Of a DNA stretch of 64,000 bases, positions 1-64,000 are shown piece by piece (position 1 is the first letter of the stretch; every line of letters begins with the position of its first letter). The notes beneath the pieces were generated by a model. It made no database searches. It was not told the DNA's origin and saw nothing but the letters and a program-made list of their open reading frames with translations. Position numbers and translations under genes: made by a program. The stretch lies in the NCBI GenBank assembly GCA_963971535.1, contig OZ020586.1:74506949-74570948 (forward strand), in the 5' to 3' direction. This stretch comes from Notolepis coatsorum (taxonomy: Eukaryota > Chordata > Actinopteri > Aulopiformes > Paralepididae).

Positions 1-580
1 ATGCAAGTTGGACAAAGTGGGTATGTCTGGAAAGAAGAGGCTTGTGGGTACCTATAAAACTAATGTTCACGCTGATATATTCATGTGAACGGCCAAGGGA
101 CCTTTTGGAAGATGAGCATGGCAGTTTTTTCTAGGCGAAAGTTTTACATAATTTTGAATCATTTCCTATTAAAACCCCCTTCCCAACAGTTGGGCTTAAT
201 GAAAATGATACCAATGGAAAGTTTAGCTTCTCTAGGTTACAGGGATACCAATACCTTTGTGTTCGCTCAAATATTGAGCGCGCTATGGACCAAGATATTT
301 ATTAATGGGCAGAACCTTGATTTTACATGGCGGCCATCTTGAGATCCATCATGATGACGTGGCCCCTACCCCAAAATGAAAGCTATGATGATGAGGAACA
401 CGTGGGGAAAATTTGGTGCTTTTGTCCGGCGCGTCCACATTCTTCTCAAATCTGGTGCTAAGCCACCGCACTATTCCTGTAGAGGGCCTCTGTGTTGTCT
501 GAATGTTTGTTATCTGGTTATTACCCCTGGTTTTGTCTGTTACTTCTAACCTGGGTCGTTGTTGTTGTTGTTGTGTTCAG
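1..580 (+). other. AKAP9 intronic sequence (no exon seen)
   Basis: This stretch precedes the first recognisable AKAP9 exon and is taken as intron. I searched it for the PACT-domain exon expected upstream and saw nothing convincing; the 85-codon ORF at 85-342 has no recognisable domain. The T/G-rich run at 560-580 is the polypyrimidine-type tract of the next acceptor. Confidence 0.5.
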
Positions 581-711
581 GTTCCACCTGGCCGGAGACC
601 CGCCTCCTCTGACCTGCTCTCATCTGCAGAACTATGACCCTGACCGAGCGCTCACTGACTACATCTCCAGACTGGAGGCACTGCAGAGGAGGCTGGGGAG
701 TGTGACTTCAG
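581..711 (+). CDS. akap9: AKAP9 penultimate coding exon
   Basis: AKAP9 (AKAP450) is a giant coiled-coil scaffold that anchors PKA and other signalling enzymes at the centrosome and Golgi. This 131-bp exon begins after a TTCAG acceptor (580) and ends at G/GTACAC (711/712). The translated part carries the motif YDPDRALTDYISRLEALQRR, which I recognise as close to the extreme C-terminus of vertebrate AKAP9, downstream of the PACT centrosome-targeting domain. It enters at the third base of a codon and leaves one base for the next exon, which the exon at 2482 completes in frame. The open frame runs on through a CA repeat to 902, but that part is intron. Earlier exons lie outside the window. The position, tail to tail with CYP51A1 as in other vertebrates, supports the call. 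Strength: strong for the family, from memory of the tail sequence. Confidence 0.85.
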
Positions 712-712
<1 letters not shown>

Positions 713-764
<52 letters not shown>

Positions 765-813
765 ACACATCACACGCATACACACACACACACACCACAC
801 ACATACACACACA
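713..813. repeat. CA dinucleotide microsatellite
   Basis: About 100 bp of CA repeats with a few interruptions, starting 2 bp inside the last AKAP9 intron, right at the splice donor of the penultimate exon. Confidence 0.95.
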
Positions 814-1560
814 CTAATTACACATGCCATAACAGCCAAAAGATATATCATGGCATTCCTCGCCAAAATGCTCATGAGATAATATGTAAATATTGCCTTT
901 AAAGGTTGATATCTGCTTCTGACTGAACCAGCAAGAGGGTTAGTTGAGGTTTAAATGTAGAAACTGTGTTGCCGTCAAACAGTGACCTCTAGCCAAAAAA
1001 GCCCAAGTTCTTGGTAAGTGCAGTAGAATCTAATGCCATTACTACACTTTGTTTTACATTCTTTAGTTTTGGTCTGATGTGTGGGGGTGTCATTGAGTGG
1101 GGTTTGGGGGAGAGGTTGCTACTGCTGGCTCCACCTCAGGCTCTGCCAAGAGAGGTCTGGAGAAATGCACGGTATAAAAAGTTACTATAACTATATATAT
1201 TATAGCTATATAATATATAGTATTAATATATACATGTATTGACCAATCCTACTGCAGAAGTATTTTCAGAGAATAAAGGAATAACACATCAACATGTCCT
1301 GTTTTTCAATAGGATCGTATTGTGATGAAATCATGATATCCACATATTGTGACACTGATACACAATACTGCTGTCTAAACTGAGAATAGCAAGCGCACAT
1401 TAACTCAAAATTGTATCTGAAATATCGGAGGGAATGTTATTTGATCATTTGCTGTTTTGCTTTTATATCACTTTTACATTACCATGCAGTTTTGATGAGA
1501 TTAACATCAACGGTATTACATAAACCTGTGACTTCACATAGGCAAGCAGATATTGTGAGA

Positions 1561-1980
1561 TACCGTAATTCCTCTAATAGTAACCGGGTCTCAAATACAA
1601 GCCGGGTCTCTATTAATGGCCGGGTGCGCTCTTGAGATAAGCAATTATAAGCCGGCCTCCTAATACAAGCCGGGTTACTAATATACTGAGCTGCATACTG
1701 AGCTAGTTACTTGATTTCACTTTGAAAACGTTGAAATGACCAGTGACCACCTGTAATTGCACTGTTTACTATTTCATACAGTACTTGGTTTCAATAAATG
1801 AAGTACATTTTACTGGGTTCAAACTGACACAAAATGTTGATTTATTCATTATGATCCGTTTGAAAATTTGAAATATAGGCCTCCCTCTTATAATATACAG
1901 GCCTCCTCCTAATACAAGCCTGGTACCCGCTACAGTTGAAACAAATACAAGCCGGGGTTACTATTAGAGGAATTACGGTA
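1561..1980. mobile_element. MITE with ~25-bp inverted repeats
   Basis: The left end TACCGTAATTCCTCTAATAG is the reverse complement of the right end (1961-1980), and the match continues inward through a GTAACC..GG motif. The interior repeats short units such as CAAGCCGGGT. No coding capacity is seen. It is a non-autonomous DNA element; the superfamily is unknown. A TA duplication is possible but not provable, because TA can be counted in the repeat itself. Confidence 0.8.
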
Positions 1981-2481
1981 TATCGATATTGAGAAGTCCT
2001 CGTGATTATGGTGAAATTGGTTCCTTCCCTACAACTGGTGCAGTGTGCTACTACGATATATACCTATATGTATACTACTATTATTATTATTTATTACAGA
2101 TTTAATTCTGCCATTACACTATTATTACTATGTTCTACTCTATTATTATTACTATTTATATTATTATCTTTCCTGCCTCTACCCCCCTCCCCTCCCCCAT
2201 ACTGCTAGGACACCTGATAGGCTAGTAGGCTATATGTGCTGTGTTTTTATGTCTTCCATCGAGGACCACCTTGGAAATAAGTGTTTTAATTAATGCTTTT
2301 AGGTGATATCCTCAGGAATACAAATTGGTCATGATCATTTGTTTTTAATGATGTGTTTCTAATTTCCAAATAAAAATCAAATCAAAAGGGGATTAATAAA
2401 AGAACACTTGACTTGACTTGGTCCTAAAATGTATAGAAAGTTAACCACCTTGTCTCCTCTTGTCTCCTGTCGTCTTTCCAG

Positions 2482-2525
2482 GTTCCTCCTCATTCACCCA
2501 GTTGCACTTTGGAATAAGAAGATAG
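2482..2525 (+). CDS. akap9: AKAP9 last coding exon and stop
   Basis: After a TCTTTCCAG acceptor the frame left open by the previous exon is completed and reads GSSSFTQLHFGIRR then TAG (2523-2525). The tail matches the pattern I remember for mammalian AKAP9 (a Ser/Thr stretch, then a short tail ending in Arg-Arg). Only 44 coding bases lie in this exon; the rest is 3' UTR. The two exons are in phase (one base plus two), which supports a real splice. Confidence 0.82.
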
Positions 2526-3085
2526 AAGTTTTACTACTTTTGGAACTGGCTTGAAAAAAAATAAAACTCAGTTGCCTTTTCTCGTGCTGACGCTGTTTTC
2601 TATCATTCTGCTGTGTATAGTAACTATATTTCATGGGGACCAAAAAAACTAAAAAAAGAACAAAAAAACAAGACTTTTTTTGTAGTGTGCAACAGCTTGT
2701 AATCTGGCTACTTGGAAAAACTGCTACGTTTGTAATTCTGACCTGCCTCTTTATCGTGGATGAGCTTACAATCAGTTTAAATGTTATATTTGTCAAATGT
2801 TAATTTAAACCCCACCTCCTTGATTAATTTATACTGTGTATGTATTGTTGTATGGGTGGAACGTTTCTGTAAGAGAAGGTTTGTCTTCATTGTGGAGGAG
2901 GCTGCTACTGGATATATTCTACACTACACTGTGTTTTCTTTAGACTGCTACCCCCCGACCCCCACCCCGAGACAGCATCACAGCGGACCTTTGTAGAGGA
3001 TGTATTTTTGTAAAGGGTATAGGCGCTTTGAATTCTCTGGGTATTTTGTCAAAAACTGAAATAAAGACGACTATAATATTTGAAA
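2526..3085 (+). other. akap9: AKAP9 3' UTR
   Basis: Non-coding sequence after the stop, ending just after an AATAAA polyadenylation signal at 3060-3065. The exact cleavage point cannot be read from sequence. Small ORFs on both strands here are not supported. Confidence 0.65.
3060..3065 (+). promoter_or_regulatory. AKAP9 polyadenylation signal AATAAA
   Basis: Canonical AATAAA about 535 bases after the AKAP9 stop codon, with T/G-rich sequence following, as expected for a cleavage site. Confidence 0.65.
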
Positions 3086-3179
3086 GGTTGAGCGTGTTTT
3101 CCTGATACTTCCCTGATAACATGGCGTCACAACACAATCTGTACTTTCATTCAGGATTCTCCAAAATTCTATTTGTAAG

Positions 3180-4640
3180 TTGTATTACATTTACATTTTG
3201 TCATTTAGCTGATGCTTTTATCCAAAGCGACTTACAAGTTCTGTATGACAAGTCAGCAGGAAGGGTACAACTCTTTCAGCTGAGTAACAATGTTCATCAA
3301 ACAGTGCTGAAACTTGGGTGCAGCAGTGTTGAGTGCATAGACATAAGACAATGTAAGGTTAGTGTTTTTTTCTCTTTAATTTCAGATATTGATTGTAGAA
3401 GTGTGTTTTTAGTCTACGGCGAAACATTGGTCGGGTTTCGGTTGTCCTAACAGGTGGGAAGTTCGTTCCAACATTGTGGAGCTCGGACCAAGAATAGGCG
3501 GCTTCTCTTTGATGACCCTCCCGGAGCTCGGATAGGAGTGGGTCTGAGGTGGCCAGAGGCTGTAGAGCAGAGGGGTCTTAAGGGTGTGTAGTTAGAGACC
3601 ATTGACCAGAGGTAGGGGGGAAGCCGTTCCCTTCGCCACGCGATATGCCAGGTCGAGGACCTTGAAGCGGCAGTGCGGCGATGGGGAGCCAGTGCATGAC
3701 TTTGGGAGGTTGGCGATCAGACGGGCGGCTGCGTTCTGGATGAGTTGAGGCTTGGCAAGGAGTGTGAGCAGAGAAGTTCAGCCGATCATCATCAAGGACT
3801 ACACCAACGTAGGGGCGTAGCGGAGATTGCGCTCGTCACCAATGCAAGAGACTCCGGTCTCGACTCCCCGAGTCGGCATTGCCTGCGGCTTGGGCCAGTC
3901 GTCATACTATCTCAATTGGCAGAGGTAGCGGGTGGAAAGTCGATGGGTGGGGATTGGACGTTGTGGACAGCGACTCCTACAGGTCGGTTTGGTGACGCCT
4001 GTACAGCAGAGACAGGAAGTATCGGGGGCAGCGTGAGCCTCCCACGCGTTACTCCTCACCACTGAGAGTCCGCGCTGGCAGGTGAAAAGATGCGACCGGC
4101 TGCCTCGTGTACCGGAGGGGACACATGATGCAAGGCTTCTATCCTCACTACAGCCGACCACTGGGAGGCATGGTCTAGCAACGTTCAAGACAGGGGAGGG
4201 GAGAATTTAAGGGGAGAATTGGCGATACGAAATTGGGATGGGAGAAAAATATAAAAATAAGGAGAAAAAGTGGATAAAAAAAAAAGGACTACCAAGGTTC
4301 TTGGCGGTCGGGGACTAGGCCACGGCTACATTTTCCACTGTGATGGAAAGGTCTGTCAGCAGGGAGGATTTGGCCGGCAAGTGAAGCAATTATGTTCCGG
4401 TTCAGTTTGAGGTGGTTGGTCATCATCCAGGTGGAGATGTCGGACAGACAGGCCGAGATTCGCTCAGAGACGTGGATATCTGAGGAAGAGTTGCGTATCA
4501 TCGGCATAGCAATGATACGAGAAGGCATGAGATGTGATAATGTTACCCAGAGATTTGGTGTAGAGGAAGAAGAGGAGGGGTCCAAGGACCTAGCCCTGGG
4601 GGACACCCGTCCGAAGGGGGCGGGGGGCTGACAGGGTTCC
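3180..4640. repeat. Dispersed fish repeat split by a SINE
   Basis: 3200-3240 carries the motif ATTTAGCTGATGCTTTTATC, a phrase common in teleost repeats. The sequence continues to about 3793 and resumes after the SINE at 4293-4640, where it has the look of a degraded repeat without intact ORFs. The SINE target duplication (AAGGACTAC) shows that the two halves were once joined. Family not known. Confidence 0.55.
3803..4283 (+). mobile_element. tRNA-derived SINE, copy 1 (~480 bp)
   Basis: Flanked by the 9-bp target duplication AAGGACTAC (3794-3802 and 4284-4292). The 5' part is tRNA-like (GTAGCG box A region), followed by a body shared with the copies at 16224-16700 and 62161-62627 and an A-rich tail (GGAGAAAAAG then an A run). 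This copy is the most diverged of the three. Confidence 0.8.
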
Positions 4641-5279
4641 TCTTTAAGTGATGATTTTATCCGGATTATTTGATTATTGACACGTTCACTAATTCTATTA
4701 ATCTAGCTACTAACTGGTACAGACTGATTAATTACAGATAAAGGAATATAGCAGGACGATCGGTTACGATAGTCATTGAACAGGGATTTCCAGTTAAACT
4801 GGGCATGCGTCAACCCCAGTCCTGTCGCAGATCTCCGAAAACAAATGTCCAAACGGGCGCTATTTGGAGAACTGACTACTAGATTTGATTTGATTTTATT
4901 ACTAGGGGTGTAACAGAACAGTACACGTATCCGTACCGAACCGGTTCAGTATGTGCTGTGTACCGAACAAATTGTGTGCAGAATTTAATTCAAAACTCCA
5001 AGTTCACCCCTTCCCAAAATATAATTTGCGCAAAGGGCCGTATGTTATTAGTTCAACCCAGGCACACCACTGAGAGATTACCTGTAATTTAGCATAGCAG
5101 AAGGGGCTGTCTCTCGAGGTCAAATTAATGATAGTTTACGGCATATAGAACGAACATTCACACACAGCAACGCACCTCCGAACAAGATGTGATAAACAAG
5201 AGGGATGATTTACACGAAGTAGGCTACTTACATTCTTGACGCTAGAACTCCCAAAATAGCATTAGCATAAAAAAGAAGG

Positions 5280-7410
5280 TGAATGAATGAACTTTATTTA
5301 GCAGATTGCAGAATAGGTACAATACAGTACGGCTCAATACACACAATTGTTAAGGGGATGCAGACCAGAGAAAGACGTTTGTCTTGTTTACATCAGGGTC
5401 CCCCATTTTCAATTCATAGTGACATTTATGACATACACAACATACAGGACATTTATGACATACACAACATACATGACATTTATGGCATAGGGACATACAT
5501 ACAGGTATATAGTACTGTTACATTTGTGACATATACGATATGCAAATATACAGTACTGTTACCCATAGATCCTAACAGAGAATATATACATATGATGGGG
5601 AGGAGACTGTACATTAGGAGGGGGTGGGCGGGTGGGAGAGAAATATACATACAGTGGGGTGAGAATATATACATACGGTGGGGAGGAGACTGTACATTAG
5701 GAGGGGGTGGGTGGGTGGGTGGGAGAGAAATATACATACAGTGGGGAGAGAATATATACATACGGTGGGGAGGAGACTGTCTATTAGTGGGGGGGTTTGG
5801 ACATTAAGTGTTATGGTGGCCAGTTTCGAATTGCAGCCTCCCGTAGGTGCTCTTTAAGAGCGGTTTTGAATGTGGGAAGGGATTCACATTCCTTTACAGC
5901 TTTGGGTAGGGCGTTCCACATTGATGTGGCATAATTGCGAAACGTGTTTAGTCCCTTGTTTGAGCCAAATCTGGGTTTAACATGATTTGTTGAGCTCCCT
6001 TTGGTGTTGTGATCGTGGTATTCACTGACCTTTGGGAAGTATTTTGACATGTACATGGGTACCTTAGTCGTATAGTGTATCTTGTAGACCAGGCCCATTG
6101 CAAGTTGCTGTACTCTGTTGTCTACTCTAAGCCATCCTAGGTAGTCAAAGTGGGCAGGGGTGTGGTGGGTTCTAGGAGTAAGGTCAAGTAGTAGTCTGAC
6201 CAGTTTGTTTTGTGATGTTTGTAATCTTGTTTTTAGCGCCTTTGAGGTGCTTTGGTACCTTGAGGTGCAAGCATAGTCGTAGTACCCTTGAATGAGTGCT
6301 CCTGCCAGAGTCTTCAGGGTATTCTTGTTTACCAGAGAGGAGATCCGGTACAAGAATCTAGTTCGTTGGTTGACTTCTTTTATTACATTGGATGCCATTT
6401 TGTCACAGGAAAGATTTGCCTCTAGGATGGAACCTAGGTATGTAATTTCATCTTTCCTTGTGACAATATTATCACCCACTGTAACTGAGAAGCCGTCGGT
6501 CTTGCCGAGTTTGTTATTTGATCCGAAGAGAATGGACTGTTTTACCCAGGTAGTTTGTTATCAGGGAGCCAGGTGCATATTCTGCCGAGTTCTGAGCTGC
6601 GGGTTTTTTCAACCTGTAACTTGTTCTTGTCAGAGACCAGCAGGGCTGAGTCGTCCGCGAACAAGAACAAGTTGCAGTCACAAGCTGACGACATGCCATT
6701 TGCATAAATTAGGAACAGTAGCAGTCCTAGTATGCTTCCTTGTGGAAGGGGGGAGGGGGATAGAGTACCGTTTACCTCCACCATCTGTTCTCTCCCCTCA
6801 AGGTATCAAAACCAATTGCTTTTAGCTTGTCAATCAGAATGGAGTGATTGACAGTGTCGAAAGCCTTTTCGCAGTATTTGCCCGCGTCCACCTCTTGTTT
6901 GATGTGGTCGTTCAAATAGAGAAGGCATGTGTCAGTGGAGTGGGATGTTCTGAAGCCAGATTGGAATTCGTAGATTCGATTTTTTTCCCGCTAGGTACTT
7001 TTCGACCTGTTCGTAGACAATTTTTTCCATGACTTTCGAGATGGAGGTAAGAATGGAAACAGGGCGGTAGTTGCCTGGGTCTAATTTGCTGCCCTTTTTG
7101 TGCAGGGGGGTCACTCTCGCAATTTTGAAGTCCTTGGGGACGTGTCCCTGTTTTATGGAGAGGTTTATTATGTGTGTGATGACTGGGGTGATGGCGGCTG
7201 CTGAGTCTCTCGTGGCCTCGTTAGGTTGGAGGGCGCTCAGTTTTTTGAGTACCTCATCTGTTGTTACCATTTCCAGTTTGAAGTCGTCTTTGCGGACCCC
7301 TAGGTTTTTGTAGTATGCTACTATGTGTTCTACCCCATAATGCCCTGAGTGGGAGGGTAGTTTAAGCCTGTAGGTCCCCCTATAGGGGGACCCTGTTTTC
7401 TTTATCATAA
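5280..7410 (-). mobile_element. CR1/Rex1-like LINE, 5'-truncated copy A1
   Basis: On the minus strand this reads reverse transcriptase, then 3' UTR, then a 4-bp simple tail (TGAA units near 5280). Fragments in different frames show the RT order: NYRPVSILTSISKVMEKIVY (within 6932-7408), PQGSILG and FADDSALL (6542-6784), and the C-terminal domain (5811-6479, about 222 codons). The catalytic FADD is present, but the frames are broken and part of the RT fingers region is missing, so the copy is dead. It shares its 3' half with the copies at 8243, 8765, 14060, 18165 and 30568. The clade call rests on RT motif style, not on a search. Confidence 0.8.
5811..6479 (-). pseudogene. LINE reverse transcriptase C-terminal fragment
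   Basis: A 222-codon open stretch with the motifs YLGSILEAN and [10 protein letters not shown] and a C-terminus shared with the ORF at 8812-9408. It is the carboxyl part of the RT polyprotein of copy A1. The catalytic domain lies upstream in other frames, so this is a remnant of a degraded LINE and not a host gene. Confidence 0.8.
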
Positions 7411-8242
7411 GTCGATCAATAGAGACCGTATTAGATCCCCAATTATCATATCATGGGGTATCATTGGAAAGCCACTCATTGGCTACAACCCTGTCCACAA
7501 TTTTTTGAGATTGCCAAATGATTGACGGAGCTAGAGCCCCCGGAGGTCGGGGGTGGTAATGTGTACTTTGGCGCACGCCTCACATACCGGCATGTAACTC
7601 GAGAACCGCTGAACGGCTTTTGTCACCTGAAAGGGCAATTGACAGGCAACAAATAGTACTTTAATTCTATCTATATATTGTATTAAAAGAAATGCACACC
7701 CAAGCCGCTAGAGGTCGGCAAAGTGGTGCGTCGCGAATCGTCCTCATGAGGGCCCACATGTGGGCCCTTGGATGTTAGGAGGTTAATGTTTTTTTTTGCC
7801 AAGAGTAAAGACCATAACCCTATCAAAACAGCAGTCAAAGTGTATATTTTCATTTGTACCGATGTTTTATACGATTTATCGGAAAAATGCTAATTATATC
7901 CATATCCATAGATGTATGGTTTGGCCATAACTCAATGATGTCGTGTGTCTCCTATCCGTCATGCAGCGCATTCAGGCCACGCCCACCAGGGGTTGTTTTT
8001 TTCACAATCTAATATAATAATTATTTTTATTCATTTCGATTTTTTTTTATTAACAAGCAGATAATTAATTTGAATATAGAATATTCATTGACAGCCCTAC
8101 TTAACAGTTACTGCACACTACATCACCCCTGAGCATGGAACATGGAAAGCCAAACTTTCCGAACCGTGACTTCAAAACCGAGGTAAGTACCGAACTGTGG
8201 TTTTTGTGTACCGTTACACCCCTACTATGTAGTCAGTAGGCC
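7411..8242. repeat. Repeat-rich non-coding stretch
   Basis: Mostly the right half of the hAT-like shell, with GC-rich dispersed sequence at 7540-7790 that has no coding potential I can see, ending in the right TIR at about 8206-8224. Confidence 0.4.
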
Positions 8243-8760
8243 CTGATTGATTGATTGATTGATTGATTGAAAAGTTTATTAACAGATTGCAGAATGGGTA
8301 CAGTACAGTACAGCTCAATACATACAATTGTTAAGAGGATGCAGACCTGAGAAAGACTTTCGTCTTGTTTCCATCAGGGTCCCCCATTTTCAATTCATCA
8401 TATGACACACATGACATACAGATAGACAGTACTGCTACATCTATACATTTATGACATACCAGATTTTCAAATACAGTACTGTTTGTGATACTAAAAAAAT
8501 CCAGAAGAAGAGTATATACATTTGACATAGAAACTGTGCATTGGGGGAGGTTGGGTAGGTGGGGTGGGGCTGTACATTGGAGGTGGGGGGGTGGGGGGGG
8601 GGGGTTGGGTAGGGGACACTGTACATTGGAATACTGACATACATTTGACATGGAAACTGTACATTGGAGGAGGTTGGGTAGGTGGGGTGGGGTTGGGTGG
8701 GGCTGTACATTGGAATACTGACAAAGCCATGCTTGGTCTTTATTGTACAGTGACTAGGCC
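8243..8760 (-). mobile_element. CR1/Rex1-like LINE 3' end, copy A2
   Basis: Begins with (TGAT)n, the reversed tail, and runs through the 3' UTR shared by the family, including the G-rich tract at 8580-8610 (C-rich on the sense strand). It contains no RT. It is head to head with copy A3. Confidence 0.8.
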
Positions 8761-8764
8761 CTAA

Positions 8765-9836
8765 TTACCTATCTGGGTTCCATCCTAGAGGCTAATCTTT
8801 CCTGTGACAAAATGGCATCCAATGTAATAAAAAAAGTCAACCAACGAACTCTATTCTTCTACCGGATCTCCTCTCTAGTAAACAAGAATACCCTGAAGAC
8901 TATGGCAGGAGCACTCATTCAAGGGTACTACTACTATGCTTGCACCTCATGGTACCAAAGCACCTCAAAGGCACTAAAAACCAAATTACAAACATCTCAA
9001 AACAAACTAGTCAGACTACTGCTTGACCTGACTCCTAGAACCCACCTCACCCCTGCCCACTTTGACAACCTAGGATGGCTTAGAGTAGACGACAGAGTAC
9101 AGCAACTTGCAATGGGCCTGGTCTACAAGATACACTACACGACCAAGGTACCCATGTACATGTCAAAATACTTCCCAAAGGTTAGTGAATACCACGATCA
9201 CAACACCAGAGGGAGCTCCACAAATCATGTTAAACCCAGATTCGGCTCAAACAAGGGACTAAACACATTTCGCAATTATGCCACATCAATGTGGAACGCC
9301 CTACCCAAAGCTGTAAAGAAATGTGAATCACTACCCACTTTCAAAAACACTCTCAAAGAACACCTACGGGAGACTGCAATTCGAAACTGGCCCCTACAAA
9401 TGTCCTAACCCAGTTGTACAGTAAATTACCATGTATGGCTTTGTCAGTATTCCAATGTACAGTGTACAGTGTCCCCCTACCCCCCCCCCCCCCCCACACC
9501 TCCAATGTACAGCCCCACCCACCCACCCAACCCCACCCCACCTACCCAACCTCCTCCAATGTACAGTTTCTACGTCAAATGTATATACTTTTTCTGGACA
9601 CTTTTTGTATCACAAACGATACTGTATTTGCAAATCTGGTATGTCATAAATGTATAGATAGCAGTACTGTCTATCTGTATGTCGTGTGTGTCATATGATG
9701 AATTGAAAATGGGGGACCCTGATGTAAACAAGACGAAAGTCTTTCTCTGGTCTGTATCCCCTTAACAATTGTATGTATTGAGCTGTACTGTACCCATTCT
9801 GCAATCTGTTAATAAACTTTTCAATCAATCAATCAC
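8765..9836 (+). mobile_element. CR1/Rex1-like LINE 3' end, copy A3
   Basis: Contains a 198-codon open remnant of the RT C-terminal domain (8812-9408), nearly the same protein as in copy A1, then a 3' UTR with a C-rich tract (9476-9497) and an (AATC)n tail ending near 9834. It is 5'-truncated. The small proline-rich ORFs over the C tract are artefacts of the UTR. Confidence 0.85.
8812..9408 (+). pseudogene. LINE RT C-terminal remnant
   Basis: 198 codons starting inside the RT domain (MASNVIKKVNQRTLFFYRIS) and ending at TAA. It lacks the catalytic Asp pair and the endonuclease, so it cannot be functional alone. It differs from copy A1 by scattered substitutions only, which suggests that the two copies are of similar, fairly recent age. 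Confidence 0.8.
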
Positions 9837-9839
9837 TAC

Positions 9840-10518
9840 ATACATTGGAATCTAAATGGGTACATTCAAAATATTAAAACTGTATAATAATGGTCCTAGG
9901 TCGTTCGTTAACACAGCATTCAGCCTCTGTAAATAGTCGGCATATCTGCCAGACTATGAAAAAAAGAATGCCAGCTAGTTGTTGGTGTGTATGTAACTTG
10001 CGTAGCAACCGCCTTGCAGTGCAGGCAGCCAGGAGGGCCTATTTTATTTTTTACATTATTATTTACTAATACAAATGTTCTAATAATAACAAACATTTAA
10101 ATTGAAGTGTGTCTTACTTATATTACCATAGCCTACTTGGTAACCGTTTTATAAAAGCTATAGCTCACTTCAGGCCGTGGCATATGGTTATATGACCGAC
10201 TTCGCCATGATATAATAACCATATACCATGGCCTGTCGTGAGCTATTGCTTAAATATACAGGAAACACAGTATCCTGTTAACTTTGGGTGTAGGGTTAGA
10301 TACTATGTTATATACAGTAAACACTATCCTGTTAACTTTGGGTTTAGGGTTGGATACTGTATGTTCAGAATTTTGTATCCCTAACGTTAGCTCTATTTTC
10401 TACTTACCAATGATATGTTTGAGGTACAGCATGGATTGTGCTGATGAAGAACTCTTCAGAATACTGTGCATGTTAACGTTAACGCAATCATTGAAAGTTA
10501 AACATGGATGGTTTTTTC
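9840..10518. other. Intergenic, no gene seen
   Basis: AT-rich, containing one foldback element (10155-10252). The 94-codon ORF at 10284-10568 has no recognisable domain. Confidence 0.4.
10155..10252. mobile_element. Small foldback MITE
   Basis: An imperfect palindrome: the left arm TATAGCTCACTTCAGGCCGT and a right arm ending CGTGAGCTATTG pair, with inner arms CATATGGTTATAT and ATAACCATATACC. It resembles the short hairpin MITEs common in fish. Confidence 0.6.
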
Positions 10519-10524
10519 TTTATT
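10519..10524 (-). promoter_or_regulatory. Candidate CYP51A1 polyadenylation signal
   Basis: TTTATT on the plus strand is AATAAA on the minus strand, about 410 bases after the CYP51A1 stop. It is the first canonical signal I see downstream. Confidence 0.5.
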
Positions 10525-10935
10525 TTTTATTATTAATACAAATGTTGGTCATTGCAACAGTGGAATAATGCTGAAAAGATCATTTCAGTTTTCCCAGAGC
10601 GCCATAACCAAACAAGAACCAAACATAACCAAACAAAGAAAAGGAAAAGATCTGCAGTAAAAGGGCTCTTAAATCAATAGCTTTCTGAAATAAGTCCTAC
10701 AATCAAGGCACTGCATACAGTATATCAAGCTAATGTCCATTTCCATTTGACAAAGAATTCACATTAAGAGTTAGCAGTGAAAACATCGGTTTCTACTAAG
10801 TCATGTGCATATTTCATCCCTTGTATCAAAGCATGAAAACAGGGACACGTTTCAACGTGGGACAGATCTTTTTGTACTTTATACAATTGTTTGTCGTCAT
10901 TACGGATGAGAGTTGATGGAGTCGTCTCCAGTCTC
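10525..10935 (-). other. cyp51a1: CYP51A1 3' UTR (candidate)
   Basis: Sequence between the stop codon (10936-10938) and the first minus-strand AATAAA. No coding features are seen. The end is inferred from the signal only. Confidence 0.5.
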
Positions 10936-11114
10936 TCAGCATGCCCTCCTCTGGTATCTGATGACGGGGTTGTTGGGCGTGTGTATCATGGTGGTGTAGT
11001 TGATGGTTGGGAAGTAGTCGTCCACCAGGTGGAAGTCGTACAGGCGCAGCATCGTGGACCAGATGGTCTTGATCTGCACATAGGCGAAGTTCTCCCCAAT
11101 GCAGCGGTGACGAC
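10936..11114 (-). CDS. cyp51a1: CYP51A1 exon 10 (last)
   Basis: Follows the acceptor CCCCAG and starts by completing the heme-loop glycine, then [18 protein letters not shown], ending RYQRRAC and TGA (10936-10938). It carries the heme-ligand cysteine. Confidence 0.95.
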
Positions 11115-13709
11115 CTGGGGAGTGGAGGAGAACACAGTTCCTTTACTTAAAGTACAAGTAGAAATACCCTGATGAAATAGTACTCTGGTAGAAGTAGACG
11201 ACAAGGGGCACGGGGGGAGAACACAGTTCCTTTACTTAAAGTACAAGTAGAAATACCCAGATGAAATACTGCTCTGATTATCTCCTTAGGCTTCCAATTT
11301 GAAGGTGCATCATCCTCATCCATGTTTGCCATGTTTTCTATGCTTCTTCAAAGTAACTAGTAACCGAAAAAGGTACAATATTTCCTTTGAAATGTAGTGG
11401 AGTAAAAGTACAAAGTTCCCTAAAACGAGTACAAGTACCTAGTACAGCACTCAAGTAAAAAATGTAAAAAAAGAAAGGTTAGTTTCCACCACTGTGGCGG
11501 AAGATGAGGGCTGGACTGTGTGAATCACTACTGTGGCGGAGGAGGAAGATGAGGGCTGGACTGTGTGAATCACTACTGTGGCGGAGGAGGAAGATGAGGG
11601 CTGGACTGTGTGAATCACTACTGTGGCGGAGGAGAAGGAAGAGGAAAGTTGGACTGTGAACCAGCTTCTCCCTTACTTTGGTCCATCTGTTATTGTTTCA
11701 TTATAATCTGAGAAACACAGATTAAACTGCCCTCCTGGATTACATGATTTTCTGGGATAAATCTGTATTTTCAAATGTCATGAAATTTGAAACACCTCCT
11801 CCATACTGCGTTTACTGTAGCTCATCAGCCAATCATCACACTCTTGCTGTCAAGTCAAGCCAATCATCACACTCTTGATGTCGAGTCAAGCCAATTATCA
11901 CACTCTTGATGTCAAGTCAAGCCAATCATCAGATTTATTTGTAGCCCAAATTTACATCACATGTGTTAATGTGCTTCACACAGGCTTCACATTGGAACAA
12001 CATCCCCTGGTTTGACCCTCAATGTTATGTAGACTAATCAAAAATACATCCACAGAGCTTTTAGAAAGGTGCGGTATAAAAGTATTGCTAAATTACTTAC
12101 TCTAGTGTGGCATCTAGTGGCTGAATGTTATCTATAGCACCTTTAATTGGTCTTACTAATAGGGTGACCAGGTGTCCCCCTTTTGGTTGTACTGTCCCAC
12201 CATTTGACCAAATGTCCCGCGTCCCTCATATTGAGAGGATGTCCCTCTTTTCGAAGCCAAAAAAAACATGCGTCTAAAAGCCCCTCCCTACAGACAGTAA
12301 ACGTAGCAACCCGCCTCTTGTCCACACACATTGCTCTGATTGGTTATAGTACTTTAGCGTGCTGCATGCCTGCTTGTGACGTGACTGAGACTGAGTCGTG
12401 ACGCTACCTCATATCGCAAATCTGATTGGTCAAAAAAAACACAACAACATTACAAGCGAACTAGTTCAAGATGGAAAGCAGTAAAAAGAAACGGACCTGC
12501 AGTTACAACCAAGACTGGCAAACGACACATGACTGGGTGAGGCAGATGGCAGGCAATCCGCAGCAGGCTTTCTGTGTTTTGTGTCATAGTTCGTTTTCAA
12601 TTGCGCATGGAGGAGAATACAACTTGAAGCGCCACAGTGGACGTGAGTCTCACTTGAAAGTGGCTCACCAAAAAGAAACATCCAGATCTATGGATACGTT
12701 TCTTTTCAAACCAAACAATGATAGCCAGACGGACAAGGTCACTGCAGCTGAGATAACAAGTGTCTATCACACAGTACAACACTCCCATTCATACAGGTCA
12801 GCCGACTGTGGTAACCTTTAACCTTTGATTTAAATCTATTCGGTGAAGACCATGGCAGTTATTCTAATATAGAAACACAATTTATTTGTATTATTATTTT
12901 TGTATTATACTACACTGTTTTCCCTAGTTCTGTGTTAACAGGGAATATCAAACACAAGACATTCCTGTCAAGTGATGACGTTTGAATATTTAAAACAGAT
13001 GTTAGGTGGTATTTAATTTGTATTTATTTTGATTTAACCTTTAACCTTTGATTTAAATCTATTCAGTGAAGACCATGGCAGTTATTCTAATAAAAAAAAT
13101 TACATTATCTATCTGTCCCACTTTGTCCCACCAAAATCGTACTGTTGTCCCACTTTGTCCCACCAAAATCTTACTGTTGTCCCATTTTTGGACTTTTTGC
13201 ATCTGGTCACCCTACTTACTAACCGCAATTAGTTTGATGGTACAGCATACGATAATTACACCATTGTTTTGGTCTGACATGCTGGTGCTTTAGTGCAACT
13301 AAACATCATAATATTATAGACCTGTTCGCTGTTTACAAAAATACCGTGTTCGAGGCGAGCCAATCGGCAATACCAACTGAGTCATCTGACTAAGTTGCCC
13401 ACTACCTGCGCGAGCTGCTGCGCTAAAAGAATACGACAGGGATCTATGGAGGAAACATGACACTGCCCTGACTAAAAGTTGTTTCAAACTAAAACGGCTG
13501 GATGTCATTTAGCCAAATCAGCATGGCTGTGAGTGTGAGTCTTTCACCTTTTACACGTCTAGCTTTGGCATGGATTGATTGTTTAGATCGCTAGCATGGC
13601 TAACAAATGCAAATATATATAACTGCCCCGTTGTTCTGACCAGGATTACGTTCCTTTTGCCCCCTTGATGCGCACGCACACTGAGTGACATACAGTATAC
13701 AGCGAACAG

Positions 13710-13758
<49 letters not shown>

Positions 13759-16700
13759 TCAAATTATTCTCACCGGCTCCAAACGGCACATAGGCAAACT
13801 TCTCCCCGGCTGCAGGGTTCTCCAGCAGGTAGCGGTCGGGGGTGAAGTCCATCCTCTCTGACCAGGTGTCCCGGAGACGGTGGTTGACAGTAGGAGAGAC
13901 ACAGACCTGGTGTCCCGCTGGGATGGTGTAGCCTGCAGCAGTCTAATAACAACGACAACAACATACAGAGAGGGTTGTTGAGAAGCTAGCCACTGGCTCC
14001 CCCTGCTGGAGAGATGTAGATCAGCTGCTGGAAGAAGAAGGAGCCGTCCGTCATAAAATATGATTGATTGATTGATTGAAAAGTTTATTAACAGATTGCA
14101 GAATGGGTACAGTACAGTACAGCTCAATACATACAATTGTTAAGGGGATGCAGACCAGAGAAAGACTTTCGTCTTGTTTACATCAGGGTCCCCCATTTTC
14201 AATTCATCATAACATATATGACATACATGACATACAGATAGACAGTACTGCTACATCTATACATTTATGACATATCAGATTTGCAAATACAGTACTGTTT
14301 GTGATACAAAAGTGTCCAGAAAAGGAGTGTATATACATTTGGCATAGAAACTGTACATTGGAGGAGGTTGGTTGGGTGGGGTGGGGTTGGGTGGGTTGGG
14401 TGAGGGCTGTACATTGGAGGTGGGGGGGGGGGGGGGGGGGGGGGGGGTTGGGGTTGGGAAGGGGACACACACACATTTTACACTGTACATTGGAATATTG
14501 ACAAAGCCTTACTTGGTCATTTACTGTACAACTAGGTTAGGACATTTGTAGGGGCCAGTTTCGAATTGCAGTCTCACGTAGCCGTAGGTGTTTTTTGAGA
14601 GTGTTTTTGAAGGTGGGTAGTGATTCACATTCCTTTACAGCTTTAGGTAGGGCGTTCCACATTGATGTGGCATAATTGCTCAATTGATGTTTCTAAAGGG
14701 GAACATCACCCATTTTAACAAGTCAGTATTTGTGAACAAGCACCACTCTCTCCTAAAACTAGAAGTCTGAGAGAATCTGGGGCTGCTCCAGTGCTCCATA
14801 GACAATGAATGGGGCCATAAAATGTTCATGTAACCTTTCACCCTTTCAGTGACATCCCCAGTCTACAAGGTGCTTTGCATCTTAAATTATATTATTAGTA
14901 GCCTAGTAACCTACTGTAGTAACCTAGTAAGCTAGTAAGCAGTCAGAGGTCCTTACCTGAGGAGAGCGGGCCATTCTCATCATGGTCATGATGGGCGGGC
15001 GGAGCCGCAGGGTCTCCTTCAGACAGCGGTCCAGCAAGGTGAGATCTTTCAGCTGAGGAACAGACCATCTGATTACAACTGTGTCACCGCCTATATTATC
15101 CTACTTAAATGACTTTGATTATTGTGATCTGTCTTATTTGTCCACTGACTAGAATAAGCCTGGCCTGTCGTACCTGGTCGTAGTCCAGAGAGGACAGGTC
15201 TTCTCCGCACACGGCCTTCTGCTCGGCGTAGCAGCGCTCCTGCAGTGCTGGGTCTCTGGCCAGGAAGAACCCCATCCAGGAGCTGGTGGTGGAGGAGGTG
15301 TGCTGACCAGCCAGGAGCAGACCAATCAGCATCCCTGCAATCTCACTGTCGTTCAGGGGTTTACCATCTCTGAAGGAAAGAGAGCTTTTAAAGATCCCCT
15401 CCACTCACACAAAACATTCATTTGAGAGGAGAGTTATTATAACATGTTCTTCTCAGAAGAGAGGACAGTTATTATAACATGTTCTTTTCAGAAGAGAGAG
15501 GACAGTTATTATAACATGTTCTTTTCAGAAGAGAGGAGAGTTATTATAACATGTTCTTCTCAGAAGAGAGGACAGTTATTATAACATGTTCTTTTCAGAA
15601 GAGGAGTTATTATAACATGTTCTTCTCAGAAGAGAGGACAGTTATTATAACATGTTCTTTTCAGAAGAGAGAGGACAGTTATTATAACATGTTCTTTTCA
15701 GAAGAGAGAGGACAGTTATTATAACATGTTCTTTTCAGAAGAGAGAGGACAGTTATTATAACATGTTCTTTTCAGAAGAGAGAGGACAGTTATTATAACA
15801 TGTTCTTTTCAGAAGAGAGAGGACAGTTATTATAACATGTTCTTCTCAGAAGAGAGGAGTTATTATAAAATGTTATTCTCAGAAGAGAGAGGACAGTTAT
15901 TATAACATGTTCTTCTCAGAAGAGAGAGAGGACAGTTATTATAACATGTTCTTCTCAGAAGAGAGAGGACAGTTATTATAACATGTTCTTCTCAGAAGAG
16001 AGGACAGTTATTATAACATGTTCTTCTCAGAAGAGAGAGGAGAGTTATTATAACATGTTCTTCTCAGAAGAGAGGAGAGTTATTATAACATGTTCTTCTC
16101 AGAAGAGAGAGGAGAGTTATTATAACATGTTCTTCTCAGAAGAGAGGAGAGTTATTATAACATGTTCTTCTCAGAAGAGAGGGGAGTTATTATAACATGT
16201 TCTTCTCAGAAGAGAGAGGAGTTGGGCGGCCGGGTAGCGCAGCGGACTAAGCGGCTGTCTACCACCGCAGGCGCAGAGACAGTGGGATCGAATCCAGCTG
16301 CGGTACCTCCGGCTTGGTCGGCCGTCCATACTAACACAATTGGCAGTGTCAGTGGGTGGGAAAGCCGGTGGGGTGGGTCCTGGTCATTGTAAACAGCGAC
16401 TCCTACAGTTCGGTTGGGGCGCCTGCACAGCAAGGGAAGGATCTGGGAGAGTTAGTGTGACCCTTCCACACGTTACACTCTCCCAGTGAGAGTCCGCGCT
16501 GCCAGGTGAAAAGAAGCGGTGGGCTGGGTACACATGTGTCGGAGAAAGCATGCGATAGTCTCCGCCCTCCCAGACCGACGGTAGGGGGTAGAGTGCGCAA
16601 CGACCAGGAAGGGGATTGGGAATTGGCATAATGACTAACATTGGGAGGGGAGAAAAACGGAAAAAGGAGGGGGAAAAACATAATACAAAAAGAAATAAAA

Positions 16701-19700
16701 AGAAGAGAGAGGAGTTATTATAACATGTTCTTCTCAGAAGAGAAAGGAGAGTTATTATAACATGTTCTTAGAAGAGAAAGGAGTTATTATAACATGTTTT
16801 TCTCAAGAGAGGACCGTTATTATAACATGTTCTTCTCAGAAGAGAGAGGAGAGTTATTATAACATGTGCCTCTCAGAAGAGAGAGGAGAGTCTCAGGCTA
16901 GAAAGAGACCAGGTATGAAAGGAAACAGAAATGTGATCCAGTAACGGGAGCTTTAGATTGAAACCCATCCGGTCACACTCCATGTCTAGAAGGGCTACGG
17001 CATTCAGCTACTGAGGCACCCTTTGTGTTCCAATACCCACAATACTAGCCTGAACTAACGTGGTCTTACTTGTAGGTGGCATCAATGAGGGTCTGCAGGA
17101 AATCGTCCACTTTCTCTCCGGACTTCCTGCGCTTCTGAATCACCTTGAAGAAGATGTTCTTAATCTCTCTGTGAGCTCTGTCCCTCCGCCTGTCCAACAC
17201 AAAAAGGCCCAATACATGATCCAATACGTAAACAAATGGGTAGCCCCTCCCATCAGAAATGTGAAATAATAATAATAATATAATGCAGGACCTCTTTAGG
17301 GGGTCTTTAATTGGCATGCAACGAACTGGACATGCAATTGGAGCGGCACACACACACACATGCATTGTCTTTCTCAGAGTCTCTGCGCCTAACCCATCCT
17401 GTCGTCCTTTCCCCCATGCGCAGCCGGGAGCAGATAGGACGTCAACGTGAGACGCGCCCCGGGGACCAATCCAAGTGCTCCTGTCCGTCTTCACGTTAGC
17501 GATCTGTTGTTGTGCATGTTTTTCCATTGGGTTTATCTTATTGGGGGGGGACCCTTGCGAGCACGGGGAGAACATGCAAACTCCACACAGAAAGGCCTGG
17601 GAGATACCCCACCTGAGTACCTGGCATCATGGAAACCTGGTCCCCAAGCGGGAATCGAACCCTGGACCTTCTTGCTGTGAGGCGACAGTGTTAACCACTA
17701 CACCACCGTGCCGCTCTAAATAAGAATGGAGACATGTTTTCTAAGACTAACACTAAACCACAGGTAAACATGACTCAGCTCGTAATACAAGGACTAACAC
17801 TAGACCACAGGTAAACATGACTCAGCTCGTAATACAAGGACTAACACTGACTAGACCACAGGTAAACATGACTCAGCTCGTAATACAAGGACTAACACTA
17901 GACCACAGGTAAACACGACTCAGCTCGTAATACAAGGACTAACACTAGACCACAGGTAAACATGACTCAGCTCGTAATACAAGGACTAACACTAGACCAC
18001 AGGTAAACATGACTCAGCTCGTAATACAAGGACTAACACTAGACCACAGGTAAACATGACTCAGCTCGTAATACAAGGACTAACACTAGACCACAGGTAA
18101 ACATGACTCAGCTCATAATACAAGGACTAACACTAGACCACAGGGAAATATGACTAAGCTCGTAATGAATGAATGAATGAACTTTATTTAACAGATTGCA
18201 GAATGGGTACAATACAGTACGGCTCAATACATACAATTGTTAAGGGGATGCAGACCTGAGAAAGACGTTTGTCTTGTTTCCATCAGGGTCCCCCATTTTC
18301 AATTCATATAGACATTTATGACATACACAACATACATGACATTTATGGCATAAGGACATATAGGTATTTAGTACTGATACATTTGTGACATAAGCGGTAT
18401 TCAAATATACAGTACTGTTACCCCTAGATCCTGACAGAGTATATACATATGATGGGGAGGGGGGACTGTACATTAGGAGGACTAACACTAGACCACAGGG
18501 AAATAATGACTAAGCTCTTGATACAAGGATAACAGGTAAATTAGTTATTAATTGTATTTGCCCCCCTCCCCCCCACTATGCCCCCACATACTCTGGACTA
18601 CGACCCCCACCCCCCACTGACACACACCATCCCTCAGACATACTGCCACTTTATTTTACTATGTGCTACTGCTGCTAGCAAATATTTGCACTAAGCTAAT
18701 TTTTGCTAATTTAATTACTGTTTATATTGTACATATCTCGCAGTCTTGTATATTGTGTGTTGTATATGGTGTCCTACTGTATGTGTTTACTTTTGTGTTT
18801 ATATTGTCTATCTTTTTTTTAATATATATATATATACACACCGTGGGAAGGGGGGGGGGGAGACGCAATTTAAAATGTCTGTATGTCTTGCACAAATAGA
18901 AAATGGACAATAAAGTTGACTATGACTTTGCCCTCTGTACCTGAAGCTGGGCAGGGGGAGCCACCCAGGCAGCAGCCAGGCGGCGTGACTGAAGCCTCCA
19001 TCCAGGTCGGCGTAGAGCTGAGCCACCTTCTCATCCAGCAGGCTGCGGATCTCCTGACCGTGGAGACAACTGCTGGCTGTCAAGATGATCAGCTCTGCCA
19101 GGGCCTCAAACAAGTCTAGAGAGGGGGGTGGCAGAGAGAGAGAGAGGATGGGCTTGAACTATGACCTCTGCCAGTGGGTCTTGGACTTCCTGACTGGCAG
19201 ACCCCAGGTGGTGAGAGCAGGCAACTGCACCTCCTCATCCATCACCCTCAACATAGGGGCCCCCCAGGGCTGTGTTCTGAGTCCCCTCCTCTACTCCCTG
19301 TACACACACGACTGTGTGGCTCAGCGGAGTAGCAATACAATCATCAAATTTGCTGACGACACAGTGGTGGTGGGCCTGATCTCTGCCAACGACGAGAGGG
19401 CCTACCTGGAAGAGGTCAAGGTCCTGGCGGGATGGTGCCAGGAAAACAGCCTCTCCCTGAACGTCAGCAAAACAAAGGAGATGATTGTGGACTTCAGGAG
19501 GTCGGGGGTCAAGGACTACAGCCCCCTCAGCATCGACGGGGCACCGGTTGAGAGAGTCAACAGCTTTAAGTACCTCGGAGCCTACATATCCGAGGACTTG
19601 ACATGGACCACACACATTGACAGTGTTGTGAAGAAGGCACGACAACGCCTCTACTTCCTCAGGCGCCTAAGGAAGTTCCAAGTCAGTCAGAAGATCCTTA

Positions 19701-22700
19701 AGAACTTCTACTCATGTACAATAGAGAGCATCTTGACTGGCAACATCACCTCCTGGTTTGGGAATAGCACTGCACAAGACCGAAGCAGACTACAAAGAGT
19801 GACACGTTCAGCCGAACGCACAATTGGAGGGGGGCTCCCCACCCTCCAGAACATTTACAACAAGCGTTGCAAGGGCAAGGCTAAGAGAATCATTAAAGAC
19901 TCCAGTCACCCGAACAACTGCCTCTTTGAACTGCTGCGGTCAGGCAAGCGATACCGGAGTCTCAAGGCGAGCACAGAAAGACTCAGAAGAAGCTTCTATC
20001 CCCAGGCCATCAGGCTGCTAAACGAACAATGAACACTACACAACAACAACCACCAAAAGCATATAGCACACACATCCACACGCACACACATCCACACGCA
20101 CACACTCACTTTAAACAAACACACTGTAGCACCCACTCCACACACTTTATAGCACACACCCACTTTAAACAAACACACTGTAGCACCCACTCCCCACACT
20201 TTATATTTATTGATGAAGGATTGCACTACCTTACTGTAAATTGTACCTAAATTGTACCTCATCCCATTTCTGCTTTGCACTATATAGTACTGTACATTAG
20301 TACACTGCATAGTATTGTATATTATATGGTAACTCAGAACATTGTACATATGTCTATACCGAACACTGTGACCTCATTTTCTTCTTCTAAATTACATGCT
20401 ATACTATGTTATTTGATGTTATTTGATACTATCTTGTCTTAGCACAGTCTCTGGAGCCTAACAGTAAGAAGCATTTTGTATGAAAGTATTCTGTACTTCT
20501 GTATGACAACTATTAAAGAAACTTGAAACTTGAAACTTGATATTATTCAATCACTCTAGTGTAGGGCTACAAGATATTCAATCTCTCTATTGTAGGCCTA
20601 AGAAATATTCAATCTAGTGTAGGCCTAAGAGATATTAAATCTCTCTAGTGTAGGTCTAAGAGATATTCAATCTCTCTAGTGTAGGTCTAAGAGATATTCA
20701 ATCTCTCTAGTGTAGGTCTACGTGATATTCAATCTATCTAGTGTAGGTCTAAGAGATATTCAATCTCTAGTGTAGGTCTAAGTGATATTCAATCTAGTGT
20801 AGATCTAAGTGATATTCAATCTCTAGTGTAGGTCTAAGTGATATTCAATCTCTAGTGTAGGTCTAAGAGATATTCAATCTCTCTAATGTATGTCTAAGAG
20901 ATATTCAATCTCTAGTGTATGTCTAAGATATATTCAATCTCTAATGTATGTCTCTAAGAGATATTCAATCTCTCTAGTCTCTAGTGTATGTCTCTAAGAG
21001 ATATTCAATCTCTCTAGTGTATGTCTAAGAGATATTCAATCTCTAGTGTATGTCTAAGAGATATTCAATCTCTAGTGTATGTCTCTAAGAGATATTCAAT
21101 CTCTCTAGTGTATGTCTAAGAGATATTCAATCTCTCTATGTCTAAGAGATAGGGGGCACCATTGACAGAAAAGGTGAGCACGAGGTCTTACTTCTCTCTC
21201 CGCTGTCTCCCCATCGTTCAAAATACTCCTTGGTTTCTGCCTCGATGATCTTGACGTGTTGTTTGAAGTGGGCAATGTTCAGTCCAGTCTTCAACATCTT
21301 CTTTTGTTCCAGAAAGATCTGAAAGATATTAAGCAAAGTGTTTAGGCCTATTGATAAGTTTCCATGGCCAAGCTTGGCAGTAGATCTGGGAGGGAGTTAT
21401 CACTTTCGGCAGTGTATTGGCTGATATGGCTCATATAGACGATCGACAATTATCGGGCATCCCTAATGTATATGCCAATATGAAACCATCAACAATATAT
21501 TTATATATATATTTCTTCTTTTACCAATAAATATTAAAATGTCAAATTTCTGTAGTATCATAAATAATTATGCAATGGAAATTGAAAGAGAATGGGGAAT
21601 TTGAATGAAAGCTGCACTGTAATATAATTAATATAATCATTAAAACTAGTTACAAAACTAAATCTAATGTGTACTGGGAAGGCCAAACACTAAGAAAGAT
21701 ATTGTCACATTGTGGCCCTAATGCCCAGCCCTACTTGTCAGAATGTTTTTATTCGACATCGCTGCACCTAAACTGAGCAGATGTACTGTGGTTTCACCAG
21801 AGCCATATGACTCACAGGGTTGGGGACATCGTAGGCCACTCCCTTGCCGAACACTGGCGTGGTGAGCCTGGAGTAGACGTCTTCGGCGTTCAGGTCCTCG
21901 TTCTTACTGTTGAACATCAGAGTGGCCGCCTCGCTGCCCAGCAGGTAGGTGAATGTCTTCCCCACCATGGTAAAGCTGAACACAGGCCCATACTGGGAAC
22001 AGAGAGCACAGGAATATGTTAAATTAAATACAATTTAAATAAAATAAATGTTTTGTCTGTTTTTGGTTACAGTCATCCGTAAATAGTTTATATGGCTATT
22101 GGACAATATCCTCTCTTCAAATGTGATTTAATTCTGCCTTTCTTGTATCCATTATTTGGCCTGGTGGAACCAGACCTTCACCAGGTGGAACCAGACCTTC
22201 ACCAGGTGGAACCAGACCTTCACCAGGTGGAACCAGACCTTCACCAGGTGAAAACCAGACCTTCACCAGGTGAAAACCAGACCGTCACCAGGTGGAACCA
22301 GACCTTCACCAGGAGGAACCAGACCTTCACCAGGTGGAACCAGACCGTCACCAGGTGGAACCAGACCTTCACCAGGTGGAACCAGACCGTCACCAGGTGG
22401 AACCAGACCTTCACCAGGTGGAACCAGACCTTCACCAGAAGGAACCAGACCTTCACCAGGTGAAAACCAGACCTTCACCAGGTGAAAACCAGACCTTCAC
22501 CAGGTGAAAACCAGACCTTCACCAGGTGAAAACCAGACCTTCACCAGGTGGAACCAGACCTTCACCAGGTGGAACCAGACCTTCACCAGAAGGAACCAGA
22601 CCTTCACCAGGTGGAACCAGACCTTCACCAGGAGGAACCAGACCTTCACCAGGTGGAACCAGACCTTCACCAGGTGGAACCAGACCTGGCACCAGGTGGA

Positions 22701-23411
22701 ACCAGACCTTCACCAGGTGAAAACCAGACCTTCACCAGGTGGAACCAGACCTTCACCAGGTGAAAACCAGACCTTCACCAGGTGGAACCAGACCTTCACC
22801 AGGTGAAAACCAGACCTTCACCAGGTGGAACCAGACCTTCACCAGGTGAAAACCAGACCTTCACCAGGTGAAAACCAGACCTTCACCAGGTGAAAACCAG
22901 ACCTTCACCAGGTGAAAACCAGACCTTCACCAGGTGGAACCAGACCTTCACCAGGTGGAACCAGACCTTCACCAGAACAGCAGCTTCTGGGCAATAATAC
23001 TTACTTTCTCATACGCATCTTCAAGGAATTCAATGGGGCTTTTTCCAAACGCGATGGCATGTCCCAGAAATGGAATGTTAGAGGGTATGTATGGTGGGTG
23101 TTTCTGCAGAAACAAGAGAAGAAGAAGAAAACACACTAAGGTTATTATCTAACATTAAACGCAAACACTGCAGCCTATGAGATTAGATTAAATGTATTGT
23201 CATCATACAGCACAAGTACAGTACAACGAAAATTATTTTGCCATCTAACCCGAGTACCTACAAGATAACAGTAAAGTGCATTAACAAATACTGTGTGAAT
23301 AAATGTAAGTGATTAAGTGGAATATATATATATATAATGATTAATGAAGCTACTTACTGGGTAATAATATGACAATCTGGTGTATGGACATGTACTAATA
23401 ATAATTACTAC

Positions 23412-23481
<70 letters not shown>

Positions 23482-23738
23482 GAATAAGAGTATATGGGAT
23501 ATATATAGTATACACTATACAGTGTGTACGCAGGAATATATAGATGGAATAGTCAGAATATAACTAATCGGCTTACCAGTGTTATGTCAGGGGTCTGTTT
23601 CAGGAGCAGTTTGGACACATATCCTATCGTCAGGGTGATCACAGAGACTGCGAGGAAAACTGATACCAGATTGTCGTTCATTCTCTCCACGGTATCTCCG
23701 AGCAGCTTACTGCTTATCTGATAGAGATGCATTGACAT
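10936..23738 (-). CDS. cyp51a1: CYP51A1, sterol 14-alpha-demethylase (10 exons)
   Basis: CYP51A1 is the ER-bound cytochrome P450 that removes the 14-alpha-methyl group of lanosterol in cholesterol synthesis. Ten exons with GT/AG borders join without frame errors into 499 codons plus TGA, against roughly 500 in mammals. Visible in order: an N-terminal hydrophobic anchor (about residues 24-41, exon 1), a proline-rich hinge [16 protein letters not shown] (from 55), the CYP51 signature region around [11 protein letters not shown] (136-146), the I-helix [10 protein letters not shown] (307-316), the ExxR motif ETLR (365-368) and the heme loop FGAGRHRCIG with Cys445 as the axial ligand, its glycine codon split by intron 9. 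The start chosen is the ATG at 23736-23738; a second in-frame ATG lies two codons later. All key residues are present, so the gene should be functional, although its introns are full of repeats. AKAP9 lies tail to tail with it and KRIT1 lies upstream on the same strand. Confidence 0.96.
11129..11275. repeat. 88-bp tandem duplication
   Basis: The phrase CACAGTTCCTTTACTTAAAG and its surroundings occur at about 11132 and 11220, followed both times by TACAAGTAGAAATACCC. Confidence 0.75.
11491..11640. repeat. Tandem repeat, ~45-bp unit
   Basis: Units containing ACTGTGGCGGAGGAGGAAGA and GGCTGGACTGTGTGAATC repeat about three times, followed by a diverged unit. Confidence 0.85.
11826..11935. repeat. 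Tandem repeat, ~31-bp unit
   Basis: CAATCATCACACTCTTGATG-type units followed by TCAAGTCAAGC repeat about 3.5 times. Confidence 0.8.
12160..13214 (+). mobile_element. hAT element with BED-finger ORF
   Basis: The TIRs TAGGGTGACCAGGTGTCCC and (reversed right end) TAGGGTGACCAGATGC bound a 1,055-bp element flanked by a perfect 8-bp target duplication CTTACTAA (12152-12159, 13215-13222), the hallmark size of hAT. Inside are a BED-type zinc-finger ORF and a roughly 50-bp direct repeat (near 12820 and 13036). No catalytic transposase domain is present. It is inserted in CYP51A1 intron 9, antisense to the gene. Confidence 0.9.
12471..12821 (+). CDS. BED-type zinc finger ORF of hAT element
   Basis: 116 codons. 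Residues 35-61 show CVLC followed by His55 and His61 (C-x2-C-x16-H-x5-H) inside the sequence [14 protein letters not shown], which is typical of the N-terminal BED DNA-binding domain of hAT transposases. The basic start ESSKKKRTC could be a nuclear signal. The catalytic RNase-H-like domain and dimerisation domain are absent: the frame stops at TAA and only about 390 bp follow before the right TIR. It is either the first exon of a deleted transposase or a solo DNA-binding product able to bind the element ends. I have no evidence that it is expressed. Confidence 0.65.
   Translation: MESSKKKRTCSYNQDWQTTHDWVRQMAGNPQQAFCVLCHSSFSIAHGGEYNLKRHSGRESHLKVAHQKETSRSMDTFLFKPNNDSQTDKVTAAEITSVYHTVQHSHSYRSADCGNL
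13317..13714. mobile_element. MITE, TAGACCTGTTCGCTGT family, copy 1
   Basis: Inverted ends TAGACCTGTTCGCTGT and ACAGCGAACAGGTCTA, with TA on both sides. A second copy in the opposite orientation lies at 43925-44297. The small ORFs are not supported. Confidence 0.85.
13711..13750. repeat. TA microsatellite
   Basis: About 18 TA units followed by a short GA run, ending roughly 20 bp from the exon 9 donor of CYP51A1. Confidence 0.9.
13774..13942 (-). CDS. cyp51a1: CYP51A1 exon 9
   Basis: Reads [20 protein letters not shown] through to KFAYVPFGA; acceptor TTATTAG, donor G/GTGAGA. It ends one base into the glycine codon of the heme loop. Confidence 0.95.
14060..14690 (-). mobile_element. CR1/Rex1-like LINE 3' end, copy A4
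   Basis: (TGAT)n tail at 14064-14080, shared 3' UTR with a long G run (14421-14447), and a few hundred bases of RT C-terminus up to about 14690, where the match to copy A3 stops. It lies in CYP51A1 intron 8, in the same orientation as the gene. Confidence 0.85.
14957..15052 (-). CDS. cyp51a1: CYP51A1 exon 8
   Basis: 32 codons starting [18 protein letters not shown] and ending MARSPQ; acceptor CCTCAG, donor CAG/GTAAGG. It carries the conserved ExxR motif of the K helix. Confidence 0.96.
15174..15369 (-). CDS. cyp51a1: CYP51A1 exon 7
   Basis: Carries the I-helix oxygen-activation segment ([17 protein letters not shown], then WMGFFLARD). Acceptor CTTCAG, donor CAG/GTACGA. The first base pair of the exon completes Lys287. 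Confidence 0.96.
15421..16870. repeat. Minisatellite, ~36-38 bp unit, CYP51A1 intron 6
   Basis: The phrase GTTATTATAACATGTTCTTC followed by TCAGAAGAGAGAGGA repeats more than 30 times. Units differ by T/C and small GA-length changes. The array is interrupted by a SINE at 16224-16700. ORFs through it (for example 15983-16195) are repeat translations. Confidence 0.95.
16224..16700 (+). mobile_element. tRNA-derived SINE, copy 2
   Basis: The head has box A GTAGCGCAGCGG and box B GGGATCGAATCC. The body has CAGTGAGAGTCCGCGCTGCC and ends in an A-rich tail. The flanking AGAGAGGAGTT on both sides is consistent with a target duplication, though the host array also repeats that motif. Inserted into the intron 6 minisatellite. 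Confidence 0.9.
17070..17189 (-). CDS. cyp51a1: CYP51A1 exon 6
   Basis: 40 codons reading [20 protein letters not shown] and ending DATYK. Acceptor GGACAG, donor AA/GTAAGA. It belongs to the region before the I helix. Confidence 0.95.
17300..17716 (-). mobile_element. tRNA-derived fish SINE (second family)
   Basis: Read on the minus strand, the head GCGGCACGGTGGTGTAGTGG and box B GGGTTCGATTCCCG (near 17650) are the tRNA-like part, followed by the widespread fish phrase TTTGCATGTTCTCCCCGTGC. The left part (17300-17500) is less certain. A related fragment ends the window at 63895-64000. Confidence 0.75.
17740..18530. repeat. Minisatellite, 47-bp unit, CYP51A1 intron 5
   Basis: Units with CTAACACTAGACCACAGGTA and ACATGACTCAGCTCGTAATA repeat about nine times at a 47-bp period. 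LINE copy A5 is inserted at 18165-18478, with array sequence resuming after it. Confidence 0.92.
18165..18478 (-). mobile_element. CR1/Rex1-like LINE 3' end, copy A5
   Basis: A (GAAT)n tail, then the shared 3' UTR, short and without RT. It sits inside the 47-bp minisatellite and so is younger than that array. Confidence 0.8.
18550..18930 (+). mobile_element. LINE 3' end next to CYP51A1 exon 5
   Basis: Non-coding sequence ending in GACAATAAAGTTGACTATGA, a typical fish LINE 3' tail. It stops about 12 bp from the exon 5 donor (18939-18940). The 5' limit is unclear. Confidence 0.55.
18941..19115 (-). CDS. cyp51a1: CYP51A1 exon 5
   Basis: Reads [20 protein letters not shown] and ends [10 protein letters not shown]. 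Acceptor CTCTAG after a long pyrimidine tract; donor AG/GTACAG. LINE sequence begins within about 12 bp on the donor side and about 40 bp on the acceptor side. Confidence 0.95.
19150..20545 (+). mobile_element. LINE fragment with RT C-terminal half
   Basis: 5'-truncated non-LTR element in intron 4, antisense to CYP51A1. A 3' UTR with ACAC-rich repeats follows the ORF stop (20032) and the tail is ACTTGAAACTTGAAACTTGA (20520-20540). Confidence 0.88.
19157..20032 (+). pseudogene. LINE reverse transcriptase, truncated
   Basis: Open for about 290 codons from the palm domain on. Motifs: [20 protein letters not shown] (RT block with PQG), [12 protein letters not shown] (catalytic FADD), and [17 protein letters not shown], ending [14 protein letters not shown]. 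The endonuclease and RT fingers are missing. The ATG of the longer open frame at 19085 lies in antisense CYP51A1 exon 5, so it is not the LINE's own start. Jockey-superfamily style; the clade is not certain. Confidence 0.85.
20535..21155. repeat. Minisatellite, ~31-bp unit, CYP51A1 intron 4
   Basis: AGATATTCAATCTCTCTAGT followed by GTAGGTCTAAG repeats about 20 times with variants, ending about 35 bp from the exon 4 donor. Confidence 0.93.
21192..21318 (-). CDS. cyp51a1: CYP51A1 exon 4
   Basis: Reads [20 protein letters not shown] and ends RWGDSGER. Acceptor TTTCAG, donor AGAA/GTAAGA. Confidence 0.95.
21816..21992 (-). CDS. cyp51a1: CYP51A1 exon 3
   Basis: 59 codons from [20 protein letters not shown] to [11 protein letters not shown], covering the B' helix substrate-contact region typical of CYP51. 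Acceptor CCCAG, donor CCT/GTGAGT. Confidence 0.96.
22157..22976. repeat. Minisatellite, 22-bp unit, CYP51A1 intron 2
   Basis: The unit ACCAGACCTTCACCAGGTGG, with variants (GGTGAAA, GACCGTCACC, AGAAGG), repeats about 37 times and stops about 30 bp from the exon 2 donor. It is open in several frames on both strands only because the unit lacks stops; this is not coding. Confidence 0.95.
23005..23103 (-). CDS. cyp51a1: CYP51A1 exon 2
   Basis: 33 codons, [20 protein letters not shown] through to EDAYEK: the proline-rich hinge after the membrane anchor. Acceptor CTGCAG, donor AAA/GTAAGT. Confidence 0.95.
23180..23250 (-). repeat. Retroelement 3' tail fragment
   Basis: GATTAGATTAAATGTATTGT and the following CATCATACAG resemble a reversed fish retroelement tail. 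A related piece is at 59448-59482. Confidence 0.45.
23398..23482. repeat. TAA trinucleotide microsatellite
   Basis: About 27 TAA units in CYP51A1 intron 1. Confidence 0.95.
23577..23738 (-). CDS. cyp51a1: CYP51A1 exon 1 (start)
   Basis: 54 codons from [15 protein letters not shown], with a hydrophobic anchor [18 protein letters not shown] that holds the enzyme in the ER membrane. Donor CTG/GTAAGC. The upstream frame stays open but has no earlier ATG near by. A TTTTAG/G acceptor-like site at 23767-23770 leaves room for an upstream non-coding exon. Confidence 0.92.
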
Positions 23739-23939
23739 CGTCGTAACTTCTTCAGTTGGTTCTCCACCTAAAATGAAAACACAACTCGAGCCGCAAAAAC
23801 AAACACAAATAAAAATAAAAGTATAATAATTGCTTTACTCCAGCAATAAGAAATCCCCTAAAGTCAATGGCATCGCAACTAACAGCGATGGATGACAGTT
23901 CAATGACAACAATAGTCTAGTCGGTAATATTTCGCCAAC

Positions 23940-24095
23940 ATCTCTCCACCTGAAATGTTAGTCCTGCCCCCGCCTGACACAACGAGGCATTTGACTGGCT
24001 GTGGGGTGTGTGTCCGTCAAACAACTCCCGCCGTCGCGCAGTCTGATTGGCCGACGCTACCTGAACTGATGTCTGGCTATATGATGTCACCATCC
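23940..24095 (-). promoter_or_regulatory. CYP51A1 promoter region (candidate)
   Basis: GC-richer than its surroundings. On the minus strand it has a CCAAT box (plus-strand ATTGG at 24046-24050), a GC box (GGCGGGGGC, near 23966-23974) and a CRE-like TGATGTCA (24082-24089). CCAAT, GC and CRE-type sites are known from mammalian CYP51 promoters, with an SREBP site that I cannot place here with confidence. Confidence 0.45.
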
Positions 24096-24845
24096 GACTC
24101 AATCAGGACATGAAGAAGTGGAACTGCGACTATGGGGGCCCTTATTATATGTATTTTTTCCCACTGTATACCGTATAATATACAATCATTTGGATTGGTG
24201 TAACCCACTTTCTAAAAAAGAATGTTGAATGAAAAATGGTGAATGTTGAAATAGATGTGTTTGATGTAATGCTTTAGTAGTCAAGATTGAAAATAGCATA
24301 CATCACAAGTTATTATTTTTGGAAAATTCCATATGCACAAGCCATATGTCCTGCACTGTATTAGTTCATTTAAACAATATAGCACCATTCTATCTATCTA
24401 TTTACCACTATTTATTTTAAAAACAAAAAGGTATTGAGACCTTTGAATTATTAAGTGAATATAATATGCTGCATGTGACAGAAACTCTGGCATTATACAA
24501 TGTAAAATGTAATCTTTGTATTTTTTATTGTCTATGTGTCTGTCTGTACCTCTTGTATAATAAAATGTGTACAATAGATAAATACATTTAATATTCTTTT
24601 TATAAAAACAGTTTCTTCTACCTTCCTGGAGTTGGGCCTACAGTAGGGGAGAGTGGGGTAAGCAGTGCCAAGGGGCAAGTAGTGCCACCCCTGTTATCTA
24701 GAAAACCATAGAAGAAGTTGGTCATGTGACAACATATTTTGAAGAGGCATCCATTTCACTCAACCTGCAGAGAAGGGAGACACCTGGCTTGAGAGGTAAG
24801 CACATTTAAATTAAAAAAACATATTTTTTAAAGCGTTCTCTTTAA

Positions 24846-25792
24846 CCCTTTATCTGCCAGGGATTATTCTGATCTTAATCACCTCTCTGCCACCACTCTA
24901 AGTCTATGGAGATGTTCCCCTTCTTTGCAGGGCTATAACTTTTTAAATTGTATTGCTAAATTGACATTACTATGGCCCATTCAACGTCAAGTATCTATCG
25001 TTTAGGATGTAGCAACGTTCTACTTTTTCATTCACATATTCATACTAAAATACGGTCTAAAGTATAAATATGTTTTTATCGTTTCTGCAGCATTCTGCAG
25101 AACGTGAGTTATAGCCATGAATACATATATTAGATCATCAAATGTAGTTTGATACCAATTGACGTCAGATTAAAAATTTCAATTGTACAAGGTCCTAAAC
25201 GTCATGCCTCATCATCTGCTGGTGACCGGAGAGGGGGGGGGGTTATAAGTCCGTGGCCGACGTTAAATCATTTATGTAGTATGGGCGATATATAGATCAG
25301 AGCAGTTTATATGGATAATAATAATCAAACATGCTGAAACTCACCGCAGCTTCCTCGTAGTGTTGGGCGATGCTACTGGAGGAAAAATATCGTTATTATG
25401 GGATGTCGATCTAGTTGGTCCAGTTCCAGGTTGTATAATACTATATACGTCCAAATAACGTTATTTATTTAGTTAGCGCAACCGATCGATTATCCAGTGT
25501 GTCGAGATGGAGCCCCGGGAGCGATAGCGAGTGGCCGGACGAAATATGGGTGAGCACCACTTCCGGCCACTCACTTCCGGTTTTGGCGATTCGCCGATCG
25601 GCCACCAGATGGCGGTCTTGAACCGTTGGAGAGTTGAGAGGAGATCTGCAGCACCCGTCAAGTCTCCGTGGGTGAAATATGATTGCCATGACAGATTTTT
25701 GAAATATTGATCTCAAAGACGCTGTACGACGTCATTGGCAGATTACGCATGGTGAGGAATGACGTCTTAACACGTCATTGGCGATTAAAGGG
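24846..25792. mobile_element. piggyBac-type MITE (947 bp)
   Basis: Flanked by TTAA on both sides (24842-24845, 25793-25796). The ends CCCTTTATCTGCCAG and (reversed) CCCTTTAATCGCCAA are inverted repeats, fitting piggyBac's TTAA target and CCC start. No transposase is seen; the ORFs at 25465-25716 have no recognisable domain. Confidence 0.85.
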
Positions 25793-25931
25793 TTAAGACC
25801 ACTGATCACCTGGTTTGATTCTCAAGCATCTGTATCCTGGAGAACATTAGAAGAAAACATAGTGGCACCACATAGACTGCAGGATATAGTATACACCAAA
25901 TTATCAATTAAGCAATGCGACTTAAAATTTG

Positions 25932-26158
25932 GCCCTCTTTTTTTCTTTTTTTTACTTTATTTTTTAGCGTTTATCGCTTTTCTGGTCAAGCATGACCGAC
26001 AGAAACAGGTTGAAATGGGATGTAGAGCAGGGGAAGACATTCTGAGAAATGACGGCGGGTCCGGGAATCGAACTCGTGTCCCCCAGATCCGTGACGAGCA
26101 CGGTTTTCCCCGACGCAGAAATAGCGCCGAGATATGCGGTGAGCTACGGGAGCTCCCC
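25932..26158 (-). mobile_element. tRNA-derived SINE (227 bp)
   Basis: A perfect 9-bp target duplication TAAAATTTG (25923-25931, 26159-26167). On the minus strand the head has box A TAGCTCACCG and box B GAGTTCGATTCC, and the A-rich tail reads as a T run at 25938-25975. The 127-codon ORF across it is chance. Confidence 0.88.
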
Positions 26159-26287
26159 TAAAATTTGTGATGTACCAGGCCGAGTCGGTGTCACAACAGA
26201 AGATTATTTACCCCCCTTTACAGAGGATCCATTGGCCCCCCCCCTGGTGTACTTACTGCCGCAGCGGACACTGGCAGTCACGGCGAA

Positions 26288-28078
26288 ATGGATCAGTGGG
26301 GTAAGGCTGTACGCAGGCAGGACACCGCTTACTGCGAAACACTGCGCGAGGCCCTCAAGCAAAGATTAGCTCTACAAAGCAACTCGGGAACAGAAGTGCT
26401 CCACATCGACCCCGCGAATAGTGGGAGCTCCAGAGTGCTCCTCAAGGTAGTACGAGTACTCCTCAGCCACGGGGACAAGGTACTCGACACCTACGCCGTC
26501 CTCGACGACGGGTCGGAGAAGACACTCCTCCTCGCCTCCGCCGCGACCCAGTTGGACCTGCGGGGCCCAGAGGAGACGATGACCCTCCGTACCATTAGTT
26601 GAGACTTAAAGACAATCAAAGGTGAAAACTTCTCGTTCACCATTGCAGCGATCGACCACCCTGAGAAGCGGTACAGCATCAACAAGGCGCTCATGAGCTA
26701 CGACATAGGTTTGTCACGCTACGATTACCCCATCCCACAGCTGATGGAGAAGTACGACCACCTACGCCAACTGCCCATACCGCTCATCAGCGGAGCTACA
26801 CCGACCCTACTCATTGGCTCCGACCACGCGGACCTCATTGTCCCAATCAAGGCGGCCCACATCGGACCCAAAGGATGCCCAGCCGCGGTTAAGACCCGAC
26901 TGGGGTGGACGCTCCAGGGCCCCCTCTACGGACCTGCCAGCCAACCAACGTCCACACGCTGCCTTTACACCAAGGTGAGCGACACAGACAACACTCCCTT
27001 ACAGCACGTGGAGAGGCAATGGACACTAGACGCGCTGCCATTCAAGACCGAACGCAAGATGGTTCGGCCCAAAGAGGACAAGTATGCCATCGCTCTACTA
27101 GATCAGAAGACTACGAGAGTCAAGGTCGACGGAGTGTTCAGATACACAACCCCACTCTTGAGGCGGGACGGGATGCCCACTCTGCATGTGCCTAAGGGAG
27201 CGACGCACCACTGCCTACAGAGCGTATCCACGCCAGAAGAAGCAGAGAGCATCCTAATGAAGCTACAGGCTTCATTAGCCAACGGTGGATTCGACCTCCG
27301 ACAGTGGGCCAGCAGCGACCCTCAAGTTCTCCGACGCCTCCCCCCAGAGACCAAGGCCGCGAGCAGCGAGACCTGGATGGCGCAAGAGATGACCCTGGGC
27401 CTCGTCTGGCGTTTCAAGACAGACTCGCTTCACTACAGACACAAACCCCTGAGGACGGATCAGGAGACGTCCACGACTAGACTGACCACTCGGCTGAGTG
27501 TGTACCGAACACTCGCCAGCCAGTACGACCCAATGGGGTGTATCCTCCCCTACACCACCCGGGCGAAGATGCTGGTGAGGGAACTGTGGGCTCAAGAAGA
27601 GGGAGTTCTGAACTCCAAGCCCCTCAGCTACGCTCCAAGCGACGTAGCCGACATAGAACCCATCATCTCCAACCACCTCTTGATGGTGCGGCCGGACCCG
27701 GCCCTTCCTCAGACGGTGTACAGACAGGATGAGATGAACGGACGGGGGATGTGGAGACACAGCCAAGTACTGACCGACCAGTCTTGGGCCCGCTTCCTCC
27801 TACGCTATCTACCCTCCCATCCCGCCCGTCAGAAGTGGGTTAAAGACAGGGACAACCTGTCAGTGAATACCGTTGTGATGATAATAGACCAGTCACTACC
27901 CCGAGCTACGTGGCCGGCCGGCCGTGTGAGCAAAGTGATTACCGGTTCCGATGGGAAGGTCAGAGCGGCAGAAGTCATCGTCCAAGGGTGGACCTACACC
28001 AGACCAGTAGCCAAGTTGATAGAGCTGCCGGAGATCCCTGACTCCCCTGACGACGACGATAACCCACTGACTTTATAG
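26288..28078 (+). pseudogene. BEL/Pao pol with two in-frame deletions
   Basis: Starts in a retroviral-type aspartic protease: TYAVLDDGSEKTLL holds the D-x-G-S active site. A TGA at 26600-26602 interrupts the protease in the same frame. The second part continues with the BEL signature LIGSDHADLIVP and RLGWTLQGP, then the RT N-terminal lead-in KEDKYAIALLDQKT. The RT core including the YxDD motif is missing: sequence jumps to the post-catalytic segment (GGFDLRQWASSDPQVLRRLP). A second jump goes from YDPMGCILPYTTRAKMLVRE straight to the integrase-distal/DUF5641 region (VLNSKPLSYAPSD, QKWVKDRDNLS). RNase H and the integrase core are absent. A 461-codon frame survives across both joins. Without RT and integrase it is non-autonomous. 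Confidence 0.85.
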
Positions 28079-28187
28079 ATTATTTCCAACTCCCCATAGC
28101 ACATTATGGAGAAGTTGACTTGACCTTAATATTAATCTGTGCCCCCATTTTATTTACTAATTAGGTGCGGACTAATTAGGGGGCGGC

Positions 28188-28335
28188 TGTTCTGAAGGTC
28201 CAGATTAACACTGAAAGTCTGCGTTTATTATTTTGTATAACTTGTATATTGTTTATATATATAAGATATATATCCAACGCCATCCGTTTGCATAATAGTA
28301 TTCTTCGCTCGCCTCATTGGGTCCCACCCTTGACA
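28188..28335 (+). repeat. LTR-like segment (TGT...ACA)
   Basis: 148 bp starting TGTTCTGAAGG and ending CCTTGACA, with a TATA-rich centre (28250-28275), followed by TTGGAGGCGCCACC, which could be a primer-binding site. If real, the order pol-LTR-leader implies a tandem or recombined insertion. Low certainty. Confidence 0.3.
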
Positions 28336-29484
28336 TTGGAGGCGCCACCAGACGAGCCCCCCAGACAGAGTTCGAGACATGTCCGGACAAGTTCAGACTT
28401 GCCCATAGCAGGCGCATTGATTCCGGACAGGTAAATCGGCTGCGCCCTAGAAATCAGTCTGAGTATATATATTGTAGATGGCGCAAGCAGCCGTGAGCAG
28501 TAACCTAACCGCAGTGGAAGTAACGAGTCGGCAGTATCAGAACAGGAGAAGCAGCAGAGCGAGAGCGTGATATGTCCGGTACAGTTGTACACAGACCTAC
28601 CAGCGGTGTATCGTTACAGATAGATAGTAGCTACTTAGATACGACTATAATATTGTAGAGCCATTATTGGCGCAGTATAGTGACTTGTGTAAGCGAAGTA
28701 ACGTGGAGAAACGTATAGTTAAACCCAGCGGCGTTTGGATCTAACTACCCATTGAAGACCGTCTGCGGGCTAGCTTCCAGTACAAACGGAGCTAGCTAGC
28801 TACCATATGCCATCGGGCTTTTGGATTAATAGCTATTAACCCTGCCATCGGGCACTAGGATTACAAGGACCGGTTCCGTACGAGACCCCTTTTCTTCCAG
28901 TGACGACAGGATTATCCGACCATTCTTCAATTCCTCCGGAGCTTGGAGCCGAGATACGCGGTGAGCTACGGGAGCTCCCCCGGTCGAGTATTCTTAACCT
29001 AGGAAATATTCATTACCACTGACTTTGATACTCTGACATTCTATTATTAAAAGAGAAACGTGATAATTCAGTTGTATGTTGCTATGACGATTAAAATACT
29101 GTAAACTTGGTATCCTTGTCCCCGTGCCGTCAATTGAGTGTCCGCCATATTTATCTAACTGTACTGTCTGGCTATTAATATTCTTTAGTAGTGGTTTAAT
29201 CTAAACAATCTTTAATACAGTCTGGGTTGTGTAGCCCCTTAGCTACAATACAGTTAGCATGATGCTAGCTCAACAGCTGGGGGATGCATTTTTTTCAAAA
29301 TGGTAGGCTTGGGGTGATTTGTGCCAAAGGGCCTGGGTTAAGTTGTTCCAGGTGTTCTGTTTGTTAAGTTGCCCCAACTTATAATTATTAACTATATATA
29401 TTACTTTATTGTTATTGTACATTGTATTCTTACATTTTATCACTAAAACTATGTGATATTCTTAATTTTAGACCCAAATCCATC

Positions 29485-29650
29485 ATGCCACGCAGATATA
29501 CAAACGGAAGACAGACAGGGTTTCAACTCCTCTTGAGAAGTTGGAAAGAGCAGTGAAAGAGGTGCAACAGGGGAAGACTATATGTCAGGTTGGAAAGGAG
29601 ATGAAGATCTGCAGGATGCTTTTACCGCTTTTGAGATTAAAATGATCTGT
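29485..29650 (+). pseudogene. Pogo/Psq-type transposase N-terminal fragment
   Basis: After an acceptor-like TTTTAG (29466-29471) the frame reads MPRRYTNGRQTG, then a frameshift, and in the next frame PLEKLERAVKEVQQGKTICQ, the Psq/pogo helix-turn-helix style. The DDE domain is absent. It lies about 200 bp from the right TIR of the shell. Confidence 0.55.
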
Positions 29651-30243
29651 TTTACGTAAAATTATCAATGGCCACAATTTACCCCAGTGAAAGCTATATT
29701 TCTGACAGTTTATTTAAGATCCAAAGTGATTGTCCCCAGGGATGCACAACATCCTAAACTATATGTACATATTTTAGTTGGGGGCATTACTGTAATCCCC
29801 TTGCTTTAAAGGCACTTTAAGTCAAATTGGCACTACTCACCCTACTCTCCCCTACTAGTATTACTACAGTACTACTACAGTTGAGAATAGTTGAGGAAAT
29901 AGTGTCGGCAGTCCACTAGAGAGCAGGGGTTCTCAACCTTTCTGCTGCCAAGGCTCCCCTGTATCCAATAAAATATTCCAGGGCCCTACATACAACGAAG
30001 ACCTTTCCCCCCTGTCTTTTTTGCTACAATGATGAGAAAAGGGCTTGCTTTCAAAATAACGTGTATTTAAGTGCTTAGTACTGTTGACATTACACTGCTT
30101 GTAGTAGTAAATCAAATAGCATATTTGGATACGTTTGACCATTTCTCAAAAACAGAAAATCATTAATAAAAAAAATACAGAAAAGGATCACCAAGTTGCC
30201 ATTTCTCAAGAAATATAAATAAATACAGAAAATAAGCACTCGT

Positions 30244-30421
30244 TCACTCAGTGGACATTTGCGAGGTCTGTTGCTGTTGCCGCTGGCTAATAATACGGTC
30301 AATACGTGGGGAGATCTTTGACAAGGCAACACGCATGTCATCCTCAAGGCTCAACTTGGCCCTATATTTTGTTTTCAGAGCTGTCATGGATGAAAAGCCA
30401 GCTTCACACAGATATACTTCC
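30244..30421 (-). pseudogene. hAT transposase C-terminal fragment
   Basis: The minus strand reads EAGFSSMTALKTKYRAKLSL then EDDMRVALSKISPRIDRI and stops with TGA at 30244-30246. This is the C-terminal dimerisation region style of vertebrate domesticated and fish hAT proteins. It is cut at 30425 or so by the DIRS-like element. Confidence 0.75.
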
Positions 30422-30567
30422 TACTGGCTTCGCGCCTCGCTCTGCCTATTGGACTATACTCGTGTGCCTATTGCACCGCTGAAAAAAAAAATCATGCACC
30501 GTAAATCTACCATATAGCCACGCCCTCCTCTGGTCAAATATATGCCGGGGTAGTGGCCATACTACTC

Positions 30568-31177
30568 CCAAAGCTGTAAAGGAATGTGGATCACTACCCA
30601 CTTTCAAAACCTCTCTCAAGGGACACCTACGGGAGACTGCAATTCCTAAATATCCTAACCCAACCCCCTCCGATGTACAGTCATTTACCTAGTATGGTTT
30701 TGTCAATAGTCCAATGTACAATTTTGTTTGTTTGTACAGTGTCTCCTCCCCCCCCCTCAATGTACAGTTTTACTTGTTTATACAGTGTGCCCCCCCCCCC
30801 CCCACCTCCAATGTAAATTACCCAGTATGGTTGTCAATATCCCAATGTACCCAACCCCCCCCACCCAACCTCCTCCAATGTACAGTTTCTACGTCAAATG
30901 TATATACTCCCTTTTCTTGACTCCTTCTGTATCAGAAACAGTACTGTATTTGCAAATCTGGTATGTCATAAATGTATAGATGTAGCAGTACTGACTATCT
31001 GTATGTCATGTATGTCATAAATGTCCTGATGAATTGAAAATGGGGGACCCTGATGTAAACAAGACGAAAGTCTTTCTCTGGTCTGCATCCCCTTAACAAT
31101 TGTGTGTATTGAGCTGTACTGTATTGTACCCATTCTGCAATCTGTTAATAAAGTTTTCAATCAATCAATCAATCAAT
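30568..31177 (+). mobile_element. CR1/Rex1-like LINE 3' end, copy A6
   Basis: Starts inside the RT C-terminus (CCAAAGCTGTAAAGGAATGT), runs through the C-rich 3' UTR and ends in (AATC)n. It splits the left terminal repeat of the DIRS-like element. Confidence 0.85.
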
Positions 31178-31254
31178 TCTTCGTTGTTCACGTGAAAAGG
31201 CCGTTCGTAGGCACCTGCAGCAGTGAAGACAGGATTTAGTTTATTTAGTTAGAG

Positions 31255-31515
31255 ATGAAAGGAAAGAAGAAAGAGAAAGATATTCCACTGGAGTCCTTTT
31301 TCAGGACTCCCCCAGCAGGTTCAGAAAGAGAAGTGCTTGGTGTCCGCCGCTCGTCATGGAGTTTCCTCAGACCGGCGATAGACCTCTCTGGTGACAGCGC
31401 GCGGCGGTCGGTGGAGGACTCGAGCCGCCCCGCGCTCAAGGTAAGGTCCCCTTGGGGATCCCGGGCGCTGTGTCAGGTGGCATCGAGGCTATCGCTCATC
31501 GCACAGAGCCTTCGG
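31255..31515 (+). other. Short ORF of unknown function
   Basis: 87 codons with a lysine-rich start (MKGKKKEKDIPLESFF) and a Ser/Arg-rich remainder. It lies just inside the left end of the DIRS-like region, where a gag-like ORF would start. No domain is recognised, and low certainty that it is coding. Confidence 0.2.
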
Positions 31516-32095
31516 TAGGTGTGAGCAGTGGGAAGCCTGTAAAGGTGAAGCCCTCGTTTGGCGTGCTGGGGCTAATTACCCCGGCCCCACGGAAAGAGCC
31601 TCTTTTGAGACAGGGGGAAGACTCGTGTGTCTTCCCTGGTGTGTCCCCGTCTGGTCAGACTGAGGACCCCGAATTTTACCCCCGCTCGGCACGCTAGGGT
31701 TAATTACCCCGGCCCCGCGGGACAGGCTTGGTGGAGCAAGTCTTCCGAGTGAGACGCGTCAGACGGAATCCCCGACAGTGGGAGACTGGGTGAAAAACAT
31801 GCAGTAATTTCACCCCCTTGTGTCGTGTGCGCTCTGACCAGAAGTTTCTACCTATAGGTAGACGAGTGCATCGGCGGACAAGCCAGACACCGCTGTTGCG
31901 CGTGTGTGTCATTGGACATATTTATAAAGAGATGTCACGTTGGGTAATGTTTCCTTTTTGATTAAGTATGAAATAATATTTGGCAATATAAGTTCCCTTC
32001 GGTCGAACGGCATTACCCATTTGTTAAAATAAGATAACTTTTATTCTTATGCTTAATTGAGTGTGCCCGACAGACCCCAGGTGTGTGCTTGTGAA

Positions 32096-32530
32096 ACCAG
32101 TCTTATTTGACATGCCCTGAGTGGGAGTCGAACCCCGGTCTCCCACGCCGCGGGCGACATCGCAGACCAGAGTTTACTTGCAGTACCGCTACATGCCACA
32201 GTAGCTTCACAACACTTGAAGTCCATCGTGACTGTGGATATACTTGCGGTACCTCCGTTACACTCACCCCCCTAAACTCACACCACCCAAGGCATCCGGG
32301 TCACGGCACCACTGAAACCGGTCTTATTTGACTTGCCCTGGGTGGGAGTTGAACCCCGGTCTCCCGCGCCGCGGGTGACATCGCAGACCACTATACCAAG
32401 AGGTGAATTCACTCCTCCTTGGTAATGTGTCTGGATGCCTTTTAAGGGGAGTGAGTTTTACTTGCAGTACCGCTACGTGCCACAGTCACTTCACAACACT
32501 TGAAGTCCATCGTGACTGTGGATATACTCG
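32096..32530 (-). repeat. Duplicated 221-bp unit with tRNA-like sequence
   Basis: Two tandem units, offset 221 bp. In each, the minus strand has a tRNA-like segment: box A GGTATAGTGGTCTGCG (intact in the second unit, 32380-32400) and box B GGGTTCRACTCCC, close to vertebrate tRNA-Asp/Glu in the T-arm phrase GGGAGACCGGGGTTC. The acceptor stem does not close, so these are SINE heads or tRNA pseudogenes. Confidence 0.6.
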
Positions 32531-33027
32531 CGGTCATACCTGTCAACCCTGCCGTTTTTCCCGGGATTCTCAAGTAGTTCAACCGTCCTCCCGTTCAAAT
32601 ATTTTTCAGTATTTTTTTTTATACAAAATGGCTGGAATTCAACCCAGTGACGACAGGTGGCAGCAGTGTAAATTAGAACGTTTAAAGTGTCGGGTAAAGT
32701 GGGGTTGTTCCCGGAGAGCTCACTCTTGGCAGTGGTTTCTCAGTGTATAATGTATGGTGCTCTCCCTCAACATGCGAGTAGGGTGAGACAACACCATTCT
32801 TTAGTCCAAATAATACCCTACTTTATACTATATTATTGTCGTTCGTTTAATGTAAAGTCAGTCTTACATTGGCACTGCTTTAACGTTGCATTTACCCATA
32901 AAGCCATAATCCATTGCTGTATTAGACCCATGTGCCAGTATAACTTTTGTAAAGTAATGAAGCGCAAATGTAAAGTTAATCAATACACAATGAAACAATA
33001 TCTTTATCTATATCAAAACTACTTTAA

Positions 33028-33694
33028 CACTTTCAATGCCAACAACGCTATATGTCGTTTGTTCATGCCGACCGTTCATTGCCAACGACGCGATATGTCG
33101 TTTGTTTTTTATTAGCGATTTGAATTCATATTTCATCAATCTAGTATCACGTTAGTGCTGCAAACTCTCTCTGAGCTCCATTGGGAAAATACCGGCCCCT
33201 ATCGTCTCCCGGATGGTAATGCACGCATTGGAATGGACTCAATGAAAATGGATGAGAAGAGAAAAATCCGGAATCCACACTTTACTTCTCAGGCAAGTAA
33301 CCCAAGCCCATCGGACTCATTGTGGACCATCAGAACAGCGTGGAATACATATTTCCAGTATGCAGCGTTGGATAAATCAACGCGATCGATATTTGGAATG
33401 GCGATCAGGAATTGGAATTATCTTTTTGGAGAACATCTGATTTGAGGTAAGGAATCTATTTTACCAGTCTTAGGATAATCAGAGCTGTTTTCACAGAGAT
33501 GTGCCCTATGTGTGTGTGTGTGTGTTTTGACAATGTTGACTGTAAACAAGTCATTGATAAGCGACGGCCAGATTAGACACATAGCCATAATTTAAGACAT
33601 AGATTATGCGTTCACAAATGCGAGTGCTATATCATTGAAGTGGGTGGTGGCATTCAAGGGGGTAAAAAGGAAAACACGGCCGGCACGGAAAGTG
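33028..33694. mobile_element. TTAA-flanked MITE (667 bp)
   Basis: TTAA at 33024-33027 and 33695-33698. The ends CACTTTCAATGCC and (reversed) CACTTTCCGTGCC are inverted repeats, as in piggyBac-type elements. The 96-codon ORF at 33155-33445 has no recognised domain. Confidence 0.75.
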
Positions 33695-33699
33695 TTAAT

Positions 33700-36600
33700 A
33701 AAACAAGATTTCCGTTTTTCATTTCTACTCCAATTTGTGCAATACATACAGAATTTTATTTAATGCAGGGATGTACACAGCATTTCACTTTCAACCAGGT
33801 ATCTGATTAATTTAATGTAGCAATTAGTAGTTCACCCAGTCCTTGGGTACATACAGGTTTTGACCAGCAGATGGCAGCGACGAGGCAGCTCAGCAGAGAG
33901 CAGCTGTCAACAAACATCCTAACAGAAAATATATACATACAAGGGGGAGGAGACTACATTGGGAGGGGGAGGGGCAAATTCTCCTGTTTTTTCATTACAC
34001 TTACATGATGTGCGTGAGAGAGAGAGAGAGATCTTTCTTGTCACAGGGGGGGTTTCCCCACATCCGTCAGCTCGAGGCTTGATATGTGTGGGTCCCGCCC
34101 AGCCCCGGTTTAGCCAACCGGGGGAATTACGTACGCTCTCCCCCCAGTTCTGACGCAGTGGTGTTTGGGGGTGCCCGTAATAGCGATGACAAAGAAATAC
34201 CATTAGCAGGGTCCCAGTTTTTAAGTTAATCCGTTAAACGGTGGGTTTTCAAGATTACACTGTTAGATGTTGAGCTCCCTACAGGAGACCGGGTCTCTCC
34301 TATCCACAGATAGTGGAGAAACAGTGAGTTAGGGCTTATTTTACCAAAACGCCCAAACGCCGTTCACAGGTTTACGAACCTGGCTCTGGTATCAGATGCC
34401 GCAGCTACGACAGCCCTGGCCAAACAAAATCGATTGAATCGAATATTTGTAGGCAAAGCAGGTCAGTTACAGAATCACCGGTGGGACGTAATGAGAGGGT
34501 CTGCCCCTGTTTTCTGATACACAGAGAAAAAAGGGGGGGGGGGGGTCAGACCCATACTGTACATGTCTCCCAATCAAATCAAAGAGAGACATTGTTCAGG
34601 ATACCAGACATTGTTCAGGATACCATCCTCGCAGGGGCATGCTAATAAACTGCCCACCTGCTAGTGCTAAGAAGGAAGATGATGCCTGCCCACTCTGTGG
34701 CCCTGCTCGTCCTCCGCATTTATGAGGAAAATACAGAAAGCGTTTTTTCCAACATGGGAATGGACCCTGCAAAGGACGAGCGGAGACATCTGAGAACCCA
34801 TATCAGCGATGTGGGGCCTCGGCCACTGGACCCGTGGGCAGCGCCACATCTCATGTGACAGTCTTCGCCGACTCCCCCCCTAGACGGGCTGAAGTGGGGT
34901 GTCGGGTCAATACAGTAGGGAGTAGTTGGCCTGCTCTGTCTCCCTACAATCAACGTATTGGAAGACGGTGCATTTGGTCTCGGGTGTCACGGCACTGTCG
35001 TAAGGGACCAGCACATCCTAGTCTGTCAGACAGCATAACAGCATTTATGTGTACAGACAGGAAGGAGTGCGTCTCCACCAGGCGACAGTCGTGCTCTGCT
35101 CTTGCTAATGAACCTGTCAGCCTGAAGGCCCTCTGCATTTCCGGGAGGCTCTATGTGGCTGTCTCGTCGGACGTAGCCCAGAGACTCCAACGAGGAAATA
35201 ACAGGGCAGACCTGTCATCACAGGGGGGTTCCCCACCCAGCGGGTGGGCCACCGCGGAGCTGCTTTCGGGCAGTCAGTCTCTCTAGCGCCCTTGTGGTTT
35301 ACGGTCAAACGTGCACCCCCCTGCCTGGTACACCAGTTTTTAAAGTGGTGCGGCTACGTTGGGGACACGGGACTCATCCTGGCCGCACCGGACCGGATCA
35401 GTCTAGCCTAGTGTCCACCAGGCGATAGTCGTACTCTGCTCTTGCTAAGGAACCTGTCAGCCTGAAGGCCCTCTGCATTTCCGGGAGGCTCTATGTTGCT
35501 TGTCCCGTCAGACGTAGCCCAGAGACTCCAACGAGGAAATAACGGGGCAGACCTGTCGTCACAGGGGGGTTCCCCACCCAGCGGGTTGGCCACTGCAGAG
35601 CTGATTTCGCCATGGAGCTGCTTTCGAGCAATCAGTCCCACTAGCGCCCCCTGTGGTTTATGGTCAAACGTTCAACCCCCGCCTGGTAAACCCATTTTAA
35701 AGTGGTTACCCATTCCAATCCAACGCCAGGGTCTATGCATTGCCCATGGTCTCAGGAGCCCTCTCTCGGCGCACAGGCATGGTAAGTGGCCTGGTCGCTG
35801 AGAGGTTGAATATGGAACAAATAGGTATTGACGCTGATACCATTAGCGGGGCGTGCACACTCCGCCCACGGCCGCGGTTCAAGCAGGCTGTGGTGTATAT
35901 TTTGTGGAGTGGTGGATAGGCTCTCGGCTCCGATAGTGGGGCATATGCTGTGGCTATGTCCCCATATCATAAGCTTCGAGGGTGCAACCTCTATTCCCCC
36001 GCCCTTTGGGATTTTTTTTTTTGCTGGGCGCACAGCGTCTCTGTTAGGATAGGGGTTGGCGGAGCCCAATTGCAGAACACAGGAGGAGAGAGAATGGAGC
36101 GGTTTAGGTTGGTTTTAATTGTTACCCCCAAGCAGACAGGTTTACAGGTCAAAAATGTGCGACAGGTACAAGAATGTTCAATAGATGAGGAAAGGTGCGT
36201 TCTGTGTGCCGCACGGGGCGTCCAGGTGAGCGGAGTACCGGAGCGGTGGTCCTGGGGCACAGAGAGAACAGGATTAGGACAGGGTAATTCAACAAGGCTT
36301 GAGTAGCAAGGCTAGGGTTAGTTGTCGTACCTAGGAAGTTAGGTTAACACTGCGACGAGGGTAGAGCAGGATCCGTGGGCTGAAGTACCATCTCGCTGAC
36401 GAGGGAATCCCTCACAGTCGTGTCAATTAGAGGCCCACTGGCAGCGTGGGAATCCGGGGATTTGGATGCTGCCCATATAAGGGTGTGAGAGGATGAGGGG
36501 TGAGGAAGGCTTCCGCCGTGATGGTGTGGAAGGAGGAGGGGTGAGGAAGGCTCTCGCCGTGATTATAACAGTCTCAAGTCTGTTAAAACGTGATTTGTCC
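33700..36600. other. GC-rich repeat stretch without recognised genes
   Basis: Contains a short GA run (34015-34031), a poly-G patch (34531-34545) and a 340-bp-spaced duplication (35075-35690). Several open frames exist but show no family motif I can name. Confidence 0.4.
35075..35690. repeat. Tandem duplication, 340-bp period
   Basis: CCACCAGGCGACAGTCGTGC at 35075 and its near copy at 35415 begin two segments of about 270 bp that stay alike through TTCCCCACCCAGCGGG. Confidence 0.85.
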
Positions 36601-36742
36601 CCTAACCGGGACGCGTGTACCTGTTCCGCAACAGTAAGTGACTTCCGGGGTAGGCCTGATTGGCCCCGACAGGCACGTGACGCGGCAAACTCAGGACGCG
36701 CAACGAGGCTGCTGAGAGCTGTCGCGCGGAAATAGGCTGTCT

Positions 36743-37028
36743 ATTGCCATTCTCTAACACAAACTCTAACCTTAACCAGCTCCTTAACAGCGCCTAAACT
36801 TAACCGTTCTAACCTTAACCAACTCCGAAACAATGCCTAACCTTAACCTTAACCTTAACCATGCCTAACCTTAACCATAGAAAGAATATTGCCATTCTCT
36901 AAGACAAACTCTAACCTTAACCAGCTCCTTAACAGCGCCTAAACTTAACCGTTCTAACCTTAACCAACTCCGAAACAATGCCTAACCTTAACCTTAACCT
37001 TAACCATGCCTAACCTTAACCGGCGAAA
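36743..37028. repeat. TAACCT-rich tandem repeat, 145-bp period
   Basis: Two copies of a 145-bp unit (from ATTGCCATTCTCTAA at 36743 and 36888), each rich in CCTTAACCTTAACC. It resembles degenerate telomere-like sequence but does not match the vertebrate TTAGGG unit. Confidence 0.85.
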
Positions 37029-37059
37029 GAATACACGTTAAAAAAAAAATCACGTAAAA

Positions 37060-37145
37060 AAAAAAAGATTTGATGGAATTCGAACTCACCAACAACGGAC
37101 CGCAGGATCGCAGGACCGCTGCTCTGCCAGGTGAGCTATAGCGCC
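37060..37145 (-). other. tRNA-like segment inside MITE
   Basis: On the minus strand: GCGCTATAGCTCACCTGGCA (box A region) and GAGTTCGAATTCC (box B), separated by about 40 bp. The stems are not convincing, so it is probably a tRNA pseudogene or SINE head. Confidence 0.45.
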
Positions 37146-37977
37146 GAATGAGAGTCATGGCGTATTTGGACGGTTACGTAATTCCGTAAGCTCTGCCGCT
37201 CGGCTCCGCGGAGCGTGCCGCGCGGCAGAGAAAGTTGCGCGTCACGTGCCTGTCGGGGCCAATCAGGCCTACCCCGGAAGTCACTTACTGTTGCGGAACA
37301 GTTACACGCAACCGGGACCTCCAATTAGCCCTGGTTAGGCTATTGGGTGTCTCTCAAACCTCTCGAGTGTAAGCTATTGGAGCAGCTGTCTTTCAAAGAC
37401 TGCATGTCTCCTGGCCATTTCCCCCGCTAGACGAGCGGGTGGGGTATACACTTGTTCGGGTCGACCAGAGTACCTTTTATATACAGGGGATATTACTCTG
37501 TGGACCCGACCCAGCCTCTGTGCCAAAAATGGCCCGGAGCTCTTATCGCTCCGGGGCTATGATGCTAGGGCCGTTCCACCCTCCCCCTCACGCATGTGGG
37601 AGTCCTATCCTCCCGCTCCTCATTAGGATGAGTGTGGGGGATAAGGGACCTCAGGGGGTACATCTATCAAGGATACTCGCCCTGCTCCGCCTATTAGTCC
37701 AATAGGCAGAGCGAGATGCAAAGTATAATGGTGGTTATCCTATAACCCTAGTTATACGATTACTGGCTGAGCGTCTTGCTCTTCGAGCCCTGAGGACCCT
37801 TGGCTGATTTCACGTGAAATTCAGACTCGGAAGGGAGTAGTATGGCCACTACCCTGGCATATATATGACCGGAAGTGGGCGTGGGCGTGGCTATGGTAGA
37901 TGTAAGGTGCATGGTTGTTTTTTTTCAGCTGTGCAATAGGCACACAAGTATAGTCCAATAGGCAGAGCGAGACGCTC

Positions 37978-38764
37978 TCTAACTAGGTGTAGCACCCTGA
38001 ATATTCGACTATTATTCAGAAGTGCTGACTTGGCCTTTTATCTCCCCTTTGTGCACCAAGACATGTTAACCAGTTTCCCTTGATATTCTCCTGAACAATG
38101 ACGCGAGTTTCTCCTTCTCTCACCGGCTGGAATATGGATTATAAACACTAACTGAATCATATTCAATTCACCCAGTTCTTCCTGTGGGGCTAGTTGGCGG
38201 TGCCAGCAGGGGGCGGCGGTGACAGGCGGAGCGCAGGAGGGAGGCGTCGAGAAGAAGCAAGCCACCTGAACGGAAGTGGAGAGAACCAGCCTCTTCGACG
38301 TTGAACGTGAACCTGGATGGACGTGTCGTTGTGGAGCCCCATAGTAAGGCACGCAGGTGAATGTATTGGACTTGAGTATATTTCGGGTTATAGTAGAAAT
38401 ATAAGCGTAGTAGCGTGTTGAATATCCCAACGGAATAACCCTAGTGATACAGCGAGTTATCCTAGAAGAAAGCGGTATATTAAAGTGGCTAATGCTAACG
38501 TTATCCCCTCCAGCGAGGTGCCCCCGGCAAGTGTTGCCTGAAGAGAACTGGTGGTTAGAGGCACCGTGCGTTGTTGCATGTTCGACTAGCAGGAGGGCCG
38601 TCTAGGACCCACAGAGTAGCTTCAGTTAAGGTAGCCACCAGATTAACACGCGCGTCAACACAACTCGTCGACCAGAAGCTTGTCAGCACCGGCAGTCAGC
38701 AGCTTGTCAGCACCGGCCGTCAGCAGCTTGTCAGCACCGGAAGTCAGCAGCCTAGCACAGGAGG
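37978..38764. other. Unassigned sequence left of the 9-bp-duplication transposon
   Basis: No recognised gene. 38685-38750 has three copies of a roughly 24-bp unit around CAGCAGCTTGTCAGCACCGG. It continues on the far side of the transposon at 42362. Confidence 0.4.
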
Positions 38765-38773
38765 GCGTCCCGT

Positions 38774-39262
38774 TAGGGCGGGCCATACTTTTTTTTTTTT
38801 TGGAAAATCAATCGAGTGGGGTGTCTAAAATACGTGTTTTTTTGTGGGGAATTCAAATATGGGATTATTTTTCTAATCGGATAACTCCTACCTACATTGT
38901 TTTGGATTTCAAAATGGCCGATTTGACCATTTTTCACCCCTTGGCCATACATGGATGCCAACATGAATCTGAAGGAAATCATAACATGCAAGGTGTCTAA
39001 ATGATGTGTTTCTTAATGGGGAATTCAAATATGAGTTCATTTTTGTGATAGGATAACTCTAACCTACATAATTTTGGATTTCAAAATGGCCGATTTTACC
39101 ATTTTTCACCCCTTGGCCATACATGGATGCCAACATGAAGCTGAAGGAAATCCTAACATGCAAGGTGTCTAAATGATGTGTTTCTTAATGGGGAATTCAA
39201 ATATGATTTCATTTTTGGGATAGGATAACTCTAACCTGCATAATTTTGGATTTCAAAAATGA
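38774..39262 (+). repeat. Left terminal inverted repeat with 172-bp subrepeats
   Basis: Two full and one partial 172-bp units, each with GATTTCAAAATGGCCGATTT and CACCCCTTGGCCATACATGG. It matches the right end in reverse over its whole length with a few percent difference. Confidence 0.9.
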
Positions 39263-41276
39263 CAGGAGGAACTATCCAATGGACCAGCTAATGAGTGACA
39301 TCTACTCCGGTCTGATTTGTCAGTGGAAGAAAGCTAATGCTCTTTTCAAGTCACCTGTTGTCAATAAAAAGGTGACCATCATGACCAAGCTCAAGGAGAT
39401 GTGGAACCAGGCAGTGAGCTTTTATCTTGGGAGAAGCAAACTTGAGAGTTTAATTGTCAAGTTGGACAAGTTATTTGATATTTTAACTTGCAAGTGCCAG
39501 ATTACTAGTTGTGAGGAGGCAGGTTGTGAGGGTTGTGTGATGCAAGCCCACATTAACTGTTGCTGCAGCAAAGACAAAAAGATTCCTGTGAAAGATATTG
39601 CCTACATCAAGGGACAGAGGGAAAAGGTTGGAAGTAAAGGACCACACCAAATGGCTGGAGCTGATCTGCCTGAGCACAAGAGACAGGTGAAAACATTGGA
39701 AAGGGAGGGGATGGAAAAGAAGGCAGAGAAAAGGAGAAGGGGCAAAGAAGAAAGCTTTGCAGCAGCAGACAAGGTTGCCAGGAAGGATGTTGAGAGCTTC
39801 CTTACAGTCCCTGAAGTTGAGCTCATTCCTGAAACTGACCCTGCAGCTTCAGCAAAGCTACGGAAAAATTATGATGAGATTCCAAACATCGCCCTTGCTA
39901 GTGTAAGGTATGGCATAGGTCTAAGGCCAACTGCAGCTATAGCAACTGCAGCTCTGATTGATGCAGGACTCATCTTAGAAGATGACACAAGTAAAGTGAT
40001 TGATAAGAACAAGGTTAAGAGAGCAGAAGAAAGGTTGATGCAAGAGCTGGGGGAAGAGTTTGAGGAGAAGTGCAGGGAGGAGGGGGGGATCTCCTGTATC
40101 CTCTTTGATGGGCGGATTGACATGACCAATGTGATGATGGAAGCTGAGGGCAGTGACCAATCTTTTCCTGCAAAGATCAAGGAAGAACACTATAGTGTTG
40201 CTAGTGAGCCTGGCAGCAACTATCTGTTCCACTTTACACCAGAGAAAGCAACTAAAGAGGAGTCCCATGCAGAGAAGATTGCTAAGGTCCTGTTTGCCTG
40301 GCTGAAAGAGAGAGGTTCTGATAAGACCTTGTGGGCCATTGGAGGAGACTCGACCAATGTCAACACTGGAGTGAAGGCAGGTGTAATGCGGAAGCTGGAG
40401 CTGCACCTGGGGAGAAAGCTGGTCTGGTTGGTGTGCAACCTGCACACTGGTGAACTTCCACTGCGCCGTCTCATTGTTGAAGTTGATGGGGCTACTCTGT
40501 CAGACAACAAATTGTCTGGGCCAATAGGACAGCTCCTTGATTCTGTTACAGACTTGGAGATCAATCCTAACTTCACCAGGATCTTTCTTGGCCCTCTGCT
40601 GATCAAGCTGCCTGAGAAGATCATTCAAGATCTCTCAACTGATCAACACTATGGCTATAAGCTGGTCTGTGCAATCAGGGATGGAGTGCTTTCTGCAAGG
40701 CTGGCTCTGCTGGAGATTGGACCGGTAAACCACAGCCGCTGGCTCACCACAGCAAACAGACTCCTCAGACTCTGGGTGTCAAAGCATCAACTTAAAAGAA
40801 AGAACCTGAATAATCTACAATGCATTGTGGAATTCATCATTGGAGTGTATTATCCATGTTGGTTCAACATGAAGGTCAAGCACTCCTGGATCGAAGGGCC
40901 TAGGCACATCCTGTTTCAGCTGGACTGCCTCAAGTCTCAGAGGAAGGAGGTGCTGGATGTTGTGATGCCAACTGTGAGAAGATCTGCTTGGTATGCCCAC
41001 AGTGAAGCCATCCTCCAAACACTGCTGTGCTCTGAGGATCAAAAAGAGAGAATTGAGGGGGTGGAGAGAATCCTGGCCATCAGGGGAGAGGGGGATCCAG
41101 ACACTCAGCTGGGAGACTCCTGTGTCAGGATCAGAAGAACACCTCACATCAATAGTGACGCTTCCAGCATTGGTGGCTTAATCAGCTGGTCAGAAGATGT
41201 GTCAGAGCCACCTCTCACCTGCTCCCTAAGCACCTCTGAGGTGAAGAACTTCATCAACACCCCCATGGGTTGTTAA
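39246..41276 (+). CDS. Putative transposase, unassigned family (676 codons)
   Basis: Open from a TTG at 39246; the first ATG in frame is 39279 (codon 12), so an upstream exon is possible (GACAG/G at 39265). Visible: a Cys-rich cluster at 82-107 (CKC, C89, C94, C97, H102, CCC), which could bind zinc; a basic stretch 148-168; then a likely RNase-H-like core with FDGRID (D288, D292), IGGDSTNVNTG (D368), CNLHTGELPLRRL (H400, E403), VDGAT (D414), LSTDQ (D466) and NHSRWLTTANRLLRLW (496-510). The last resembles the conserved RW-containing segment of hAT-type transposases, but the 9-bp duplication and the other motifs do not fit hAT. Which acidic residues are catalytic is inference. TAA at 41274 is followed in the +1 frame by about 50 codons that look like the family's C-terminus, so this copy may be frameshifted near its end. 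Confidence 0.75.
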   Translation: MDFKNDRRNYPMDQLMSDIYSGLICQWKKANALFKSPVVNKKVTIMTKLKEMWNQAVSFYLGRSKLESLIVKLDKLFDILTCKCQITSCEEAGCEGCVMQAHINCCCSKDKKIPVKDIAYIKGQREKVGSKGPHQMAGADLPEHKRQVKTLEREGMEKKAEKRRRGKEESFAAADKVARKDVESFLTVPEVELIPETDPAASAKLRKNYDEIPNIALASVRYGIGLRPTAAIATAALIDAGLILEDDTSKVIDKNKVKRAEERLMQELGEEFEEKCREEGGISCILFDGRIDMTNVMMEAEGSDQSFPAKIKEEHYSVASEPGSNYLFHFTPEKATKEESHAEKIAKVLFAWLKERGSDKTLWAIGGDSTNVNTGVKAGVMRKLELHLGRKLVWLVCNLHTGELPLRRLIVEVDGATLSDNKLSGPIGQLLDSVTDLEINPNFTRIFLGPLLIKLPEKIIQDLSTDQHYGYKLVCAIRDGVLSARLALLEIGPVNHSRWLTTANRLLRLWVSKHQLKRKNLNNLQCIVEFIIGVYYPCWFNMKVKHSWIEGPRHILFQLDCLKSQRKEVLDVVMPTVRRSAWYAHSEAILQTLLCSEDQKERIEGVERILAIRGEGDPDTQLGDSCVRIRRTPHINSDASSIGGLISWSEDVSEPPLTCSLSTSEVKNFINTPMGC

Positions 41277-41560
41277 AATGGTGACTGAGGCCTCTGTTAA
41301 GTACTTTTCACAAGAAAAAAGGGATGGAGGGATCAGGGCTCAGGAGACCAGCAGGAGGCTGATGTCCAAGAATGAATCCAAGCAGGACTTGTGCAACCTG
41401 ATCAAATTTAAGAAGATAGATGATTGATGGAGCCCCATGGATTTTCTCAATAGGCTACATTGAGACGTTTGTTAAAATGGTTACAGAGGTTTCTGCTGAG
41501 TAGTTCTGGAAAGAGCTCACCTATTTATGGCTGACGTTGACTTTAAGTTTGTGTTTGTAG
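41277..41560 (+). repeat. Duplicated C-terminal coding segment of the transposase
   Basis: GTTGTTAAAATGGTGACTGA (41268) and TTTGTTAAAATGGTTACAGA (41470) start two related segments about 200 bp apart. The first stays open in the +1 frame to a TGA at 41425-41427; the second closes after about 14 codons. It could be a relic tandem duplication or a duplicated 3' exon. Confidence 0.6.
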
Positions 41561-41862
41561 GTTGGTGGCTAAAGCAGTACAGTAGGAGATCTTGCCATCC
41601 AAGAATGAGTCCAATCAAGATATTGGAACCTGGCAAAGTTCAAGAAGTCAGGAAATCGAGATTTAGCACTTAGGTGTTTGTGTGCATTACAAATACAATT
41701 TATTATTGTTAGTATTATTATTATTGATCTTTGGAGTTGTATCCAGTTATATACAGTTCACTTGTTAATACATTTGATGGCTTTGTCATTATAAATGATT
41801 TCCCATATATTTTTTATCTTTGCAATTTTGTAATACAATACCAATGGGTTCAAATGGTAAAA

Positions 41863-42352
41863 TCAGCCATTTTGAAATCCAAGATTATGCAGGTTATATT
41901 TATCCTATCCCAAAAATGACCTCATATTTGAATTCCCCATTAAGAAACACATCATTTAGACATATTGCATGTTAGGAATTCCTTCAGATTCATGTTATCA
42001 TCCATGTATGGCCAAGGGGTGAAAAATGGTAAAATCGGCCATTTTGAAATCCAAAATGATGTAGGTTAGAGTTATCCTATCCCAAAAATGAACTCATATT
42101 TGAATTCCCCATTAAGAAACACATCATTTAGACACCTTGCATGTTATGATTTCCTTCAGATTCATGTTGGCATCCATGTATGGCCAAGGGGTGAAAAATT
42201 GTCAAATCGGCCATTTTGAAATCCAAAACAATGTAGGTAGGAGTTATCCGATTAGAAAAATAATCCCATATTTGAATTCCCCACAAAAAATCACGTATTT
42301 TAGACACCCCACTCGATTGATTTTCCAAAAAAAAAAAATATGGCCCGCCCTA
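41863..42352 (-). repeat. Right terminal inverted repeat
   Basis: Inverted counterpart of 38774-39262, with the same 172-bp subrepeat structure, ending TATGGCCCGCCCTA next to the 9-bp duplication. Confidence 0.9.
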
Positions 42353-42361
42353 GCGTCCCGT

Positions 42362-43470
42362 CCAGCAGAGGTCGCCATCACCCAGCACGCGCCTCCAGCC
42401 CGCTACTGCCCCCCTGCCTAACACAGCTTGCTAGCTCCTGGGACGAGAGCGTTCGACGCCATCTTGGCTAAGTACACTGGCACTTCGGTGACCAGGATCC
42501 TATCGTACATTACACAGTGTGTCGCGGCCTACGGGCGAAGCTAATGGTTGCTAACCACAGTGCATAGGGGTACCCCATAAACATTACATGCCGGCATTAG
42601 TTAGGACTTTTGTTTGGTAAAGTGGGCCCACCTTTTTCATTTCCTTTGAGTGTGATAACGTGTATGTTCTTTAATATTACTTTCCCATCTATTTAACCCT
42701 TCCCCTCTTGGGGGTAAACGTAACGCTGCCATATAAGTAAAGCCTAAAAAGAGGTATTATTATTGGTACTAGCCCAGACGTGGGTAAGGAGTCCAGTATA
42801 TTGAAGTCTACAATATCTGGGTCTATTAACTTTGGGTCTGCAATACCTGAGTCTATACTGTGTGGGTGTACATTATAAGTGTTTGCAAGGTATTGAATTA
42901 CAACTTGAGTAATAGTAGAACTACCTTCCATTTGACCCATTGCTATTAAATATTTGTAGATGACCAGTCTTTAAATAACAGTAAAGGATGTAGATGGGAG
43001 TCTTGTGTGCGTGTCAATTACTGAGCCTTAACATTAACCCTTTTGGTGCGGGTAACGTTAATACACTTAACCCTTTCCTACCCAACTTCCCCTTTCAGCT
43101 ATTAAGGTCTCTAATGTCACCGAGGGAGGGTACTGCTTGCGGGAGGAACGAATCTACTTATTTACATATCAGTCACTAGGTGTGGGAGGGTTAACGGAGG
43201 TATTGGGGGAAGTGAGAGCAAGTTGGGGAGTACTGCTGACCGCCCCGGAAAGGCGAGGAAGACCAGAGTACCAGACCAGGTTGGTAAATCCCGGGCCCCA
43301 TCCACTCTCACTGCCGGCCTCCAGTTTGACGCTCCAGGCCCAAAGACGAGGGTGCAGTCAGACAGAGCTCTACTGTGTCCCGCTACCCAGTGACGGTGCA
43401 CACCCGTTCCCACGAAGCAGGGATAATCCACCCTGCTACATAGGGTTATAGGATAACCACGATATGTGGC
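42362..43470. other. Unassigned sequence right of the transposon
   Basis: No recognised gene. Near 43441 the phrase AGGGTTATAGGATAACCAC is the inverted form of sequence at 37735-37752 in the DIRS-like element, suggesting a second DIRS-like end here. The open frame at 43162-43560 (minus) has no known motif. Confidence 0.35.
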
Positions 43471-43489
43471 GCTGAATGGTATCAACACC

Positions 43490-43723
43490 TTAACTGCTGC
43501 ATCCTGAGATACTTTCTTCCAAGAGTTTGGATGGAGATGTGTCCGGAAGCTTTGTCTCAATGTTCTCTGTAAAGGGGTTCTTTATCCAGAGTAACTTGGT
43601 GATCATTTTCTGTATTTTCTTTAAATACTGATTTTCAGTTTTTGAGAAATGGTCAAAGTTATCCAAATATGCTATTTTTATGGAAAACAGTGCAGCTGCA
43701 ACAGATAGCACTTTAGTTGTCAT
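43490..43723 (-). pseudogene. hAT transposase internal fragment (probable)
   Basis: 77 codons with KIAYLDNFDHFSKTENQYLK and LLWIKNPF, in the style of the region before the hAT C-terminus. It lies near the right TIR of the shell, on the same strand as the fragment at 30244. Confidence 0.5.
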
Positions 43724-43924
43724 TTTATATATATATTTTTTTATCTCAAGGCTCCCCTGTCAGCTCTCTGAGGCCCCCTAGTGGGCCGCGGCACCCCTGT
43801 TGAGAACCGCTGCACTAGAGGTCTACTCTCCTCCAGTTTCTTGGGGGGGCAGTGTGGCCGAGCTCTCGAGAGACCGAGCATGCTGGTCAATTTAATCTGT
43901 GATTATCACATGCCCTCCTCACCA

Positions 43925-44297
43925 TAGACCTGTTCGCTGTACGTCAGACTCAGTGTACGCATCAAGGGGTCAAAAGTAACGTAATCCTGGTCAGAACAAC
44001 GGGGCAGACTACAATATATTAGCATTTTTTAGCCATGCTAGCGATCTAAACAATCAATCCATGCCAAAGCTAGATATGTAAAAGCTGAAAGACTCACACT
44101 CTCAACCATGCTGATTTGGCTAAATGACATCCAACCGTTTTTGTTTTAAACAACTTTTAGTCAGGGGAGTGTCATGTTTTCTCCATAGAGCCCATCATAC
44201 TTTTTAGCACAGGTCCAAGGGAACTTAGTCACGTGACTCAGTTGGTATTGCTGATTGGCTCGAACACTGTATGTTGTTTATACAGCGAACAGGTCTA
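43925..44297. mobile_element. MITE, TAGACCTGTTCGCTGT family, copy 2
   Basis: Same inverted ends and body as 13317-13714 but in opposite orientation, with TA next to each end. Confidence 0.85.
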
Positions 44298-44657
44298 TAG
44301 GTGGCCTAAGGTTCAGGGGGCCACTTATCTTATCCTAACAACCCCCCCCCCCACACACACACACACACTGGCTAAACTAGTGATTCTCAAACTGTGGGAT
44401 GCAGACAAATGTGGAGAGGAGACATTGGGTCTCATTCCCGAATATTTTCCAAAGAGTTCTTGTTGTGTCCTCACATTACAGGTTGAAGCTGTACTTCCCA
44501 AGAGTCTCCACTATGGGGCGTAGTTGATACAATGCCATGTTATGCATACAGAAGGAAGTGCAAAAGAAGAGTACACGATGCTGTATGATGATACCCTGCT
44601 GTACCATGCTCGTACCTTGCTATGCTTAACTAAAAGGCTAAAGAGTAATCCTGCTTC
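44298..44657. other. Unassigned sequence before the satellite
   Basis: A C/AC run (44342-44370) and a 25-bp segment (44419-44442) found inverted at 60721-60745. No gene is seen. Confidence 0.4.
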
Positions 44658-47600
44658 CTGAGCTGACTTCACTGTGTTCTTGCTGAGTAATGTAAGTTAG
44701 TACTCAATCCATTGTATATTTTGATAATTGTTTGTTCTTAATCAATCAGGCTCTCTTCAACCCCATTGGGTTTGACTTGAGCAGCCTGTGGTAATTAGTC
44801 CAATCAGTCAGAGGCAAAGCTTGTTAAATACATTTGCCTGTGCACACATTTCTCTAAAACCTGAGCTGACTTCACTGTGTTCTTGCTGAGTAATGTAAGT
44901 TAGTACTCAATCCATTGTATATTTTGATAATTGTTTGTTCTTAATCAATCAGGCTCTCTTCAACCCCATTGGGTTTGACTTGAGCAGCCTGTGGTAATTA
45001 GTCCAATCAGTCAGAGGCAAAGCTTGTTAAATACATTTGCCTGTGCACACATTTCTCTAAAACCTGAGCTGACTTCACTGTGTTCTTGCTGAGTAATGTA
45101 AGTTAGTACTCAATCCATTGTATATTTTGATAATTGTTTGTTCTTAATCAATCAGGCTCTCTTCAACCCCATTGGGTTTGATTTGAGCAGCCTGTGGTAA
45201 TTAGTCCAATCAGTCAGAGGCAAAGCTTGTTAAATACATTTGCCTGTGCACACATTTCTCTAAAACCTGAGCTGACTTCACTGTGTTCTTGCTGAGTAAT
45301 GTAAGTTAGTACTCAATCCATTGTATATTTTGATAATTGTTTGTTCTTAATCAATCAGGCTCTCTTCAACCCCATTGGGTTTGATTTGAGCAGCCTGTGG
45401 TAATTAGTCCAATCAGTCAGAGGCAAAGCTTGTTAAATACATTTGCCTGTGCACACATTTCTCTAAAACCTGAGCTGACTTCACTGTGTTCTTGCTGAGT
45501 AATGTAAGTTAGTACTCAATCCATTGTATATTTTGATAATTGTTTGTTCTTAATCAATCAGGCTCTCTTCAACCCCATTGGGTTTGATTTGAGCAGCCTG
45601 TGGTAATTAGTCCAATCAGTCAGAGGCAAAGCTTGTTAAATACATTTGCCTGTGCACACATTTCTCTAAAACCTGAGCTGACTTCACTGTGTTCTTGCTG
45701 AGTAATGTAAGTTAGTACTCAATCCATTGTATATTTTGATAATTGTTTGTTCTTAATCAATCAGGCTCTCTTCAACCCCATTGGGTTTGATTTGAGCAGC
45801 CTGTGGTAATTAGTCCAATCAGTCAGAGGCAAAGCTTGTTAAATACATTTGCCTGTGCACACATTTCTCTAAAACCTGAGCTGACTTCACTGTGTTCTTG
45901 CTGAGTAATGTAAGTTAGTACTCAATCCATTGTATATTTTGATAATTGTTTGTTCTTAATCAATCAGGCTCTCTTCAACCCCATTGGGTTTGACTTGAGC
46001 AGCCTGTGGTAATTAGTCCAATCAGTCAGAGGCAAAGCTTGTTAAATACATTTGCCTGTGCACACATTTCTCTAAAACCTGAGCTGACTTCACTGTGTTC
46101 TTGCTGAGTAATGTAAGTTAGTACTCAATCCATTGTATATTTTGATAATTGTTTGTTCTTAATCAATCAGGCTCTCTTCAACCCCATTGGGTTTGACTTG
46201 AGCAGCCTGTGGTAATTAGTCCAATCAGTCAGAGGCAAAGCTTGTTAAATACATTTGCCTGTGCACACATTTCTCTAAAACCTGAGCTGACTTCACTGTG
46301 TTCTTGCTGAGTAATGTAAGTTAGTACTCAATCCATTGTATATTTTGATAATTGTTTGTTCTTAATCAATCAGGCTCTCTTCAACCCCATTGGGTTTGAT
46401 TTGAGCAGCCTGTGGTAATTAGTCCAATCAGTCAGAGGCAAAGCTTGTTAAATACATTTGCCTGTGCACACATTTCTCTAAAACCTGAGCTGACTTCACT
46501 GTGTTCTTGCTGAGTAATGTAAGTTAGTACTCAATCCATTGTATATTTTGATAATTGTTTGTTCTTAATCAATCAGGCTCTCTTCAACCCCATTGGGTTT
46601 GATTTGAGCAGCCTGTGGTAATTAGTCCAATCAGTCAGAGGCAAAGCTTGTTAAATACATTTGCCTGTGCACACATTTCTCTAAAACCTGAGCTGACTTC
46701 ACTGTGTTCTTGCTGAGTAATGTAAGTTAGTACTCAATCCATTGTATATTTTGATAATTGTTTGTTCTTAATCAATCAGGCTCTCTTCAACCCCATTGGG
46801 TTTGATTTGAGCAGCCTGTGGTAATTAGTCCAATCAGTCAGAGGCAAAGCTTGTTAAATACATTTGCCTGTGCACACATTTCTCTAAAACCTGAGCTGAC
46901 TTCACTGTGTTCTTGCTGAGTAATGTAAGTTAGTACTCAATCCATTGTATATTTTGATAATTGTTTGTTCTTAATCAATCAGGCTCTCTTCAACCCCATT
47001 GGGTTTGATTTGAGCAGCCTGTGGTAATTAGTCCAATCAGTCAGAGGCAAAGCTTGTTAAATACATTTGCCTGTGCACACATTTCTCTAAAACCTGAGCT
47101 GACTTCACTGTGTTCTTGCTGAGTAATGTAAGTTAGTACTCAATCCATTGTATATTTTGATAATTGTTTGTTCTTAATCAATCAGGCTCTCTTCAACCCC
47201 ATTGGGTTTGATTTGAGCAGCCTGTGGTAATTAGTCCAATCAGTCAGAGGCAAAGCTTGTTAAATACATTTGCCTGTGCACACATTTCTCTAAAACCTGA
47301 GCTGACTTCACTGTGTTCTTGCTGAGTAATGTAAGTTAGTACTCAATCCATTGTATATTTTGATAATTGTTTGTTCTTAATCAATCAGGCTCTCTTCAAC
47401 CCCATTGGGTTTGATTTGAGCAGCCTGTGGTAATTAGTCCAATCAGTCAGAGGCAAAGCTTGTTAAATACATTTGCCTGTGCACACATTTCTCTAAAACC
47501 TGAGCTGACTTCACTGTGTTCTTGCTGAGTAATGTAAGTTAGTACTCAATCCATTGTATATTTTGATAATTGTTTGTTCTTAATCAATCAGGCTCTCTTC

Positions 47601-50600
47601 AACCCCATTGGGTTTGACTTGAGCAGCCTGTGGTAATTAGTCCAATCAGTCAGAGGCAAAGCTTGTTAAATACATTTGCCTGTGCACACATTTCTCTAAA
47701 ACCTGAGCTGACTTCACTGTGTTCTTGCTGAGTAATGTAAGTTAGTACTCAATCCATTGTATATTTTGATAATTGTTTGTTCTTAATCAATCAGGCTCTC
47801 TTCAACCCCATTGGGTTTGACTTGAGCAGCCTGTGGTAATTAGTCCAATCAGTCAGAGGCAAAGCTTGTTAAATACATTTGCCTGTGCACACATTTCTCT
47901 AAAACCTGAGCTGACTTCACTGTGTTCTTGCTGAGTAATGTAAGTTAGTACTCAATCCATTGTATATTTTGATAATTGTTTGTTCTTAATCAATCAGGCT
48001 CTCTTCAACCCCATTGGGTTTGACTTGAGCAGCCTGTGGTAATTAGTCCAATCAGTCAGAGGCAAAGCTTGTTAAATACATTTGCCTGTGCACACATTTC
48101 TCTAAAACCTGAGCTGACTTCACTGTGTTCTTGCTGAGTAATGTAAGTTAGTACTCAATCCATTGTATATTTTGATAATTGTTTGTTCTTAATCAATCAG
48201 GCTCTCTTCAACCCCATTGGGTTTGATTTGAGCAGCCTGTGGTAATTAGTCCAATCAGTCAGAGGCAAAGCTTGTTAAATACATTTGCCTGTGCACACAT
48301 TTCTCTAAAACCTGAGCTGACTTCACTGTGTTCTTGCTGAGTAATGTAAGTTAGTACTCAATCCATTGTATATTTTGATAATTGTTTGTTCTTAATCAAT
48401 CAGGCTCTCTTCAACCCCATTGGGTTTGATTTGAGCAGCCTGTGGTAATTAGTCCAATCAGTCAGAGGCAAAGCTTGTTAAATACATTTGCCTGTGCACA
48501 CATTTCTCTAAAACCTGAGCTGACTTCACTGTGTTCTTGCTGAGTAATGTAAGTTAGTACTCAATCCATTGTATATTTTGATAATTGTTTGTTCTTAATC
48601 AATCAGGCTCTCTTCAACCCCATTGGGTTTGACTTGAGCAGCCTGTGGTAATTAGTCCAATCAGTCAGAGGCAAAGCTTGTTAAATACATTTGCCTGTGC
48701 ACACATTTCTCTAAAACCTGAGCTGACTTCACTGTGTTCTTGCTGAGTAATGTAAGTTAGTACTCAATCCATTGTATATTTTGATAATTGTTTGTTCTTA
48801 ATCAATCAGGCTCTCTTCAACCCCATTGGGTTTGACTTGAGCAGCCTGTGGTAATTAGTCCAATCAGTCAGAGGCAAAGCTTGTTAAATACATTTGCCTG
48901 TGCACACATTTCTCTAAAACCTGAGCTGACTTCACTGTGTTCTTGCTGAGTAATGTAAGTTAGTACTCAATCCATTGTATATTTTGATAATTGTTTGTTC
49001 TTAATCAATCAGGCTCTCTTCAACCCCATTGGGTTTGACTTGAGCAGCCTGTGGTAATTAGTCCAATCAGTCAGAGGCAAAGCTTGTTAAATACATTTGC
49101 CTGTGCACACATTTCTCTAAAACCTGAGCTGACTTCACTGTGTTCTTGCTGAGTAATGTAAGTTAGTACTCAATCCATTGTATATTTTGATAATTGTTTG
49201 TTCTTAATCAATCAGGCTCTCTTCAACCCCATTGGGTTTGATTTGAGCAGCCTGTGGTAATTAGTCCAATCAGTCAGAGGCAAAGCTTGTTAAATACATT
49301 TGCCTGTGCACACATTTCTCTAAAACCTGAGCTGACTTCACTGTGTTCTTGCTGAGTAATGTAAGTTAGTACTCAATCCATTGTATATTTTGATAATTGT
49401 TTGTTCTTAATCAATCAGGCTCTCTTCAACCCCATTGGGTTTGATTTGAGCAGCCTGTGGTAATTAGTCCAATCAGTCAGAGGCAAAGCTTGTTAAATAC
49501 ATTTGCCTGTGCACACATTTCTCTAAAACCTGAGCTGACTTCACTGTGTTCTTGCTGAGTAATGTAAGTTAGTACTCAATCCATTGTATATTTTGATAAT
49601 TGTTTGTTCTTAATCAATCAGGCTCTCTTCAACCCCATTGGGTTTGATTTGAGCAGCCTGTGGTAATTAGTCCAATCAGTCAGAGGCAAAGCTTGTTAAA
49701 TACATTTGCCTGTGCACACATTTCTCTAAAACCTGAGCTGACTTCACTGTGTTCTTGCTGAGTAATGTAAGTTAGTACTCAATCCATTGTATATTTTGAT
49801 AATTGTTTGTTCTTAATCAATCAGGCTCTCTTCAACCCCATTGGGTTTGATTTGAGCAGCCTGTGGTAATTAGTCCAATCAGTCAGAGGCAAAGCTTGTT
49901 AAATACATTTGCCTGTGCACACATTTCTCTAAAACCTGAGCTGACTTCACTGTGTTCTTGCTGAGTAATGTAAGTTAGTACTCAATCCATTGTATATTTT
50001 GATAATTGTTTGTTCTTAATCAATCAGGCTCTCTTCAACCCCATTGGGTTTGATTTGAGCAGCCTGTGGTAATTAGTCCAATCAGTCAGAGGCAAAGCTT
50101 GTTAAATACATTTGCCTGTGCACACATTTCTCTAAAACCTGAGCTGACTTCACTGTGTTCTTGCTGAGTAATGTAAGTTAGTACTCAATCCATTGTATAT
50201 TTTGATAATTGTTTGTTCTTAATCAATCAGGCTCTCTTCAACCCCATTGGGTTTGACTTGAGCAGCCTGTGGTAATTAGTCCAATCAGTCAGAGGCAAAG
50301 CTTGTTAAATACATTTGCCTGTGCACACATTTCTCTAAAACCTGAGCTGACTTCACTGTGTTCTTGCTGAGTAATGTAAGTTAGTACTCAATCCATTGTA
50401 TATTTTGATAATTGTTTGTTCTTAATCAATCAGGCTCTCTTCAACCCCATTGGGTTTGACTTGAGCAGCCTGTGGTAATTAGTCCAATCAGTCAGAGGCA
50501 AAGCTTGTTAAATACATTTGCCTGTGCACACATTTCTCTAAAACCTGAGCTGACTTCACTGTGTTCTTGCTGAGTAATGTAAGTTAGTACTCAATCCATT

Positions 50601-53136
50601 GTATATTTTGATAATTGTTTGTTCTTAATCAATCAGGCTCTCTTCAACCCCATTGGGTTTGACTTGAGCAGCCTGTGGTAATTAGTCCAATCAGTCAGAG
50701 GCAAAGCTTGTTAAATACATTTGCCTGTGCACACATTTCTCTAAAACCTGAGCTGACTTCACTGTGTTCTTGCTGAGTAATGTAAGTTAGTACTCAATCC
50801 ATTGTATATTTTGATAATTGTTTGTTCTTAATCAATCAGGCTCTCTTCAACCCCATTGGGTTTGATTTGAGCAGCCTGTGGTAATTAGTCCAATCAGTCA
50901 GAGGCAAAGCTTGTTAAATACATTTGCCTGTGCACACATTTCTCTAAAACCTGAGCTGACTTCACTGTGTTCTTGCTGAGTAATGTAAGTTAGTACTCAA
51001 TCCATTGTATATTTTGATAATTGTTTGTTCTTAATCAATCAGGCTCTCTTCAACCCCATTGGGTTTGATTTGAGCAGCCTGTGGTAATTAGTCCAATCAG
51101 TCAGAGGCAAAGCTTGTTAAATACATTTGCCTGTGCACACATTTCTCTAAAACCTGAGCTGACTTCACTGTGTTCTTGCTGAGTAATGTAAGTTAGTACT
51201 CAATCCATTGTATATTTTGATAATTGTTTGTTCTTAATCAATCAGGCTCTCTTCAACCCCATTGGGTTTGATTTGAGCAGCCTGTGGTAATTAGTCCAAT
51301 CAGTCAGAGGCAAAGCTTGTTAAATACATTTGCCTGTGCACACATTTCTCTAAAACCTGAGCTGACTTCACTGTGTTCTTGCTGAGTAATGTAAGTTAGT
51401 ACTCAATCCATTGTATATTTTGATAATTGTTTGTTCTTAATCAATCAGGCTCTCTTCAACCCCATTGGGTTTGATTTGAGCAGCCTGTGGTAATTAGTCC
51501 AATCAGTCAGAGGCAAAGCTTGTTAAATACATTTGCCTGTGCACACATTTCTCTAAAACCTGAGCTGACTTCACTGTGTTCTTGCTGAGTAATGTAAGTT
51601 AGTACTCAATCCATTGTATATTTTGATAATTGTTTGTTCTTAATCAATCAGGCTCTCTTCAACCCCATTGGGTTTGACTTGAGCAGCCTGTGGTAATTAG
51701 TCCAATCAGTCAGAGGCAAAGCTTGTTAAATACATTTGCCTGTGCACACATTTCTCTAAAACCTGAGCTGACTTCACTGTGTTCTTGCTGAGTAATGTAA
51801 GTTAGTACTCAATCCATTGTATATTTTGATAATTGTTTGTTCTTAATCAATCAGGCTCTCTTCAACCCCATTGGGTTTGACTTGAGCAGCCTGTGGTAAT
51901 TAGTCCAATCAGTCAGAGGCAAAGCTTGTTAAATACATTTGCCTGTGCACACATTTCTCTAAAACCTGAGCTGACTTCACTGTGTTCTTGCTGAGTAATG
52001 TAAGTTAGTACTCAATCCATTGTATATTTTGATAATTGTTTGTTCTTAATCAATCAGGCTCTCTTCAACCCCATTGGGTTTGACTTGAGCAGCCTGTGGT
52101 AATTAGTCCAATCAGTCAGAGGCAAAGCTTGTTAAATACATTTGCCTGTGCACACATTTCTCTAAAACCTGAGCTGACTTCACTGTGTTCTTGCTGAGTA
52201 ATGTAAGTTAGTACTCAATCCATTGTATATTTTGATAATTGTTTGTTCTTAATCAATCAGGCTCTCTTCAACCCCATTGGGTTTGATTTGAGCAGCCTGT
52301 GGTAATTAGTCCAATCAGTCAGAGGCAAAGCTTGTTAAATACATTTGCCTGTGCACACATTTCTCTAAAACCTGAGCTGACTTCACTGTGTTCTTGCTGA
52401 GTAATGTAAGTTAGTACTCAATCCATTGTATATTTTGATAATTGTTTGTTCTTAATCAATCAGGCTCTCTTCAACCCCATTGGGTTTGATTTGAGCAGCC
52501 TGTGGTAATTAGTCCAATCAGTCAGAGGCAAAGCTTGTTAAATACATTTGCCTGTGCACACATTTCTCTAAAACCTGAGCTGACTTCACTGTGTTCTTGC
52601 TGAGTAATGTAAGTTAGTACTCAATCCATTGTATATTTTGATAATTGTTTGTTCTTAATCAATCAGGCTCTCTTCAACCCCATTGGGTTTGATTTGAGCA
52701 GCCTGTGGTAATTAGTCCAATCAGTCAGAGGCAAAGCTTGTTAAATACATTTGCCTGTGCACACATTTCTCTAAAACCTGAGCTGACTTCACTGTGTTCT
52801 TGCTGAGTAATGTAAGTTAGTACTCAATCCATTGTATATTTTGATAATTGTTTGTTCTTAATCAATCAGGCTCTCTTCAACCCCATTGGGTTTGATTTGA
52901 GCAGCCTGTGGTAATTAGTCCAATCAGTCAGAGGCAAAGCTTGTTAAATACATTTGCCTGTGCACACATTTCTCTAAAACCTGAGCTGACTTCACTGTGT
53001 TCTTGCTGAGTAATGTAAGTTAGTACTCAATCCATTGTATATTTTGATAATTGTTTGTTCTTAATCAATCAGGCTCTCTTCAACCCCATTGGGTTTGACT
53101 TGAGCAGCCTGTGCTAATTAGTCCAATCAGTCAGAG
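44658..53136 (+). repeat. 203-bp satellite array, 41 full + 1 partial copies
   Basis: Unit starts (CTGAGCTGACTTCACTGTGT) recur at exactly 203-bp steps from 44658 to 52981, so there is no indel across 8.3 kb. Each unit has a CCAAT motif (AGTCCAATCAGTCAGAGG), a TATA-like TTGTATATTTTGATAA and ATTGGGTTT, and stops in all frames. The only recurrent difference I see is C or T in GGGTTTGAYTTGAGC. The last unit has a private G-to-C change (CCTGTGCTAATTA) and breaks off at 53136, where the LINE begins. Confidence 0.97.
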
Positions 53137-53496
53137 ACTAGCCCCCTACAGGTGTGGGACAATATTCAATAGGGATTTAAGTGTAGTCTATCGAAGCGCC
53201 AGCAGAGCGCCGGCGACCGACTAAGACAGACAAAGACTTGGAGTTTTCCTGCTGGAGTTACCCGAGGAGGCAACCGAGTGCACTAGAGTATCTACTGCCC
53301 CTCACCTGCCCTCCTCTAGCAGGCCACTCCTTTGTACCTGCATTTTCTGGTCTTGCCTTGTTAGCTTGTCAACTTACTCGACCCACTGGTTTTAGCTCAT
53401 TAGCTAAACCTTCAATCGGCTTCATACACATAGCCTTTAGCAGTTGATCCATAGTACTTCGTATCTTTATTTGTTCCTGCTCTACCTGGTGTAAGC

Positions 53497-54351
53497 ATGG
53501 CTATGTGTTCTGTCTGTCCTGTCTGTCCCTCTCTCCTAGAAAGGTTAACTCTGTTAGAGAGTCGTGTCCTTGAACTTGAGTCAGGAAAACAGTCAGCTTT
53601 AGACGTCTTGGACACTACAGGCTTTTCTGAGGAGCCTCTAGCGAGGTCTTCTCGTCTGGAGAGTCCCAGACATAGTGCTCAGGACAAGGCCTTTGCGCCC
53701 ACTACGAAGCGGCAGTGTAACCGCTCGGCCTCGGCCTCAACAGCACCTGCTCCGCAACATGATTTTACACGTGTTGCGGGTTCCGGTCCCAGTACGCAGC
53801 CGGTTCCACTGCAACCCCGTCGTTCCGTCCTTGTGATTGGCGACTCCATCACCCGGCATATTTTGCTAGACAAGCCAGCCGAGATCAAATGTTATGGGGG
53901 AGCCAGAGCTACCGACATTGAAGCCAACCTGAGATTTCTGGTGAATAGCATAGTCAAGGCAAAAGGTAACCCACGTATCACACCCACTGAAGATAAATTC
54001 GACCATATTGTTATACACGTCGGAAATAATGACTGTAGGATGAAAGTCTCTGAGGTCACAAAGATCAACATAGTTAGGCTTTCTGACCTCGCCAGAAAGA
54101 TGAGTCGGCATCGAGTAATCTTCTCTGGCCCCCTGCCTGTAAACCGGCATGATGATGAGTTCGTGAGTAGGACAGCTTCTCTACACCGATGGCTGGAAAA
54201 ATACTGTAAAGAACAGGGCTTAGGGTTCGTGGATAATTGGTCCTCTTTCTGGGGGCACCCTGGCTTGCTGAGAAAGGACGGCGTGCATCCTAACATGCAA
54301 GGCGCCTCTCTCTTATCTCGCAATATAGACAAGATTATAGCTTCGGGCTGA
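53497..54351 (+). CDS. LINE ORF1, SGNH-esterase type
   Basis: 284 codons. A leucine-rich possible coiled coil (about 13-30) is followed by a Ser/Pro/Arg-rich linker and an SGNH hydrolase-like domain: block I VLVIGDSITRHI (Ser117), block III HVGNND (Asn178), block V DGVHPN (Asp261, His264). Esterase-type ORF1 proteins are known from CR1/L2-clade LINEs, where they bind RNA or lipids; the exact role is not settled. All SGNH residues are present and the frame is intact. ORF2 starts 24 bp after the stop. Confidence 0.88.
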   Translation: MAMCSVCPVCPSLLERLTLLESRVLELESGKQSALDVLDTTGFSEEPLARSSRLESPRHSAQDKAFAPTTKRQCNRSASASTAPAPQHDFTRVAGSGPSTQPVPLQPRRSVLVIGDSITRHILLDKPAEIKCYGGARATDIEANLRFLVNSIVKAKGNPRITPTEDKFDHIVIHVGNNDCRMKVSEVTKINIVRLSDLARKMSRHRVIFSGPLPVNRHDDEFVSRTASLHRWLEKYCKEQGLGFVDNWSSFWGHPGLLRKDGVHPNMQGASLLSRNIDKIIASG

Positions 54352-54375
54352 CAGCCACCCCACAAGCATGCCAGG

Positions 54376-57300
54376 GTGCAGGCTCTTAGCGAGCCTGCTA
54401 GTCATGCTAAACTGATGGACCCTGCCAATCCTTATTCCTTTCTTGCTCGGTCCCTCCTCCACCAGGCTCCCCACTCCTCTCTTTCTATCTCTACCCCTAA
54501 ACCTGTATACCCAATCAAAACTAGAATATCCCGTTACGCTCCGCTTTACCCAGCTCGTCCTTGTGCGATAAACCATGCCAACTTAATTGCGATTAAACCT
54601 ACCCGCATGGCTGAAAACCGCGCTGCTAAGTATACAGAGAGTGTGAAGGTTGGCCTTATCAACATCCGCTCTCTGCCAACCAAAGCTCTTTTGGTAAATG
54701 AACTGATAACAGACCATAGTCTCGACCTATTTGGCCTCACTGAGACATGGCTTAAACCTAATGATTTTCTGCCCTTAAACGAGGCCTCACCCCCTAATTT
54801 TAGTAGCTCCCACATCGCACGCACCTCCAAGAAAGGAGGCGGAGTTGCTCTAATTTATGACTCTAAGCACAACTTTACATCCGACGCAAACTGTAAGTTT
54901 TCCTCGTTTGAGGTGCTCCTGTTGCATCCCTCTCCACCCAACAGAAAGTGTGGCGGTCTGATTCCTACCTCCACTGCATCCTTTGTAATGGCTGTCCTAT
55001 ACCGCCCCCCAGGCCCTTACACCCTCTTCCTAGATGAATTTTCAACTTTCATCTCTGAGCTTGTTATGCGCTCAGATAACATTTTAATTGTTGGTGATTT
55101 TAACATTCATTCCAATAAAACTCTAGATCCCCTAAATAAGGCTTTTACCGACATCATTGACTCTGTCGGTCTCATTCAAATCGTTGACCAACCCACTCAC
55201 AGTGGTGGGAACACCCTTGACCTAGTCCTAGCCCGCGGTCTCACTGTGTCAAATTTGACCGTCTCCCCCTATGTTCATGCTCTCTCAGACCACTACCTCA
55301 TCAAATTTCAAATTGATCTGACGGTTTCTCACCCAGACAGTGTAGAATCCTACATGAGCCGTCGTATTAACGCCTCAACTGTCCCAATTCTAGTTAACTG
55401 CCTACCAGACACCCTCTCTCCCTTCCTCTCTTACTCTGGCCCCCTTGATCTCTTTACAGACAAACTTAATGCCGCCCTTCGTAGCACGCTCGACATTGTC
55501 GCTCCCCTTAAACCTAAAATTAAACGTGCTCCGCAAAAACTAACTCCCTGGTTTACGGAGGAAACGCGCTCCTTTAAAAAGGCTTGTCGCAAACTTGAAC
55601 ATAAATGGCGTTCGACCAAACTCGAAGTATTCCGCCTCGCCTGGAATGATAGTTTACGTAACTACAAAAAGGCACTCTCACTTGCCAAAACCTCTTATTT
55701 TTCCAGGCTCATAAATGAAAACAAAAACAACTCAAAGTTTCTGTTTGACACAGTTGCAAAACTTACGCAGAAACAACCAAGTGCCCTAAACCATGCGTTC
55801 TCGGCTAACGAATTCATGACATTTTTTACCAAGAAAATTGACCTCATTAGAGATGAAATTGTTGCTTTACTCAACAATCAGAGTCCCTCCCAACCTTTGA
55901 CGGGCATTCCCCCTGACTTTGATTCCAGTCATACGCTATGCTGCCTTGAAAACGTCTCACTTAGTGCCCTCTCTAAACTGGTTGGCGCGGCTAAACCTTC
56001 AACCTGTCTGTTTGACCCTCTCCCAGCAACTCTCATCAAAAAACTCTTCCCAACTCTAGGCCCTGCCTTACTCAATATCTTCAACACCTCTTTGTCTACT
56101 GGCGTGGTGCCCCTGGCCTTTAAATCAGCCGTCATTAAACCACTACTTAAAAAACCGAACCTCGACCCTCTAATCTTGAAAAATTACAGACCTATCTCCA
56201 ATCTCCCATTCCTATCCAAAGTGTTAGAACGGATCGTCGCAACGCAACTTACTGACCATTTATCAAACAATAATCTTAATGAATCATTTCAATCTGGCTT
56301 TAGAGCCTTACACTCCACCGAAACGGCGGTTACCAAAGTCACAAATGACTTACTGCTCTCTCTTGACTCAAACCTCACCTCTGTGCTCTTATTGCTTGAT
56401 CTCAGTGCAGCCTTTGACACTATCGATCACTCGATTCTTCTAGGTCGGCTTGAGAACCATGTTGGCATTCGGGGTCTTGCACTAGCTTGGTTTAAATCCT
56501 ATTTAACTGATAGAACACACTGCGTGGTCTATAATGATTTAACATCTGAGACCCTCCCAGTGCAATGTGGTGTCCCACAAGGCTCTGTCCTGGGCCCTTT
56601 GCTATTTTCGATTTACATGCTACCCCTCGGCGATATCATACGCAAATTTGGCATAAACTTTCATTTTTACGCTGATGACACCCAATTATATATACCTATT
56701 AAGCCAAATGATTCCTCCCAACTACAAAACCTTGAGGCCTGCTTGCTTGCCGTCAAAAAATGGATGTCGCAAAACTTTCTACTCCTTAATGCAGATAAAA
56801 CTGAGATGTTAATTGTTGGCCCCCCAAACCACAGAGGCCTGTTTCAGGACATCTCCCTCAACTTTGATACCTGTCATGTATCCCAGAGCTCCACCATAAA
56901 AAACCTCTGAGTCATTTTTGATTCCTCCCTCTCATTTAATGCACATATAAAAAATTTCACCAAAATTGCATTCTTCCATCTTCGTAATATCGCAAAAATA
57001 CGCCCCATTTTAACTCTGGCTGATGCTGAAACCCTGATTCATGCTTTTGTCTCATCACGTCTGGACTACTGTAATGCACTTTTTTCAGGCCTACCTAATT
57101 CAAGCATCAAAAATCTTCAACTCGTGCAAAATGCGGCTGCACGGATACTAACTAGAACTAGAAAATTTGATCACATCACACCAGTTTTGTCCGCCCTACA
57201 TTGGCTTCCTATCCAAGCCCGCTCTGACTTTAAAGTGCTACTCCTCACCTACAAAATTTTAAATGGGCTTGCACCGCTCTATCTATCCGATCTCATCTCC

Positions 57301-57516
57301 CGATACTCGCCCGCTCGTGCTCTGCGCTCACAAAATGCGGGGCTTCTATCGACCCCTAGGGTTAAAAAGAAATCCGCCGGCCACAGAGCCTTTGTCTACC
57401 GCGCTCCCTACCTGTGGAACAAATTACCTGCCGTCATCAGGGGCGCCTGCTCTGTCGAAGCTTTTAAATCCCTGCTTAAGACTCATCTTTTCTCTCTCTC
57501 CTTCAACCTACCTTGA
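54376..57516 (+). pseudogene. LINE ORF2, endonuclease-RT, one internal stop
   Basis: 1,047 codons interrupted only by TGA at 56908-56910. The APE-type endonuclease shows NIRSL (Asn96), LTETWL (Glu123), VGDFNIH (Asp241, Asn243) and SDHYLI (Asp305, His306). The RT shows LKNYRPISNLPFLSKVLERI, LLLDLSAAFDTIDH, CGVPQGSVLGPLLFSIYMLP and FHFYADDTQLY (catalytic Asp pair near 766). After the stop, the same frame continues with the C-terminal domain (LSALHWLPIQARSDFKVLLL, ending FSLSFNLP). The stop falls in the common KNLGVIFD-type motif, where a glycine codon (GGA) to TGA change would explain it. All catalytic residues seen are intact, so the copy looks young. Confidence 0.9.
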
Positions 57517-57569
57517 TCTCACCTGGTCGGGGACTGACCTTTAGATTAATCTGTGTAGTTTAGTTATGG

Positions 57570-57890
57570 TACAGGGTACTACATGGTACCACTGGGTAGT
57601 TTACTATAGGGTAGTTTAGTTAGGGTACAGGGTACTACATGGTACCACAGAGTACTACATGGTACTGCATGGCATTACAGGGTACTACATGGCTTACATA
57701 GCTCTACATGGCACTACGGGGTACTACATGGTACCACAAGGCACCACAGGGTACTACATGGCACTACAGGGTACTACAGGATACTACGGGGTACTACAGG
57801 ATACTACGGGGTACTACATGGCACTATGGGGTACTATAGGGTACTACATGGCACTACGGGGTACTACATGGCACTACAGGGTACTACATG
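57570..57890. repeat. Minisatellite in LINE 3' UTR
   Basis: Irregular units around GGGTACTACATGGCACTAC repeat about 20 times; the open frame through it is an artefact. Confidence 0.85.
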
Positions 57891-57937
57891 TCTGCTCCTT
57901 TGCAGCACCACAAACATGGGAACTCTCTAACTCTTCC

Positions 57938-57988
57938 CCCCCCCCCTCTCCCCCCCTCCCCCCCCCCCCCCCCCCCCCTCCCTCCCCC
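57938..57988. repeat. C-rich homopolymer tract
   Basis: About 50 bp of C with occasional T in the LINE 3' UTR. Confidence 0.9.
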
Positions 57989-59112
57989 TTCTCTCTGAGT
58001 ACCCGTCTCCTGGCGCTGACCAAGGTGATGGATGCCTCGGGGTCTTGGCCAAGCTTGTAGTGACTGCTCTACATGCACCTCCGAGGCCTTGGATCAGTTA
58101 TTCTCCGCCGTCTGTCCGTGGTCCTGTCAACTGATTAACAGACTGTTAACAGATTAACAGTCAACGCGGTTTCATTGCTGGGTTAAGTACTTCTATTCTA
58201 TTCACATAATACGCTTACTTCATATATCTACTCCATTCACATATATGCCTACCACTTGTATCTATTGCTATGTCCGCCTACTACAATCTCATGAGCTGTC
58301 TAAAGCCTGTCCCGTCTCCCTGTCTTCCTATGACTTGCTGTCCTGGAGTGTTGTCCGGAGTGTTGGACGTCCCGTGACGAAGGCCGGGAGATTGCGACCC
58401 CCTCTGCGTGCCCCCCTGTCTCCGGAGGTCTCGTAGTGGTGACCGGAGTGCCGGATGTCCCGCGATGATGTCTGGGAATTCGCGACCCTCTCTGCGCCAC
58501 CCCCTATCTCCCTGTCTCCGGCTGTCCCTGAGCAACGACCGGAGTGTTGAATGTCCCGTGACTAAGACGGGGAGGACGTGACCCTCTCTGCGCCGCCCCT
58601 GTGCCTCAAATAGATCCGCTATCAACTCTATCTTTAATCTTTCAAAATGTTCAGTTGCTATCGCTATTAGCTCTATCTTTAATTTTTCAAAATGTACAGT
58701 TGCTATTGCATGCACTCATCTGTGTTTCACCACACACATGAGTGCATGCTTACCAACTGTCCGTCTGCAACACTACTATCACCAACATCTAAGAAGGGAG
58801 ATCCCCCCTTGAACGGCCCTTCTAAGGTTTCTCTCCTCCACACTGCCTGTGGAGCTTTTTTCCCTATTGTTAGGTTTTAGTGAGTTTTTCCTTACCTTCG
58901 CGTGGGGTATGTCTGGGAGTGCTTGCATTCTTTCATTTATTTGCATTCATCTAAAAAATGTTTGGACCCTATGGTGTTCTTGTTCTGTTCTTGACTTATT
59001 GTTATGTTGTCTTCTTGACCTGTTTAAAGAAGACCTGTACGGCCCATGGGGACATTAACGTGTGTTGTCGGGCCCTATAAATAAATTTGATTTGATTTGA
59101 TTTGATTTGATT

Positions 59113-59669
59113 ACTACACCTCTACCTACATACAAAATACTACGTACGTACAACATAACAGTTCTCTTGGAAGACTTATCTTGGAACCCACTGAGACAGA
59201 ATCAATGACAAGTTCACTCTGAGTCCCCAACGTTCGGGGAAGATGTCTTAAGTGTCTCAAACTGTCACAGCTGTGATATCTGCGTTGGGGAATGGGACCA
59301 GTCTGAAACACGAACGTGCGTCCCCGTTCAGGGCATTTGTATACAAAACAACGCCTCCAGAGCTCCTTATAAGGCAACTAGTGATAGGCCGTGATATAAG
59401 GCTGTGTGAAAATGGACGCGGAAGCGATTTGCGACCCATCAAACTTAGATTAGATTAATGTATTGTCATCATATATAGTACAGCTCGTGGTGCACCTGCC
59501 GCAGCGTGCGCGCACACACACAGTACTGTATAGCCTACGCGCGTAATGAATGAACGCAGTATAAGCTTATTATTCCAATGACTTGTTTCAGTAGGAGAGC
59601 AGCAAAGACACACTGCGCTGCCCGCCCTGTAGACCGTAGTACAGTCAACCATGCAGTCCGCTCATGTTA
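59113..59669. other. Unassigned AT-rich sequence
   Basis: Contains a retroelement tail fragment (59448-59482) and, at 59527-59592, a diverged copy of the palindrome arm at 59745-59810. No gene is seen. Confidence 0.45.
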
Positions 59670-59731
59670 CGCCTGACTCTGGCAGCCTTAATATGTGTAC
59701 AGTACAGTACACATATTAAGGCCGCCAGAGT
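59670..59731. repeat. Short palindrome (28-bp arms)
   Basis: GACTCTGGCAGCCTTAATAT pairs with the inverted form ending GCCGCCAGAGTC around a centre at AGTACAGTAC; one mismatch. Confidence 0.85.
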
Positions 59732-59996
59732 CTTGTGTGCGCCAGTATGGCCTACGTGTCTAATGAATGAACAGTAGGCTTATATTATTCTAGTTACTTG
59801 TTTAATTAGGATTTAGTAGATACTATATATATATGCTCTGCCCTACGTACAGTATAAGTACAGTCTGTACTTATACTGTACGTAGGGCAGAGCATATATA
59901 TAGTATCTACTAAATCCTAATGAAACAAGTAACTAGAATAATATAAGCCTACTGTTCATTCATTAGACACGTAGGCCATACTGGCGCACACAAGAC
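59730..59996. repeat. Large near-perfect palindrome (~132-bp arms)
   Basis: Arms from GTCTTGTGTGCGCCAGTATG (59730) to its inverse (ending 59996) meet at a single spacer base (59864). The only length difference I see is in a TA run (59826-59834). Confidence 0.93.
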
Positions 59997-60107
59997 TTGT
60001 TATGGAATATTAATGCAGTCTATTTCCACGCGATTAGCTTGAGTTCTTATTTATTTATCCACTGTCATTTGCAGTGTTGGTGTACTAGGCTACATAGTGT
60101 ATTTCAA

Positions 60108-60235
60108 TATCTGTTTTATTGAAGGAATGCAAGTTATAGCTATATCAATCAAATGTCTGTCCCATTGTACCAATCATGTTGGCTATAACCTGCATTCTTT
60201 CAAATGTATAATTAATCAATAAAACAGATATGTAA
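60108..60235. mobile_element. Foldback element (small hairpin)
   Basis: ATCTGTTTTATTGA at the left and TCAATAAAACAGAT at the right are inverted, with inner arms AATGCAAGTTATAGC and GCTATAACCTGCATT. Confidence 0.65.
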
Positions 60236-61090
60236 CAAATAAGAAATACAAATTCCACAGAAGGCATTAAATAATTATTATCTTCAATAATTTCACAATA
60301 ATTGCGTTTGAATATCTGAGTAATTAAAGTAATTATACATTTGTCTAAAATAGATGGTTCAGATATGGTTAATCCAGCTGCCCTGTGATCAGATGAATCC
60401 ATATTATTAATTTCCGACATAAAATGCGTAATTTCTTATCATACAAATATTGTCATATTTATTTTAATTATTTCCAAGGAGGCCTGTAGCGTTGACATGA
60501 AGGAATCACTATGATTCCTCCCAAATAAAGCCATTACGAACGGAGAACACAGTCTGTCAAGTTAATAAAATCATAAGTGTGCTCCTCAGCACTCTTAAAT
60601 TCTGCTCTCAGCCACGGCCAAATCCAATCTCAGGAAAATTTAAGGGGAATCGCGCTACTAGTGCTAATATGTCTTAAATTGGCAGAAATCTGCCTGAGAG
60701 GAAATTTTGTCGTAAATCCGTTCGGGAATGAGACCCATTGTCTCTAAAATCTTACTGTGTAACGCTACAGTGACAACATATACATGAAACAGCACATTAT
60801 GAGGTTTCCGGACATATGATGCATTCTATTCTACCTCATCCAGACAATAGGAAGCCAATGAAAATATAATGAATTTGGCTTCAGAAAGGAAGGTAGCCAC
60901 TGTGCCAAACTCCCCAGGACACAGCTCAACTAGACCCTGGAGATTTCCATTACTTGGTTTATGTCAGGAGCAAGGTTTCTTCTACAAGCTGAGAGAGGAC
61001 TCTACCAATCAGCACCATCATTGGTAAGTAGGAAATAGAGCTAGGGTTAAGAAACAACAACACAGAACTATCCCTTTAACCTTCAGCTTT
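60236..61090. other. Non-coding, one inverted motif
   Basis: AT-rich; no gene is seen. 60721-60745 holds the inverted partner of 44419-44442. The 91-codon ORF at 60145-60420 (minus) overlaps the foldback and has no domain. Confidence 0.45.
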
Positions 61091-61094
61091 AAAG

Positions 61095-61310
61095 GGATAC
61101 AGTAGTTCTCTGGCTCAGGAGGTAGAGCGACTCACGACAGTGTGTCGAAGTGTCCTTGAGCAAGACAGTTAACCCCCTAACTGCTCCCAATGAGCAGGTT
61201 GGCACCTTGCATGGTCGCCTCCGTCGTCGGTGTGTGAATGTGTGAGTGAATAAGTGAATGTGAGGCATAAATTGTATAAAAGCTGCTATATAAATGCAGC
61301 CATTTACCAT
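61095..61310 (+). mobile_element. SINE-like fish repeat fragment
   Basis: GGCTCAGGAGGTAGAGCG resembles a box A region. TGTCCTTGAGCAAGACAGTT and CTGCTATATAAATGCAGCCA are phrases common in teleost dispersed repeats. Confidence 0.6.
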
Positions 61311-62150
61311 TTTCTATTTACCAAGTTTTGACTGCTAGAGTCCTTTCTCAGCACAATCCATGCAGTTCCTCATACTAGCTCTGACTAGTTCACCACAAAC
61401 CAATGCAAAGTCAATGAGGTCGAGCTCCTGCCTGTACAAGCTGAAACCCACTGCACAGTAAACACACAGTACATTTCAGTTGTCAGTTTGTACAGACGAA
61501 AAGATCAGTTTGCTTCTAGTTGTGTCTTTTCAGAATAAATTGCCACTTTATCTTGTTTATGTCTAATTTATGGATGTATCAAATTCCAACTAATATGTGG
61601 CACTCCCGTCGCCGTGCATGGCGGTGTGAGTGGCACGTGGGCTGTTTGTGTTTTCCTTCAGTCATGACGTGCTTTATCAGGGGGTGTGTCTTGGATGGGG
61701 ATGTGGTAGGGATAGATGTGTGAGGTGTCCGGGGGACTGGCTGTTCCGGGGGGGTTCACATGCCTTCGAGCAACACTGTACTTATTGTACTTATTTTATG
61801 CCTATTCTTATGTCTGCACGTTCTACGTTGCACTACTTTTATACCTATTCTCATGTCTGCACTTTATGCATTGCTTTAGTTTTATTCTGTCAACTGTATA
61901 CAAATGTTATGCCTATGTAAATTTTATGCTATTTGCTGTGGGGCACTTTGGTTTGCGGTCCATGTGTGAAAGGTGCTATATGTTATTATTATTTATTATT
62001 ATTATATTGTAAAAAATGCATGCATTGAAATGTCTAAGTCTCGACGACATTGAAAATGAGGGTGACCTCAATTGTCCTTTGAGAATAAATAAAGGTTTGA
62101 ATGTGCACTCATAACGTACCGTTTTAGTCTGTATTTCTAATCACTTCACT
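61311..62150. other. Non-coding; retroelement-like 3' end at its right
   Basis: 62035-62097 (GAAAATGAGGGTGACCTCAA then AATAAATAAAGG) resembles the 3' tail of a non-LTR element. No ORF in it is supported. Confidence 0.4.
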
Positions 62151-62160
62151 CTCCAAAGTG

Positions 62161-62627
62161 TTTTTTTTTTTTATTATCTTTTCCCCCCTTCTTTTTCCGT
62201 TTTTCTCCCCTCCCAATGTTAGTCGTTATGCCAATTCCCAATCCCCTTCCTGGTCGTTGCGCACTCTACCCCCTACAGTCGGTCTGGGAGAGTGGAGGCT
62301 ATCACATGCTTCCTCCGACACATGTGTACCCAGCCCACCGCTTCTTTTCACCTGGCAGCGCGGACTCTCATTGGGAGAGTGTAACGTGTGGAAGGTCACA
62401 CTACCTCTCCTAGATCCTTCACTTGCTGTGCAGGCACCCCGACCGAACTGTAGGAGTCGCTGTTTACAATGACCAGGACCCACCCTCGCCGGGTTTCCCA
62501 CCCGCTAACACTGCCAATTGTGTTAGTATGGATGGTCGGCCAACCCTGGAAGCACCACAGTTGGATTCGATCCCACTGTCTCTGTGGTGGTAGACAGATG
62601 CTTAGTCCGCTGCGCTACCTGGCCGCC
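62161..62627 (-). mobile_element. tRNA-derived SINE, copy 3
   Basis: A perfect 10-bp target duplication CTCCAAAGTG (62151-62160, 62628-62637). Minus-strand head GGTAGCGCAGCGGACTAAGC (box A), box B near 62570, and a tail seen as a T run at 62161-62171. The body is close to copy 2. Confidence 0.92.
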
Positions 62628-62739
62628 CTCCAAAGTGTTTTTAACCAGATAGATACTGACACATTGCTATATTGATAGCTGATGCATCCAATGAAACTCA
62701 ATAAAAAAAATTTGAAAGAAAAGAGAATAAATGGCCACA

Positions 62740-62745
62740 TTTATT
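62740..62745 (-). promoter_or_regulatory. KRIT1 polyadenylation signal (candidate)
   Basis: TTTATT on the plus strand (AATAAA on the minus), about 280 bases after the KRIT1 stop codon. Confidence 0.5.
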
Positions 62746-63026
62746 CATTTATATTAAAATACAGCATTAAATACAAATATTTACAACCAATGAAAAGGTA
62801 ACAGAACTCGTTACGTAAAATAGCCTGCATTCGTATGCGGATAATCAAAATACACATGTGAGGTCGTGTAAGATATGCACGTTATATACAAATTCATGAA
62901 TTTTGTGAAAAATAGACTTGCTTCTCCGTACACAAATACTGTGGTCCAATAAAAAATTAAATAAAAGCAATATCCAACTCGAGTCGAATAGGAATCGTGG
63001 AGAATGATGTTGTCTTCAGCCGTTCT
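62746..63026 (-). other. krit1: KRIT1 3' UTR (candidate)
   Basis: AT-rich non-coding sequence between the stop codon and the candidate polyadenylation signal. Confidence 0.5.
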
Positions 63027-63116
63027 TCAACCATACGCATATTTGTCCGATAAGCTTTTATCGTTTGGTGTCATCTGTCCACTTAGCTTCATTAACAGTT
63101 TCACAATGAGACCAGC
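63027..63116 (-). CDS. krit1: KRIT1 last coding exon
   Basis: KRIT1 (CCM1) is a FERM-domain scaffold at endothelial junctions that binds RAP1, HEG1 and CCM2. After a strong acceptor (a TTTTCTTTTCTTTTGAAG tract ending at 63117) the minus strand reads [20 protein letters not shown], then nine more codons (SLSDKYAYG) and TGA at 63027-63029. This closely resembles the C-terminus of human KRIT1 that I remember (AGLVVKLLMKLNGQ, then a short tail), the last helix of the FERM F3 lobe. The fish tail is several residues longer. The exon is only 90 bp and earlier exons are outside the window, but the expected gene order (AKAP9, CYP51A1, KRIT1) and strand support the call. The other two frames stop early or give nothing known. 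Confidence 0.82.
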
Positions 63117-63166
63117 CTTCAAAAGAAAAGAAAAGACATTGTCACGAGAAAGTCACGTAAACAAAG

Positions 63167-63238
63167 ATCATTGGAATATTGATCACTGGAATATTGATCA
63201 CTGGAATATTGATCACTGGAATATTGATCATTGGAAGT
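63167..63238. repeat. 17-bp tandem repeat
   Basis: GATCACTGGAATATT-type units repeat about four to five times, close to the KRIT1 terminal exon. Confidence 0.9.
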
Positions 63239-63616
63239 AACAATTATTTAAGTCACAATTCTGGGATTAATAGAGGATAACATCTTGATCCCAGAGTGCT
63301 TTGTGCTGTGGAATACAACTGTATTGTAAATATGGCATATTAAGACACACAACTTGTCAGTTACTGATCACATTTTATATCACCTTTTTATAGGGGACAT
63401 GTTATGTATATTTTCAACTATTTGATATGACTTCCTTGAATCTGTGGAACATGTTAGTACATTTTTTTGCAAATAAACTAGTCTGAATCAAATTTTAATA
63501 ATTTATTTGCAAGCACCTCTTTCTTCCCTAAACTTGTTTAGGCTTGTTAATCTGATGACTTCAAACCCTGGCCAAACGGCAAGGAAGAGGCTATATATGT
63601 AATTTACCCCGGGAGC

Positions 63617-63775
63617 TAAATAACATTTCATACTGACAAATCCAAAACAAAGACTAACCCTAAATAACATTTCAGACTGACACATCCATACAAAGACTAA
63701 CCCTAAATAACATTTCAGACTGACAAATCCATACAAAGACTAACCCTAAATAACATTTCAGACTGACGAATCTAA
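63617..63775. repeat. ~46-bp tandem repeat
   Basis: AAATAACATTTCAGACTGAC followed by AAATCCATACAAAGACTAACC repeats about 3.5 times. Confidence 0.9.
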
Positions 63776-63894
63776 ACAAATGTTGTCCTCTTTACGTTTT
63801 ATTTCTTCACTCTACTGAATGTTTATAGATTAGAAATCGGGTTTAAATCGATTAGAAACATTACTTTATATTTGTAGGAAACCTAGCATGCATG

Positions 63895-64000
63895 TCTTGG
63901 TGTGGGAGGAAACCCATGCAAACACAGGGAGACCTCCTGCTGGGGTTTGAACCCATGGTCTTCTTGCTGTTTGACAAGATTTCAGATTCAGATTCAGATT
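63895..64000 (-). mobile_element. SINE fragment (second family)
   Basis: GGAGGAAACCCATGCAAACA and GGTTTGAACCCATGGTCTTC match the pattern of the SINE at 17300-17716. It is cut by the window end. Confidence 0.6.

Follow-up and report, generated by a model that had tools for sequence, protein, structure and literature searches.

The element and its transposase frame

The window, that is the whole 64-kb stretch of DNA that was analysed, contains at 38774-42352 a DNA transposon copy of 3,579 bp, whose left end, at 38774, is TAGGGCGGGC and whose right end, at 42352, is GCCCGCCCTA; its features are listed in Table 1. The copy is bordered on both flanks by the same target site duplication (TSD), GCGTCCCGT, and is enclosed by long terminal inverted repeats (TIRs), built of 172-bp units. 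The exact 9-bp duplication, the termini and the inverted repeats of about 490 bp made of subrepeats, all claimed in the initial annotation, were thus found at this locus. No further copies of the element were detected within the window by blastn, and no Rfam match was obtained at gathering scores. The other blastn matches outside the element correspond to a simple repeat near 23412-23480.

Table 1. Features of the element and of its truncated transposase gene (positions in the window; conservation counts refer to the 81 members of profile A2)
Feature	Position	Strand	Remarks
Left target site duplication GCGTCCCGT	38765-38773	.	9 bp, exact; length rule also in other copies
Left terminal inverted repeat	38774-39258	+	485 bp, starts TAGGGCGGGCCATA; 172-bp units from 38820
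Truncated transposase frame	39279-41276	+	665 codons from first ATG (39279); tblastn to P0001 residues 47-733
N-terminal cysteine cluster (CxC...C..C...CxC; window residues 71-96)	39489-39566	+	conserved Cys columns
Predicted first catalytic Asp (FDGR; P0001 D347)	40107-40109	+	D 80/81; model strand 343-358
Predicted second catalytic Asp (GGDSTN; P0001 D427)	40347-40349	+	D 81/81; just past model strand 423-426
CxxH motif (C386-H389; P0001 C456-H459)	40434-40445	+	C 79/81, H 81/81
RW dipeptide, insertion domain (P0001 R557-W558)	40737-40742	+	R 80/81, W 80/81
41-bp deletion junction	41267-41269	+	shifts frame; H741 and E746, the predicted catalytic Glu, lie in the lost segment
Former transposase C-terminus, shifted frame (VVKMVTEA...KKIDD, stop)	41269-41427	+	tblastn P0001 748-794, 94% identity
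Second, decayed C-terminal coding segment, 3' region	41438-41627	+	weak tblastn to P0001/P0004 C-termini (E 0.19-0.22); direct repeats D5, D7
Right terminal inverted repeat	41870-42352	-	96.5% identity to left repeat over 485 alignment columns
Right target site duplication GCGTCCCGT	42353-42361	.	9 bp, exact

The two TIRs differ in their third 172-bp unit: on the right this is whole (41852-42023), whereas on the left only 95 bp are present and the unit is cut where the coding sequence starts. This asymmetry is the mark of an internal deletion, which removed the missing part of the left third unit together with the first codons and any 5' leader.

The open frame, described as uninterrupted in the initial annotation, indeed runs for 676 codons, opening with a TTG (39246) and closing with the stop codon at 41274-41276, and carries the Cys-rich cluster and the quoted motifs (FDGRID, IGGDSTNVNTG, LHTGELPLRR and NHSRWLTTANR). 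Its closest relative is P0001, a protein of 796 aa with 84% identity to the window frame over 665 aligned residues. Compared with the relatives of approximately 796 aa, the frame begins where the left repeat ends and is without about 48 N-terminal residues; this figure takes into account that the first two residues of the P0001 alignment are mismatched and fall where the inverted repeat borders the frame. A second lesion is found at the other extremity, since tblastn with P0001 covers residues 47-733 and then 748-794 in another frame, with residues 734-747 absent, revealing a frameshifting deletion of 41 bp after position 41267. An autonomous, intact element at this locus is ruled out by the N-terminal loss together with this deletion; the window copy is a deletion derivative from which the predicted catalytic Glu is gone. 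Consequently, its initial description as a complete element that keeps its ORF had to be abandoned.

Conserved features of the transposase family

Conservation was evaluated computationally over the rows of profile A2, which comprises 81 family members. In the N-terminal cluster, five columns are Cys in every letter-bearing row (77-79 of 81) and the sixth Cys is found in at least 90%. The segment deleted in the window copy is nearly invariant in the family, with H741 in 77/77 and E746 in 76/77 letter-bearing rows (of 81). The spacing between the second Asp and the Glu (D2-E) is 302-333 residues, with a median of 317, in the 77 of 81 members for which it was measured. In the structure model the predicted D, D and E lie on the expected strands and helix; the C/DxxH group, recognized by an RNase H fold in which D, D, C/DxxH and E occur in this order, was therefore assigned on computational grounds. 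A Cys-cluster region would thus form the N-terminal part of the full-length transposase, followed towards the C-terminus by a DDE domain of RNase H type belonging to the C/DxxH group; in the model, a long insertion of helices separates the CxxH motif from the Glu. A single search retrieved 182 relatives, and no precomputed Pfam domain was present among the 120 listed; the relatives include leech and crab proteins.

Other copies and target site preference

The same genome (3.42 Gb, 4,787 contigs) was searched for other copies; scoring of 40 first-look candidates, out of 2,511, yielded 145 match rows and 40 long matches, including the window. The other 39 were taken with their flanks, and both ends could be called, at no more than 3 mismatches in 14 bases, in 30 of them; in the remaining nine (L074-L077, L103 and L105-L108) one or both ends are missing in the stretch taken. 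An exact 9-bp duplication is present in 28 of the 30 copies, L088 has 9 bp with one mismatch and L101 has none. One further copy of 6,610 bp, composed of L076 and L112 (the C29 copy), has both ends and no duplication, and its flanks are alike, as in a tandem repeat. Altogether, 31 other two-ended copies are available, of which 28 show exact 9-bp duplications, one a mismatched duplication and two none. Among the 30 copies, exact duplications are confined to 9 bp when lengths between 5 and 13 bp are considered, and no duplication continues into a tenth base. Since 28/31 other copies display it, the 9-bp duplication is no accident: copies of the family in this genome regularly duplicate 9 bp, a rule drawn from one genome and from closely related copies of one family.

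Related empty sites were compared with the joined flanks of five insertions, in nine comparisons, and they contain the 9-mer region once: the match was exact in two, with one mismatch in three, two mismatches in two and three mismatches in one, and L073 could not be judged. Both the tabulation of duplication lengths and the alignment of empty sites had been suggested in the initial annotation as tests of the 9-bp match, which came through both of them. In a single copy the ninth base matches by chance one time in four; that the 9 bp reflect chance, or an 8-bp duplication plus one extra matching base, is a practically negligible explanation, refuted by the copies counted: the match is exact over 9 bp in 28/30 and over 8 bp in none, mismatched left and right flank pairs share a 9-mer in 1/870 cases, and the empty sites agree.

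The 29 exact duplications (28 copies and the window) give the target consensus CYRNNNYRG. A pyrimidine at positions 2 and 7 and a purine at position 8 are found in 29/29 each; a purine occupies position 3 in 25/29, C position 1 in 18/29 and G position 9 in 16/29. Half-site complementarity within single TSDs amounts to 52, versus 49.9 expected from shuffled pairs; thus, only the consensus is palindromic, and not the single sites.

Subfamilies and source of the transposase

The window copy belongs to a group of six (group A, with L070-L073 and L104), all carrying the 41-bp deletion (6/6). Their pairwise K2P distances range from 0.17 to 0.96%, with a mean of 0.68%, in agreement with the recent age initially attributed to the element. 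In group B (25 copies, mean K2P 0.35%) the segment is kept in 25/25 and about the first 147 residues are missing; of four frames viewed, three are cut short following SAKYFS and the fourth is already shifted ahead of it. L074, which lies outside the subfamily alignment, likewise lacks the residues between 733 and 748.

In a protein search of the genome, 57 rows were scored of 2,958 candidates. Most of them (45) span residues 147-794, three reach residue 1, each with in-frame stops, and two of the 57 are stop-free. One of the latter is C29 (residues 53-794), which keeps all three predicted catalytic positions; a 2-kb insertion lies between its open frame and the first codons. Because of these stops and of the split in C29, none of the 57 rows scored, of 2,958 candidates, could be recognised as a clearly intact transposase source. 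Since all six aligned group A copies share the 41-bp deletion, they were probably moved by a transposase made elsewhere; the copies without E746 spread after its loss, for which mobilisation in trans would be the simplest reading.

Database and structure searches

Pfam searches with 25 members returned 22 families; one member gave a weak match to DDE_Tnp_1_7 (E 0.0062), considered a chance hit in view of how many tests were made. For the other 56 members the best 25 of 47 families were considered, the other 22 following in list order after E 0.12, with one member each. Within this scope, none of the 81 members clearly matched a named transposase superfamily; such a profile match, to a superfamily with 9-bp duplications, had been indicated in the initial annotation as a finding that could overturn its reading. 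The PDB gave nothing significant by sequence, the best solved-structure match of the Cys cluster being the PHD of MLL5 (E 2.7, not significant).

Structural comparisons of the model gave different first matches. VIA-align placed the fly transposon Hermes as the best match, closer than the IS256-type ISCth4, and the P element is absent among its 50 rows, which excludes nothing; Foldseek listed P element transposase in its first two places (E 4.5e-3, with rmsd 13.9, and E 6.6e-3; rmsd 13-14 and TM 0.19-0.22 over the query for the pair), and no match reached E <= 1e-3. Since Foldseek puts P first, the placement next to hAT depends on one aligner and a predicted model. At the profile level, hhalign of A2 (81 sequences) against A3 (42 hAT) gave an alignment in register with the motifs, at a probability of 0.1% and P 0.6; core-only and global runs were not significant, with motifs out of register, and a single hAT protein against A2 produced no meaningful alignment.

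A very divergent member, used as a bridge towards a named family, led to 12 proteins, none of them named. In viral contigs, the protein profile gave no copies (17 stretches fit a pattern, none of which was confirmed), and 61 stretches with the 14-mer end were presumed to be chance matches, since each holds a single match and the collection is very large. A 9-bp hAT-like superfamily was not found described in openly licensed PMC titles and abstract openings. None of the searches carried out here linked the element to a named family, Rehavkus having been compared by description.

Comparison with known superfamilies

The initial annotation advised comparing hAT elements first, and this was the right choice. 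Like Hermes, Ac and Tol2, the family is predicted to have a DDE core of RNase H type into which a long helical segment is inserted; a CxxH after the second Asp, then RW, and the third acid in an S..ER segment follow in the same order. The D2-E spacing of the family is also comparable to that of Hermes, which is 324, counting from its second catalytic Asp, D248, to E572 (by sequence count). Moreover, the element has TAGGG at both ends, which fits the YARNG-type consensus of hAT ends, a weak criterion. The TSD of hAT is 8 bp, with 5, 6 or 7 bp in named variants (PMC12730594), so that duplication length varies within the superfamily according to this account; the family could then be a true, fast-evolving hAT, a "9-bp hAT" to be set beside the named variants hAT5, hAT6 and hAT7. 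This seems rather unlikely, since four hAT features fail. The TSD is of 9 bp in 28/30 copies and the window, with one further copy having none, all in one genome; the C-terminal dimerisation domain PF05699 was not found (22 families for 25 members, best 25 of 47 for 56 members); no match to the BED finger PF02892 was found in the 81 members (best 25 of 47 families for 56), the CxC..C..C..CxC cluster being present instead; and profile homology is not detectable by hhalign. For these reasons the family, although it would work in the manner of a hAT, was not filed as hAT, and it appears to fall outside this superfamily by sequence, accessory domains and duplication length.

Similarities to MULE elements are also evident. 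The 9-bp TSD is inside the MULE range of 8-11 bp (PMC6446971), and foldback-type TIRs with tandem subrepeats, as well as a CxxH and a Trp in common with hAT, are described for MULE (PMC5225508). However, D2-E spacing is about 120-214 in the arthropod MULE families measured (PMC13359780), far from the values of this family, and Muta1 has a TSD of 8 or 9 bp with no apparent target preference, differently from the regular 9 bp and the target consensus found here. The MULE domain PF10551 was not found in the 81 members (best 25 of 47 families for 56), consistent with the absence of MULE motifs initially noted, whereas its profile does match in the same genome, with 14 matches over the cut-off. Since both domain and spacing are discordant, the family was not placed in MULE.

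Among MULE-allied elements of the NOF/foldback type, Rehavkus deserves separate attention, since its arthropod and annelid members are described as having a PHD finger and 9-bp TSDs, with TIRs that measure 26-400 bp (PMC6446971). Membership in Rehavkus would account for the 9-bp TSDs, the long TIRs with subrepeats, the Cys-rich finger and the leech and crab relatives, as far as can be judged from a comparison by description. We regard it as quite improbable: the spacing of 302-333 departs from the MULE values (PMC13359780), Rehavkus' own spacing not having been found; no MULE Pfam match is shown by the 81 members (best 25 of 47 families for 56); the PHD likeness of the Cys cluster is not significant; and the model fold is closer to Hermes than to ISCth4.

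Very doubtful is a relationship with the P element, with Foldback-like ends as in Galileo. It draws on the first two Foldseek matches, on the C/DxxH group, which is shared with the P superfamily (PMC9587614), and on Galileo itself, which indicates that P elements can bear long repetitive TIRs (PMC3688188). On the other hand, those Foldseek matches have high rmsd and low TM, and no THAP or P-type domain is shown by the 81 members (best 25 of 47 families for 56). Furthermore, the P superfamily duplicates 8 bp, versus 9 bp here.

TSD length also separates the family from other DDE transposases. Dada and Kolobok share with it the C/DxxH motif (PMC3706591, PMC9587614), but their TSDs are of 6-7 bp (PMC3706591) and of 4 bp, TTAA (PMC9587614), respectively; KDZ/Zisupton, compared by TSD length and Pfam only, have 7-8 bp (PMC12730594), and the KDZ profile PF18758 gave no match in the 81 members (best 25 of 47 families for 56).

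Proposed mechanism and significance

Taken against these alternatives, it is likely that the family is a cut-and-paste transposon, with a predicted C/DxxH DDE fold distantly resembling that of Hermes yet outside hAT and with a 9-bp stagger, and that the window copy was probably mobilised in trans. More tentatively, it could represent an unnamed eukaryotic superfamily of the C/DxxH DDE group, deeply related to hAT, in which the Cys cluster replaces the BED finger and 9 bp are regularly duplicated at the palindromic consensus CYRNNNYRG; it would occur in Cnidaria, Annelida, Crustacea and fishes and would have passed between animal lineages. The initial proposal of a distinct lineage, or of an unusual branch of one, is supported, as is the recognition of a DNA transposon with a real 9-bp duplication.

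According to this scheme, the transposase would cut at the TAGGGCGGGC ends, with DDE chemistry performed by the predicted residues D347, D427 and E746. Excision may proceed through hairpins on the flanks, with the conserved Trp guiding them by analogy with hAT; handling of the flank by a Trp has been shown for Hermes and suggested for Muta1 (PMC5225508). Joining of the cut ends would then take place at CYRNNNYRG sites, on target strands offset by 9 bp. Internal deletions may arise from interrupted, faulty gap repair, and the window copy, having lost both N-terminus and catalytic Glu, would have been moved by the transposase of another copy.

A widespread animal transposase family, apparently just outside hAT, could serve as an outgroup for the origin of the hAT fold, and the difference between the 8 bp of most hAT elements and the 9 bp found here points to the spacing of the active sites across the target as a testable structural difference. 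Repeat annotation could also give a name to proteins now reported as "hypothetical" or "uncharacterized". Finally, the window offers a clear case of recently spreading deletion derivatives, with one subfamily without the predicted catalytic Glu.

Relatives of the transposase

The protein encoded by the window element is 82% identical (387/470 residues) to a protein from the crab Chionoecetes (P0008) and 84% identical (447/531) to one from the fish Aldrovandia (P0006), while identity with the Hydra protein (P0043) is 48% (298/622); on sequence comparison, the crab and fish values, set against that for Hydra, may be a sign of horizontal transfer. In the 3' region of the element, weak matches at 41438-41627 point to an apparent, decayed second copy of the C-terminal coding segment of the transposase, and thus this terminal segment was perhaps tandemly duplicated at some time in the past.

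Copies of the element family and their surroundings

The most numerous of the subfamilies seen is group B (copies L078-L102), which keeps a long frame with the predicted DDE residues and lacks about 147 N-terminal residues. Truncated transposases elsewhere serve as repressors or dimer partners; by analogy, the group B product, if made, might have such a role. In the copy assembled from L076 and L112, the transposase coding sequence is interrupted around codon 54 by roughly 2.05 kb of inserted DNA with inverted arms of about 935 bp; the 5' repeat of this copy, about 670 bp of 172-bp units, exceeds that of the window element in length.

The three dispersed-repeat stretches of the window are members of the same repeat; two insertions of the element family (L071 and L081) sit in relatives of it, and a third copy (L111) adjoins it. 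The 24-bp tandem repeat ends 13 bp short of the left target duplication of the window element.

Features of the window and the interrupted copy
Feature	Position	Remarks
L076+L112 copy	G000:C29:53985088-53991697	both ends and nearly whole coding sequence present
Dispersed-repeat member	3915-4285	
Dispersed-repeat member	16309-16704	
Dispersed-repeat member	62161-62543	
Reverse transcriptase with ALKBH8_N match	19058-20032	
BEL/Pao-type remnant	26603-28078	Peptidase_A17, DUF5641
Tandem repeat	38673-38751	24-bp unit, 3.3 copies
LINE-like reading frames	53455-57516	
GDSL lipase-type frame	53455-54351	upstream of endonuclease/reverse transcriptase frame
Endonuclease/reverse transcriptase frame	54352-56910	within LINE-like 53455-57516
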